A DNA stretch of 42,623 nucleotides from a virus. Shown here piece by piece: positions 1-42,623 of the stretch (the stretch's first letter is position 1; each line of letters starts with the position of its first letter). The stretch lies in the IMG/VR virus record IMGVR_UViG_3300005253_000389, positions 1 to 42,623 of that record, one strand, 5' to 3'. The notes below the pieces were generated by a model, which searched no databases, was not told where the DNA came from, and worked only from the letters and a program-made list of their open reading frames with translations. A program made the translations under genes and the position numbers.

Positions 1-148
1 CCAATGTTTTCTCTTCACCCGGGTAAAGGACTGGGTCATACTCTAAAAGAAGTTTATCCTCATCGTATATTCTACGCCGAGTTCCTTTAGTGTAAACTGC
101 GTATGAGCCTAGGTTCATGCCGTAGACCCAGCCAATCATATCAGTCAT
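1..148 (-). CDS. Partial hypothetical phage protein (N-terminal 49 aa)
   Basis: The start codon ATG overlaps the stop of the upstream 145-aa gene as ATGA, so the two are translationally coupled. It reads MTDMIGWVYGMNL then a basic and acidic stretch, and runs off the window at base 1 after 49 codons plus one nucleotide. I recognise no domain. The leftover nucleotide plus the first two minus-strand nucleotides at 42623 make an Ala codon, and the frame continues into the partial gene at 42514-42623, giving one 85-aa protein if the molecule is circular. Confidence 0.7.
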   Translation of the reverse strand, partial: MTDMIGWVYGMNLGSYAVYTKGTRRRIYDEDKLLLEYDPVLYPGEEKTL

Positions 149-582
149 TGCCCTTCCGTTAATATAGCGTCTAAATCAGTGGCTATGGTGGCTTGTGGTT
201 CGGTAGTTACCTTGACGAACTCCGGCGTGTCGGCCTTAACTATCTTCTCAAAGGCCGTAGTGTCTAGCTTCAATGCCATCTTGTGTGCCTTAGCCCAGTC
301 AAAGGCTACCCCAGCATCATACTCCAGCTTAGTTAATTCCCTGATACCTACTCCCGGTGCTGGTGCTTTCTCCCCTGTCTCAGCATAGGCCTGAAGGGCG
401 AGCTCTCGGAGCTTCTCTTCGTCAAGCGCTACCTTACTCTTGGCGGTAGCTACATCTGCAAAGAAATCACAGTGCAAAGTGGTGAACTCATCATAGAGTG
501 CCTGTCTTTTGTCAGCCAACTCCTTTGCTTTCTTCCGGGCACCTGCTACTACCTTAATCTGTGCTAATAATTCTTCGACCAT
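145..582 (-). CDS. Conserved phage protein of unknown function (145 aa)
   Basis: A soluble, highly charged protein with no membrane segment. The N-terminal 60 residues look helical and coiled-coil prone (repeated Lys/Glu/Leu). The second half carries LTKLEYD, then FDWAKAHKMALKLD and EFVKVTTEPQATIATDLD, a pattern I have seen in uncharacterised proteins of environmental phages. I cannot assign a function. It starts 10 bases downstream of a GGGGG ribosome site and is coupled by ATGA overlap to the next gene. It is the third gene of the operon that begins with the XRE regulator at 1058. Confidence 0.8.
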   Translation of the reverse strand: MVEELLAQIKVVAGARKKAKELADKRQALYDEFTTLHCDFFADVATAKSKVALDEEKLRELALQAYAETGEKAPAPGVGIRELTKLEYDAGVAFDWAKAHKMALKLDTTAFEKIVKADTPEFVKVTTEPQATIATDLDAILTEGQ

Positions 583-604
583 CGTTTACCCCCTTTTTTA
601 TTTA

Positions 605-883
605 TTAGTTTTCCTCTATTAAACTCTCTACTGCTACAATGTGTTCACCTAAATTAGATAAGTGGTAAGGAACTTTTAGCCCGCTAGGTTTACCATCGGC
701 AGGTAATGAAACTTGAATAGTTTGGTCTTCTACCTTTATCACTACACCTTGAGAGTGGAGAAAATTTAGAATATCATCAGCATCATCTTCTACAGAAAGT
801 GGGTCTTCGGGGTTAGTAGCCCACAACCTTATAGACTTAACCTTACTTATTAGCCCTTCCCTTATCTTCTCTTGCTTGGTCAT
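605..883 (-). CDS. Hypothetical protein sharing a FLHSQGVVIKV segment with the gene at 27092
   Basis: Ninety-two residues without a recognised domain. The start follows a GGAGGGAATA ribosome site, so I keep it although it overlaps the end of the XRE gene by 41 bases. The central segment FLHSQGVVIKV is encoded by a 32-bp stretch identical to one inside the gene at 27092-27430; the flanks differ. It is the second gene of the regulator operon. A domain shuffle or a mobile target sequence could explain the shared block. Confidence 0.75.
   Translation of the reverse strand: MTKQEKIREGLISKVKSIRLWATNPEDPLSVEDDADDILNFLHSQGVVIKVEDQTIQVSLPADGKPSGLKVPYHLSNLGEHIVAVESLIEEN
730..761. repeat. 32-bp exact direct repeat, copy 1 (copy 2 at 27193-27224)
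   Basis: Thirty-two bases identical, in the same orientation, to 27193-27224. Each lies inside a different minus-strand gene and is read in the same frame, encoding LHSQGVVIKV. Sequence on both sides diverges at once. Confidence 0.9.
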
Positions 884-1058
884 TATTCCCTCCTTTCCTC
901 GCTAGTCTCTCAAGCTGACGGACGGCAAGTTGGCTCGGTTTTTGTTCGCCCCTTTCCCAACGGCTAACCGTTACGTTATCCACCTTTAACCGCCCAGCGA
1001 ATTCCTTCTGAGTTAAACCCAACCTTTGCCTTAACTTCTTTATGTCTTTAGCTATCAT
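843..1058 (-). CDS. XRE/Cro-CI family helix-turn-helix repressor
   Basis: A 71-aa protein that is essentially one XRE DNA-binding domain: MIAKDIKKLRQRLGLTQKEF, then a recognition helix DNVTVSRWERGEQKP (about residues 22-37), typical of Cro/CI-type regulators. I place the start at 1058 rather than at an upstream in-frame start, because a strong promoter sits 7 bases upstream and its -10 lies inside the longer version. There is no ribosome site, so the mRNA is probably leaderless. The promoter spacer contains a perfect 12-bp palindrome, which suggests autorepression. It heads the minus-strand operon 1058 to 1, possibly continuing at 42623. It is short for CI because it lacks a dimerisation or cleavage domain, so it is closer to Cro. 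Confidence 0.85.
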   Translation of the reverse strand: MIAKDIKKLRQRLGLTQKEFAGRLKVDNVTVSRWERGEQKPSQLAVRQLERLARKGGNNDQAREDKGRANK

Positions 1059-1065
1059 GTTAAAT

Positions 1066-1094
1066 ATACTACCACGACTAGTCGTCTTTGTCAA
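1066..1094 (-). promoter_or_regulatory. Repressor promoter with palindromic operator in the spacer
   Basis: On the minus strand TTGACA (1094-1089) and TAGTAT (1071-1066) are separated by 17 bases. Bases 1074-1085 are the perfect palindrome ACGACTAGTCGT, centred between the two hexamers, where a bound dimer would block RNA polymerase. The expected start of transcription lies within 1-2 bases of the ATG at 1058. Binding by the adjacent XRE protein is inferred. Confidence 0.8.
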
Positions 1095-1125
1095 GTGCTT
1101 TACCAACTATTTCTATTTATCTTTC

Positions 1126-1165
1126 AAAAATAAAAATAAGGCAGAAAACCGTAGTCATCTGCCCT
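1126..1165 (-). terminator. Intrinsic terminator ending the late (virion) operon
   Basis: The minus-strand RNA forms GGCAGA/TCTGCC (1163-1158 with 1145-1140) with a 12-base loop, followed by TTATTTTTATTTTT. It lies between the stop of the last late gene (1215) and the repressor promoter (1094), and so separates the two transcription units. Bases 1107-1214 hold no gene. Confidence 0.75.
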
Positions 1166-1214
1166 TGTATACTATTAAGTTGATAGCCCCCTCAGAATCT
1201 AATCCTATGCGTTC

Positions 1215-1472
1215 TCAGCCCCCTCCAAGCATAGCTCCGGCAATACTACCCCCCAATATACCGCTACCTACCAGAAAAGCAACGAGCATATAAAATCTTT
1301 TACTTAACCGGCTATGATTTATTCTCATATCTTCATGGTCATCATCGTTCTTTTCTACGGATTCAGCAACCTTTTCACTTAATCCTCTTACACCATCATA
1401 GCCTACGATGTGGTCATGGAGCCGGTTTACTTTGTCCCACATTTCTTGTTCTTGTTCTTCTGTGAGTGCCAT
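1215..1472 (-). CDS. Small C-tail-anchored membrane protein, holin candidate
   Basis: Eighty-five residues: an acidic, helical N-terminal 55 residues, then KRF and one hydrophobic segment FYMLVAFLVGSGILGG with SIAGAML (about residues 60-82). This topology, cytoplasmic coiled coil plus C-terminal membrane helix, resembles phage XhlA- or holin-like proteins. It is the last gene of the late operon, downstream of the fibre, where lysis genes often sit. No endolysin is recognisable next to it, so the holin role is only a guess. The start follows a GGAGATTAAG ribosome site. Confidence 0.75.
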   Translation of the reverse strand: MALTEEQEQEMWDKVNRLHDHIVGYDGVRGLSEKVAESVEKNDDDHEDMRINHSRLSKRFYMLVAFLVGSGILGGSIAGAMLGGG

Positions 1473-1473
1473 C

Positions 1474-1647
1474 TTAATCTCCTTTGGGAAGTTCTCCTAG
1501 CTTCTGTAATAGGTCCAGTGCTCCTTGATTCTTCAAGGCTTCATTGATTAGGACTTGATGTCTCTGCTGGAGTTGGGCCAGCTCTTCCCCAATCTTCTGT
1601 GCCTCTGCCTTTAGTTTTGCTTCCTGTTCTGTAATATCAATTTCCAC
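1474..1647 (-). CDS. Small coiled-coil protein (57 aa, GTG start)
   Basis: A GTG start, preceded by GAGG, overlaps the end of the upstream gene by 11 bases and runs to a TAA at 1474, one base before the next start at 1472. The product is almost entirely heptad-like: EQEAKLKAEAQKIGEELAQL, then QQRHQVLINEAL and LLQKLGELP. Tight spacing on both sides, and codon use like its neighbours, support a real gene. The function is unknown. It may partner the membrane protein that follows. Confidence 0.7.
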   Translation of the reverse strand: MEIDITEQEAKLKAEAQKIGEELAQLQQRHQVLINEALKNQGALDLLQKLGELPKGD

Positions 1648-1846
1648 TTTCAGCCTCCTCTACTTTTGGTCTGACTACATTCATAATGAAGTTACTTATC
1701 TGGGTTTCCTCTTGAGGTGTGAACTCTATGGGCGTGCCACGCCTTTGGCTAACACCTTCAGACTTTACCTCATAGTGAGCCGAGTAAAGCATCTCACCAT
1801 TTACCCTTTCTACTTTGAACTCCCAATCGTCCTTTACTATCTTCAT
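1637..1846 (-). CDS. Hypothetical protein (69 aa)
   Basis: A soluble small protein, MKIVKDDWEFKVERVNGEML then a beta-rich stretch and PIEFTPQEETQISNFI. It starts ten bases after the fibre stop with GGAGGC upstream. I do not recognise a family. Its place between the fibre and the coiled-coil and holin-like genes suggests an accessory tail or lysis role, but nothing in the sequence proves it. Confidence 0.7.
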   Translation of the reverse strand: MKIVKDDWEFKVERVNGEMLYSAHYEVKSEGVSQRRGTPIEFTPQEETQISNFIMNVVRPKVEEAESGN

Positions 1847-1856
1847 TCCAGCCTCC

Positions 1857-4800
1857 TTATGCAGCAGCTTGCAGCCCCAATGTAGCCATATCTGCTAGTA
1901 ATTGATTAAATTTGGTAGTTATGTCTCCCAGTGTTCCGTCAGCATCTACAATGTGTGCTGGTTGAGATTGAGGAGCTACGTTGAAGAAGCCTAAGAGACC
2001 AGCGCGACTACCCCGAAGGACGTTACCATTATTACCTATCTGAAACTCTGGGTCTGTAGCGGATAGGGCTCTTGCTATTTCTACTACTGTACCCGCAGCA
2101 TCATCATTATCATGGGCATCAATAGTAAAGTAATCATCATCAATACCGCCTGTTCTTAACTTTTTGGTATCATTTATCTGAATGAAACCAAACGGGGTAA
2201 GGTCGCCGCCAAAGTTTAAAGTCATAGCAAGGTCTAATGACCCAGCATTCATAAGCCTCCATCTAAACCACGCACTCTCAGCTTCATCTAAAACGGCAAC
2301 AGCTCTACACAAAAAGTCACCATATTGAATATTAGTATCGGCAGGATTCCCCCCATTGACTAGCGTATTTCCAATAAATGATACCTGACCAAAATCATCA
2401 TTAATAGCAGGGGTAGCTGAATTGTGGTATAGTTGTACTCTAACTCCACCCGAAAGTGCATAGCCAGACTTTATAATCAAACCCTTAGAGGCACCAGTGG
2501 TATCTATCTCTGCGTCACCACTCCCAGCATCAAAGACTTGACCGCCAAGAGTTAGTGTACCATTGAGAGTTATTCCACCTCCCCACTGTGGTTCATTTGC
2601 TCCCATAACAAGTGGGTATCCTTGTGTACCTTTGGCTAACCTTGCATTAACTGTGGCGTTCCTGAACATTATGTCGCCACGAGTAGTGAGAGGTGAAATA
2701 AGAGCTAGTGTCTCTGCCAGCGTTTTCTTCACATAAGCACCAGAACCAGAGGCAACTAAAAAGTCATTAGCTGCGGTAGCTAGAGCATGTCTAATATACT
2801 GGGTATGGTCGTCATCTGTCAGCCCTCCTAGAGAGCCATGGTCTGTAGCCAATGTAGAAGTAAACACAGTAGTCCAAGGAAACAAAATTGTTAATGTATC
2901 TGTTCCCTCTTGGCAGATAATCTTGGCTATTAAAACGGAGTAATTAACAACAACATCAGGTAGAATAGAAGGAGGCGTTGCTTCCTCAGCCTCATTGACT
3001 TTGTAATTTCCCTGCCCATAAACTGCATGAAAATGCTCACCATCTACTTCCATATAAACCCAGTGAACACCATATCTGTTTGCTGTAAGGCTGGCTAGAC
3101 CCGATGCTATGTTATTATACTGACTATTACTAATAGCGGTAGAACCATTTACCTCAGTCCATGTAGAGCCACTATCAGATGTGTACCAATAGGAGAATAT
3201 GTCTAAATCATAATTCTCCCCGCTTATGAATATATCAGCATCAAGAGTCAACTGCCCACTATCAACGAAGGCAGTTACAGTTGCATAGGTATCATCTGTA
3301 GTATTGTGAACTGTCTTACCTACATCAGTAGTAGCGAAACCTCCGTCTGCATCATGTAGTGTGTTCGCCTCGGTGTCATCGGCTGTCCCGGCGTTAGGCG
3401 TAGTGAAGGGAAGGGTAGTATGACGGCTATTTCCTTCATATAGAACACCTGTGGTCACTCCAAGATTACGAGTTCCAACAGAAGAAGTTACAATCCCAGT
3501 AGCTCGATGTACAGGGTCTTCCTCTCGATGGTGCATATCACTTCGGTTGATTCGCCCTATTCCAATAGTTGAGACTTGATGAAAGTGTGTTTTTGTACCA
3601 TCTCTAAAGCACGTTCCTATAAGGATATGGTCTTGTTTGAATCCATGAGTCAAAAGGGAGGTAGACACCACCAACTGAGGTGTACCACCATTATAGTCTA
3701 CGTATACATAATTGGTAGTTACATCTGTTAAAGCTGCCGTGTTACCACCAGCAAAGTCAAAGAACTTGCCTACTGCCGTATCAGAGTCCGTCTCTTTGCA
3801 CCATCCAGTCAGAGAGTCTATAGCAACAGTACCATCTCCGTTATCGGTAATAGCACCACCCGATAAGAGTGTCCTATCTCCAAAGAAGTTGATATAGTCC
3901 TGGACATCATCATAGGTGGCTGTGGGTAGTTCAGAGACTTCTACATCTGTAGCTGGGATTGTCTGCCATTTGATACCTGCTGTCTCTCCTGAAGCTGCTA
4001 CAATGTATTCATTATTTGCCCCAACAGTGACCTTGGCAGGTGTATTGTCAGCAGAAGCAGCAATTATGTCACCTTTGGCATCAAAGAGTGACTCTAAAAC
4101 ATAACCCGTATGGGGGTCAGCAGCAGCTACGTGGTCATATGCCCAGTTGCTTGATATGGGAAATTCAATCTCCCCATTGACAGCAGTATCATCTACATCA
4201 TCCGTGTGGATATATTTTCTTTCAATAGCGTTTTCATCAAATCCCCTGAAGTTAGAGCCTTCCATCCAGGTATAGCCAGCCCTGTCTGTTGAGGCTACGA
4301 AATAGACATTTGCGCCATAGGAAGTACCCTCTGAATTAGTTGCGAATGCTCTTGTATAATACCCTGTGCCAGGGGTTAAATTCGCTATTGCTGAGGTAAA
4401 TGCTCCAGTAGAGGTCTTTGCCCCATTGTCCACTGAGCTATCAGCAGTGGTCGGGTCGACTGAGGTGCCCCAGCAATGTCCATGTGCTGTTACACTCGCA
4501 CTACCCAAATCGGTTATATTGCCTTGTCCAGTTGCAGTTACACCAACTACATCCCGCATTGATTGGGTGGTTACGGTTGGAGCAATTGGGTCTCCCCATA
4601 CCTCAAACATAAAATCAGTAGCAGCAAAGGCATCTCCCCAAGTCGTGCCACCATTTGAAGAGTTGCGGAACCTGCCCCCTGTGTATGAACCACTTGCGAC
4701 ATCTCGCCAATTGACAGTATTACCTGAACTCCCACTCAATGCTCTTGTCGCAATAGCATATTGGGTGTCTATTACCAATGAATATGCAGCTACAAAGGTT

Positions 4801-5072
4801 ATTTCTCTCCACTCAGCAATAGAACTGGTCGTTAGGGTATCCCCGTCAGTTGTTCCTGTCGCCAAATCTGAACCAGTAGGTTTCCCATCCTCATCTACTG
4901 CTCGAATAGAGACTGTGATAGTCCCAGGACTACCTGTTCTATACACCTTTAATTTTACAGATGAAGTGGTATGCCCTGCTGAGGTTGTAAATGTCTGGGC
5001 GTGCCAAAAATTTCCTTGGGAGGCGTGAGCTTCATCATCGCCACTGTTGTAATTTTCGTATAAAGTAGCCAT
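1857..5072 (-). CDS. Tail fibre / receptor-binding protein (1071 aa)
   Basis: A long, Thr/Ser/Gly/Asp-rich, cysteine-poor protein. Residues 1-163 form a beta-sandwich-like domain ending FEVWGDP. Residues 164-262 look fibronectin-III-like (PTVTTQSM through GTGYYTRAFATNSEG). After a linker comes the collar-type motif DHGSLGGLTDDDHTQY at about residue 747, common in phage fibres, then a repetitive stretch and a short C-terminus (VDADGTLGDITTKFNQLLAD) of the kind seen at trimeric fibre tips. It lies downstream of the other tail genes and overlaps the 68-aa gene by one base (TAATG). Host-surface recognition is the likely role. A chaperone or lyase domain was looked for and not seen. Confidence 0.85.
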   Translation of the reverse strand: MATLYENYNSGDDEAHASQGNFWHAQTFTTSAGHTTSSVKLKVYRTGSPGTITVSIRAVDEDGKPTGSDLATGTTDGDTLTTSSIAEWREITFVAAYSLVIDTQYAIATRALSGSSGNTVNWRDVASGSYTGGRFRNSSNGGTTWGDAFAATDFMFEVWGDPIAPTVTTQSMRDVVGVTATGQGNITDLGSASVTAHGHCWGTSVDPTTADSSVDNGAKTSTGAFTSAIANLTPGTGYYTRAFATNSEGTSYGANVYFVASTDRAGYTWMEGSNFRGFDENAIERKYIHTDDVDDTAVNGEIEFPISSNWAYDHVAAADPHTGYVLESLFDAKGDIIAASADNTPAKVTVGANNEYIVAASGETAGIKWQTIPATDVEVSELPTATYDDVQDYINFFGDRTLLSGGAITDNGDGTVAIDSLTGWCKETDSDTAVGKFFDFAGGNTAALTDVTTNYVYVDYNGGTPQLVVSTSLLTHGFKQDHILIGTCFRDGTKTHFHQVSTIGIGRINRSDMHHREEDPVHRATGIVTSSVGTRNLGVTTGVLYEGNSRHTTLPFTTPNAGTADDTEANTLHDADGGFATTDVGKTVHNTTDDTYATVTAFVDSGQLTLDADIFISGENYDLDIFSYWYTSDSGSTWTEVNGSTAISNSQYNNIASGLASLTANRYGVHWVYMEVDGEHFHAVYGQGNYKVNEAEEATPPSILPDVVVNYSVLIAKIICQEGTDTLTILFPWTTVFTSTLATDHGSLGGLTDDDHTQYIRHALATAANDFLVASGSGAYVKKTLAETLALISPLTTRGDIMFRNATVNARLAKGTQGYPLVMGANEPQWGGGITLNGTLTLGGQVFDAGSGDAEIDTTGASKGLIIKSGYALSGGVRVQLYHNSATPAINDDFGQVSFIGNTLVNGGNPADTNIQYGDFLCRAVAVLDEAESAWFRWRLMNAGSLDLAMTLNFGGDLTPFGFIQINDTKKLRTGGIDDDYFTIDAHDNDDAAGTVVEIARALSATDPEFQIGNNGNVLRGSRAGLLGFFNVAPQSQPAHIVDADGTLGDITTKFNQLLADMATLGLQAAA

Positions 5073-5278
5073 TACTTATACTTATCCGTTCCGACTGGGA
5101 TTTTATTAGTTGCCCTTACTACTAAATGATTAACTGTTAAACTATCTTGAAGGCCAGTTTGTGTTAAAACTACTCCAGCAGTGCTAGTTTGAATATGCTG
5201 AAGCAAGGATGCCATTTCAGCATTATCAACATCATCTCCTAAAGCACCTTGAAACTTTCTTTTAACTATATATGTCAA
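5072..5278 (-). CDS. Hypothetical small tail-region protein (68 aa, TTG start)
   Basis: It starts at TTG with AAGGGGTG eight bases upstream. Reads MTYIVKRKFQGALGDDVDNA and then a mixed beta/alpha sequence. The stop overlaps the fibre ATG, so it is probably co-translated with the fibre. It lies between the fibre and the inserted HNH gene, and its ribosome site overlaps the -35 of the HNH promoter on the other strand. No family recognised. Confidence 0.65.
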   Translation of the reverse strand: MTYIVKRKFQGALGDDVDNAEMASLLQHIQTSTAGVVLTQTGLQDSLTVNHLVVRATNKIPVGTDKYK

Positions 5279-5290
5279 CTAAAACACCCC

Positions 5291-5319
5291 TTGCAATTCA
5301 TTGAATTATCTGTTATACT
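5291..5319 (+). promoter_or_regulatory. Promoter of the HNH gene at 5326 (leaderless)
   Basis: TTGCAA (5291-5296), 17 bases, TATACT (5314-5319), then 6 bases to the ATG at 5326. The expected transcription start is the A of the ATG, and there is no ribosome site in the gap. Confidence 0.7.
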
Positions 5320-5325
5320 TATCTT

Positions 5326-5700
5326 ATGAGTGGTTACGCAAATAGACGAGCAGAAAAATGTTCTCAATGGAAAGGTGGACGTAGCAAAACGAGTGAAGGC
5401 TATATTAAGGCAACGCTTAAACCAGAGGATGACTTTTTCCGTCCAATGTGCTGGCACCAAGGTCATTGGTACGCAGTTTTGGAACATCGCCTTGTAATGG
5501 CAAAATATTTGGGTAGATGTTTGCTTCCCACAGAGCGTGTACACCATTTGAACGGCGTTAAAGATGATAATAGGATTGGGAATTTGCAATTGCTTTCTGC
5601 TCAGAAACAACATAAAAATTTACACCCCTCAATTGTTTGCCCGCATTGCCAAAAACAGTTTGTTTTAGTGAATGGCAATCCTATACAAACATTCATTTAG
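5326..5700 (+). CDS. HNH homing-endonuclease-like protein, inserted among tail genes
   Basis: A 124-aa free-standing HNH protein on the strand opposite to its neighbours. The HNH core runs LEHRLVMAKYLG (52-63), VHHLNGVKDDN (72-82, metal/general-base His-His), NRIGNLQLL (82-90) and HKNLH (96-100). The tail holds CPHC (105-108), half of a possible zinc finger. It carries its own promoter and its stop overlaps the stop of the 619-aa gene by 4 bases. Orientation, autonomous promoter and intergenic position fit a selfish endonuclease that cuts phage genomes lacking it. Catalysis is not demonstrated. Confidence 0.9.
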   Translation: MSGYANRRAEKCSQWKGGRSKTSEGYIKATLKPEDDFFRPMCWHQGHWYAVLEHRLVMAKYLGRCLLPTERVHHLNGVKDDNRIGNLQLLSAQKQHKNLHPSIVCPHCQKQFVLVNGNPIQTFI

Positions 5701-7556
5701 GAAAAACTTACCTCTCTTAAACTTACCTGAATAGCCTGTTCAGCCCCTCTACCGTCTAAATGCACTATCTCAACTTCCATCGGGAACCCAGGCTCCATCA
5801 CACAATTTACATAATCAGTACCAGCCGTACCGCTTGTGGTTTCCTCAAAGTTTAGATTAGCAAATCGTATCAATGACGTAGATGTTCTGCCTGTTCTCAA
5901 TAAATCTCTCAGAGTTTCAGCACTTTCAGATGGTGAGTCATCTATGGCATAAGTAGCATCGTGTATCCTTATAGTAGTTGGTTTTTCCACTCCTTTAGCC
6001 TGGAAGAAAGTAACCACAGGGGTAGCGGTGTTGGTATTTGAAGCAAGGTGAATCTCGAACTGGATTCGTTTGTTGTTTAGGGCAGAGGTGAAATTGGTCT
6101 CCACTACACCGGAAGTGTTGTACACAGCAATACTTTCAGTCGCAGAGGTATCAGTGTCGTCCCTGTATTTAATCTGTACCGTTTCCCCCGCACTCGCTGC
6201 TGTGATTGCCCCTGAATTTACTCTGTGCTGTTCTATCACTGCCGATTGCCACATCTTATCCCAATTAGGGTCAGTACCATAATCATAACTCCCTCTTAGA
6301 AAACCAGAAGCAGCGTATCGAGCAAGAGAATCACCAAGAGGGTTTTCAGATAAGATAACATAAGCGGTAGCATTTCCATACCCAAACCACAACCTGAAAT
6401 CAGTTGTGGAGTGTTGAGCAACGGCTATTGTGGCCACGGCATTTGTTCCAGCAAATACCCATGGACAATATTGCCATTGAAGTTTACCTTGTGCATTTAA
6501 TATTTCCAGGCATTTATAGATTATTGTATTAGTCCCCTCGTCTATTGCAACGTATAGCCAATCTTTATCCCCTGCTAGGCCCACGACATCTCCCACCTTG
6601 CCTATATCGTCTATCCCAAATAATGGCCCCATTACATCATAAGAATTATAAGCTGTTATCTCTGCCATTCCCCGGGCCTCAGAATGATATACTGAAGTCT
6701 GCCATTCAGTTACATATTTATAATTATTAGTGGATTGATTGATTTTCAGGTCATCTCTGAATGGATGCACACCCCCGTTAGAGTCCACATGAAATAGATT
6801 GTCCTCTCTCCCTACCATAAGTTTGTTATTCTGTAGAAAGATATTTGTTATATTATGAGAGGTGTCACCCACAAATGTAGGAGATTCCCATGCCACACCA
6901 CCAGCAGCAGCAGTTCTCCCATCTGTGGTTCGTGATAGTTCATTGGTCTTCTTGAACTTCCACAGATTATCAGCAGTTCCGGCAGGATTAGGGGTTACTA
7001 GAAATCTCTCGGCCTTGTCATCCGTTAAATCAGTTGCCGTCCACGTGTCCCCATCTGCCGAATAGCTATAAGTGGTGGATGAACCCCTGGCAGCATACAT
7101 GATTCCCTTAAACTCTGCCATGTGAGTTACACCCGATACAGTCGTAGAAGCTACTGTCCACTTCCCACTAGAACCAACGTCATAACGATAGATATTCCCT
7201 GTGGTCCAGCATAACCATTCAGAGGTAGCAGTGAACCAAACAAATCCCTGTGGTGCAGCATCTAAGTCCGTATCATCATCTTCCTGAACTGTCGTAATTA
7301 AAGGGCCAAGAAACACACGACCTTTTTGAGTAGTGTCTATAGACTGACCTTCAAAGTAAACGTCAGGAGCTTTTCTTTCAAAACTCCCATGCCCACCGGT
7401 CCAGTCAGATTGAGTGAACAAAAGGGGGTCTCTGTAATTGGGAATTATGTTTCGGATATTATACATCACAGCTCCACCCTCTCCCTTGACGAGACGAAAC
7501 TGCTGTGTATCACTATCTATTTTTAACTCATGGTCAAAATCACCATGTATACCCAT
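5697..7556 (-). CDS. Beta-propeller-like virion protein, tail nozzle candidate (619 aa)
   Basis: Reads as a chain of short beta repeats with Trp/Tyr/Gly turns, for example TATSEWLCWTTGNIYRYD, MYAARGSSTTYSYSADGDTW, LSRTTDGRT and DKDWLYVAIDEG, a pattern expected of a kelch or YWTD-like propeller across about residues 90-440. A C-terminal beta domain follows with FFQAKGVEKP and SLREVSFS. In podoviruses (T7 gp12, P22 gp10) the tail nozzle has propeller-like folds and sits next to an adaptor gene; here the upstream neighbour is an adaptor-like protein. Nozzle is therefore a reasoned guess. No enzyme motif seen. Confidence 0.75.
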   Translation of the reverse strand: MGIHGDFDHELKIDSDTQQFRLVKGEGGAVMYNIRNIIPNYRDPLLFTQSDWTGGHGSFERKAPDVYFEGQSIDTTQKGRVFLGPLITTVQEDDDTDLDAAPQGFVWFTATSEWLCWTTGNIYRYDVGSSGKWTVASTTVSGVTHMAEFKGIMYAARGSSTTYSYSADGDTWTATDLTDDKAERFLVTPNPAGTADNLWKFKKTNELSRTTDGRTAAAGGVAWESPTFVGDTSHNITNIFLQNNKLMVGREDNLFHVDSNGGVHPFRDDLKINQSTNNYKYVTEWQTSVYHSEARGMAEITAYNSYDVMGPLFGIDDIGKVGDVVGLAGDKDWLYVAIDEGTNTIIYKCLEILNAQGKLQWQYCPWVFAGTNAVATIAVAQHSTTDFRLWFGYGNATAYVILSENPLGDSLARYAASGFLRGSYDYGTDPNWDKMWQSAVIEQHRVNSGAITAASAGETVQIKYRDDTDTSATESIAVYNTSGVVETNFTSALNNKRIQFEIHLASNTNTATPVVTFFQAKGVEKPTTIRIHDATYAIDDSPSESAETLRDLLRTGRTSTSLIRFANLNFEETTSGTAGTDYVNCVMEPGFPMEVEIVHLDGRGAEQAIQVSLREVSFS

Positions 7557-7575
7557 AATAATCCTTTATTCAATT

Positions 7576-8877
7576 TTATTGAAATCTACTTGGGATTGAT
7601 GGAATTTCCATTCCAAATTTACCAATCCTTTTCTTCAATTCCCGCTCCCAGTAATTCACCGTATTTTGGAAATCTTCATTCGTGCTCCTTGAGAAATTAG
7701 GTAGGGATTTCCGCGTATAAAGATAGACAATCGCTTGAGCTATCAGAATATCAGTCTGGGGAGAATTAATGTTTATAGTAGCTGCCCAGTCAGTAGATGA
7801 AGCCCCCGAGACGAGGAAATCTAAATAACCTATTCCTTTAATCCTCAATCGCCTGTCTCTTTGAACTGAAGATGGAAGATAAATATATCCCAACTCAGTA
7901 TCCAGCCTTGAATTGAAGACTATAGACCATGGCTCATCTGTCGAATAATTATAGGGCTCTATCTCAACTTGGACTGGTTTCTCTTGAGCTAATCCCAACT
8001 GGTCAATAAATAATCGCGGTTGATATGGGCCAATAGCCCTGGCATCATCTACATAAGAAGTAGCCGCCGCTATCTCATGGTGGATTGTAAGAGTAATCTC
8101 AGTGGCATTCCAGTCTATGAACTGTTGTGCATACATACTATCTACTCTGGGATCATCATTTGTCCAGGCTGAATCACCGGTATGATAAGAAGAATAAGTC
8201 TGTGAATTTACTCCATCATTGATGGATACCCTTAAACAAGAAGCAGTATCACACCAGGCTTGAATAGAGAAAGTAACAGTATGCCCAGCCAGTCTCTTAA
8301 GGTCGTCCCAATTAGAAATTGATTGCTTAACAGTTCCTGCTGCAGTAGAAATCTTACACGATGTAGCTCCATGTTTATAATAAGGAGAGCTAGTGGTCTT
8401 GGTTATAGTTGACGTTGTTGTCGTCCAATAGGTCAATGCTGAGGAAGAAGTCCATATCTCGAATGAACCATCCTTAAACCAGTTCCCTGAAACCAGACTC
8501 TCATCCCATATCTTCTCATGGATATCAGGATAGGCCATTCTAGCAGCAGCGATTAAAGCTATCCTTTTCTCAGAAGCAGTGAATAATCTATGAACCTCAT
8601 AGTCCATAGAGGTTCCAGTGGTATTGTCATGAGCCAGCACAGTCAATATCCCGGTGGAACCAACCAGAGAAGAAATCTGTCGTTCTTCATCTACAGAGGC
8701 ATGACCAGACTCTGTGATGAGGTCATACATGTCTTTTCCTATCCAGGCATTCTGTTTAGCTTTTAACAAAGCATCAACAATGGTAGTAACCGATCCAGCA
8801 CCCGTACTGGTAGATACCCAATCATCGTTGAGTTGTTTCGACAATTCTACCCTAGCCACACTTAATGCTGTAGTCAT
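7576..8877 (-). CDS. Adaptor-like virion protein with an inserted carbohydrate-binding-type domain (433 aa)
   Basis: The N-terminal 130 residues are helical (LSVARVELSKQLNDDW, ALLKAKQNAWIGKDMYDLI, ASEKRIALIAAARMAYPDIH), like head-tail adaptor or connector proteins. Residues about 133-280 look like a CBM4/9-type jelly roll: FKDGSFEIWTSS, later TCKISTAAGTVKQSI, HTVTFSIQAW and TSYVDDARAIG. After it the helical and beta scaffold resumes (LIAQAIVYLYTR, YWERELKKRIGKFGME). Position between the 327-aa virion protein and the propeller protein fits a tail or adaptor component whose insertion decorates the surface. Family assignments are from pattern recall. Confidence 0.75.
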   Translation of the reverse strand: MTTALSVARVELSKQLNDDWVSTSTGAGSVTTIVDALLKAKQNAWIGKDMYDLITESGHASVDEERQISSLVGSTGILTVLAHDNTTGTSMDYEVHRLFTASEKRIALIAAARMAYPDIHEKIWDESLVSGNWFKDGSFEIWTSSSALTYWTTTTSTITKTTSSPYYKHGATSCKISTAAGTVKQSISNWDDLKRLAGHTVTFSIQAWCDTASCLRVSINDGVNSQTYSSYHTGDSAWTNDDPRVDSMYAQQFIDWNATEITLTIHHEIAAATSYVDDARAIGPYQPRLFIDQLGLAQEKPVQVEIEPYNYSTDEPWSIVFNSRLDTELGYIYLPSSVQRDRRLRIKGIGYLDFLVSGASSTDWAATININSPQTDILIAQAIVYLYTRKSLPNFSRSTNEDFQNTVNYWERELKKRIGKFGMEIPSIPSRFQ

Positions 8878-8879
8878 TT

Positions 8880-9863
8880 CTATTCCTCGCTATACACAAG
8901 AATGAATGTGCCATTGCTGGTGATGTTGACTGATGTTCTCATGGATACGACTTCGCTTACCGCTCCTAGCGGGCCGTCATCCCCGTATGGAATAGAGACA
9001 CTGGCTACTGTATCGGTATCAAGGTTCATGTGGGCTATGGCCTTAGTTGTATCTGATGTGATGTTTGCCCCAGTGCCAAAGTACATTTCAAAGTTGGCGC
9101 CGGTTGCACTGGCAGTTGTCATGAAGACGTTGTGAACCCTAATCCTCATACCAACAGTTCCAGTCAATAATGTTACCTTGGTAGTAGAATCGGTAACAGT
9201 CGCCTTGTATATGGACTTGGTTTCTTTTCTGATACTTTGAGGTGGAATCAAAGGAACTGGGACACCATTGAGTTTGACTTCAGCTAGATAAGCAAGGTCG
9301 GCAGTGCCAGTCGTGTCCCAACCATACTCAAGTGATACCCTATAAATTACCCAATTCTTGAATAGGTTATCTGCCTGAAACTGTGCCCAGGTGTATTGTG
9401 TCCCTGCGGTTAGATTTGTTCCAGCAGTGTTTTCCCCATAGAAGAACATCCCAGCCGTAGATGTGGTGAATTCGTGGGCATTCCAACCAGCAGCCTTTTC
9501 TAAATCATTGTGTGACCCAAGTTGTGTTATCTCAGCACGTTTGTCAAAGTCGTCTGCGTCATGAACCCAGATAACGATATTGACACCTATGCGTTCTGCA
9601 CCGGTCATCCAGTACGACCACTGTGCATCATCGAAATGAGTAACGGGATACTCATTCACAGGGATGTAACACGCAGCCCAGTCATCCCCACTCTGTACCC
9701 CACCATAAAGGGCAACTAGCCAACCTCCTCCCTTCTGATACTGTGGGGAAGTCCCTCGGTAAACCCATGTCGCAAAAGAAGCGTTGTCAGCTCGCGCTAC
9801 AGGGTGTCCGAACAACCAACTTGCATTCGAGACGTTCTTGAGAGCCTGTCTTTTTGCAGCCAT
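8880..9863 (-). CDS. Virion structural protein (327 aa), possible decoration or head protein
   Basis: Alternating beta strands rich in Trp, Tyr and Thr, for example FATWVYRGTSPQYQKGGGW, FKNWVIYRVSLEYGWD and LAEVKLNGVPVPLIPP. The C-terminal 100 residues form a separate beta domain (KVTLLTGTVGMRIRVHNVFM, FILVYSEE) like small jelly-roll decoration domains. It starts after GGAGAAAACA, ends 3 bases before the next start, and lies in the late block between the 209-aa gene and the adaptor-like gene. I am confident it is a virion protein but not which one. Confidence 0.7.
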   Translation of the reverse strand: MAAKRQALKNVSNASWLFGHPVARADNASFATWVYRGTSPQYQKGGGWLVALYGGVQSGDDWAACYIPVNEYPVTHFDDAQWSYWMTGAERIGVNIVIWVHDADDFDKRAEITQLGSHNDLEKAAGWNAHEFTTSTAGMFFYGENTAGTNLTAGTQYTWAQFQADNLFKNWVIYRVSLEYGWDTTGTADLAYLAEVKLNGVPVPLIPPQSIRKETKSIYKATVTDSTTKVTLLTGTVGMRIRVHNVFMTTASATGANFEMYFGTGANITSDTTKAIAHMNLDTDTVASVSIPYGDDGPLGAVSEVVSMRTSVNITSNGTFILVYSEE

Positions 9864-9878
9864 TGTTTTCTCCTTATT

Positions 9879-10508
9879 CTATTTTATTTTTGTAGTCCTC
9901 TTTTTTCTTACCTTGGGTGGTTTATCGCTAACATAAACTGGCGGTTTTTCCTCCGCCTTTTCGGTAGTCTTACCACCAACAGCCTCATATAGAGACTTCT
10001 GAAAAGACCGGTCTTCCTGTCGCTCTCTTTCTTTTCTCTGGTCTTCTATCGCTTCCCATTCTTTCGGATGTTTCTTTGACATGTGCTGCTTAACTTCAAA
10101 GGCATTGATAATGTTTGACTTCCTACAAGTTTTTAATCCCATTTTGTCATATTCCTCACGATTGGGATTATCCTTATGAAGTAAGCATTTATGTGTTCCT
10201 CTCTTAGGAGTTATTCCCGGGTTGTTAGTGGTCCATATAAAAGAACCATCTTCCCTTCTCCGCCTCAAAATTGATGGGAGCATGTAGTATAAAACTGGCG
10301 CCCTCTCACCCGTCCTGGAATCCCAGACATAGACATACCCGGCACTTGACAGTTCTTTAACTGTCATTGGTGCATCCAGTTCTGTATCACCTCTATGGAT
10401 TACTGGATTTGCCTTGAGTTCACTGGGGAGGTCAACTAGTTTTGCGTCCCTCAATGCCTCTTGAATCAATGATTCATTGTCTTGCGTAGTGGTTTGTGTG
10501 TCCTCCAT
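9879..10508 (-). CDS. Hypothetical late protein with an atypical CxxH/C-H-H zinc-finger-like segment (209 aa)
   Basis: Acidic N-terminus, then a central domain with YVYVWDSRTGERAPVLYYML and RRRREDGSFIWTT, followed by CLLH, a C 13 residues before HMSKKH, spaced roughly like a C2H2 finger (about residues 108-152). The last 50 residues are Lys/Glu/Arg rich (KKRTTKIK end), perhaps a nucleic-acid or capsid-interior contact. It starts after a perfect AAGGAGGT site. Such proteins are common but unnamed in environmental phages; a role in head assembly is only positional inference. Confidence 0.7.
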   Translation of the reverse strand: MEDTQTTTQDNESLIQEALRDAKLVDLPSELKANPVIHRGDTELDAPMTVKELSSAGYVYVWDSRTGERAPVLYYMLPSILRRRREDGSFIWTTNNPGITPKRGTHKCLLHKDNPNREEYDKMGLKTCRKSNIINAFEVKQHMSKKHPKEWEAIEDQRKERERQEDRSFQKSLYEAVGGKTTEKAEEKPPVYVSDKPPKVRKKRTTKIK

Positions 10509-10545
10509 AATAACCTCCTTAGTTATTAGTTCCCGTTTACACAGA

Positions 10546-10866
10546 TTAAGCTAATTTCATTCGGTCTAGCTCTAACCATTCGGCTATATCTATAAATGTC
10601 TCCGTTCGCAGAGTATCGGCTATATCTAAAAGTTCGTCAACTGTATGCTCCCATGTTCCAAAGGAAGGGACATTGAATTGTCTTATCCCCTTGAAATTAG
10701 AAGCAAGTCCCATATCTTCTCGATACTCAGCGAGATTTCCGTCCCGATTGACTAAAATTATCTTGTACCTATGAAAGCCCCCGGAACCGGGTGATTGTAA
10801 GTGAGCCTCCTGTAAACTGTAAGCCTTTTCATTGCCTAAAACATAAGATGTCGCTGGGATAATCAC
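10546..10866 (-). CDS. Hypothetical late protein (106 aa, GTG start)
   Basis: The GTG start overlaps the stop of the upstream 68-aa gene as GTGA. Reads MIIPATSYVLGNEKAYSLQE, a beta segment FHRYKIILVNRDGNLAEYRE, and a helical C-terminus HTVDELLDIADTLRTE. No family recognised. Tight coupling to the gene before it suggests the two act together. No membrane or metal motif. Confidence 0.7.
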   Translation of the reverse strand: MIIPATSYVLGNEKAYSLQEAHLQSPGSGGFHRYKIILVNRDGNLAEYREDMGLASNFKGIRQFNVPSFGTWEHTVDELLDIADTLRTETFIDIAEWLELDRMKLA

Positions 10867-11069
10867 GATTTCATCACTCCGCCGATAAAATCAACTTGTG
10901 TCTCAAAGTACTTCTTACAGAGTGCCCCAGCGTGTTCCCACAATTGAGAAATGTTCCCGTTCTCATCCATTTCAATAATGGTTAACCAGTCCTCATCGTT
11001 TAGTTTGGTGTCCATTTTGAATTGCACATCATTTTCCCAAGTCAAACGGATTAACCTAGTATCAGCCAT
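10863..11069 (-). CDS. Hypothetical late protein (68 aa)
   Basis: Small acidic protein, MADTRLIRLTWENDVQFKMD then DEDWLTIIEMDENGNIS and a helical end with one Cys. The ribosome site CAGGAGAAGAT comes right after the strong hairpin at 11081-11110, which may control its translation. Coupled to the next gene by a GTGA overlap. Function unknown. Confidence 0.7.
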   Translation of the reverse strand: MADTRLIRLTWENDVQFKMDTKLNDEDWLTIIEMDENGNISQLWEHAGALCKKYFETQVDFIGGVMKS

Positions 11070-11080
11070 ATCTTCTCCTG

Positions 11081-11110
11081 TGGTGGGGGAAGCCTAAACC
11101 TCCCCCACCA
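11081..11110 (-). other. Strong RNA hairpin upstream of the 68-aa gene
   Basis: Minus-strand RNA pairs TGGTGGGGGA with TCCCCCACCA (10 perfect pairs, extendable by two), loop about 6 bases. No T-run follows, so it is unlikely to be an ordinary terminator. It sits between the stop of the 144-aa gene and the next ribosome site, and may be a processing or stability element or a leaky stop. Confidence 0.8.
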
Positions 11111-11140
11111 TTAAAGGGGGTAATTTAGCCCATCTCTGGA

Positions 11141-11575
11141 CTAGCCCACGTCTACGAACTTTTCCAGTGCCATTAAGACACTTGGTTCAATCTCCAACAT
11201 CTTGTCCATATTGTGCGAACATTTATCGCAAGTTGAAGCCACCTTTTCTGGCAACTGAACCTTGTCGAGAACCACTTCAATTTCTTGTTCCATAAGCTCG
11301 TTGAACTCAGCATTTAACTTGGTTTCGTTCTCTAGAGATAAATCAAGGATGTCATTATTACCGCCATCCTTCTTAGTCTTTATCTTCCCATCCTCGCCTA
11401 CTTCGCCATAAGTCTTGATTAAGCCGTTCCTTACGTCGTCAATCACCTTGAGTTGCTCATTTAGCTTGTTAGCTATCTTAGCCAACCCATAAGAGACCTT
11501 GACTGGAAACTTCTCCCCTAAGAGTTTTACGAGCGGTTCCCTGGCTCCAAAGATTTCTCCATTGTTAAGTTGCAA
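11141..11575 (-). CDS. Conserved phage protein, DUF1617-like by recall (144 aa)
   Basis: Reads LNNGEIFGAREPLVKLLGEK, then FPVKVSYGLAKIANKLNEQL and DDVRNGLIKTYGE, a helical pattern I associate with the uncharacterised phage family DUF1617. The C-terminal third has FNELMEQEIEVVLDKVQL, then an unusual CDKCSHNMDKM (a possible zinc or thiol site) and EPSVLMALEKFVDV. It lies in the late operon between a structural gene and the hairpin at 11081. A chaperone or assembly role is possible. The family call is from memory. Confidence 0.7.
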   Translation of the reverse strand: MQLNNGEIFGAREPLVKLLGEKFPVKVSYGLAKIANKLNEQLKVIDDVRNGLIKTYGEVGEDGKIKTKKDGGNNDILDLSLENETKLNAEFNELMEQEIEVVLDKVQLPEKVASTCDKCSHNMDKMLEIEPSVLMALEKFVDVG

Positions 11576-11599
11576 AATTACCCTCCCTTTATTTTTTGT

Positions 11600-12412
11600 T
11601 TAACCCCAATTAGAAGTGTCAAAAACTGGAATATAGTAAGTCGAACCTCCTATAGCAATCCTTATTGCATGGCTTGTATTGTTAGTAGTCATAGCATTGT
11701 CTGAAGCTACAATACAGGTCTTAGCCGCTGCGAACTTTGCAAAGTTAGTTACGGTTCCCGCTTCGTTAATGTAAATTGCATTAGTAATTGTCTGACCGCT
11801 ATTTGCCTCAATGTAAATTGAGTGTGTTAGTGTTCCACCCCTATGGCTCAAGAATAGGCAAGCAGTTGTATTCGCTGAACCTGTCGTTACAAAAACACCA
11901 CACCATCGGTTTCCAGTAAGAGTACCTGTGCCTGAGTTCATAGTCATACCCAGACAGGCAGCCTCACCACCAATAGTGTTCGTCCCACTACCAAAGTCAA
12001 TTTCCCCTTGGAACACATAAGCGTCTTGGAGGTCTTTATTAATAGTAAACGTCCAATCCGTACCTTTTAGCCGTAGGTAATCAGTCATGTCTGTAGTATC
12101 ATGGGTTAGTTGCATGTACATTACATTGACTGTGCTAGTACTTGTTGGAATAGTACCAATAAAGTTAAGGTTGATTTGGATTGGCTCAAGATGCTCACTA
12201 GCAGTTCCGGCCATCGTTATGTCTTTTTCTGTCGCTCTAGTTCCAATGGCAAGGGCAATATCTGCCCTAGCCGAATCAGGTGTAAGCGTAGTGCCCACGA
12301 AATCAATACCTGTGCCTAATATCCTGTAAGCCTCAGTCCCATTGTATAGAGCAGCTAAATAACCTTGACCAGCAGGTAGTTTCCACCCTCTATGTGTTAT
12401 TGAAGTTGCCAT
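11600..12412 (-). CDS. Virion structural protein, beta-rich (270 aa)
   Basis: Gly/Thr/Asn-rich, low in charge, with regular beta repeats: ITHRGWKLPAGQGYLAALYN, IQINLNFIGTIPTSTSTVNV, CLFLSHRGGTLTHSIYIEAN, ITNAIYINEAGTVTNFAKF. The repeated IYIN/IYIE units suggest a beta-helix or fibre-like stretch near residues 185-240, as in head fibres and tailspikes. It follows the 246-aa protein and precedes the DUF1617-like gene. I cannot tell whether it belongs to head or tail. Confidence 0.7.
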   Translation of the reverse strand: MATSITHRGWKLPAGQGYLAALYNGTEAYRILGTGIDFVGTTLTPDSARADIALAIGTRATEKDITMAGTASEHLEPIQINLNFIGTIPTSTSTVNVMYMQLTHDTTDMTDYLRLKGTDWTFTINKDLQDAYVFQGEIDFGSGTNTIGGEAACLGMTMNSGTGTLTGNRWCGVFVTTGSANTTACLFLSHRGGTLTHSIYIEANSGQTITNAIYINEAGTVTNFAKFAAAKTCIVASDNAMTTNNTSHAIRIAIGGSTYYIPVFDTSNWG

Positions 12413-12427
12413 TTTATTTACTCCTTA

Positions 12428-12482
12428 GCTGAAAAGTCAGCACTTGATAAGATTTTGTGGCGGTTTTTCAGGATGACCGCCA
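12428..12482 (-). other. Two hairpins between structural genes
   Basis: TGGCGGT/ACCGCCA (12458-12482, 7 pairs, 11-base loop) and GCTGA/TCAGC (12428-12441, 4-base loop). The second ends just before the AAGGAG ribosome site of the 270-aa gene. No T-run, so not an obvious terminator. Confidence 0.6.
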
Positions 12483-12501
12483 ACCTCTAAATTGTTTGGG
12501 A

Positions 12502-13242
12502 TTACATATCACTTATCGTTTGTTCCCAGGCAACACTCTTGAAATAGATGTTGACCGCTGTGGTAGTGCGGTTTATCACACCAAGATAGTAGTTGAGGGG
12601 AAGGTCTCGGTCTACCGAAGTATTAAAGACTTTCTCCACACTACGACCATTGTGGTCTACCGCTAAGAAGGTTGCCCTGACACCATTGCCTGAACCCCGG
12701 TCTTGCATCTCTACCTTCATAAAGAGCCATTTGCTTGCCGTTGGAGCCATGCCTACCATTCTCAGGTCGGCAATTGCCGTTGTGGTTTGCACTCCACCAT
12801 TTTCCCAGGAGACATGGAGCTCATCGTTGTCTGCATTTGAGTCGTAGATGATACCCAGAAACCCATCAGCAGCTTGCCCGGTAATGGTAGTACCACTTAG
12901 TGAAGCAGGCAAGATGTTATTCGCCCCAGTAGTAGCATCAAAGAACCCGAAGTTAAAGGATACATCGGTAACAGCCCCCAATTGGAGTAGTATTTCCACC
13001 GATGCGTGTCCTTCCTGCCCAGTGAACATTAAGCTATCACTGAGGAACTCGTGCCTGTTAGCACCACCGGTAGAAGTCGCACCGGCAACGTGTAAGCCCT
13101 TACCTGCCGCCACTGCCCTAACAAAAGCTGTGCCAGCATCATTAGTCTGAAGCCAGGCAACGCCATCCCCCGCAGAACCTATAGTATCTATCGCAAATGT
13201 TTCCTCGTATCTAGTTATTCCCTTTGAACCTGCATTAGCCAT
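12502..13242 (-). CDS. Virion structural protein, lectin-like beta-sandwich (246 aa)
   Basis: Reads MANAGSKGITRYEETFAIDT, then strands such as VEILLQLGAVTDVSFNFGFF, GFLGIIYDSNADNDELHVSW, KWLFMKVEMQDRGSGNG and LPLNYYLGVINRTTTAVNIY. The order and spacing resemble a concanavalin-A-like jelly roll. It lies directly downstream of the major capsid gene, separated only by a short spacer with a micro-ORF, a usual place for decoration or head-stabilising proteins. Starts after AAAGGAGAAACAA. The fold call is pattern-based. Confidence 0.7.
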   Translation of the reverse strand: MANAGSKGITRYEETFAIDTIGSAGDGVAWLQTNDAGTAFVRAVAAGKGLHVAGATSTGGANRHEFLSDSLMFTGQEGHASVEILLQLGAVTDVSFNFGFFDATTGANNILPASLSGTTITGQAADGFLGIIYDSNADNDELHVSWENGGVQTTTAIADLRMVGMAPTASKWLFMKVEMQDRGSGNGVRATFLAVDHNGRSVEKVFNTSVDRDLPLNYYLGVINRTTTAVNIYFKSVAWEQTISDM

Positions 13243-13336
13243 TTGTTTCTCCTTTGTCGGGGTATTTCAGCCCCGAAATCTGATTTTTAGGCGTCTTCAT
13301 CGCCTTTGAATTACCACCTGCCATCTTCGTTGGCAT
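13235..13336 (-). CDS. Possible 33-aa basic micro-protein between capsid and decoration genes
   Basis: ATG at 13336 to TAA at 13235 encodes MPTKMAGGNSKAMKTPKNQI followed by SGLKYPDKGETNG, strongly basic. Its end overlaps the start of the 246-aa gene by 8 bases, and its last codons contain that gene's ribosome site. Its own ribosome site (GTAGG) is weak. It may be a capsid-bound peptide, a leader peptide for coupling, or chance. Bases 13243-13385 otherwise hold one hairpin and an 11-bp repeat. Confidence 0.4.
   Translation of the reverse strand: MPTKMAGGNSKAMKTPKNQISGLKYPDKGETNG
13257..13276 (-). other. Hairpin before the decoration-protein gene
   Basis: TCGGGG/CCCCGA, 6 pairs with an 8-base loop, ending 5 bases before AAAGGAG of the 246-aa gene. 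No T-run. It overlaps the end of the candidate micro-gene. Confidence 0.55.
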
Positions 13337-13385
13337 TGTGCCTACTTAACACATCTGATTTTTGGTGGCATCAAGTTGCATTTCC

Positions 13386-14264
13386 CTAGCTTGTCGGAGC
13401 AGTTGCATCACTCACCATTGAATAAACCCAGTTAGATAACCGAATCCCATAGGCATACTCATCATAGTGATAAACGTGCTCACCACCACCACCGCGCCTC
13501 TCATTCCTTACGGAGATGATTCTTGCAGAACGACCCTGAACCAAAAGGATTCCATCCATAGCAAATACGCCACCGGTAGCATCGCCACTTCCATCTATCG
13601 TGATGTTACCATCCTCAAAGACTTCCGCGCCTGCTATCGGTAGGTCAAACCTGTTTTGGAACACCCGGGCTGTCGGACCTTCATCAACCACATAAGTTCC
13701 TACACCGGCTACCAGTTCATCGAAAAGGTCTTTAATCTGGAATCCATGCAAGACACACCTGATTGGTTTATGACCAGGCTCAGTCGTATTGCTCGTGATG
13801 TTATATGAGGCCGAGGCTATATAACCTGATGTCAAAGTAACACCAGCGCCGGGGTCAGAAGTTCCGGTCGCACTCGCGAAAAGAATCAAACCGTCTTCGT
13901 CTTTCTTTCTCTGGATTGCATTCTGTCCAAGAACTCCTATCTTGGAAAGCCCTATTTTGCTGATTCTTGCGGCTACCCGGTCAGTAATAAAAGTTTCAAT
14001 ACCCACCACGGTAGGGGTAACTGAAATCAGCGAATCAGATAATTGTTGAGGATTGTCCAACTCTGTAGTTTCAGTCACCGCTTGTGCAATAAGCTGGTCA
14101 TACTTGATTTCTTGCCAAGCAGTTCCAATCCCTTCGCCAAGCGTCACGTTATCCACGAGTTGAGGCATGACACCCTCAAATTCTCTTACTATTCTTGCCG
14201 AAGAACGGACATCATCCAGACTATCAGCAAGTGAAGAGGTTGTAGTCCATCCAGACCCTGCCAT
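13386..14264 (-). CDS. Major capsid protein (292 aa), HK97-fold type
   Basis: Follows the scaffold gene in the same operon and has the length and composition of a small HK97-fold coat protein. Residues about 10-60 form an arm (LADSLDDVRSSARIVREF, MPQLVDNVTLGEG). Next is a P-domain-like stretch (TELDNPQQLSDS, VGIETFITDRVAARISKIGL). A long helix-like segment VLHGFQIKDLFDELVAGVGT precedes the C-terminal beta A-domain ending YGIRLSNWVYSMVSDA. Scaffold plus capsid order, and GGAGGA before the ATG, support the call. A separate protease gene was not seen, so maturation may be protease-independent, as in P22. No database comparison was possible. Confidence 0.85.
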   Translation of the reverse strand: MAGSGWTTTSSLADSLDDVRSSARIVREFEGVMPQLVDNVTLGEGIGTAWQEIKYDQLIAQAVTETTELDNPQQLSDSLISVTPTVVGIETFITDRVAARISKIGLSKIGVLGQNAIQRKKDEDGLILFASATGTSDPGAGVTLTSGYIASASYNITSNTTEPGHKPIRCVLHGFQIKDLFDELVAGVGTYVVDEGPTARVFQNRFDLPIAGAEVFEDGNITIDGSGDATGGVFAMDGILLVQGRSARIISVRNERRGGGGEHVYHYDEYAYGIRLSNWVYSMVSDATAPTS

Positions 14265-14288
14265 ATTCTTAATCCTCCATTATGTTAT

Positions 14289-14317
14289 TTGACATATTCT
14301 TTTATTTGTAGTAGTAT
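14289..14317 (+). promoter_or_regulatory. Promoter of the HNH gene at 14324 (leaderless)
   Basis: Perfect TTGACA (14289-14294), 17 bases, TAGTAT (14312-14317), then 6 bases to the ATG. The same -10 and almost the same distance to the start codon occur at the repressor gene. No ribosome site in the gap. Confidence 0.8.
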
Positions 14318-14323
14318 GTATGT

Positions 14324-14791
14324 ATGTCAAGCATACACTACCGTAACCATAACTCTACCGTAGAAGAACGCTTTTGGAGCAAGGTTGATAAAGACTCATC
14401 TCTGAACGGGTGTTGGTTATGGACTGCTTATGTCGATAAAGATGGATATGGGAGTTTCTGTATAGGCAATCGCAAAATGAGGAGAGCCCATAGATTTTCC
14501 TACGAATTACTTGTATCACAGATTCCCCCACAATTTGTTATTGACCATCTTTGTAAAACACATGGTTGTGTTAATCCTTCCCATATGAGATTAGTTACAA
14601 CCTCCGAAAACGTATATTCCGGGGATAGCCTTTGGGCAGTCAATAAGCGTAAAACTCATTGTAAGAGAGGCCATCCATTAAATGGTGGGAACCTCTACCT
14701 GCGCCATCGTGGCAACCGTACCGAACGTCACTGTCGCACCTGTAGAAATGATTGGATGGTTCAACATCGTGCTCTGATACATTCTGCCTAA
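14324..14791 (+). CDS. HNH homing-endonuclease-like protein between capsid and scaffold
   Basis: 155 aa, opposite in strand to the late genes around it. It begins with RFWSKVDKDSSLNGCWLW, then GYGSFCIGNRKMRRAHRFSY, the nuclease core FVIDHLCKTHGCVNPSHMRL (71-90) with VTTSENV, and a C-terminal zinc motif THCKRGHPL with CRTC. This is the same type as the HNH gene at 36820 (shared FW.KV, GCW.W, DHLC, CVNP.H, KTHC..GHP). Three ATGs occur in a row at 14316, 14320 and 14324; only the last is in frame. Insertion between scaffold and capsid genes, a highly conserved target, is typical of homing endonucleases. Confidence 0.92.
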   Translation: MSSIHYRNHNSTVEERFWSKVDKDSSLNGCWLWTAYVDKDGYGSFCIGNRKMRRAHRFSYELLVSQIPPQFVIDHLCKTHGCVNPSHMRLVTTSENVYSGDSLWAVNKRKTHCKRGHPLNGGNLYLRHRGNRTERHCRTCRNDWMVQHRALIHSA

Positions 14792-14810
14792 TCAATCCCC
14801 TTTCTCCTTA

Positions 14811-15548
14811 TCAAGCGATACCTAATTTCTTAGCTCTCGCCATATTTGTTTTGTTTAACGGTAAAGTTCCATCACCAATTCCCTTCTTGAATTCGGCATC
14901 TGAATCATTATCACTGCCTCCTCCCGGGGGAATATCTACCGAGTCAAGATTTAATTCACCACGGAGCTTAGTCTCTAATTCCTTAAAACGTTGCTCCTGT
15001 TTACCCTCAGTCACATTCTTTCCCTCTCTCATTATCTTTGCTACGGAAATATCCAGCCTACTTCTGGCTTCGATATAATCCTGTGAACCCTGTCCCCAAT
15101 CTAGGTCTTTATGGTCTCTAGGTATCCCTATATTATCTAGATAAATTAAGACAGATTCGTTCATCCTCTGATAATAAGCATTGTCTTGTTCGCTCTGGGT
15201 CTCTCTTTGAGACTCTGACTGATTGAATTTCTCTTGCTCTCGGTATCTTGCCAGTTCTATGGCATTACGAGTTTCCTCATCTACGCCAGATAGACTGGTC
15301 TCATACGTCTCGACTCTTGATTCGGCAAGTCTCGCCCTTCTGTCGGCAGCTTTGTTTTTTTCTTGTTCGCTCTGTAGCTCTCGCCGGCCCGTTTCTTTCG
15401 CTTCGGTCACTGCCTTAGTAGTAGCCTCTACGATTAACTGTTGCACCCTCTCTTCTGTAAGGGGTGCAGGAGGCTGTTCTTTTAGTTCAGCCTCTGGAGT
15501 AGTCTCCTCTACGGGAACCTGCTCCTCTACAACATTCTCTGTTGTCAT
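14811..15548 (-). CDS. Scaffolding protein (245 aa)
   Basis: Very acidic, Gln/Glu/Arg-rich and predicted to be long helix: VEEQVPVEETTPEAELKEQP at the N-terminus, then VQQLIVEATTKAVTEAKE, RRARLAESRVETYET and repeated SESQRETQSEQDNA. The C-terminus is a compact region FKKGIGDGTLPLNKTN with KKLGIA. Composition and position directly upstream of the capsid gene fit a phage scaffold that is expelled during maturation. An HNH gene now separates the two. The promoter at 15653-15681 and the leader hairpin at 15566-15612 lie immediately upstream. Confidence 0.85.
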   Translation of the reverse strand: MTTENVVEEQVPVEETTPEAELKEQPPAPLTEERVQQLIVEATTKAVTEAKETGRRELQSEQEKNKAADRRARLAESRVETYETSLSGVDEETRNAIELARYREQEKFNQSESQRETQSEQDNAYYQRMNESVLIYLDNIGIPRDHKDLDWGQGSQDYIEARSRLDISVAKIMREGKNVTEGKQEQRFKELETKLRGELNLDSVDIPPGGGSDNDSDAEFKKGIGDGTLPLNKTNMARAKKLGIA

Positions 15549-15565
15549 TTTCTCCTCCTTTAAAA

Positions 15566-15612
15566 TAAAAAAAGCCCACCCTTAAGGTCACTAGGACACA
15601 AAAAGATGGGCT
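15566..15612 (-). terminator. Terminator-like leader hairpin (attenuator candidate) before the scaffold gene
   Basis: Minus-strand RNA pairs AGCCCA (15612-15607) with TGGGCT (15578-15573), a 28-base loop containing CCTTAAGG, followed by seven T and TATTTT. It lies between the promoter at 15653-15681 and the scaffold ribosome site AAAGGAGGAG, so a transcript starting at the promoter must pass it to reach the capsid genes. Leaky termination or anti-termination is inferred. Confidence 0.65.
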
Positions 15613-15652
15613 ACTAGAGCACTAACTATATTCTATTTTAAACGTACTACCT

Positions 15653-15681
15653 AATATATAACTACTTTTTAATAAAGTCAA
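15653..15681 (-). promoter_or_regulatory. Late promoter for scaffold and capsid, inside the upstream gene's 3' end
   Basis: TTGACT (15681-15676), 17 bases, TATATT (15658-15653). The -35 is part of the last codons of the 55-aa zinc-ribbon gene (its stop is 15662). Expected start near 15646, giving a leader of about 98 bases. Confidence 0.7.
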
Positions 15682-15829
15682 GTTTTTCTAACTTATAAGA
15701 AGAATAATCCCGAACTGTGTTTAGGGTAAAGCTGAGTTTACAGCGAGGACAGGTATACCCCGCTTCGCCATCCAGCCAATCCGCAATGACTTTATTACAA
15801 CTGGGACATTTAGGTCTTAATAATTTCAT
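15662..15829 (-). CDS. Com-like zinc-ribbon protein (55 aa)
   Basis: ATG at 15829 to TAG at 15662 encodes MKLLRPKCPSCNKVIADWLD then a second knuckle YTCPRCKLSFTLN and a basic tail ending KLDFIKK. Two CxxC pairs 19 residues apart make a zinc ribbon. The layout (CPSC.K.IA...G....CPRCK) resembles Mu Com and related small phage regulators, which act on translation of a modification gene. Here it sits just upstream of scaffold and capsid, and its 3' end holds their promoter. The ribosome site is weak (AAGAAGAAG). Bases 15549-15661 hold the promoter and terminator described separately. Confidence 0.75.
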   Translation of the reverse strand: MKLLRPKCPSCNKVIADWLDGEAGYTCPRCKLSFTLNTVRDYSSYKLEKLDFIKK

Positions 15830-15897
15830 CTAAGTTATTTCTTCTTCTTGGGTATTTTTGCTCCCGAATTTCTAGCTGTATCAAGTTATTCTGTCCA

Positions 15898-16047
15898 TCA
15901 ATCACTTTTTTCTTTCGTTGTCTTTACTTCACCTGCGTGAGATTTTCCACTGTTATCCCAACAGATATGGATATATTTGCTTTTTCCTATCTTCCGAGTT
16001 CTTACTCTCCCACCATCTCTCACACATTTATCAAAGTCTGCGGGCAT
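15898..16047 (-). CDS. Small conserved basic phage protein (49 aa)
   Basis: I start at 16047 (MPADFDKCVRDGGRVRTRKI) because AAGGGGAAGTAAG precedes it and it follows the 20-aa gene by 1 base; a longer upstream reading would overlap that gene. Then YIHICWDNSGKSHAGEVKTT. Small proteins with this G.VRT.....YI.IC...GKS..GEV layout recur in environmental phages; function unknown, possibly nucleic-acid binding. Confidence 0.7.
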   Translation of the reverse strand: MPADFDKCVRDGGRVRTRKIGKSKYIHICWDNSGKSHAGEVKTTKEKSD

Positions 16048-16048
16048 C

Positions 16049-16111
16049 TTACTTCCCCTTCGGATGTTTCTTGGTAGATTTGTAATCGCCTTTCCCACCC
16101 TTATGTGGCAT
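16049..16111 (-). CDS. 20-aa basic micro-protein
   Basis: ATG at 16111 sits 6 bases after a full AGGAGG, one of the best ribosome sites in the window, and runs to TAA at 16049. Product MPHKGGKGDYKSTKKHPKGK, 45% Lys/His. Its last codons contain the ribosome site of the next gene, so translation of the two is probably coupled. Too short to be found by most gene callers. Confidence 0.6.
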   Translation of the reverse strand: MPHKGGKGDYKSTKKHPKGK

Positions 16112-16121
16112 TTTATTCCTC

Positions 16122-16319
16122 CTAATTGATGGGATTGGCTTCTTCGAACCTCTCTAAGCACTCTTTAGAACAAAAATGGAACAACTTCTCAGTCTCTTTA
16201 TCACGTTCAAATTCAAGCATATCATAAGTTTTGGGCTCACCCTCTCCATCCCATTCAAATTTCTCATATCCGCTATTGCAGAAATCACAAGTTAATGTTA
16301 CCCCAGTTGGTCTATTCAT
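16122..16319 (-). CDS. Small zinc-binding protein (65 aa)
   Basis: Reads MNRPTGVTLTCDFCNSGYEK and, later, FHFCSKECLERFEEAN. CDFC plus CSKEC gives four cysteines spaced like a treble-clef or TRASH-type zinc knuckle. Acidic middle. It sits in a run of micro-genes between the 128-aa gene and the Com-like gene. Function unknown. Confidence 0.75.
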   Translation of the reverse strand: MNRPTGVTLTCDFCNSGYEKFEWDGEGEPKTYDMLEFERDKETEKLFHFCSKECLERFEEANPIN

Positions 16320-16327
16320 ACTACCCC

Positions 16328-16396
16328 CTAATATGGCGTACTATAATTATATTCTGAGCCACATCCCTTACAAATAGCCCTGTTAATTATCGCCAT
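16328..16396 (-). CDS. 22-aa CxxC micro-protein
   Basis: ATG at 16396 preceded by AGAAGGTAAT, ending TAG at 16328: MAIINRAICKGCGSEYNYST then PY. One CxxC only, so any metal site would need a partner. It fits exactly between two genes of the same operon and its tail is followed by the next ribosome site (GGGGGTAGT). Moderate support. Confidence 0.5.
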   Translation of the reverse strand: MAIINRAICKGCGSEYNYSTPY

Positions 16397-16404
16397 ATTA
16401 CCTT

Positions 16405-16791
16405 CTAGAATCTAAACTTTCTTCTAAACCAAAATCTAAGATATTGCCATAATGATTTGTTTTCCCAATTCAACCTTTTAACATACTCACTCTGCCAATT
16501 TTCCCAAGCCATATAACAATACTGCTCGGGGTTTTTATCAAATTCAGCATCGGCATATAAATACACATCCCATCCAGGTAAACTCTCATCCCTCGATACA
16601 TCTACCTTAACAGATGGAACCTTTGAGCCAATCCCAAACAGAGCTTTTGACATAGCTTTCCCCATCATTTCACCCGTTTTGTCGATAGCTTGGGGCATTC
16701 CCTTACTCATAATCTTGTCTGTTATTATAGCCTGAACCCCCCATAATCCATCTTCCTCTTTCCAGTCTTCATACTTTACTGGTTGCTTCAC
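16405..16791 (-). CDS. Hypothetical late protein (128 aa)
   Basis: Starts 10 bases after the 1301-aa gene, preceded by AAGGAGGG. Reads MKQPVKYEDWKEEDGLWGVQ, a helical middle with small residues (GEMMGKAMSKALFGIGSK), and an aromatic basic tail SLWQYLRFWFRRKFRF that could touch membrane or nucleic acid. Its position straight after the large internal-virion-like gene suggests a partner in DNA ejection, but no family is recognised. Confidence 0.7.
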   Translation of the reverse strand: MKQPVKYEDWKEEDGLWGVQAIITDKIMSKGMPQAIDKTGEMMGKAMSKALFGIGSKVPSVKVDVSRDESLPGWDVYLYADAEFDKNPEQYCYMAWENWQSEYVKRLNWENKSLWQYLRFWFRRKFRF

Positions 16792-16800
16792 ATTCCCTCC

Positions 16801-19800
16801 TTAAAATCTATAAAATGTATTTAACGCTTGTGCGATATCCGGATTGGTTAATTTCATCTGGCGTTTGAATAACGCCGTTTGCCGTCTGGCAAGAACGATT
16901 AGTGGATAACCAAACAGCATCTGTTTTGCTTGAAGAGGATCCGTTCTTTCTAAAATCTTAATCTGGTCTGATATTTGCTTTAACCCCTGGGGAAGTTGAC
17001 TCCAGATTTGTCTCTCTATATCCCAATAAGGCTGAAGAACATCACGGGCTTGTTTCAACGCTTGAAGTGCTGAGGGTTCTTCCCACTTAGCCCCCATATA
17101 TTCTTCCACGTAATCCAACATCCCCTGTCCATATCTTTGAACAAACAACTGTTCTCGTCTATCGGCTTCATCAAACCTGTAATTCCCAAACTGGTCATAC
17201 ATATCAAGTGTATACATAAGTTGGTAATATTCTCTCCTAGCTACATCTCTGGGATTCATCTTGGTAGTCGTCTCTAATGTTAATGGTTGGTTGAAATACT
17301 GGTTTATCTCAGCATATTCAGGGTTTTGCTCTCTTTGCCCGTACATAGCCCTTCTTATAGCAGAAGCCTCATCCGCCTTTTCCCTGAAAGTGGTCCCATC
17401 CCCAGTAACAGTAAACTCAGTAGAGGCAGTTCTTATTGACTGACGGTATCTTTCTTCTACGGCAGCCCCCTCTTTCTTCCATACATCCCATACCTTACCT
17501 TCACCTCGAGCCATCTTACTGGTTGTTTCGGATGCTTTCTCAGTAACCGCCTGTAATTCGGGATTCTCTCTCTCTAATCTGATTTGAGCTAACTCTCCAA
17601 ATTGTAATCCTACCTGTTCCCAATCCATTCCGTAAGTTTCTTGAGCTAATAAATCTCTTACAATATTCCTTTTCTCCCAATCAGAGCGAGGGAAAGTCCT
17701 TAACCCAACTTCCTCTGCCGCTATCGCTGATGGAGATAATCCGCCCTCTTCCATAAAAGCTGCCTGTAATGCTATAGGTAAAACTTGTTCGCCTAAGAAC
17801 CCGGCATAATCTCCCGCATTCTCAAACGGTTCACCAAAATAGTTATGCCCAAACATCATCCCTTCGATAAACCCTGTTAAGGGAGATGCCTTTGAGAACA
17901 GAAATTTCAAGAACGGATTGTCAAACCTGCTCATCTTGACAAAATCCAATGGTTCATTTAACCCTTGCCCGGTAGCAGAAGCGGCTGCGTCAGCCCCAAA
18001 TCTCATTAGAGATGTCATCATCCCGCCTATACCAAAATGTCTAGTGGTTCCTGTTACGGGGTCAGTTATCTCTATAGTCATAAACTTGCCGGATGTGGGG
18101 TCGAAGTTTGGTTCTTGCCCCATTGCCTTAGCTGTTCCAGCATACAATACCGCTCCCGCAGCCATCATTGAACCTAACGCTTTTCTGGCTTGGTCTCCTG
18201 TAAAACCGCCCTTTAACATATCGCCTACTAAAGCGAACCCTGCCCGTGTATATCTAGGCGCAAAGAACATGAACGCTTGTTCAAAATCTCTCTGGACTTT
18301 ACCTAACCCTAACCCTTTAGATGACATTACCCCTGTCATACGGTCTATGTGTCTGGCTATTTCCATTAAGTCAGCTTCAGACCTGGCTCCCGCCTTTAAC
18401 CCCTTCCACATCTCGTTCCTCATCACATCACCAAAAGCCCCAAATGAAGCCTCAAACCTTCCATAAGTTTGCTGTATAGCCGTTCTGCCAATGGCAGGAC
18501 TCCTTGCTGCTAATCTGGTTGCTTGAGAGGCAGTTCTTTGCAATGCAGGCATGGCCTCCATAAACTCAAAGCCACCTACATATCCGCCAAAGTTCGCCCT
18601 CTCCATTAGATTATCTAAATTCCTAACCATATACTCTTGATATTCCTGTGGTTTTAAGAACGCCTTAAAAGACTTGGCAGCAGCACTTCCCCATGCTTTA
18701 GGATGCAAAGCAATACCTGGCAACCCCTGAATAAACATAGCACTAAAGTCAGCAGCAGCTACCAGTGTTCTCATCTCACCCGACAATGTGGCCAATTTAT
18801 TTAATGGAGCAAACCCCACATCATCCCAATATTTCCGTATCTCATTAGCAACCTCCACGGGATAAATCTTCCCTTGAAATGCAGGATGTGCAATAGTTGC
18901 CTCTGTTCCCAAAGTCGGAGTCCCTACTTTTTCAATAAGTTTTGCCCTAGCTAATTTTGCTTTGAAAAATGGGGCCTGAGCAGCCTCTTTCGCTTGCCTT
19001 GCAGAAACAGCAAGTCCCTTTAACCCTTCGGTATCACCGATAAGACTACGTAACTGCTTGCCTAATTCAGGGAATCTTCGTTCCATCGCCTGTAACGTAA
19101 CTTCTGGGATTTTCTCCCCCCTAACAGCACGATTAACAACCTTCACAAGTGCACCGGCAGCTTCTCTTTCTCGCTTGGTTGCTGCTGCCCTTACTAATAC
19201 CTGTGGTGCCTGCCTTTCTGCCCTTTGCAGTGCAGTTTCGCCAAACTGTGCTGTCATTCCCGCTATGCGTTGGTCAGATATTCTCTTGGCTGCACTTTGA
19301 ACATACAATTCAACCACTCTTTCTAAGGATGGTTCATATATTATCCCAGCCTTTACACCTTCGGCTGCTGTTTCATAAAATCTCGTCTTCTCCCAAGTCC
19401 CTTTAGAACCTATCCTTCTCCCACCTTTTGTTCTTATCTTAAGAAGTGCATCATCTACATTCTTACCGATAACCTCGCGGTGAACCCAATGAGAGAATTC
19501 GTCAAACTTCAATAACTTAACATCTATACCAGATTCTTTTAATCCATCTAATACCCAATCTTCTACTCTATGGATTTGGTCTATATAGGATTTCTGCTGC
19601 GCGTTTAATTGATACCTTGCCGGGTGTTCCGCTATATCCGATATATGTTTAGATGCCCCCTTGAATCCAGCCTTGGTTCTAATCTTAGTTAACCCGGTAG
19701 CTTCATCTACCCCAAACAATCTAAGGGGATTAGGATGGTTTGCTCTCAGCGTTGATAAGGCAGTTTGCCCTTTACTTAATAATATCTCCTGAACCCGAGC

Positions 19801-20706
19801 TCCTATAAGCAAAGCCCTAGCTGTAGTATCTTCTATAGATTGTGTAACTGTAGCGGCTCTTCCCCCTATCTTTTCTGTAATCGATTTTGTTAGCGGTTGC
19901 CTGCCAAACATCTGCGCTACTCTTCTCATCCAATCATCTTTAGTGATATTTTTCTCTATCGCCTCAGAAGCTGGCGCAACAAATCTTGACGCTTGTGGCA
20001 AACGAGAGGGTAGAAGTTTACCTAATGGTTTAAGAACAGGCTTTGCCACTGCTCCTACGGCTCTAAATGGGGCAAGTGTTACCGCTCTCTCTACAGATAC
20101 AATGGGTTTTATCGCCCGTTGCCCTAATGCAGCAGCCCTTGTTAACCCCGATATACCAGCCCGAGTGCCTAATGCAGCACTAGCACCTAACCCTGCCGTA
20201 GCAATAGCTGTAGCAAACCAAGGAACCATCTCTAATGCACCCTTAACACCTATAGTCCAGGGTTTGTCCCTTTCCTCTTCGGGTGTCCACGGAAACCTGA
20301 AAAGGGGTTGAACTTGAAAACTGGGCTCGTTCCAAGCCTCATACTCGGCTCGTTCCCTTTGCCACCAGGGTAACCTTTCGGTTCCAGGAACTGATGGAGT
20401 AAACGGGGCAGCTAGAAAAGTCCCGGTAGCTTCCTCAATAGTTCTTATCCAGTTTAATGGCTGTTGCCACCAAGGGATTTCAGGCTGTTGAGGTGGTTGA
20501 AGTTGTTGTACTGGCTGTCGCACCTGAGATTGAATGGGTTGAAATTCCCCAAAATCTAATCCTGCCAATTCAGGTAATTGCTGCAGTTGCTCAAGCGCAG
20601 TATTCCTCTCCAACTCTCCCATTTCTTTCAAGCGCTGGGGTAGTTGCTTACGGAATATATCTAGTGCCGGTTGGGATAAACCACTTACTTGTTGCCCAAT
20701 AGTCAT
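16801..20706 (-). CDS. Large internal virion / ejection protein candidate (1301 aa)
   Basis: The biggest late gene. Residues 1-90 are Gln/Pro-rich. Residues about 130-250 carry amphipathic, Ala-rich segments (FATAIATAGLGASAALGTRA). Residues about 600-870 (MERANFGGYVGGFEFMEAMP, FGAFGDVMRNEMWKGL, ARHIDRMTGVMSSKGLGLGK, FFAPRYTRAGFALVGDML, ARKALGSMMAAGAVLYAG) resemble the large polyvalent-protein-associated LPD38-type region found in giant phage ejection proteins. The C-terminus is helical and charged. With a portal upstream and no tape measure, I infer a protein packaged in the head and ejected with DNA. No lysozyme or polymerase motif seen. Confidence 0.75.
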   Translation of the reverse strand: MTIGQQVSGLSQPALDIFRKQLPQRLKEMGELERNTALEQLQQLPELAGLDFGEFQPIQSQVRQPVQQLQPPQQPEIPWWQQPLNWIRTIEEATGTFLAAPFTPSVPGTERLPWWQRERAEYEAWNEPSFQVQPLFRFPWTPEEERDKPWTIGVKGALEMVPWFATAIATAGLGASAALGTRAGISGLTRAAALGQRAIKPIVSVERAVTLAPFRAVGAVAKPVLKPLGKLLPSRLPQASRFVAPASEAIEKNITKDDWMRRVAQMFGRQPLTKSITEKIGGRAATVTQSIEDTTARALLIGARVQEILLSKGQTALSTLRANHPNPLRLFGVDEATGLTKIRTKAGFKGASKHISDIAEHPARYQLNAQQKSYIDQIHRVEDWVLDGLKESGIDVKLLKFDEFSHWVHREVIGKNVDDALLKIRTKGGRRIGSKGTWEKTRFYETAAEGVKAGIIYEPSLERVVELYVQSAAKRISDQRIAGMTAQFGETALQRAERQAPQVLVRAAATKREREAAGALVKVVNRAVRGEKIPEVTLQAMERRFPELGKQLRSLIGDTEGLKGLAVSARQAKEAAQAPFFKAKLARAKLIEKVGTPTLGTEATIAHPAFQGKIYPVEVANEIRKYWDDVGFAPLNKLATLSGEMRTLVAAADFSAMFIQGLPGIALHPKAWGSAAAKSFKAFLKPQEYQEYMVRNLDNLMERANFGGYVGGFEFMEAMPALQRTASQATRLAARSPAIGRTAIQQTYGRFEASFGAFGDVMRNEMWKGLKAGARSEADLMEIARHIDRMTGVMSSKGLGLGKVQRDFEQAFMFFAPRYTRAGFALVGDMLKGGFTGDQARKALGSMMAAGAVLYAGTAKAMGQEPNFDPTSGKFMTIEITDPVTGTTRHFGIGGMMTSLMRFGADAAASATGQGLNEPLDFVKMSRFDNPFLKFLFSKASPLTGFIEGMMFGHNYFGEPFENAGDYAGFLGEQVLPIALQAAFMEEGGLSPSAIAAEEVGLRTFPRSDWEKRNIVRDLLAQETYGMDWEQVGLQFGELAQIRLERENPELQAVTEKASETTSKMARGEGKVWDVWKKEGAAVEERYRQSIRTASTEFTVTGDGTTFREKADEASAIRRAMYGQREQNPEYAEINQYFNQPLTLETTTKMNPRDVARREYYQLMYTLDMYDQFGNYRFDEADRREQLFVQRYGQGMLDYVEEYMGAKWEEPSALQALKQARDVLQPYWDIERQIWSQLPQGLKQISDQIKILERTDPLQAKQMLFGYPLIVLARRQTALFKRQMKLTNPDIAQALNTFYRF

Positions 20707-21965
20707 TATCTAAATCTACTAAATCCTGGAAATCTTCCTGCTGGGGCTCTTTGAGAGCCTAACCTGAATTGAGTTTCTTCAGGACTTGCTCCAGTTCTTG
20801 CACGTTGGAATCCTAAGAATTGGCCTTGTGCTGTCGGCCCCCACCTGGCTTGAAGTTGTGCAGACGGAGTTCTTAACTGAGGTAACCCAGAAAAGTCAGA
20901 CCCTTGAAGCCCTGGAATAGGCTGACCTACTTGTAACTGCTGCCCTGCTTGGGTAAATGCTTGTTGTGGTTGCTGACCTTGTGGGGCTAAACCCTGCTGT
21001 GGTGTGGCAGACCCCCCCTGCCCGAATTGTTGAAATCCTAACGGTATCATCCAAGGTTGAACTACTGGCTGTTCCCCTGTAAATGCAGCGAATTGTAACC
21101 AGTTAATTGGGTTAGCAGCTAGTCTAGCCATCTCCTGTTGTCTTTGAACTTCGGCTTGTTGGCGTGCTTGTTCTTGCTGAAACCCTAATTGAGCCTGGAA
21201 TTGCTGCTGTTCTTGGGCTTGAGACTCGCGGAATTGTTCTTGCCCAGTTTGGAATTGCCGTTGCTGTTCCTCAAACTGTTGTTGCTGAAATGGGGTTGTC
21301 GGTGGAGGTTGGTCTTGTGGTCTCTGCCCAAAATTAGGGGGGTAATCCCATTGCCCCAATCGTGAATTCCAAGTGGCCTTTCTTCCAAAAGCATCAGTTG
21401 GAACTTGCTGAGTCGGCTGTTGTGGCCGAGGCTGAGTAGCAGTGTCGAATTCGCCCTTAAGTGCCCTCCCTCTTATCCCCTTAGCCTCTTCTAACTGCTC
21501 GCCAGAGAACTCACCCTTGAGTGACCTCAATCTTATGTCCTTAACCTCTTCTAGTGTTAAATCTTTGGGGAAAAACCCTGCCCCCCCTGTAGTTGAAATC
21601 GGAGAGGGAAATCCTTCATCCCGTGTTCTTTGAGGAACCCACCTATTGAAATCTCTATCAAAGACATACTCAAATCCAGATGGAGGAGGAGTTGTAGGGA
21701 ATGGGGGAACCTTAAGCCCCCCACCAAGTTGGCCATTAGTTACCCCACCCGTAAGGTCAATCCCCCCAGCTTCTATTTCAGTTTGTGATTGAACTCTTCT
21801 TTCTAACCGCCCCCTTTCAGCGAAATCCAAACTCTCTGGGTCTAGTGTCAATTCATGCCCCAATGGCTCTGGAGGCCCTCCTACTTCCATCCAACGTTGG
21901 AAAGAAAAAACACCCCCTTTATCAATGTATTCCTTCCACCTTCTCTTTTCTTCTTCTGAAGCCAT
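20706..21965 (-). CDS. Gln/Pro-rich virion-associated protein (419 aa)
   Basis: Residues 1-60 are charged and helical (SEEEKRRWKEYIDKGGVFSF). Residues about 137-172 hold a 20-residue tandem repeat, EEVKDIRLRSLKGEF then EEAKGIRGRALKGEF, visible in the DNA as a 60-bp period. Residues about 180-400 are low-complexity Gln/Pro/Phe (EEQQRQFQTGQEQFRESQAQ). It overlaps the 1301-aa start by one base (TAATG), suggesting the two products are made together. Disorder and its place between portal and ejection protein suggest an internal head or assembly factor. Confidence 0.7.
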   Translation of the reverse strand: MASEEEKRRWKEYIDKGGVFSFQRWMEVGGPPEPLGHELTLDPESLDFAERGRLERRVQSQTEIEAGGIDLTGGVTNGQLGGGLKVPPFPTTPPPSGFEYVFDRDFNRWVPQRTRDEGFPSPISTTGGAGFFPKDLTLEEVKDIRLRSLKGEFSGEQLEEAKGIRGRALKGEFDTATQPRPQQPTQQVPTDAFGRKATWNSRLGQWDYPPNFGQRPQDQPPPTTPFQQQQFEEQQRQFQTGQEQFRESQAQEQQQFQAQLGFQQEQARQQAEVQRQQEMARLAANPINWLQFAAFTGEQPVVQPWMIPLGFQQFGQGGSATPQQGLAPQGQQPQQAFTQAGQQLQVGQPIPGLQGSDFSGLPQLRTPSAQLQARWGPTAQGQFLGFQRARTGASPEETQFRLGSQRAPAGRFPGFSRFR

Positions 21966-22135
21966 TACACTTCCTCCTCAAGTGATTTCATCTCATCAAA
22001 CGCATTTTCAAATGCTTTCTTTTCTAATTGCTCTCGAAACTGTATCAAGGGCAAGATATCCTCACGAATAACCTCCTGCATTAACTCAAGGTCTTCCTTA
22101 ACTATCTCTTGCATCGTCTCTAAATCATTTGGCAT
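21965..22135 (-). CDS. Small acidic helical protein (56 aa)
   Basis: ATG at 22135 overlaps the end of the upstream coiled-coil gene by 11 bases, and the TAA at 21965 overlaps the next start. Product MPNDLETMQEIVKEDLELMQ then EVIREDILPLIQFREQLEKK, with a strongly acidic helix throughout. Coupled on both sides, ribosome site within the preceding gene. It is likely a partner of the neighbouring coiled-coil peptide. Function unknown. Confidence 0.7.
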   Translation of the reverse strand: MPNDLETMQEIVKEDLELMQEVIREDILPLIQFREQLEKKAFENAFDEMKSLEEEV

Positions 22136-22286
22136 TAGCAGACTCCCTAAGCAAGACGTTTTCTACCTCAAGAATTGTAACTCTATTCTCCAAGTCATTG
22201 ATGCGTAATTCCATCGTAGAGATAGATTTGTGCATACCATCACTCATCAATTTGAAAATTTCAATACGATTATCAGTTTTAATCAT
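22125..22286 (-). CDS. Small coiled-coil protein (53 aa)
   Basis: I start at 22286 (MIKTDNRIEIFKLMSDGMHK), where the ATG overlaps the stop of the 147-aa gene as ATGA, in preference to a start 27 bases earlier. Then ELRINDLENRVTILEVENVL, a clear leucine-heptad coiled coil. Overlaps the acidic 56-aa gene by 11 bases. Probably an oligomerising accessory of the portal region. Confidence 0.7.
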   Translation of the reverse strand: MIKTDNRIEIFKLMSDGMHKSISTMELRINDLENRVTILEVENVLLRESANAK

Positions 22287-22726
22287 TTTGCTTCCTCTGA
22301 TAGGGCTTGCCAATCACCCAAATCTATCATCATCTCATTGTCACACTTGGTGTCATATTCCCAAGAAATCTTATGCGTGTAGTCATCAGTATACCTATAC
22401 CCAGTTCGTGCATTATCTTTTAACCACTCCACTACCTTCTTTAAGGATTCCTTTCCACCATCAATTAACCCTTTCTCAAACCCATCTTTATAGCCCTTGT
22501 TATGCTCTCTCACATAGCCATTATGCGTTAATTTTTCACCCTTATAGTTTGGCGCATTTTGCGGCTTATTGGCACAAGTAACACAGGCAACACTCCTTGG
22601 CTCGTAGCGAACAATGCGAACCCAACGCTCTTTGCCACAAAACTTACACGCACACCACATATATTTATCTCTTAATCGCCGACCTATGCGATTTCCGATA
22701 ATTATCTCGCCAATTCTTGGTTTCAT
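22283..22726 (-). CDS. Zinc-finger protein, HNH-type DNA-binding half without nuclease (147 aa)
   Basis: Residues 1-55 (MKPRIGEIIIGNRIGRRLRD, YMWCACKFCGKERWVRIVRY, CVTCANK) match the N-terminal zinc and DNA-binding module that I know from phage HNH endonucleases, but no HNH core follows. Residues 70-147 instead contain HNKGYKDGFEKGLIDGGKES and KKVVEWLKDN, similar to the 74-aa gene at 24870 (EGAKAQLKKVVEDM). It looks like a fusion or a remnant in which the nuclease part was replaced. Its stop overlaps the next start. Function unknown. Confidence 0.7.
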   Translation of the reverse strand: MKPRIGEIIIGNRIGRRLRDKYMWCACKFCGKERWVRIVRYEPRSVACVTCANKPQNAPNYKGEKLTHNGYVREHNKGYKDGFEKGLIDGGKESLKKVVEWLKDNARTGYRYTDDYTHKISWEYDTKCDNEMMIDLGDWQALSEEAK

Positions 22727-24564
22727 CTATTGCCTCCCCCAGTTAAACCTTGTCCACCCTGTATCCCCGAAAGGTTTTGTTCAGTTACAGCCCTCAATTG
22801 ATTGTCTATGTCTTGAGCTGAACCAAGCGGTGCCATATCAGGAATTCCAGGAACCATTGGTCTTTGTCCTTGTACCTCTCCCGGTTGCTGACCTTGAACA
22901 GGCTGACCTTGCAATCCTGCTTCCCCTAAAGCCTGTTGATATAGCATTGCCATAGTCTGATCTTTTATTTGATTATAAGAAGGCATTGCCCGTAACGATT
23001 CCTTTTCTTGTTGTCGTCTCATCTTCTCTTTATCCACATTTGACATCTGGTCCCAAGTCCATTCCTTAGTTGTAATTCCATTTCCCCCATTCCACATCTT
23101 CAAAAGTGAATCTTGTCTGCGGTATTCATCTTCCTCTGAGATGGGAGCGAATTCCACAGTATATCCGAATGGCTCTCTTATCAAATCTTTTTTAATAAGA
23201 ACATCGAATTCATCCACAGGGGTCTTAGTCCAGATTCTGAAATCTCCGGGAATCACATTCTTAACTAACATAGCACATTTAGATAGAATCTGTGACCAAC
23301 CATTTTGAAAAGCTGGTGTTGCATATTGATAGATGGCTGATGCCTCAGCAATTACTAATCTTCTATCAGCTCCACTACGTACGCCTGTCTCTGAAAGTCC
23401 TCTGGCACTTCTAGGAGCAGCATGGCCTGATATGTAATCATGTGTTATAGCTAGATGTCTATAAGAAGCCTCAGGAGGAGTTTGTGATTGCCAAGGAATA
23501 AACTCCACCTCTTTATCACCAATAGGCCACCATTTACCATATTCTTGTTTAACTTCACCAAGAGTCCCCGCATCAGCACCTCTTATTACACCACCCTTCA
23601 TCGTTTCTTGAGACATTAAGATATTGTTCAAAGTGTAATTCATAGACTCTGAAACTAAAAGGTCATACATATACCTTAAAAGTCCAACATATCGATTTTC
23701 TGGTTTATTCTCCCTATCGGAGTCACCCAATCCCGATTCTATTAGAGTATAGGGATTAAAACCATACTTATGTTTTACTATACCACCTGGAAGTCTAAGT
23801 AATGGCTCTCCCACAATGGGTTCTCCATCTGATGAAGTAATCACGAACTCTGCCCTATATACATCTGTAAAAAAGGAAAAAGTTTCTATCATATCATCAG
23901 GTTCTCGGCCTTTTGTATCCTCAAAATGGGGCCAAATTTTCTTAACATCATACAATTTTCTCTTGTACCACTCAAAGACATAATAATCCCCACCTGTATA
24001 GGGATCAGGCATGATATGATAAGGATTTATTGCTTTAATGGTTATTGGTAAAGATAAATGTTGCCCTGCCCTCCAATCTTCTATTCTTAAAGCATAATCG
24101 TTCTCAGGTTCACCATCATCCTGTTTTGGCTTATCAACCCATCTATCGGCATCCCACATAGTCTTAAACACAGCCAAGCCATGTTTCCAGTAATGTTTAG
24201 CTCCAACATGAGCCGGTGCTATTCTAGCCTCTACATTTATACCATGAATTATCCCAAGCCCCAACTTACGCAACATCTCTGCCGACTCTTTTCCAATCTC
24301 AGATGTGTTCCTTTTGTTGGTAAAAACACGGGCATTATTTATATTAGTGTGATTAACCCCGGTATCCACAACATCCCTAGCTGTAGGCAAAACAACCCTA
24401 TCTTTCTTAAATTCACCCGGGATGTTTAATCTACTCTTGAACTCAAGGTTATAAAATTCCTCATCCCGTTCATAAGCAATTCTTAACTTAGAATAATGCT
24501 TCTTACAGAACTCAAACTGCTTTAAGATTGAATCTTTAGTGGGCTTCTCATCTCTTTTTGACAT
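22723..24564 (-). CDS. Portal protein (613 aa)
   Basis: Position (after the large terminase, before ejection, scaffold and capsid) and size fit a portal. Seen in sequence: N-terminal helices (KRDEKPTKDSILKQFEFCKK, HYSKLRIAYERDEEFYNLEF), a central region with FKTMWDADRWVDKP, IKAINPYHIMPDPYTGGDYY (a wing/stem type seen in P22-like and other large portals), a stem-like segment with GVRSGADRRLVIAEASAIYQ, and a Gln-rich C-terminus MAMLYQQALGEAGLQGQPVQ as expected of a crown or barrel. It would form the dodecameric DNA channel and dock the terminase. The family assignment is mainly contextual. Confidence 0.85.
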   Translation of the reverse strand: MSKRDEKPTKDSILKQFEFCKKHYSKLRIAYERDEEFYNLEFKSRLNIPGEFKKDRVVLPTARDVVDTGVNHTNINNARVFTNKRNTSEIGKESAEMLRKLGLGIIHGINVEARIAPAHVGAKHYWKHGLAVFKTMWDADRWVDKPKQDDGEPENDYALRIEDWRAGQHLSLPITIKAINPYHIMPDPYTGGDYYVFEWYKRKLYDVKKIWPHFEDTKGREPDDMIETFSFFTDVYRAEFVITSSDGEPIVGEPLLRLPGGIVKHKYGFNPYTLIESGLGDSDRENKPENRYVGLLRYMYDLLVSESMNYTLNNILMSQETMKGGVIRGADAGTLGEVKQEYGKWWPIGDKEVEFIPWQSQTPPEASYRHLAITHDYISGHAAPRSARGLSETGVRSGADRRLVIAEASAIYQYATPAFQNGWSQILSKCAMLVKNVIPGDFRIWTKTPVDEFDVLIKKDLIREPFGYTVEFAPISEEDEYRRQDSLLKMWNGGNGITTKEWTWDQMSNVDKEKMRRQQEKESLRAMPSYNQIKDQTMAMLYQQALGEAGLQGQPVQGQQPGEVQGQRPMVPGIPDMAPLGSAQDIDNQLRAVTEQNLSGIQGGQGLTGGGNR

Positions 24565-24805
24565 ATTTTAACTCCTTACATTTTGTGTGCCAGTCAGCAG
24601 GTGTGCCGCCCCCTGCGATATGACACCAACAACACAAGTCCCCATCTCCAAAGTGCATTGCTTGATGCTCCCCGCACCTTTCACATTCGACCTTCTCGGT
24701 TTTCTTGTATGTTTTACCCACCAATACATCTATGCTCCTATCAAGATTAACCCGATAAGTGTGTCCGTTCTTTCTTATAGTCCTTATCTCTTCTTGCCTG
24801 GTCAT
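24548..24805 (-). CDS. Zinc-ribbon protein (85 aa)
   Basis: I start at 24805 (MTRQEEIRTIRKNGHTYRVN), where the ATG overlaps the stop of the 23-aa membrane peptide as ATGA; an upstream TTG would run through that peptide. Then VECERCGEHQAMHFGDGDLC with CWCHIAGGGTPADWHTKC: CxxC, CxxC and His residues, a probable zinc site. The end overlaps the portal start by 17 bases. Function unknown. Confidence 0.7.
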   Translation of the reverse strand: MTRQEEIRTIRKNGHTYRVNLDRSIDVLVGKTYKKTEKVECERCGEHQAMHFGDGDLCCWCHIAGGGTPADWHTKCKELKYVKKR

Positions 24806-24873
24806 AACATCCACATCCAAGCTATCACTACAATCGCTATACAAAATAATACATCTATGTAATTAGCTTTCAT
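24802..24873 (-). CDS. 23-aa membrane micro-protein
   Basis: ATG at 24873, overlapping the previous stop (ATGA), and TGA at 24802, overlapping the next start (ATGA); ribosome site GAGGGGGTGAG. The product is MKANYIDVLFCIAIVVIAWM then WML, one perfect membrane helix. Being coupled on both sides makes chance unlikely. It might act with the other small membrane genes at 26716-27095. Confidence 0.6.
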   Translation of the reverse strand: MKANYIDVLFCIAIVVIAWMWML

Positions 24874-25094
24874 CTCACCCCCTCTAATATGGACTGCCAC
24901 CACTTTAATGCACAATCTGGTGTAGCCTTCATCTTCAAACCCTCATTGTCTACACCCACGATGTATTTATCCATGTCCTCCACCACCTTCTTTAACTGGG
25001 CTTTGGCACCCTCATTAAAAGCATCCTCACTAACTCGGTCTATCTTCATAAGTCCCTTGTGGTATGGGTTCTCTTTATCAGTTAGTAGTATCAT
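24870..25094 (-). CDS. Hypothetical protein (74 aa)
   Basis: Start coupled to the terminase stop by ATGA. Reads MILLTDKENPYHKGLMKIDR, then FNEGAKAQLKKVVEDMDKY and WWQSILEGVR. The middle resembles the second half of the 147-aa gene at 22283. Its last codons repeat the end of the large terminase almost base for base (see the finding on 24870-25109). Function unknown. Confidence 0.7.
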   Translation of the reverse strand: MILLTDKENPYHKGLMKIDRVSEDAFNEGAKAQLKKVVEDMDKYIVGVDNEGLKMKATPDCALKWWQSILEGVR

Positions 25095-26716
25095 CTTACC
25101 CCCTCTAATTGTCTATCTATCAATCTCTGTATCACAGGTGAGATATCATCTTTCTTAAACGTCAATGCTTCTATTGGTTTTACCATCTCTTGTTTCATGT
25201 CTTTGCGCTTTAAAAGGCAAATTCCTGTCATGATAACATAATCATCGTGTGTTGACGACATTGCTTCTATCTTACCATTTTTATTAGAGTTACGTATCAT
25301 ATTATAGAAATGCCTCAACCCTTGCTCATTATAGATTCTTAACTGTAGGTCATTTATACCAGGGATTAAAGCACCAAATAAGTCAGTCCTTGATTTCTCG
25401 TTAGTTGAGAAACCAACCTTAGAAAGCATCTCGGGTTTGTCAAGTTGTGACCAGATGACATCGCCCTTATGACCCAACTTTTTATATCCCAACTCAACTG
25501 CTTTTTTAATGACTATTCTTCCCCCACCTGCTGTATTGTTCTCCACCCACCACCATGGCTTATGATAATAATTCAAAAGCTCAACTGACAACTCAGTAAA
25601 CTCGTCTGGTTCCAGTTTGTTAGACATTATATCAGCGACTATATCACCATGATCGTCCATCACTCCTGTTACTGAGAAATCGGCGCCTACTCCCCAACTC
25701 ACATCTGAAGCAGCAACATACTTATTTCCAACGTGATAATCTTTATAGATATGAATTGCAGGATTTAAATCCCAACCCTCATTGATATGGCCCCTGACAT
25801 CCTGCATCATTATATTTAAGACCTTCTTATCGAAGACAGCTACACTTTCAGCAGTTGATAATGCTTCTTCTATTGACCTCGGATAATTTTTAGCCATATA
25901 CAAGTCAGGGGAGAGTTTGGCTAAGTCTCTTTCAGGGATAGAGTTTTTCGTCCTTTCATACCATTCTTCATCTCTGTTAGGAACAACATCCCACGGAAAA
26001 AACAACGGGTAGAATCCACTTTTCTTTTCTAAAGCGTCTTGAAATATCGCTGTCGCTAAATTATCATTCCCAAAGGGGTCTGCTGTAAAAATGCTTATAA
26101 CCTGACCGCCACCGTCTATGGTTGGTTTAGCGTGAGTGTAATTCGTATCAGCATATTCGTGTTTGGCGTGTTCATCCCAAACTAAGATAGAGGCCGTCTC
26201 TCCGATACCGGCTGAAGTTGTAGAAGGTAGAGCTTTAATCACAGCTTTAGTAGCTGGGAAGCCCAGAGCTTCTTTACTGTCGGGGTCCAGTTTAAATTTA
26301 AGAAAATTAGGTAGTTGGTCATAGACGTTTCTGCATTTTTGTAACAACGCCTTCGCCTCATCCTGCCCCTGAGAGAATAAAAGAACATTCGCCCCTATAT
26401 GACCTAAAGCATACCATGTTACATATACTGCTATAGTAGTAGAGAGACCTATCTGACGAGCCTTTAATACCGTGATATGTTTCTCACTTAAAAGCGCCGC
26501 TATAACCTTTTTGGTATGCTCCCATAATTCCAATGGAATGATAGACTCTGAAACCTCTCCTGGCATTGGAGGGTGAATTATTCTTGCCCACTTTAGAAAG
26601 TAAAGGAAATCCAACTGACATATCGCACGTTCATGCTCCCAAATCTCCCTCTCTTCTATAGAAAGTTCGGATTCATCTTTATAAGCACATTCAGCTAGGA
26701 TTTTATCGTAATCCAC
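25091..26716 (-). CDS. terL: Terminase large subunit (541 aa, GTG start)
   Basis: ATP-driven DNA packaging motor and nuclease. Walker A-type KARQIGLSTT at 85-94 (the Arg-containing form usual for terminases) and Walker B ILVWDE at 177-182. ATPase coupling segment near SIFTADP (208-213). The C-terminal nuclease has SDVSWGVGADFSVTG (337-351) with two aspartates, WWWVENNTAGGGR near 390, and HDDYVIMTGICL near 511. GTG start overlaps the upstream stop as TAGTG. Length is normal for the family. It lies downstream of the small terminase but is separated by eight small genes. Confidence 0.95.
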   Translation of the reverse strand: MDYDKILAECAYKDESELSIEEREIWEHERAICQLDFLYFLKWARIIHPPMPGEVSESIIPLELWEHTKKVIAALLSEKHITVLKARQIGLSTTIAVYVTWYALGHIGANVLLFSQGQDEAKALLQKCRNVYDQLPNFLKFKLDPDSKEALGFPATKAVIKALPSTTSAGIGETASILVWDEHAKHEYADTNYTHAKPTIDGGGQVISIFTADPFGNDNLATAIFQDALEKKSGFYPLFFPWDVVPNRDEEWYERTKNSIPERDLAKLSPDLYMAKNYPRSIEEALSTAESVAVFDKKVLNIMMQDVRGHINEGWDLNPAIHIYKDYHVGNKYVAASDVSWGVGADFSVTGVMDDHGDIVADIMSNKLEPDEFTELSVELLNYYHKPWWWVENNTAGGGRIVIKKAVELGYKKLGHKGDVIWSQLDKPEMLSKVGFSTNEKSRTDLFGALIPGINDLQLRIYNEQGLRHFYNMIRNSNKNGKIEAMSSTHDDYVIMTGICLLKRKDMKQEMVKPIEALTFKKDDISPVIQRLIDRQLEGVR

Positions 26717-26832
26717 TATATCCCCAAATAACTAAAAATATAGTAAATAGCAAGCGCCAACACAACACCCAGCACCAGTGCCTCAAAGATAACCCTGGCC
26801 AGATACAGGGAGAATTTACCCAGAGCTTTCAT
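26716..26832 (-). CDS. 38-aa single-span membrane protein
   Basis: I start at 26832 (MKALGKFSLYLARVIFEALV), where ATG overlaps the upstream TGA by one base, not at the upstream start, which would run through the 87-aa gene. Residues 13-37 form one membrane helix (ARVIFEALVLGVVLALAIYY). The stop overlaps the terminase GTG. Two membrane genes in a row just before the large terminase are unusual; a packaging-site or lysis function is speculative. Confidence 0.65.
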   Translation of the reverse strand: MKALGKFSLYLARVIFEALVLGVVLALAIYYIFSYLGI

Positions 26833-27095
26833 CAGATAACTCCTGCCAACCATAGAATCGCCAGAATAACCGCTACAATGGCTGTCATTATAGCTCCTGT
26901 GATAGCACCGGCATAGTCCTTCCAAGCCTCATCAAGAACATGCTTGTCTTCATTTTCTTCGTACCGCACAAAAAGCCAGAGCACAGGAAGCCCTAGCAAG
27001 GGAATACCCATGATTATCCCAATGGGTATGTGTTGAAGCAATCTCCTCTGATAATCCCCTACTGTGTCTCTCTCATGCGTTAAAAACTGCTTCAT
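26832..27095 (-). CDS. Two-span membrane protein (87 aa)
   Basis: Charged N-terminus, first helix IPIGIIMGIPLLGLPVLWLF (about 23-43), a short charged loop RYEENEDKHVLDEAW, and a second helix AITGAIMTAIVAVILAILWL (about 62-84). Two spans and a polar loop would fit a class II holin, but the gene is not near any lysis enzyme. Coupled by overlap at both ends. Confidence 0.7.
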   Translation of the reverse strand: MKQFLTHERDTVGDYQRRLLQHIPIGIIMGIPLLGLPVLWLFVRYEENEDKHVLDEAWKDYAGAITGAIMTAIVAVILAILWLAGVI

Positions 27096-27430
27096 ATTAA
27101 ACTCTCTACTCCGGAGTAGCCTTCTCCATCACAGTCTGAGCATTTATAGCCATCTTCAGGTCGTACCCTACTACCACCACATATATCACAGACTACCTTT
27201 ATCACTACACCTTGAGAGTGGAGATAGGATAGAAGTTCCCCCAGTAGACCATTTAGGTGCTCCTCAACACCAGTAACACCATAAGGGACTGCCATATTCT
27301 TACGGATAAATAATCTTAGCCCTTCCCTTATCTCATAATCTAGTTGACTATATAGTGGGAAATGGACTCGAGTTGACTGCCTCGCAGCGTCACGATAAGT
27401 TTCAACCCTACCCAAGTCCGCGATATTCAT
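27092..27430 (-). CDS. Zinc-knuckle protein sharing a 32-bp block with the gene at 605 (112 aa)
   Basis: Start placed at 27430 (MNIADLGRVETYRDAARQST), 8 bases after GAGGAGG. Residues about 60-85 contain LLGELLSYLHSQGVVIKV, encoded in part by a 32-bp exact repeat of 730-761. The C-terminus has CDICGG and CSDCDGEGY, like one DnaJ-type zinc repeat pair. The stop overlaps the next start. Possibly a regulatory or assembly protein; function unknown. Confidence 0.7.
   Translation of the reverse strand: MNIADLGRVETYRDAARQSTRVHFPLYSQLDYEIREGLRLFIRKNMAVPYGVTGVEEHLNGLLGELLSYLHSQGVVIKVVCDICGGSRVRPEDGYKCSDCDGEGYSGVESLI
27193..27224. repeat. 32-bp exact direct repeat, copy 2 (copy 1 at 730-761)
   Basis: Identical to 730-761 and in the same coding frame (LHSQGVVIKV), 26 kb away. 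In this copy the block is followed by a zinc knuckle, in the other by an unrelated sequence. Confidence 0.9.
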
Positions 27431-27441
27431 TGTAGTCCTCC

Positions 27442-27594
27442 TCAATTCATACTTATAGTAAGGAAATTGGAAATAAATCCATCTGTGATTACTCCCTCTT
27501 TCCCTGTTTTCTTGTCCCTGACTTTCATCCCAACTCTAAACTTGATTATATTTCGCCACTTCATAATTTCCATGAATTCTTCTTCAGTTGTCAT
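27442..27594 (-). CDS. Small basic protein (50 aa)
   Basis: ATG at 27594 overlaps the stop of the 21-aa gene (ATGA); TGA at 27442. Product MTTEEEFMEIMKWRNIIKFR, VGMKVRDKKTGKEGVITDGF and ISNFLTISMN. Its end contains the GAGGAGG ribosome site of the next gene. The pattern RVGMKVRDK.TG..G.I resembles a small SH3-like barrel fragment. Function unknown. Confidence 0.6.
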   Translation of the reverse strand: MTTEEEFMEIMKWRNIIKFRVGMKVRDKKTGKEGVITDGFISNFLTISMN

Positions 27595-27656
27595 TCTACC
27601 ACTTCCCTAGTTTCTTCCTCCCTTACCACCGCAACCGCCAATGCTTTCTCCATCAT
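27591..27656 (-). CDS. 21-aa micro-protein
   Basis: ATG at 27656 overlaps the stop of the 82-aa gene, preceded by GGAGGAAGA; TGA at 27591 overlaps the next ATG. Product MMEKALAVAVVREEETREVV then E: a short hydrophobic start and an acidic tail. Support comes from the coupling at both ends. Confidence 0.45.
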   Translation of the reverse strand: MMEKALAVAVVREEETREVVE

Positions 27657-27901
27657 TCTTCCTCCGGGATAAAGACTAGAAAACCCGCTCTATCAGGAAT
27701 ACTGAACACAAACATAGCAGGGTCGGTTGGTAGTGGCTTACTAATATCATATGGAGTTAGTGCCTCCTTCTTCAACCCCTCAAGCATCGCATCTGCCCCC
27801 GCTTCAAACATTACCCCGCTAGCATTACCCTGCCTAATATACTCTGTATTTTTATCTACAGTTTGCTTCCACCTTTCGCTCCATCCTTCTAGTCTATACA
27901 T
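27653..27901 (-). CDS. Hypothetical protein (82 aa)
   Basis: Reads MYRLEGWSERWKQTVDKNTE, then GNASGVMFEAGADAMLEGLK and FSIPDRAGFLVFIPEEE. Preceded by a GGGGGGAGATG site. The middle AGADAMLEGLKKEAL is again the Ala/Gly-Lys helical pattern seen in the small genes at 24870 and 22283. No family recognised. Confidence 0.7.
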   Translation of the reverse strand: MYRLEGWSERWKQTVDKNTEYIRQGNASGVMFEAGADAMLEGLKKEALTPYDISKPLPTDPAMFVFSIPDRAGFLVFIPEEE

Positions 27902-27928
27902 CTCCCCCCTCTTAAATATGAAATTAAA

Positions 27929-28321
27929 TTATCTTTTGGGTTTCTTAAACCAAACGTAAGGTGTGAAGTATCGCCATGAGAAGCACTCACCTTGAGGTAT
28001 TTCCTTGAAAAAACGTGCGTTGCTATAAAGTAAGTAGATAATATGCCAGTAGATTCTTAATAAGAACTGTGTTACCTTAATCCCAATAAAAGGTATGGGG
28101 AATTGAGCATAAGCGTCGGAACCTCCGCCTATATTTGCTGCCCTTGCTACCTTTTTTAATCCCATTAACTTAACGGCTAGCATAAATTGAGTGTCACGAT
28201 AAGTAGTCCTATCTGATATATAATGGACAGGGAATCCACCTATAGTATCATCAGGTTCCAATATGCGTATGTTGATTAAAAACTTCACCCCATCTATCTC
28301 TTTAACTGTTGTTACTATCAT
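27929..28321 (-). CDS. Hypothetical protein (130 aa)
   Basis: Reads MIVTTVKEIDGVKFLINIRI, TIGGFPVHYISDRTTYRDTQ, a Gly-rich IGGGSDAYAQFPIPFIGIKV and an aromatic segment LLRIYWHIIYLLYSNARFF that is borderline for a membrane helix (about 85-103). Basic C-terminus WFKKPKR. Ribosome site is poor. Between it and the next upstream gene (28322-28426) I see no convincing gene. Confidence 0.65.
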   Translation of the reverse strand: MIVTTVKEIDGVKFLINIRILEPDDTIGGFPVHYISDRTTYRDTQFMLAVKLMGLKKVARAANIGGGSDAYAQFPIPFIGIKVTQFLLRIYWHIIYLLYSNARFFKEIPQGECFSWRYFTPYVWFKKPKR

Positions 28322-28426
28322 TGATTGCTCTCTAGTTTGATTAAAAAATTACCTACAAGACTAATAATATCAATAACCCCATCTCACCGGCCAACCCACT
28401 TCCCATTAGGGACGCACTAATAGTTA

Positions 28427-28708
28427 TTATGTGAAGGGATTACCATCATCATCAAGCTCAGGTATCACAATCTCCACCAGTTTCTTGCCGTAGTTAGGTT
28501 TAACCATCACTCTATCACCAGGCTTATGTATCGTGGGATTGTATAAAGGAATAGGTTCCTCTTTGGGTTTGACAACCAGTAGTTTCCGTAATTCTGCTTG
28601 GTTAGGTCTAAACTGGGGTCTTAACGAGGTCTTAACATTCCTGCGGTTACGCATGTACTCTTTCATGTATGCTCGCTGGTAATCCTTCTTAGCCTCACCT
28701 GTTAGCAT
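28427..28708 (-). CDS. Small basic phage protein with KDYQRAYMKEYMRNRR motif (93 aa)
   Basis: The N-terminal 25 residues MLTGEAKKDYQRAYMKEYMR form a very basic helix of the kind found in many small phage proteins near packaging genes. The rest, GDRVMVKPNYGKKLVEIVIP then DDDGNP, is beta-like. It overlaps the HNH gene by 7 bases. Nucleic-acid binding is plausible; function unknown. Confidence 0.7.
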   Translation of the reverse strand: MLTGEAKKDYQRAYMKEYMRNRRNVKTSLRPQFRPNQAELRKLLVVKPKEEPIPLYNPTIHKPGDRVMVKPNYGKKLVEIVIPELDDDGNPFT

Positions 28709-28908
28709 GCCTGTAACCCTAGTTTAACTAAAGGATTGATATATGGGTTTGACGTGGTTCTTTGCTTGCCTGCCATACAAAGGTGTATCTTTTTGTGGCA
28801 CGATGCGCAAATATCTATGGTTTCCTCAGGCTCGTAGTTTAGATGATGGCGATGCGTAAACCCCATCCGATGGCAAGCGGGGCACTTTATAGCTTTACTT
28901 AATGGCAT
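28702..28908 (-). CDS. Small HNH protein in the terminase cluster (68 aa)
   Basis: Reads KCPACHRMGFTHRHHLNYEP then DICASCHKKIH. CxxC, His-His, CxxCH and a final His form a minimal HNH/treble-clef site. Many tailed phages place a small HNH protein beside the terminase genes, where it helps the terminase cut DNA at cos; the position directly after the small terminase fits that. Unlike the other HNH genes here it is co-directional and coupled to its neighbours, so I regard it as a packaging component rather than a mobile element. Confidence 0.8.
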   Translation of the reverse strand: MPLSKAIKCPACHRMGFTHRHHLNYEPEETIDICASCHKKIHLCMAGKQRTTSNPYINPLVKLGLQAC

Positions 28909-29296
28909 CCTTGTATTTCTCCTTTAAGGCATTAGTCCTTGCTTGAGCGTTTAACAGCCTCTCTTGGGCTTCTAGAAGTCCCTCAGGGGTGGTTGTGACG
29001 TTTACATTAAGATGCTTTTCGGTTACTTTGCCATCTAATCTGTTTAATATCTCCATTAGAGCTGGTATTTGACCCCTGGCTCCTCTAGCTGTGGCTAAAT
29101 TCACTAACTCATCTGCTAATTCTCGCTTCTTTTCCTCATCGTTAGCTTCAACAATATCTCTTAAGAGAGAGGTTAGTGAGTTCTTGGGCCTGCCGGCTGG
29201 ATTGCCTGACTCCCCTGAAAGCCAACGATTCCCATGCTCATTACCAGGTTGGAAGCCTTGTTTGTTTAGTGTTTGTTGTTTAATTTTCGTAGTCAA
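28895..29296 (-). CDS. Terminase small subunit candidate with DUF5681-like N-terminus (133 aa, TTG start)
   Basis: The N-terminus has GFQPGNEHGNRWLSGESGNP then AGRPKNSLTSLLRDIVE, the DUF5681-type motif, frequent in proteins encoded immediately before large terminases. The rest is helical (RELADELVNLATARGARG, LLEAQERLLNAQARTNALK). An in-frame stop lies just upstream of the TTG at 29296 and no ATG follows until residue 81, so TTG is the only sensible start. It would bind the packaging site, probably in the region 29297-29564. The role is assigned by position. Confidence 0.75.
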   Translation of the reverse strand: MTTKIKQQTLNKQGFQPGNEHGNRWLSGESGNPAGRPKNSLTSLLRDIVEANDEEKKRELADELVNLATARGARGQIPALMEILNRLDGKVTEKHLNVNVTTTPEGLLEAQERLLNAQARTNALKEKYKDAIK

Positions 29297-29338
29297 ACCT
29301 CACTAGGTGCCCGACTTTGTCGTTCCCGTATACCTAAA

Positions 29339-29367
29339 AGGTTAGAGGAAATGAGTCAATTTGTCAA
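29339..29367 (-). promoter_or_regulatory. Leftward late promoter for the terminase operon
   Basis: TTGACA (29367-29362), 17 bases, TAACCT (29344-29339) on the minus strand; leader of about 36 bases to the TTG at 29296. The same TAACCT -10 with TTGACA is used by the diverging promoter. Confidence 0.6.
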
Positions 29368-29387
29368 GCAGGAAAAAGGCAGGCAAC

Positions 29388-29450
29388 GGGGGGTAGGGGG
29401 GTTTACTCTTCTTTTATCTAATCTTCTCTTCTCTAATCCCCTCCCCTCCC
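29388..29450. other. G-tract / pyrimidine-tract element in the divergent intergenic region
   Basis: GGGGGGTAGGGGGG (29388-29401), then a 36-base almost pure pyrimidine stretch, then CCCCTCCCCTCCC (29438-29450). The ends can pair into a long GC hairpin; the G tracts could instead form a quadruplex. Candidates: packaging site, origin, or transcription barrier between the divergent units. Bases 29297-29564 contain no gene. Confidence 0.55.
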
Positions 29451-29499
29451 TTACGTCCCTTAGTTCGTCTTAGGTTACTTGTTAAGTACAAGAAATGAC

Positions 29500-29529
29500 T
29501 TGACAAAGCTATAACATTCGTGGTAACCT
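29500..29529 (+). promoter_or_regulatory. Rightward early promoter
   Basis: TTGACA (29500-29505), 18 bases, TAACCT (29524-29529) with an extended TG one base upstream. AGGTTAC at 29472-29478 and GTAACCT at 29523-29529 form an inverted pair flanking the promoter, possible operator halves. Leader of about 30 bases with GGAGGTG before the ATG at 29565. Confidence 0.6.
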
Positions 29530-29564
29530 GATAGCATAAAGTTTGTAACTAATGGAGGTGTTTC

Positions 29565-30116
29565 ATGCCTAGAGGTAGTTGGAAGAAGAGATGGATTAAG
29601 CTATATGTCACTGGTTGGTTACATGGAAGTATCAGGTGGCAGTTCACATCAGAGGAGAGGGGAGTTTGGGCAGATTTATTAGCATGGGCCGGAGAAATAC
29701 AAAAGGATGGAGCTATTTGTGACAATGATGGACGGCCTTTACCCCGGGATTTCATGGCCAATGCCCTTAACATCAAGCAAATCTTACTCGACAGGGTAAT
29801 TGCCAAGTGCAAACATGAAGGGCGACTTGAAGAAGATGAGGATGGCGTTCTGACTGTAACTAACTATCAGCCTTACCAATCTGAGTATGAGAGGCAGAAG
29901 CCTTACCGCCAAGATAAGAAGGCAGTCAAAGAGAGCTTCGCTGAGATTGTACTATCAGGGCGTAAGGCAGAGCTGGAAGAAGTAGCACCCGATGAGTTCG
30001 CCATTAAGGATCATGAGTGTGAGAACGATTCAATACACTCCTCACCTGACACCATCAAGGTCATAGGTGAGCACCCAGATGGCACCCTGATATTCGACAT
30101 CAAAGAGGGTGAATAG
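29565..30116 (+). CDS. Phage replisome-organizer-like winged-helix protein (183 aa)
   Basis: First gene of the rightward early operon. Residues 12-110 read KLYVTGWLHGSIRWQFTSEE, RGVWADLLAWAGEIQKDGAI, GRPLPRDFMANALNIKQILL and TVTNYQPYQSEYERQKPYR, which match my memory of N-terminal domains of phage replisome organizers and DnaD-like initiators that help load the helicase. The C-terminal 70 residues are acidic and seem disordered. A second DnaD-type gene lies at 39762, so this one may be a regulator instead of the main initiator. Good GGAGGTG ribosome site. Confidence 0.75.
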   Translation: MPRGSWKKRWIKLYVTGWLHGSIRWQFTSEERGVWADLLAWAGEIQKDGAICDNDGRPLPRDFMANALNIKQILLDRVIAKCKHEGRLEEDEDGVLTVTNYQPYQSEYERQKPYRQDKKAVKESFAEIVLSGRKAELEEVAPDEFAIKDHECENDSIHSSPDTIKVIGEHPDGTLIFDIKEGE

Positions 30117-30121
30117 TAATA

Positions 30122-30201
30122 GCCCGGCACCAGGTCGAATCAGCACCGGGCCAGCTCAAAGGGGGACTGCCCGCGACACCAGAAGTATTTGCGGTACTTC
30201 T
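30122..30201 (+). other. Two hairpins after the first early gene
   Basis: GCCCGG/CCGGGC (30122-30151, 18-base loop) and AGAAGTA/TACTTCT (30181-30201, 7 pairs, 7-base loop). Neither is followed by a T-run, so they may process or stabilise the transcript rather than end it. Confidence 0.6.
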
Positions 30202-30238
30202 GAGGCTAACGTGCATCAGTACACCTTCTTGTTAGGAT

Positions 30239-30283
30239 GGGCTCGTAGCTCAATTGGATAGAGCGGAAGGTTCGCACCCTCGA
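30239..30283 (+). other. tRNA-like fragment (5' half like tRNA-Arg), anticodon arm missing
   Basis: GGGCTCG, TA, then the D-arm GCTC-AATTGGATA-GAGC (30248-30264) is what one expects of a bacterial tRNA, closest to tRNA-Arg. It is followed by one arm, GAAGG with loop TTCGCAC, and CGAG that can pair with only four acceptor bases. There is no second arm or CCA. It is therefore not a working tRNA but a remnant or mimic. Within the structured region 30117-30506. Confidence 0.5.
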
Positions 30284-30456
30284 GGTATCTTTATTGTAAG
30301 GGGCGGCTGGGTAGTTGTCAAGTGCTTATAGCCAGTAGTCTAATAATGTGACAGTTGGGTTTAGATTTAGTCTCAAGTAGAACAACTGTGCGAACCAAAG
30401 GTATCAACATTGGGGTAGAAAAACAAAAGTTGATACTCTCCCTCTTGGTGGTTCGT
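30269..30456 (+). ncRNA. Structured RNA candidate with mutually exclusive helices
   Basis: Segment A GGTTCGCAC (30269-30277) is fully complementary to B GTGCGAACC (30388-30396). B also pairs with C: GCGAACCA (30390-30397) with TGGTTCGT (30449-30456), and GTATCAAC (30401-30408) with GTTGATAC (30429-30436) inside the same hairpin. A-B and B-C cannot form together. The region is in the transcribed strand of the early operon, 50 bases before the next gene's ribosome site. There is no ORF of note in 30117-30506. A switch is inferred; the pairings are read directly. Confidence 0.55.
30293..30321 (-). promoter_or_regulatory. Near-consensus leftward promoter antisense to the early operon
   Basis: TTGACA (30321-30316), 17 bases, TACAAT (30298-30293) on the minus strand, with a start expected near 30286. 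The RNA would be antisense to the tRNA-like fragment and to the gene at 29565-30116, and would contain the complement of segment A. Confidence 0.6.
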
Positions 30457-30506
30457 GCCAGGGTGTGCTATTGTGAGAGTAACGAAGCTAGAAGGGAGGT
30501 TAGACA

Positions 30507-30734
30507 ATGGAAAAGGACACGATTAAATTAGTCCACTACTTGAAGGAAGGACGGAGCGTATCCAGCCAGGACCAGGCTGGCCGGTATATGACACAATGCG
30601 GGCTCCGCCGCGCATCTGTAACGATAGAGAAGACGCGGGTTTCATGCCCGGCCTGCCTCAATACTTGCGAGGTAATAGGTTACATTGACACGCCATCAGG
30701 CCAAGCCTCAGTATACCCAGGAGAGAGCAAATGA
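30507..30734 (+). CDS. Hypothetical protein with CxxC (75 aa)
   Basis: Reads MEKDTIKLVHYLKEGRSVSS, then RYMTQCGLRRASVTIEKTRV and SCPACLNTCEV. Cys in TQCG and CPAC with C five residues on could form a zinc site. Its ribosome site AAGGGAGG follows the structured RNA, so it is the gene most likely regulated by it. The stop overlaps the next start (ATGA). Function unknown. Confidence 0.7.
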   Translation: MEKDTIKLVHYLKEGRSVSSQDQAGRYMTQCGLRRASVTIEKTRVSCPACLNTCEVIGYIDTPSGQASVYPGESK

Positions 30735-30955
30735 AACTAGCAGACATTTTGAAATTAGAAATGAGATTACCACTTAACTTGATTGAGATAGATGAGAAAC
30801 TACTCAAGGACATTCAAGCCAACGGTATCACTGAGCCTATTGAAATCAGGGTCAGGGAAGACGGCTCTCAAATAGTTTGGGATGGGCTTCATAGGCTGGC
30901 TATCGCTGTTAAGTTAAACCTTGATTCAGTGCCAGTAATCTATACACCAATGTGA
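30731..30955 (+). CDS. Minimal ParB-like (ParB/Srx fold) protein (74 aa)
   Basis: The whole protein is the N-terminal ParB core: LPLNLIEIDEKLLKDIQANG, ITEPIEIRVREDGSQIVWDG and LHRLAIAVKLNLDSVPVIY. The DGLHRLAIAV motif at 51-60 is the usual GxxRxxA phosphate-binding site. No HTH or dimerisation domain follows, unlike chromosomal ParB. Such mini-ParBs in phages may be CTP/ATP-binding or nuclease proteins acting on DNA. Coupled to the preceding gene by ATGA. Confidence 0.85.
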   Translation: MKLADILKLEMRLPLNLIEIDEKLLKDIQANGITEPIEIRVREDGSQIVWDGLHRLAIAVKLNLDSVPVIYTPM

Positions 30956-30998
30956 GCAACTTCTTAGCCACTGATGAGCTAGAGATAAGGAGAAGGAA

Positions 30999-31166
30999 AT
31001 GAAAACAATAGGAGACTTAAAGCGAGACATCGAACACTTACCCGATGACACCCCAATATGCGAGAGTTGCAATTATGAGCTTGTTCAAACGGACTCTGCT
31101 GAGGAAAACGAATGGTATTGCCCTAACGAAAGGTGTGTTAATGAGGATACATACCCGGTAACCTAA
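30999..31166 (+). CDS. Small zinc-binding protein (55 aa)
   Basis: ATG at 30999 after AAGGAGAAGG; TAA at 31164-31166. Product MKTIGDLKRDIEHLPDDTPI, CESCNYELVQTDSAEENEWY, CPNERCVNEDTYPVT. CESC and CPNERC form a zinc-ribbon pair separated by an acidic loop. Typical of small early genes of phages that tune host or DNA metabolism; no specific function known. Confidence 0.7.
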   Translation: MKTIGDLKRDIEHLPDDTPICESCNYELVQTDSAEENEWYCPNERCVNEDTYPVT

Positions 31167-31196
31167 TAACCACTAATAAACAGAAGGGGGTTTGAG

Positions 31197-31379
31197 ATGA
31201 AAATAGAAAAAGCTATCGAAATCAAGGAGAACCGTTTAGGAGATAAAAAGCCTTATTACTCAGAAGAAATTGAGGAAGCCGACAGATTAAGCATCGAAGC
31301 CCTGAAACGTCTCAAAGATACACGCAAGCGGACTGGAGCACCCTATGTAGCCCCACTACCAGGGGAGACTGAGGGCTAA
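31197..31379 (+). CDS. Small conserved early protein (60 aa)
   Basis: Reads MKIEKAIEIKENRLGDKKPY, then SEEIEEADRLSIEALKRLKD and a Pro-rich tail. I recall similar MKIEKAIEI...LSIEALKR proteins in unrelated environmental phages, function unknown. Starts after AAGGGGGTTTGAG. A helical, acidic DNA-mimic or adaptor role is possible but unsupported. Confidence 0.7.
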   Translation: MKIEKAIEIKENRLGDKKPYYSEEIEEADRLSIEALKRLKDTRKRTGAPYVAPLPGETEG

Positions 31380-31406
31380 TCACACCATCAAATAAAGGGG
31401 GGAGAT

Positions 31407-31547
31407 ATGGTAAGTAAAAAAGTAAAGGGATTAAGTATCAAAATAGTAGACGGTCAGTGGTATGCGGTATTAGAGGGTAAGCACCTGACCGCACAAGAGA
31501 CGGCGGCACAGATAGCAAGGGGAACGCCCTACCAAATAGTTAAATAA
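31407..31547 (+). CDS. Small early protein (46 aa)
   Basis: ATG at 31407 after GGGGGGAGAT, TAA at 31545-31547. Product MVSKKVKGLSIKIVDGQWYA then VLEGKHLTAQETAAQIARGT PYQIVK. The LTAQETAAQIARG stretch resembles a short helix-turn-helix. Too short to be sure. Co-directional and tightly packed with its neighbours. Confidence 0.65.
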   Translation: MVSKKVKGLSIKIVDGQWYAVLEGKHLTAQETAAQIARGTPYQIVK

Positions 31548-31560
31548 AGGAGGCATAATC

Positions 31561-31701
31561 ATGGCACAATCAGAGGAAGAACTACAGCAGGCAATCCAGG
31601 AGCGAGCTATGGAGCTTCTAAGAGCAAATGGGATACCCTGCTATACCGAGAAGGACTTGGTAACCCCAGAGCTGGAAGAAGCTTTCAAAGGATGGGGATA
31701 A
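31561..31701 (+). CDS. Small acidic early protein (46 aa)
   Basis: ATG at 31561 after AAAGGAGGC; TAA ends at 31701. Product MAQSEEELQQAIQERAMELL then RANGIPCYTEKDLVTPELEE and AFKGWG. A single helix-rich domain, one Cys. No family recognised; gene support is from the ribosome site and packing. Confidence 0.65.
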   Translation: MAQSEEELQQAIQERAMELLRANGIPCYTEKDLVTPELEEAFKGWG

Positions 31702-31712
31702 AGGTGAGGCTT

Positions 31713-31862
31713 ATGGAAACAGCAGACATAGAACGGATGAAGGAATATATTGAGAGGATCGGTAGAGCTCCAAACCATACTGTAGAGGTGCTGACACTTG
31801 AGGAGCGCCGGGACTTGGGTCACCTTCTATCAACGCGGATAACTGAGAATGAAAGGAGTTAA
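31713..31862 (+). CDS. Small early protein (49 aa)
   Basis: ATG at 31713 after AAGGTGAGG; TAA at 31860-31862, five bases before the start of the YopX-like gene. Product METADIERMKEYIERIGRAP then NHTVEVLTLEERRDLGHLLS and TRITENERS. Helical, charged. Its last codons hold the ribosome site AAAGGAG of the next gene. Function unknown. Confidence 0.65.
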   Translation: METADIERMKEYIERIGRAPNHTVEVLTLEERRDLGHLLSTRITENERS

Positions 31863-31866
31863 TATT

Positions 31867-32283
31867 ATGAGAGATAACTTGTCAATAAAGTTTAGGGCTT
31901 GGCAAGGTGGTAGGTTCCATTATTGGGGGTTTATTAAATCCAAATACGGGGAGGACTACGAATTTCATAGCTTGGCTGACACCAATGTTGAACCCCTATC
32001 TATGACAGAGAAGATGGCAAGAAGCCAACAATACACAGGACTCAAAGACAAGAACGGCAAGGAGTCTGCCCACTTTGACATAGCTAATGATAAATACTTG
32101 CTCTACCTTGATTTGGTTTATGGTTTATACTTGATAGATATATCTAATGGTGCTATAATAAAGTATAAGGAGGGCATCATAGATGAAATCACAGGAAACT
32201 ATTTTGAGCAACACGAGAAAATATCGGAGGACTGCCAAAGGAGTATTGACCAACTTATATCACAAGCAAGTGGAACGATGTAA
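31867..32283 (+). pseudogene. YopX-family protein, 5' part; C-terminus replaced by an HNH insertion
   Basis: Starts at 31867 (MRDNLSIKFRAWQGGRFHYW). Residues 1-60 are YopX-like: KFRAW and QQYTGLKDKNGKE are the two hallmarks of the family. After KNGKE the usual IYEGD... continuation is absent; instead the frame runs into AT-rich sequence (ANDKYLLYLDLVYGLYLIDI) that contains the promoter of the HNH gene, and it overlaps that gene by about 100 bases before stopping. The normal YopX C-terminus is found downstream at 32683-32730. The N-terminal half may still be made. YopX has no firm function. Confidence 0.75.
32131..32159 (+). promoter_or_regulatory. Promoter of the HNH/NUMOD1 gene
   Basis: TTGATA (32131-32136), 17 bases, perfect TATAAT (32154-32159), followed by AAGGAGGG and the ATG at 32183. 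It lies within the apparent coding end of the YopX fragment and was probably brought in with the endonuclease cassette. Confidence 0.75.
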
Positions 32284-32692
32284 AAAAACGGGAAGGGTTT
32301 TACCCACATATTCTTTAGGAGAATTACACAGCAGATTTTTGGACAATGAAATATTCCTGTCAATCTACAACAACTGGGTAAATGAGGGATATAAATACTA
32401 CGACAAACCAAGTATTGACCGAATAGACAACGCTGAAGGTTATACGATGGACAATATCCAAGTGCTAACATGGCAGGATAACAGGCAGAAAGGTGATATT
32501 GAAAACTCCCATGTCACTACTCAGGTCGTGCAGTCTTCTATGGATGGTCTTCGATTAGCAGTGTTCCCCTCCATAAAGGAAGCTGTGAAAGCGACTGGTT
32601 GCCATCAAGGGTTAATATCGGCTTGTTGTCTAGGTCAACGTAATCAAACTGGAGGATACAAATGGCACTATGGAAATTACAAAAGGAAGTAA
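32183..32692 (+). CDS. HNH homing-endonuclease-like protein with NUMOD1-type C-terminus (169 aa)
   Basis: The nuclease core is KPSIDRIDNAEGYTMDNIQV (75-94) with LTWQDNRQKG, the SIDRI.N..GY...N form of HNH found in homing enzymes. Residues about 115-165 (SMDGLRLAVFPSIKEAVKAT, ISACCLGQRNQTGGYKWHY) look like NUMOD1, a DNA-binding repeat typical of such nucleases. It has its own promoter and a good ribosome site. It is inserted in a YopX-family gene whose C-terminal codons resume just inside its 3' end. Same strand as the host gene, so it might also be read from the early operon. Confidence 0.88.
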   Translation: MKSQETILSNTRKYRRTAKGVLTNLYHKQVERCKKTGRVLPTYSLGELHSRFLDNEIFLSIYNNWVNEGYKYYDKPSIDRIDNAEGYTMDNIQVLTWQDNRQKGDIENSHVTTQVVQSSMDGLRLAVFPSIKEAVKATGCHQGLISACCLGQRNQTGGYKWHYGNYKRK

Positions 32693-32730
32693 TCGGCACA
32701 ATCTATGAGAATCCAGAGCTATTAAAATAA
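32683..32730 (+). pseudogene. YopX C-terminal remnant
   Basis: The frame KEVIGTIYENPELLK followed by TAA is the usual last stretch of YopX proteins (EVIGNIYENPELL). It starts inside the last codons of the HNH gene and has no start of its own. It is in the same frame as the 5' fragment. Clear evidence that a YopX gene was split and its middle lost. Confidence 0.8.
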
Positions 32731-32741
32731 GGAGGCTTATC

Positions 32742-32858
32742 ATGCCTAAAGTAGCATGTCCCTTATGCGCACAGCCTAGAAGGAAGCCACCTATCAGGCC
32801 GATGATCTGCCCCGGGTGTGGGAAGGTGATTTCAGGGAAAGATGAGCCACGAAGATAA
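32742..32858 (+). CDS. Small zinc-ribbon protein (38 aa)
   Basis: ATG at 32742 after AAGGAGGC, TAA at 32856-32858. Product MPKVACPLCAQPRRKPPIRP then MICPGCGKVISGKDEPRR. Two CxxC pairs 16 residues apart make a minimal zinc ribbon, basic overall. It directly follows the YopX remnant, whose end holds its ribosome site. Confidence 0.7.
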   Translation: MPKVACPLCAQPRRKPPIRPMICPGCGKVISGKDEPRR

Positions 32859-32870
32859 AGACTTGTGTCC

Positions 32871-32899
32871 TTGACTGTGGTGCTTTTATAAGTTAAAAT
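32871..32899 (+). promoter_or_regulatory. Promoter of the HNH gene at 32905 (leaderless)
   Basis: TTGACT (32871-32876), 17 bases, TAAAAT (32894-32899), then 5 bases to the ATG at 32905. No ribosome site. Same geometry as the promoters at 5291 and 14289. Confidence 0.75.
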
Positions 32900-32904
32900 A
32901 AGAT

Positions 32905-33348
32905 ATGAAAAATATTAAGAAGAGTCTAAGCAAGATTAGTGAGAAAAACCCACAGTGGAAAGGTGATAGTGTTGGGCTGTCTGCCTTACATGAATGGTTA
33001 ACTTTAAGGATACCAAAGCCTAACAAATGCCAAAGATGCAACAAGGCAAAACCACATGACCTAGCTAATAGGAGAGGAAATTATAATAGGGACTTAAATG
33101 AATGGTGGTGGTTGTGTCGAAGATGCCATATGGAAGAAGACGGTAGATTGGATAATTTAAGGGAAAGGAATAGAGCAGACGGTGCAAGCAAGGAGGTTCA
33201 GTGTATTATTTGTGGTAAGTTTCATTTAGTTTGTCCCTCTAAATTAAAACTAGGATTAGGTAGATATTGTAGCCTTTCTTGCACAGCTAAAGGAACACAC
33301 CTCAAAAGAGGACATATTTTAAGGCAGACAAATAAAGCCGGAGAATAA
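32905..33348 (+). CDS. HNH endonuclease with two zinc knuckles (147 aa)
   Basis: Begins KKSLSKISEKNPQWKGDSVG, then ALHEWLTLRIPKPNKCQRCN, PHDLANRRGNYNRDLNEWWW and LCRRCHMEEDGRLDNL (70-85). CxxC, H-D-L-A-N and CRRCH are the HNH site of a well-known phage type. Residues 95-135 (VQCIICGKFHLVCP, GRYCSLSCTAKGTHLKRGH) add a C4 knuckle. Own promoter, leaderless start. Free-standing in the early operon; likely mobile. Confidence 0.92.
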   Translation: MKNIKKSLSKISEKNPQWKGDSVGLSALHEWLTLRIPKPNKCQRCNKAKPHDLANRRGNYNRDLNEWWWLCRRCHMEEDGRLDNLRERNRADGASKEVQCIICGKFHLVCPSKLKLGLGRYCSLSCTAKGTHLKRGHILRQTNKAGE

Positions 33349-33366
33349 AGAGAAGGAGGTAGAGAA

Positions 33367-33711
33367 ATGATATTAACTAAGAAGAAGGCTATTGATTTGT
33401 CTATAGAACTGTGGGAATTTTTGACTAAAACAGGCAAAGAGAAAGGCGATTGGTCGGAATGGGGGAAATACCAAAAGTACGCTAGTAATAAGCAGGGGGT
33501 AATTGATAGGAGATGCTTCCTTTGTGAATACAACGAGCATAAGGGAGGCGGGAGCCATTGTTCGGCTTGCTCCTACATGGAGAGGTTTGGACACTGTAAC
33601 CACGAAGGCCACTATTACAACTCGTGGGATAAAACAAGAACCCCTAGAACCCGCAAGAAATACGCCAAACTATTCCTTGAACAGCTATACCAACTAAGGA
33701 GTAAAAAATGA
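33367..33711 (+). CDS. Cysteine-rich conserved phage protein (114 aa)
   Basis: Reads MILTKKKAIDLSIELWEFLT, KTGKEKGDWSEWGKYQKYAS, then RRCFLCEYNEHKGGGSHCSA, CSYMERFGHCNHEGHYYNSW and a basic end RTRKKYAKLFLEQLYQLRS. CFLC, HCSAC and CNHEGH would bind zinc. I recall this architecture from uncharacterised phage genes. AAGGAGGTAGAG precedes the ATG. Its stop overlaps the next start. Confidence 0.75.
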   Translation: MILTKKKAIDLSIELWEFLTKTGKEKGDWSEWGKYQKYASNKQGVIDRRCFLCEYNEHKGGGSHCSACSYMERFGHCNHEGHYYNSWDKTRTPRTRKKYAKLFLEQLYQLRSKK

Positions 33712-33881
33712 AGTGTCCATTACTACATACGACTTATGTGTGGCCCAGCGGTAACGAGGAGTTAGAGCTTGTTGACTGTTACAATGATGGATGTGCATGG
33801 TGGGATCAAGAGCATAGTCAATGCTCAATGAGAACTATCTCTAATGCTCTAGTAAAAATCAAGGACGGTATGCCACACTAG
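33708..33881 (+). CDS. Small cysteine/tryptophan protein (57 aa)
   Basis: ATG at 33708 overlaps the previous stop (ATGA); TAG at 33879-33881. Product MKCPLLHTTYVWPSGNEELE, LVDCYNDGCAWWDQEHSQCS, MRTISNALVKIKDG. The CPLL...DC...CAWW...C layout is a recurrent small phage family, possibly metal- or FeS-binding; function unknown. Last gene of the rightward operon. Confidence 0.7.
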   Translation: MKCPLLHTTYVWPSGNEELELVDCYNDGCAWWDQEHSQCSMRTISNALVKIKDGMPH

Positions 33882-33914
33882 AGCGCACCAAGTCAATATC
33901 TGAGGGGTTTATTA

Positions 33915-33955
33915 GGGCAGGTAATGGTTTACTATAGGGTGAATCACGCCTGCCC
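33915..33955. other. Inverted repeat between the converging operons
   Basis: GGGCAGG (33915-33921) and CCTGCCC (33949-33955), 27-base loop, straddling the end of the leftward methyltransferase-like gene. No T-run on either side, so bidirectional termination is only possible. Confidence 0.4.
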
Positions 33956-34540
33956 CTTCTCTATGTGGCTACCCCATTGTTCAGCCATAGCATCGGCTAC
34001 TCCTTTGAAATTACGACTCCGATTAGCTTTTCTATTTGGTGATGGTGATTCACGCCAAGTGCTTTGCTTTACCCCATCTGGTTTTATGGTGATAAGCGGA
34101 GTGAGTGGTGGCAATCCTTTCAGCCATAGGCATATAGCTTTACTCTCCATATCTCCGAATTGCCAAGGCTGGATTATCTGGTCATATTTTCTAATATACT
34201 CTCTGGCGAAATGGTGATGAATAGGATTTTCTGAGGCAATAAGCGGGATGGGAGCATTGAAACAGATATTAAAAAAGTCGGCAGCAGGTTTTACTTGTTC
34301 AAGTCTGCCAGGCTTCTCATATATCCAGCGAACACCACTCAGGGATAAGACTGTGCAATCAGTATGAAATATCGCCATATCCCATCCATCGTTCAAGTGT
34401 TTCAACACATCATCCTGGATATGTTTATGCCAGCCTTCAGAGGGTAGAATATCACAAGTCCAAGCATCCCACCCTTGCGATTCAAATGCCTCAACTAGAG
34501 CGACTGATTTAGAGCAACCATTTAACAATCTAGGTTTCAT
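33944..34540 (-). CDS. Cytosine-methyltransferase-like protein with altered motif IV (198 aa)
   Basis: Matches a small phage family usually labelled C5-methyltransferase-like: FESQGWDAWTCDILPSEGWH, HIQDDVLKHLNDGWDMAIFH, SGVRWIYEKPGRLEQVKPAA, PIPLIASENPIHHHFA, IIQPWQFGDMESKAICLWLK. The place of the catalytic Pro-Pro-Cys reads TDC (60-62), keeping Cys but losing both prolines, and the N-terminal SAM loop is also unusual. ENP (about 104-106) is present. Whether it methylates is uncertain. It is the last gene of the leftward operon. Confidence 0.75.
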   Translation of the reverse strand: MKPRLLNGCSKSVALVEAFESQGWDAWTCDILPSEGWHKHIQDDVLKHLNDGWDMAIFHTDCTVLSLSGVRWIYEKPGRLEQVKPAADFFNICFNAPIPLIASENPIHHHFAREYIRKYDQIIQPWQFGDMESKAICLWLKGLPPLTPLITIKPDGVKQSTWRESPSPNRKANRSRNFKGVADAMAEQWGSHIEKGQA

Positions 34541-34971
34541 TGCTTCCCTTCTCTATGGTGAATAAACTGCTGGTATGTTCTACTCTTGCGCCCACTCCCA
34601 GAGCAGTAGGCCAGTGCGTTTTTGATTCGCTTGGTTATCCTGGGTATATCCTCGTTCATGGCACTAGCTATGTGCTGAAGAAAAAACAACTCATCGTCAG
34701 GCTCGACAGTATATAGGAGCTCGAGCAGTAAGCCATCAATACCCGCTCTCTGAATCCTGACATCTAATTCTGCTGCTATGCCAGCCGGGGTTTCAAAGGC
34801 AGCACCAGCCCTGAACTGTCTCCCCTGTATACCCTGGTCTGTGTATCCCGACTCTCTGGGGTCAGGTGGATACTCCCCATTGCGAAGCTGTTGTAGCCTC
34901 GGTATTAGCCACCGCACCTGGGGCTTGGTGAACCTTATAGAATTTGGGGAGTGCCAGTCCTTATCTATCAT
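34537..34971 (-). CDS. Hypothetical protein, possible late regulator (144 aa)
   Basis: Reads DWHSPNSIRFTKPQVRWLIP, RLQQLRNGEYPPDPRESGYT, AAFETPAGIAAELDVRIQRA, then DDELFFLQHIASAMNEDIPR, ITKRIKNALAYCSGSGRKS. The last part resembles a sigma-like or ArpU/RinA-type helix-turn-helix. Coupled to both neighbours (methyltransferases) by 4-bp overlaps. Activation of late genes is a possible role. Confidence 0.65.
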   Translation of the reverse strand: MIDKDWHSPNSIRFTKPQVRWLIPRLQQLRNGEYPPDPRESGYTDQGIQGRQFRAGAAFETPAGIAAELDVRIQRAGIDGLLLELLYTVEPDDELFFLQHIASAMNEDIPRITKRIKNALAYCSGSGRKSRTYQQFIHHREGKQ

Positions 34972-35489
34972 AACTCTATATCCGACTCTACTTCATTGCC
35001 CCAACAGTCCCAACCTTCTACCTTCTGGCGAGCAAATAGTTCAAGGCGAGGCATCAATCCAGTTTCCTCAATGAGTTGACGCATTTCCTCTGGCTTTTCT
35101 GAATGACGCCCAACTTTACTCTGAATGAAGTTCGGTTTCTGAATCCGAAATGCTTTAACATTGCCCACAATTCCTAGCAGACAAACTTCAACTTGACCCC
35201 GAAACCAGAAGCCCATACCGAGAGACATAATCTTGCGCCAAAAGATAGCAGTCTTATATTCAAAGCCCCAAGTTTTCAGGATCGTAAACCCATCTGGTAA
35301 CAATGGAACTGGAATCCATAAGAAGCAGGCACAAGTTAAGTCGGCTAATCTAGCTACTGGCAAGTATTGGATATCCCTTAACTCCATTGTAGGATATTTT
35401 GAACTTGCTCCGCTCTTCATACTTCCACCAGTCCGTTTATTCCTATAACTGTAAGGTGGGTCAGCATATATTATCTGATACTTTTTCAA
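34968..35489 (-). CDS. MT-A70 family adenine-N6 DNA methyltransferase (173 aa)
   Basis: MKKYQIIYADPPYSYRNKRT gives the catalytic DPPY at residues 10-13. It is followed by YLPVARLADLTCACFLWIPV, LLPDGFTILKTWGFEYKTAI, RLELFARQKVEGWDCWGNEV. The order of DPPY then FLW.. and LELFAR is that of small phage MT-A70 enzymes that methylate adenine in DNA with SAM. Probably protects phage DNA. A rearranged copy of its two ends lies at 38099-38347. Confidence 0.9.
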   Translation of the reverse strand: MKKYQIIYADPPYSYRNKRTGGSMKSGASSKYPTMELRDIQYLPVARLADLTCACFLWIPVPLLPDGFTILKTWGFEYKTAIFWRKIMSLGMGFWFRGQVEVCLLGIVGNVKAFRIQKPNFIQSKVGRHSEKPEEMRQLIEETGLMPRLELFARQKVEGWDCWGNEVESDIEL

Positions 35490-35498
35490 TTTAACCTC

Positions 35499-35660
35499 TC
35501 ATCTTGACTGAATATCCGAGACTTGTACACTGAGCTTCCAAGTATTCTGCTTCTTATCTCGGTCAGCACCTAACCTCTCAAGGTAAATCTGACACCCCTT
35601 GCAATCACCTTCCTGGCAGAGTAAGACCTTATAAGGACACATTTGACCTTTGTGATCCAT
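35499..35660 (-). CDS. Small four-cysteine protein (53 aa)
   Basis: ATG at 35660, TGA at 35499. Product MDHKGQMCPYKVLLCQEGDC then KGCQIYLERLGADRDKKQNT. The cysteine spacing CPY...CQEG.C..C resembles a small FeS or zinc knuckle family frequent in phages. GAGGAGG lies 13 bases upstream. Between the VRR-NUC and MT-A70 genes in the same operon. Confidence 0.7.
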   Translation of the reverse strand: MDHKGQMCPYKVLLCQEGDCKGCQIYLERLGADRDKKQNTWKLSVQVSDIQSR

Positions 35661-35662
35661 AG

Positions 35663-36127
35663 TTACAGAGCCTCCTCTAAATCTGATACACTCTTGACTA
35701 TAACATACCGGCAGTTAAAGCTTGTTATCATTGACTCGAACTCAACCTGTTCAGGGCTTTGTTTTCCCTTCGTCTTTTTCAGTTCAATGAAAGTAACAAT
35801 GGCTATCGGAAGAGACTTGCTAATCTTTGGCTGAGTAATGTTGAACATCTCTACATTGCCTCTCTGGATAACAAGGTAGTCTGCCGTCCCCGGTGGACAC
35901 AGTTGTATCTTATAGAACTTACCCTTACCCGAAGGCATAAAAGCCACGCCACTATTAAGGCGAAGGAATGTCAGGTGTCCTTGATTTTGAGCTATCTGTA
36001 GGTAGTCCTCGACTGAACGCTTTACTTCAGCTTCGGTTAGTTTAATGTCGTATACTCTTGCTACTGCTTGATGTAGCCCATCATGGCCCTTTGGCAAAAA
36101 GCAATGTTCAGACTCACACTTACTCAT
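35663..36127 (-). CDS. VRR-NUC domain nuclease (154 aa)
   Basis: I start at 36127 (MSKCESEHCFLPKGHDGLHQ), coupled to the stop of the upstream gene, rather than 18 bases earlier. Residues 25-154 are the VRR-NUC fold: VEDYLQIAQNQGHLTFLRLN, CPPGTADYLVIQ (the Asp of the PD-type site), IVTFIELKKTKGKQSPEQVE (E-x-K), and CRYVIVKSVSDLEEAL. In phages these act as Holliday-junction or flap nucleases. The N-terminal Cys/His pair adds a possible zinc site. Confidence 0.85.
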   Translation of the reverse strand: MSKCESEHCFLPKGHDGLHQAVARVYDIKLTEAEVKRSVEDYLQIAQNQGHLTFLRLNSGVAFMPSGKGKFYKIQLCPPGTADYLVIQRGNVEMFNITQPKISKSLPIAIVTFIELKKTKGKQSPEQVEFESMITSFNCRYVIVKSVSDLEEAL

Positions 36128-36429
36128 TTCTTCCTCTTTACCCAACCATCTTTATTGGATTGGGCTACTGGTCTTGGGCTCATCCCATTAGAATAAACAT
36201 AGAACATCTGCTTGGTAACAGTACCAGTTTTCTTGATTCTATAGATAAACTCATTTGTTACCCGAATCCCGATTGAGCCAGAGTTATAAGTCCTTTCCTC
36301 TGCTAGCGTAATCTTCCTTTTCGCCCTTTCCTCATTTAATGCGTGGACTAGTTCATATCTAATAGTTGTGTGGGAGAACTCGTTACCATGATACACACTC
36401 CTCCAAATATCAACCTCAAAGACATTCAT
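36124..36429 (-). CDS. Hypothetical protein (101 aa)
   Basis: Start at 36429 (MNVFEVDIWRSVYHGNEFSH) after AAGGAGGGGATTATGA; an earlier in-frame ATG is less well placed. Then ELVHALNEERAKRKITLAEE, SIGIRVTNEFIYRIKKTGTV and basic end VKRKK. Mixed alpha/beta, no motif. Coupled to the nuclease gene. Confidence 0.65.
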   Translation of the reverse strand: MNVFEVDIWRSVYHGNEFSHTTIRYELVHALNEERAKRKITLAEERTYNSGSIGIRVTNEFIYRIKKTGTVTKQMFYVYSNGMSPRPVAQSNKDGWVKRKK

Positions 36430-36440
36430 AATCCCCTCCT

Positions 36441-36842
36441 TTATGTTCTTATCTTCCTCCATCCTTTATCAAACATGTTTTGCTCAACGTCTTTAGTAGT
36501 AAAACGTTCCCAAATAGGTTCATGCTGATAATTAGGCAAACTCTGGTCAGGATCTAACTCTACATAGTTCTGATAGTGTGAGACAGTCTTGGCATCTTGG
36601 GCTTTGAGTCTTTCTTCTAAAATAGAATGGGGATTACTATGATAAGCTCCTGCTTCTTTTATTTCATCTTCAGTCAGCAATCTCCCCTCATCAGGCTTTG
36701 GTTCAAATGGTTGTTTATTTGTTTGACAATATGGGTTATCACACTTAAACTCATAACGAAAGGGTTTATGTTTTTTCAAATGGATATTACCGCTACTACA
36801 AGCTGGACACTGTATCTTCTTATCCCCAATATTTATTTCCAT
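36441..36842 (-). CDS. Zinc-ribbon protein with LLTEDEI segment (133 aa)
   Basis: N-terminal knuckle IQCPACSSGNIHLKKH then CDNPYCQTNKQPFEPK. Then RLLTEDEIKEAGAYHSNPHS and LEERLKAQDAKTVSHY; a related RPLTDEEI appears in the gene at 37627. The C-terminal 30 residues (FTTKDVEQNMFDKGWRKIR) are a helix. The start overlaps the end of the HNH gene by 23 bases. Function unknown. Confidence 0.7.
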   Translation of the reverse strand: MEINIGDKKIQCPACSSGNIHLKKHKPFRYEFKCDNPYCQTNKQPFEPKPDEGRLLTEDEIKEAGAYHSNPHSILEERLKAQDAKTVSHYQNYVELDPDQSLPNYQHEPIWERFTTKDVEQNMFDKGWRKIRT

Positions 36843-37263
36843 TTTCCCTCCACCAATTTCTCATTGTATTAGAGCGACAGATTTTACAATCCCTGGACCC
36901 GCCATTAGGTTTTATATATGTGTTCACCTCGTCATAGGGGTGCCCATGTGGGCAGTGGGTCTTTGCTAATTGATTCGCTCTTGCTATACTCGGCCCGATA
37001 CCCCTTGCCGTGTTCTGGCTTCTTGTAACAACCTCTAAATGGTTGGGGTTGACACACCTCTTTACCCTGCAAAGATGGTCTAACTCAAAGCCAAAAGGAA
37101 CTGCTCCATTGACGCTCTCAAACAAGAAACGATGTGCCACTTGTTGTCTTGAACCATTCCAAAACACACCATATCCATTGGAGGGCTTCCCCCATATCCA
37201 ACAACCATCTTCAGTGTAGGTTACCTTAGCCCAAAATCGTTCCATAACCCCAGTCTCAGTCAT
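36820..37263 (-). CDS. HNH endonuclease, co-directional in the replication operon (147 aa)
   Basis: Same type as the gene at 14324: RFWAKVTYTEDGCWIWGKPS, GYGVFWNGSRQQVAHRFLFE, nuclease core FELDHLCRVKRCVNPNHLEV (59-78), VTRSQNTARG and THCPHGHPYDEVNTY, then CKICRS. No separate promoter: it starts on a strong AAAGGAGGTG within the preceding gene's end, and its last codons carry the ribosome site of the next gene. It appears well domesticated in the operon. Confidence 0.9.
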   Translation of the reverse strand: MTETGVMERFWAKVTYTEDGCWIWGKPSNGYGVFWNGSRQQVAHRFLFESVNGAVPFGFELDHLCRVKRCVNPNHLEVVTRSQNTARGIGPSIARANQLAKTHCPHGHPYDEVNTYIKPNGGSRDCKICRSNTMRNWWRENGNKYWG

Positions 37264-37625
37264 TTAGACACCTCCTTTACTTCCCATAATGCCCAGAATA
37301 GAGCTAGGGCAAATGTGTTACCTTCTCCTTCTGTTACACCTTCACTATAGAAACTAAAAAAGACCGTTGTTCGCCAACAAGTTCCTTCAATTCCTTTGTC
37401 TCTCCACATAGCATCAATAGAAAATAACCCATTGTCCCTTATTGCTTTCGGCACAGCATACTTGAACAGGTTGTTGAGGTCTATGGGTGGATACCCTGAA
37501 TACTTCGTGCCATCAGGAGCAATCCAATGGTTATCCTCATAGCTAATCTTTTCTTTTGGACTTACGTAATGGTGTAACCCACACGCTTCCCAAAACTCTT
37601 TAATCTGTTCTTGTGTTGGTTCCAT
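37260..37625 (-). CDS. Conserved phage protein (121 aa)
   Basis: Start at 37625 (MEPTQEQIKEFWEACGLHHY) one base past the preceding stop, ribosome site GGAGGGGGTAT; a longer reading would overlap the 66-aa gene. Then YEDNHWIAPDGTKYSGYPPI, DLNNLFKYAVPKAIRDNG, TFALALFWALWEVKE. The PPIDLNNLFKYAVPK segment is familiar from environmental phage proteins; no function known. Confidence 0.75.
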   Translation of the reverse strand: MEPTQEQIKEFWEACGLHHYVSPKEKISYEDNHWIAPDGTKYSGYPPIDLNNLFKYAVPKAIRDNGLFSIDAMWRDKGIEGTCWRTTVFFSFYSEGVTEGEGNTFALALFWALWEVKEVSK

Positions 37626-37626
37626 T

Positions 37627-37827
37627 TTATACCCCCTCCTTAGTCCAGAATAAGCCTTTATCTCGATTGCACCCGGCTTGATAGCTGGCTTTCCTTTTAC
37701 CGAGTGCCATCCTTGCATCATCGTAAGACTGATAATCTTCATAAAAAGTAGCACCTTCGGGTATTTTTTTATGCTCTTTTATCTCTTCATCAGTCAGTGG
37801 TCTGTGTTCTCTTAATCCCTTAAACAT
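37627..37827 (-). CDS. Small protein with PLTDEEI segment (66 aa)
   Basis: Reads MFKGLREHRPLTDEEIKEHK, then GATFYEDYQSYDDARMALGK and NRDKGLFWTKEGV. Related in its LTDEEI part to the gene at 36441. Ends in the EGV/GAGGGGGTA junction also seen at 24870 and 25091. Function unknown. Confidence 0.7.
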   Translation of the reverse strand: MFKGLREHRPLTDEEIKEHKKIPEGATFYEDYQSYDDARMALGKRKASYQAGCNRDKGLFWTKEGV

Positions 37828-37854
37828 TTTACTCCTTAAACTCTATATTACGCT

Positions 37855-38142
37855 CTATAATTTCTGCTTATAATTATTAGGTATTCTCCCCAAATAAACC
37901 TTTGGCATATCATCACTAAATTGGTCTGCTGTTGGGTCTAGTATTCTCCCATTAGGTAAAGTAATCCAGAAATGCTCAGTATCACCAATATAACCAATGG
38001 TGAGTTCGCAGTATACTCCGATGAAATTCAAGTATCCCTCTAGTGGTGCAGATATAGCATAGCACCAATTAGTAGACTTCTTATTTTCAATAACCCCTCT
38101 ACGAAAGTCTAGTGCTGTTGATAATAATTGTTTGTCTGTCAC
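37855..38142 (-). CDS. Cys-His-Asp protein, papain/transglutaminase-like candidate (95 aa, GTG start)
   Basis: KSTNWCYAISAPLEGYLNFI has C27 at the start of a helix. HFWI (57-60) and GRILDPTADQF (65-75) with D69 give a C...H...D order usual for papain- or transglutaminase-like hydrolases. Gly-rich turns and GVYCELTIGYIGD lie between. Very short for the fold. The GTG lies inside the end of the degraded MT-A70 copy. A cysteine hydrolase role is inferred only from the triad order. Confidence 0.65.
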   Translation of the reverse strand: MTDKQLLSTALDFRRGVIENKKSTNWCYAISAPLEGYLNFIGVYCELTIGYIGDTEHFWITLPNGRILDPTADQFSDDMPKVYLGRIPNNYKQKL

Positions 38143-38347
38143 TCTCTACTTCATTGCCCCAATACTTTCTGTAACCATCTAATCTTTTTGCTTGACAAAT
38201 CGTAAATCTGCACCTTCGTTTTATAAATCCATACTCACATAGTTGAGTATGCCCCTTAATTTCTCGGAAAGGGCATTCGTGAGCAAACCTTAGCCATATC
38301 CTGTATTCGGCTTTCGGGTCAGCATATATTGTTTGATACTTGTTCAT
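38099..38347 (-). pseudogene. Internally replaced MT-A70 methyltransferase copy (82 aa)
   Basis: The first residues MNKYQTIYADP and the stretch YWGNEVESD near the end repeat the two ends of the MT-A70 enzyme at 34968-35489 (MKKYQIIYADP, CWGNEVESD), also at the DNA level. Between them the catalytic DPPY (here DPK) and the body are gone; instead there is HECPFREIKGHTQL with CRFTIC, a cysteine-rich piece of other origin. It reads open for 82 codons, so it may be translated, but it cannot be an active methyltransferase. Confidence 0.65.
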
Positions 38348-38348
38348 C

Positions 38349-38852
38349 TCACCCCTCCTTTAAGGTTATGATGTAATCAAATAATGTTGCGAGCAGATTT
38401 TTACACGCAGGAGTATTATAACTAGTTTTATACTCCTCTGAAAGTTTATTATAAAATAGTTGTATTATCCTCTCCTTCTCCTCACGCTTGGCTTCTATCA
38501 AATCCTCTTCCCTGTCGTCTAGTTTCTTATTGAGCCTAGTTATCTCATCCCTAATCCTATCCAGTTCCTCTACATCAGGATAGAGGGCTATGAGTTGGTC
38601 TGCCCATTCACAACACTCCTGTCTGCTACTCTCACTAGCGTCTTTCCATTCCACCGCACATGTGAAAGCCGAGAATTCCCTAAGCACTAACCAATACTTT
38701 TCAGCTATCTTCTCCCTACTGTCAGGTCTATTCTGGGCTTTGGCTAGTTCTTTGTGGGGACACTTTATTTCCTGTGAGCATATATCATATTTCTCATCGC
38801 AAGCCCCGCATATAACTATCTGCTTTTCCTCTGGTGTCAATCTCTCAGTCAT
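38349..38852 (-). CDS. Zinc plus coiled-coil protein (167 aa)
   Basis: MTERLTPEEKQIVICGACDE then YDICSQEIKCPHKEL gives four cysteines in a knuckle (14-34). Residues 37-100 are helical with FTCAVEWKDASESSRQECC. Residues 95-135 (ELDRIRDEITRLNKKLDDRE) form a coiled coil. It sits between the cysteine-rich 65-aa gene and the methyltransferase remnant. Function unknown. Confidence 0.7.
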   Translation of the reverse strand: MTERLTPEEKQIVICGACDEKYDICSQEIKCPHKELAKAQNRPDSREKIAEKYWLVLREFSAFTCAVEWKDASESSRQECCEWADQLIALYPDVEELDRIRDEITRLNKKLDDREEDLIEAKREEKERIIQLFYNKLSEEYKTSYNTPACKNLLATLFDYIITLKEG

Positions 38853-39050
38853 TTAATTAGTCTCCTTTGTAAATTCACCCCCACCTTCTTTGAAACCGTC
38901 ACACTCGGTTATGGGATTTGGGAAACAAGGGTCAAAGCCCTCATAAAACCAAACGTGTCTCTTGTGACCTCTTCTCCAAGCACACTCTATATGAGCAGAG
39001 CCTGGAACTGCCATCTTGTTTATGCAGTGTCCACATAGAATATCCATCAT
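38853..39050 (-). CDS. Small cysteine-rich protein (65 aa)
   Basis: Reads MMDILCGHCINKMAVPGSAH, IECAWRRGHKRHVWFYEGFD, PCFPNPITECDGFKEGGG. Cys at 6, 9, 23, 42 and 50 with several His: likely a zinc or FeS protein. The last residues F.P.PITECDGF recur in small phage proteins. Coupled to the loader gene by overlap. Confidence 0.7.
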   Translation of the reverse strand: MMDILCGHCINKMAVPGSAHIECAWRRGHKRHVWFYEGFDPCFPNPITECDGFKEGGGEFTKETN

Positions 39051-39850
39051 TTACTTACCTCCAATCGATATTCAGGAGCTTCTATCACTATCCTCTTACT
39101 ACCGGGGAATCTAAGTAGACGGCTACCCATCCTGTGTTCATCATCCCCGGGCAGGTTAGAAAGGTCTTTGTTCGTGGTTACCACCATATGCAGCCCTTCT
39201 TCTAGTCGATGGTTTATTATCATAACCAAGCGCTCATTAGCCCAAGAAGGTTCATTGGGATTTTTAACATATTGAGCGCCCAAGTCATCAAGCACCAGGA
39301 GTTCAACGTCTTTCAGGTATTGTAGCTTTCTATCATATGAGTGGTCATCATAGCCACCCCGTAATTCATCGAGCATAGTCGGGACAAATACATAAGCAGC
39401 AGGTTTACCGCGCTCTAACCACTGCCGGCATATCGCTACTGCCAGGTGACTCTTGCCCCTATCCGTCTTACTGAGTAGGATTAGCCACCTGAAGTCTGAT
39501 GTCTCCTCAGCCAGAGACAAGGCAGCATCTTTAGCTTCTTTAAGAGTGGGCCACTGTTTGTTGACTTTGAAGTTATCAAAGGTCCAGCCTTCGGTTCCAT
39601 GCGGTAATGAGCACTGCCTCAAACGTCTCTCTCTGGCCTCTTCTGCTAATTGTTTAACTTTGCATTTGCAGGGTACAACTCGGCTAAAGTCAGGTTTGCC
39701 ATCTTCCTTCAGAGGATGAACAAAGCCAGCATCCTCACATAGAGGGCAGTCAAAAAACGGCTCAGTCAAGGGGTTTGGTGAGTCCGTCTTTAAGGTTTTC
39801 ATTTGAGGTAGACTTCTTGCTATGTGCTGAAATCCGTTCCGTTCTTGCAT
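39047..39850 (-). CDS. DnaC/IstB-like helicase loader ATPase (267 aa)
   Basis: Start at 39850 (MQERNGFQHIARSLPQMKTL) after GGAGGTCCTG, within the preceding gene's end. N-terminal zinc knuckle CPLCEDAGF with CKCKVKQLA (about 35-65). The AAA+ domain then reads WTFDNFKVNK, Walker A region LLSKTDRGKSHLAVAICRQW, Walker B LLVLDDLGAQ, sensor region MVVTTNKDLS and arginine part MGSRLLRFP. It should load the replicative helicase at the phage origin together with the DnaD-like protein. Oddity: Walker A is S-K-T-D-R-G-K-S where GxxGxGKS is expected. Confidence 0.88.
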   Translation of the reverse strand: MQERNGFQHIARSLPQMKTLKTDSPNPLTEPFFDCPLCEDAGFVHPLKEDGKPDFSRVVPCKCKVKQLAEEARERRLRQCSLPHGTEGWTFDNFKVNKQWPTLKEAKDAALSLAEETSDFRWLILLSKTDRGKSHLAVAICRQWLERGKPAAYVFVPTMLDELRGGYDDHSYDRKLQYLKDVELLVLDDLGAQYVKNPNEPSWANERLVMIINHRLEEGLHMVVTTNKDLSNLPGDDEHRMGSRLLRFPGSKRIVIEAPEYRLEVSK

Positions 39851-40478
39851 CAGGACCTCCATTAGTATGCCAGGTCTCCATTATCTTACCGAAATAACTC
39901 ATTGGTGACTTGATAGGTTCTTTGCTATTCTTAGCCTCATCAACTGCCTTCTCAAACCAGCCATCAGGGTAGTTGTCAGCGAAGTCCTTTAACTTATCAA
40001 GGTCTCTTGGAGTAAGAGTCTTGCCTAGTTGCTCCTCATAATACTTAATCATGCCTTTAATCTTAGCACCACTAGCGACAGTGATAGGGGGAGCAGGCTC
40101 AGGTATAGGAGTACCTGGACGCAGAGGCACGTCTGCCTTACGGCGCACATAGACATCAGCAACATTATCAACGAAGTGCTGCGACCATATAATCTTCTTC
40201 TGCCACAGCTCATAATCTATACTACCTATACCGGCCAGGGTTTCAAGTATCTTCTCAGCCATTGACTCTGTTACATGGGTTTCTGTTATCAGAAACAACC
40301 AGTCATTAGAGTTACTGTAGTCATAATAGTGGCCCTCTGACTTACCGAGAAGCTGTAACAGCTTAAACCAGAAAGAAAAGCCGTCATTACCATGCTGGTT
40401 TTGTAGTATGGATAGTGACCTGCCGCCATTGCAGTAGTGCGGGAAGTAATCTACCGTCTGCTTCTTTGGTCTAGCCAT
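39762..40478 (-). CDS. DnaD-like replication initiator with DUF4373-type N-terminus (238 aa)
   Basis: Residues 1-115: MARPKKQTVDYFPHYCNGGR, SLSILQNQHGNDGFSFWFKL, LQLLGKSEGHYYDY, the Lin1244/Lin1753-like winged-helix domain. A Pro-rich linker (GTPIPEPAPPI) follows. Residues 135-205: KGMIKYYEEQLGKTLTPRDL, DKLKDFADNYPDGWFEKAVD, MSYFGKIMETW, a DnaD C-terminal domain. Such proteins open the origin and recruit the loader. The 3' end overlaps the loader gene by 89 bases. Confidence 0.9.
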   Translation of the reverse strand: MARPKKQTVDYFPHYCNGGRSLSILQNQHGNDGFSFWFKLLQLLGKSEGHYYDYSNSNDWLFLITETHVTESMAEKILETLAGIGSIDYELWQKKIIWSQHFVDNVADVYVRRKADVPLRPGTPIPEPAPPITVASGAKIKGMIKYYEEQLGKTLTPRDLDKLKDFADNYPDGWFEKAVDEAKNSKEPIKSPMSYFGKIMETWHTNGGPDARTERISAHSKKSTSNENLKDGLTKPLD

Positions 40479-40794
40479 TACTTTTAAGCCACCTTAGAGT
40501 TAGTTTATTTATCCTCTTGTAGCCCTTCGGCTTTCCCAACCACTGCCACATTTCGAGAGCATTGTTAAAGCCATCTACTACAGCCTCATATTCGGTAATA
40601 TCCCAAACCTTGAGAAACTCCTTCTCTTTGATGCGAGCAACCCCTAATATTTCTCGCTCTTTACTTCTAGGCTTGTAGACAATTTGGACATTCTCCCCTG
40701 CCAACCAATCCCTATCTTTTCTAGTGAAACGGAAAGTAGTAAATTCTATATCGTTCAGTTTCGGCCACTTCTTACTGAATCCTAGTATTCTCAC
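40471..40794 (-). CDS. ASCH/PUA-like protein (107 aa)
   Basis: MRILGFSKKWPKLNDIEFTT, FRFTRKDRDWLAGENVQIVY, KPRSKEREILGVARIKEKEF fits the beta-barrel of ASCH domains (F.KKW.KL, TT.R, GD-type turn, VQIVYKPRS). ASCH/PUA proteins bind RNA or modified nucleotides. It overlaps the Gp37 gene by 4 bases, a pairing often seen in phages, so the two may act together. Confidence 0.8.
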   Translation of the reverse strand: MRILGFSKKWPKLNDIEFTTFRFTRKDRDWLAGENVQIVYKPRSKEREILGVARIKEKEFLKVWDITEYEAVVDGFNNALEMWQWLGKPKGYKRINKLTLRWLKSNG

Positions 40795-41666
40795 TCCGGC
40801 ATCTCCTGCCTTAAAATGTCATGGTAGTTCTTGCGTGTCGCCCATTGTGGTATCTGGTTACTACCATCATTCGTCTTGTTATACCAGAGTCCGTATAGAT
40901 TATTCTTCAAGAACACTGGTATCCCCGCCTTATCACAGGCTTCGACTATCTCCTTAATATCTGAAATCTCGGGTGGTCGGTAAGGTTTTGTCTGACTACC
41001 AATGATTACTTGTCTTATGTGGGCGTCATAGAGTAATCTTCTGAGTAGAGTATCTACCCCGAAGGTATCCCAATCTAGTAGAGGTTCAAGGCTGAGATAT
41101 TTGACAGTGGCATCTATGCTTCTCAGATACTTACAAGCGTCAATTAGCATAAGGGTATCAGTTACACTCACTCCCACCCAGCAGTTATCAGGGAAGGGGC
41201 TGAACTTGATGAGGTTCTGCGGTTGCTTGGTCAGGAGATAGAAGCGGTCTTTGGGATAGGCGTTATTCTGAGCAATACAGTCAAGGACTTCGGTTGTCCA
41301 CGCCTCAGGCACTCCGATACCAAAGAGGTCTGACATATCACAGACGAAGATACCCTTGTGCTTATGCTCAACTCCCACCATCGCCCTGTCTCTCATCTGT
41401 TTAATCCTATCTTCCCAGAATCGGGGATAGAAGGGGTTTAGATAATCGCCATCAATTCTTACCACTCCATCGTTAGCTGTTTCGCAAAGACCTTTGGCGG
41501 AAGGGGCTAGATTATGATTGTTGATATAGACACCCCAAAGCCTGGTATTAGCCAGCTTCCTAGCGTAGCAGTAGGGACAACCATTCAGACAGCCGGTGAT
41601 TGGATTCCAAGTGTAGCCTTGACTACCATCAGGATTCTTTACCCATTCAATTTTTGTAGCGTTAAT
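40791..41666 (-). CDS. Gp37/Gp68 family (PF07505-type) protein with CxxxCxxC; apparent AUU start
   Basis: The frame is open well upstream of the first GTG (41465). The missing part holds conserved residues TKIEWVKNPDGSQGYTWNPI and TGCLNGCPYCYARK (C26, C30, C33: a radical-SAM-like cysteine triad), so the gene must start earlier. The only start-like codon after the in-frame TGA is ATT at 41666, which overlaps the HNH stop as ATTAA and has AAGGAAGGTGA upstream. With it the N-terminus I/M-NATKIEW matches the HNH N-terminus MNKTKIEL. Later: FVCDMSDLFG, FYLLTKQPQNL, YLSLEPLLDWD, QVIIGSQTKPYRP. Function of the family is unknown. Confidence 0.8.
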   Translation of the reverse strand: MNATKIEWVKNPDGSQGYTWNPITGCLNGCPYCYARKLANTRLWGVYINNHNLAPSAKGLCETANDGVVRIDGDYLNPFYPRFWEDRIKQMRDRAMVGVEHKHKGIFVCDMSDLFGIGVPEAWTTEVLDCIAQNNAYPKDRFYLLTKQPQNLIKFSPFPDNCWVGVSVTDTLMLIDACKYLRSIDATVKYLSLEPLLDWDTFGVDTLLRRLLYDAHIRQVIIGSQTKPYRPPEISDIKEIVEACDKAGIPVFLKNNLYGLWYNKTNDGSNQIPQWATRKNYHDILRQEMPE

Positions 41667-42039
41667 GTTTCACCTTCCTTTTCCTCTTTAGCCTTTGCCA
41701 AGAGGTATGTCTCTTATGACAATTTTCACAAACCGCTAATCCATTATCAATCTCAAAGACACCTTCAGGGTAATCAATAATTGACCGTATATGGTGAGCA
41801 TCTACCTTTTCAGTTCTCCCACAATCTTGGCAAGTATGGTTATCTCTTTCTAAAACTGCTTTCCGCCATTGATAAAATTCAGGCGACCTACGAATACCCT
41901 TTACTAGCTCTGTTAAACCACCCTTCCAATTAGCGTTCTTGCTTCCTTGTCTAGCTAAAGACATTTTTAACTTCGTTTCAGCAGAAGCCTTATTTCCTTC
42001 CATAGGACTAAAAGTCAATTCTATTTTTGTTTTGTTCAT
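41662..42039 (-). CDS. HNH endonuclease inserted at the 5' end of the Gp37/Gp68 gene (125 aa)
   Basis: I start at 42039 (MNKTKIELTFSPMEGNKASA) after GGTGGGGAG. The HNH domain reads RKAVLERDNHTCQDCGRTEK, VDAHHIRSIIDYPEGVFEID, NGLAVCENCHKRH: C70, C73, H82, H83, N99, C104, C107, H108. The N-terminal seven residues are those expected of the Gp37/Gp68 protein, not of an HNH, and the same codons reappear (diverged) just after its stop. It seems to have captured the start of the gene it invaded. Possibly still mobile. Confidence 0.88.
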   Translation of the reverse strand: MNKTKIELTFSPMEGNKASAETKLKMSLARQGSKNANWKGGLTELVKGIRRSPEFYQWRKAVLERDNHTCQDCGRTEKVDAHHIRSIIDYPEGVFEIDNGLAVCENCHKRHTSWQRLKRKRKVKH

Positions 42040-42197
42040 TCGCTTAACTCCCCACCTTTGGGCTTGCTGGCTCGGTTTTTTACTAGCCTGTCTAGTTGTA
42101 GGCAGTGGCACCCTTAAGATACGACACTTCTAGCCTCGCAGCTTTGGATTACCGATATACAGGACACCAGCAAACCCAATCGTCAGTAGATAAACTG

Positions 42198-42455
42198 TTA
42201 ATGTATCTTTGGGATTACTTCGGTTGAGAGAAAAGTGAGCATAGATTTAAGCTTTCCCCGACAATCTCTTTGCTCATCAATAATCTCATCAAGAACATTC
42301 GGGTTCTGGGGCTTCTCTGCTTTATCACTGACCGATGAAGGTACTCGATTAAAGTGTTCCTCTAATAAAGATTGAGCCTCACGAACCAAGCCAAGATTCT
42401 GCTGTGCAAGCTCCAAGATGGTCTGTTGTTTCTCTGCTCCAACTCCTGTTACCAT
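42198..42455 (-). CDS. Hypothetical coiled-coil protein (85 aa)
   Basis: MVTGVGAEKQQTILELAQQN, LGLVREAQSLLEEHFNRVPS, then EKPQNPNVLDEIIDEQRDCR and LTFLSTEVIPKIH. Two helices joined by a disordered Pro/Ser stretch; no motif. Preceded by AAGGAGG. The gap to the HNH gene (42040-42197) shows no gene that I can support. Confidence 0.7.
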   Translation of the reverse strand: MVTGVGAEKQQTILELAQQNLGLVREAQSLLEEHFNRVPSSVSDKAEKPQNPNVLDEIIDEQRDCRGKLKSMLTFLSTEVIPKIH

Positions 42456-42513
42456 TTTAATCCTCCTTTCCTTTTTATTTGTGTTGAACTACAGCTTGGC
42501 TAATTGCTTATTT

Positions 42514-42623
42514 TCAAGCCATTTCCACAGCTTCTCGAACTTTCCTCGTAAACTCAGTTGCTTGTTTTGCATCCAGTTTAGAGGCTGCTTCAGCTATGTC
42601 CTTACTTTCCTGCCTGGTTATCG
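42514..42623 (-). CDS. Partial hypothetical protein (C-terminal 35 aa)
   Basis: Enters from the right edge: ITRQESKDIAEAASKLDAKQ then ATEFTRKVREAVEMA and TGA, a charged amphipathic helix. It has two leftover bases at the edge, which complete the single base left over from the gene at 1-148. If the ends join, this is the C-terminus of that 85-aa protein. No domain recognised. Confidence 0.6.
   Translation of the reverse strand, partial: ITRQESKDIAEAASKLDAKQATEFTRKVREAVEMA

Follow-up and report, generated by a model that had tools for sequence, protein, structure and literature searches.

An HNH endonuclease gene that appears to have taken over the start of a phage DUF5131 gene, which is now probably translated from an AUU codon

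The data support the view that, in the window (the whole 42,623-nt stretch of viral DNA analysed), an HNH endonuclease gene has taken over the start of a DUF5131 (Gp37/Gp68) gene. The HNH gene has a chimaeric start; the DUF5131 frame behind it has no canonical start at the usual place, is preceded by a Shine–Dalgarno (SD) sequence and encodes an intact protein, and the arrangement recurs in other phages. The best explanation, to which we give a probability of about two in three, is homing of the HNH gene into the 5' end of DUF5131, with the HNH taking the ribosome binding site, the ATG and seven codons of the recipient, and DUF5131 now being translated from AUU. Homing as the cause and the order of events are what we infer from these observations. 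The features are all on the minus strand.

40791..41666, minus strand: DUF5131 (Gp37/Gp68) ORF, 291 aa from the ATT (PF07505, E=2.4e-31)
41662..42039, minus strand: HNH endonuclease ORF, 125 aa (PF01844, E=1.6e-6)
41664..41666, minus strand: proposed AUU start of DUF5131, in the place of ATG/GTG in 34/34 HNH-free relatives, with an in-frame TGA two codons upstream
41667..41686, minus strand: SD-like stretch GAGGAAAAGGAAGGTGAAAC in the Lys/Arg tail codons of the HNH gene (anti-SD duplex -9.1 kcal/mol)
42018..42039, minus strand: putative captured DUF5131 start ATGAACAAAACAAAAATAGAAT (MNKTKIE), now the first HNH codons (profile score; 19/21 nt with L004, L005 and L031; breakpoint common to L011)
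42040..42060, minus strand: leader with SD GGGGAG (anti-SD duplex -8.0 kcal/mol) upstream of the ATG at 42039

The HNH ORF runs from the ATG at 42039 to the TAA at 41664-41662 and encodes a protein, MNKTKIEL...KRKRKVKH, whose nuclease domain scores 28.6 bits against PF01844 (cut-off 21.4). The NUMOD3 copy is truncated and scores 17.5 bits, below the cut-off of 20.4, with 41.2 bits for the sibling in L071. The siblings share 76% (L039/L017) and 64% (L071; range 57-64%) identity with the window HNH and are 169 and 172 aa long; the N-terminus of the window protein is shorter, the N-terminal NUMOD3 region appears to be lost and the break directly precedes PM[EK]G. The DUF5131 frame reads TGA(41672) AAC ATT(41666) AAC GCT ACA AAA ATT GAA TGG, and its ATT overlaps the HNH stop TAA by one base (ATTAA). 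The motif CLNGCPYC (CxxxCxxC) is located near the N-terminus (41591-41568). The next in-frame ATG, GTG or TTG is the GTG at 41465, and starting there would remove CLNGCPYC. The sequence-only reading had described the MNKTKIEL start of the HNH protein, the ATT frame, the TGA two codons upstream, the ATTAA overlap and the GTG at 41465, and all of these statements are borne out.

Over their first 24 nt, the HNH and DUF5131 frames agree at 18 positions. On a profile built from 21 DUF5131 starts, the HNH start scores 27.9 bits, within the family range (mean 29.5), in agreement with the earlier claim that the HNH gene took a DUF5131 start. Among 16,135 ORF starts scored in the window and the fetched loci, only DUF5131 starts, the window HNH and one unrelated ORF (L037:6366, 23.3 bits) exceed 17 bits; the next, L011:2432 (16.9 bits), is itself a DUF5131 remnant. 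An 18-nt AT-rich motif is found elsewhere by chance too (L059/L041), and since nucleotide matches of this length arise by chance, the argument rests on the start codon, the SD and the position beside DUF5131. Over nucleotides 4-24, the upstream copy matches the HNH-free L004, L005 and L031 at 19/21 positions, as compared to 16/21 for its own downstream copy. The two had been described as diverged copies of the same first codons; both are indeed DUF5131 starts, but not a simple duplicate. As the upstream copy is closer to HNH-free alleles than to the downstream copy, the two probably derive from two alleles rather than from one duplicated start, by a margin of three bases. The leader at 42040..42060 probably once served the DUF5131 gene of the recipient and now serves the HNH gene. 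The usual N-[KR] at codons 2-3 is present in 18/21 HNH-free DUF5131 genes versus 0/5 HNH-associated ones (Fisher p=8.5e-4); replacement of DUF5131 codons 1-3 by the insert would be consistent with this.

Viral DUF5131 loci numbered 37, of which 34 were counted as HNH-free at the junction (including L011 and L023, which carry other HNH genes), with L001, L017 and one near-duplicate set aside. All 34 have ATG or GTG at the position of the window ATT or at most two codons from it. The relatives were checked for a natural start at the GTG of 41465, and none of the 34 starts at that place; they start at the MNxTKIEW position, a result in favour of the sequence-only reading. The usual ATG/GTG before N-x-T-K-I-E-W is absent from the DUF5131 gene of the window, which has ATT, a feature of gene layout that does not define the family. 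A search through the downstream neighbour gene found no close relative without the insert, and the empty site in this lineage was not seen. No phage DNA in GenBank matched the window.

The ATT stands at the exact family start position, in support of the sequence-only reading, and its SD has family-like strength and lies at the proper distance and homologous position. The anti-SD energy of the ATT (-9.1 kcal/mol) is close to the family mean (-9.3); random background gives -2.5, and GTG 41465, at -2.4, has no SD. Random synonymous recoding of the HNH tails reaches the observed SD strength with p=0.063 for the window, 0.039 for L017 and 0.030 for L071 (combined p for the three tails 0.004). These values are suggestive of selection on the SD in the HNH tail, but Lys/Arg codons are purine-rich and give SD-like sequence by default. 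AUU is the start codon of infC in Escherichia coli and Bacillus subtilis, where a strong SD precedes it (PMC1805508), and overlapping stop/start pairs beside homing endonuclease genes (HEGs) have been interpreted as coupling (PMC2988022). DUF5131 is probably translated from the rare AUU; its initiation would be coupled to HNH termination, and its output may be lowered. A programmed +1 frameshift at CAT TAA C, as in prfB, was rejected by reasoning, as the slip of tRNA-His from CAU to AUU would pair badly. The protein retains 50/51 near-invariant DUF5131 columns (one Trp is replaced by Gln), which speaks against long disuse.

A scan of the viral collection with the junction pattern returned exactly three contigs. 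In L039/L017 (one contig), the frame of the 169-aa HNH overlaps DUF5131 by 28 nt, and DUF5131 starts with GTG behind GGGAGG. In L071, the 172-aa HNH precedes a DUF5131 that belongs to another subtype, and ATC occupies the start position, preceded by AGGAGG (-12.0 kcal/mol); the only canonical alternatives are a TTG and a GTG about 50 nt upstream, both without SD, and ATC would be the best start. In L001, the HNH is reduced to its last ~21 residues, fused in frame with DUF5131 (MTKCEDCHNRHTFWQRLKRKRKVKL-NATKIEW); the fusion begins with an ATG that has a good SD. A NinG-like gene (L001:2566-2925) is found in place of the HNH body, directly upstream of this ghost. The HNH is thus sporadic at the start junction, present in the window, L017 and L071 (ghost in L001) and missing from the other DUF5131 loci. 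The 5' remnant is absent in L017 and L071, and the left junction therefore differs between cases. Near-cognate or missing starts occur in 3/4 genes with the HNH or its ghost versus 0/34 without (Fisher p=4.7e-4), a comparison made after the window ATT had been seen and with an HNH-bearing group of four. The same HNH or junction was not found in bacterial genomes, and of the 29 stretches recovered with a pattern around the junction DNA, none matched DUF5131 or HNH.

Four other explanations of the junction were weighed. The two genes could be ordinary neighbours, with the HNH gene merely upstream, MNKTKIEL coincidental and DUF5131 using another start. Phage genes are often abutted by HNH genes, and a few unrelated phage ORFs also begin with MNKTKIEL. 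However, when 2.9 million viral contigs were scanned for MN/SK/RTKIE starts without a following W, there were just 16 matches. Seven are ordinary DUF5131 genes in which Y or S replaces W, one is the L011 remnant, and the other eight either are unrelated or have no DUF5131 detected in their vicinity. In the window and in L011, such a start directly precedes DUF5131 with an HNH gene interposed, and the HNH occupies the same position in four phages, which makes simple neighbourhood very improbable. The MNKTKIEL-stop of L104 and the MNKTTIQW of L037 were taken as chance matches. A one-base assembly or sequencing error, hiding either truly fused HNH–DUF5131 frames or a DUF5131 start at a nearby upstream GTG in the same line, which L001 would permit, is an unlikely but more serious alternative. 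A single wrong base could create or abolish the ATT, and L001 differs at the junction by exactly one base (GAAACTTAAC versus GAAACATTAAC): its AAGGTGAAACTTAACGCT, in frame with DUF5131, is one base shorter than AAGGTGAAACATTAACGCT of the window. The upstream GTG also has a moderate SD (-6.2). Against an error, the extra A lies outside any homopolymer, the window HNH otherwise ends cleanly at TAA, and L071 independently has no plausible canonical start at the same position.

Recent loss of function, in which the insertion removed the DUF5131 start and the ORF survives for lack of time, is possible, yet we do not favour it and think it unlikely. It would account for the missing canonical start, for the loss of the Cys motif from any protein begun at GTG 41465 and for the replaced Trp. 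The 290 open codons, the near-invariant residues retained, an SD at family level and a similar state in the distant lineage L071 all argue against it. A group I intron, an intein or translational bypass, any of which would take the insert out of the RNA or the protein and leave the original ATG in use, seems more improbable still. Joining ...ATAGAAT to GGGTAAAG would restore MNKTKIEWVKNP, the two GAAT copies permit a joint in family sequence, and both left breakpoints end in U. But the insert is filled by an HNH ORF with its own stop, and in L017 and L071 a 5' piece for splicing is missing. Group I and II introns were rejected, with no Rfam match at gathering level and no intron family at E<=1. 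An intein was likewise rejected, as Pfam gave no intein domain and the HNH frame ends in TAA, separate from the DUF5131 frame.

Other HNH genes have entered DUF5131. In L011 (IMGVR_UViG_3300033150_000806), a DUF5131 gene beginning with ATGCAAAAGACATCT behind GGGGG has a remnant, ATGAGCAAAACAAAAATTGAATTA (MSKTKIE), 560 nt upstream of it, and the stretch between the remnant and the re-supplied start (L011:2432-2992) contains an HNH_3 gene (PF13392) in antisense orientation. The remnants of the window and L011 both depart from the family after GAAT (GAAT|T versus GAATGG in the family). The HNH_3 is unrelated to the window HNH, and we take L011 as an independent insertion. In L023:2998-4563 (IMGVR_UViG_3300005253_000282), a NUMOD3/HNH gene splits DUF5131 mid-gene, and the second half has an SD and an ATG overlapping the HNH 3' end. 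In L029:2992-4040, DUF5131 is apparently in two frames (103 aa, then an ORF with the rest), by frameshift or decay. The window phage has at least four HNH genes. At 36820-37263 (HNH_3) and 36441-36842 (minus strand), the end of the HNH_3 gene and the ATG of the gene that follows overlap by 23 nt, and the SD GGTGGAGG lies within the HNH_3 codons; the layout is as in L017/L071, with the ATG retained. Two more HNH_3 genes, at 5326-5697 and 14324-14788 (both plus strand), lie on the strand opposite to their neighbours.

AU tests reject monophyly of the HNH-linked DUF5131 genes, both for the set of four rows (p=9.9e-7) and for the three that have the subtype of the window (p=0.018); the free DUF5131 tree is weakly resolved. 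The junction has therefore arisen or moved repeatedly, and the HNH appears to have become linked to different DUF5131 lineages at one and the same position, whether through homing or through recombination across the conserved start. The earlier reading, borne out in large part, is extended by this: the window event is one of several at the site (L017, L071, L001 and L011), and on sequence comparison the DUF5131 gene start is a recurrent landing site for related and independent insertions. Sliding identity revealed no clear co-conversion tract beyond about codon 10, as the whole family is conserved there.

In the simplest history under homing into the DUF5131 5' end, a free-standing HNH homing-type endonuclease would have moved there as part of a donor HNH–DUF5131 unit entering the DUF5131 gene of a recipient phage. 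The left junction would be illegitimate, linking a point within the NUMOD3 region of the HNH to recipient codon 8 (...ATA GAA T|). The HNH gene would then use the recipient SD and ATG and carry seven foreign codons. The right junction would lie inside the donor DUF5131, with the sequence resuming at about codons 2-4 of a second, donor-type allele without its ATG. The donor-type NATKIEW is common to the window and the HNH-ghost phage L001. Translation of DUF5131 would begin at the near-cognate AUU that occupies the former start position, with its SD embedded in the HNH tail codons, and the initiating ribosomes would probably be those ending at the overlapping HNH TAA.

Insertions of HEGs into phage genes and non-AUG starts are each already known. 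A recurrent swap of the start to a near-cognate codon, with an SD from the invader, would be a simple route for tying mobile endonucleases to a host gene. More tentatively, and with considerable doubt, these HNH genes may constitute a recurrent 'start-capture' class whose homing target is the conserved first codons of DUF5131; they would remove the start and re-supply one, making the host gene dependent on the endonuclease. If so, the re-supply from the HNH 3' end would consist of an SD in the Lys/Arg tail codons and a weak start (AUU, AUC or GUG), and the translational dependence of the host gene would make clean loss of the invader costly. For annotation, a gene caller restricted to ATG, GTG and TTG would start DUF5131 at GTG 41465 and lose the Cys motif.

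Phage genes that are split by or coupled to an inserted HEG are an established finding (PMC2988022). The MobE and MobA insertions (Aeh1 nrdA and T4 gene 60; PMC2988022) resemble the window in having a free-standing HNH gene in an open, presumably functional host gene. There, the gene is split in two in its interior, whereas in the window only the first codons are lost, the HNH takes the start and the host gene restarts at AUU. The UAAUGA of T4 nrdA–mobE (PMC2988022) shows the same one-base stop/start overlap, suggesting reinitiation, but the endonuclease is downstream, throttled and begins with AUG; in the window, the endonuclease is upstream and the host gene downstream with AUU. As in infC (PMC1805508), AUU follows a strong SD, although the infC AUU is ancient and conserved, while that of the window follows an insertion and lies in the tail of the invading gene. 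The ShiLan element, which hides an HNH within a phage methylase gene (PMC11855218), is not an intron or an intein and has similar residues in element and flank, as does the window; its host frame is open through the insert, in contrast to the separate host and HNH frames here. L023 also has an HNH gene, with NUMOD3, in DUF5131, and the downstream DUF5131 part receives an SD and an ATG that overlap the HNH 3' end, but the insertion is mid-gene and leaves two real pieces.
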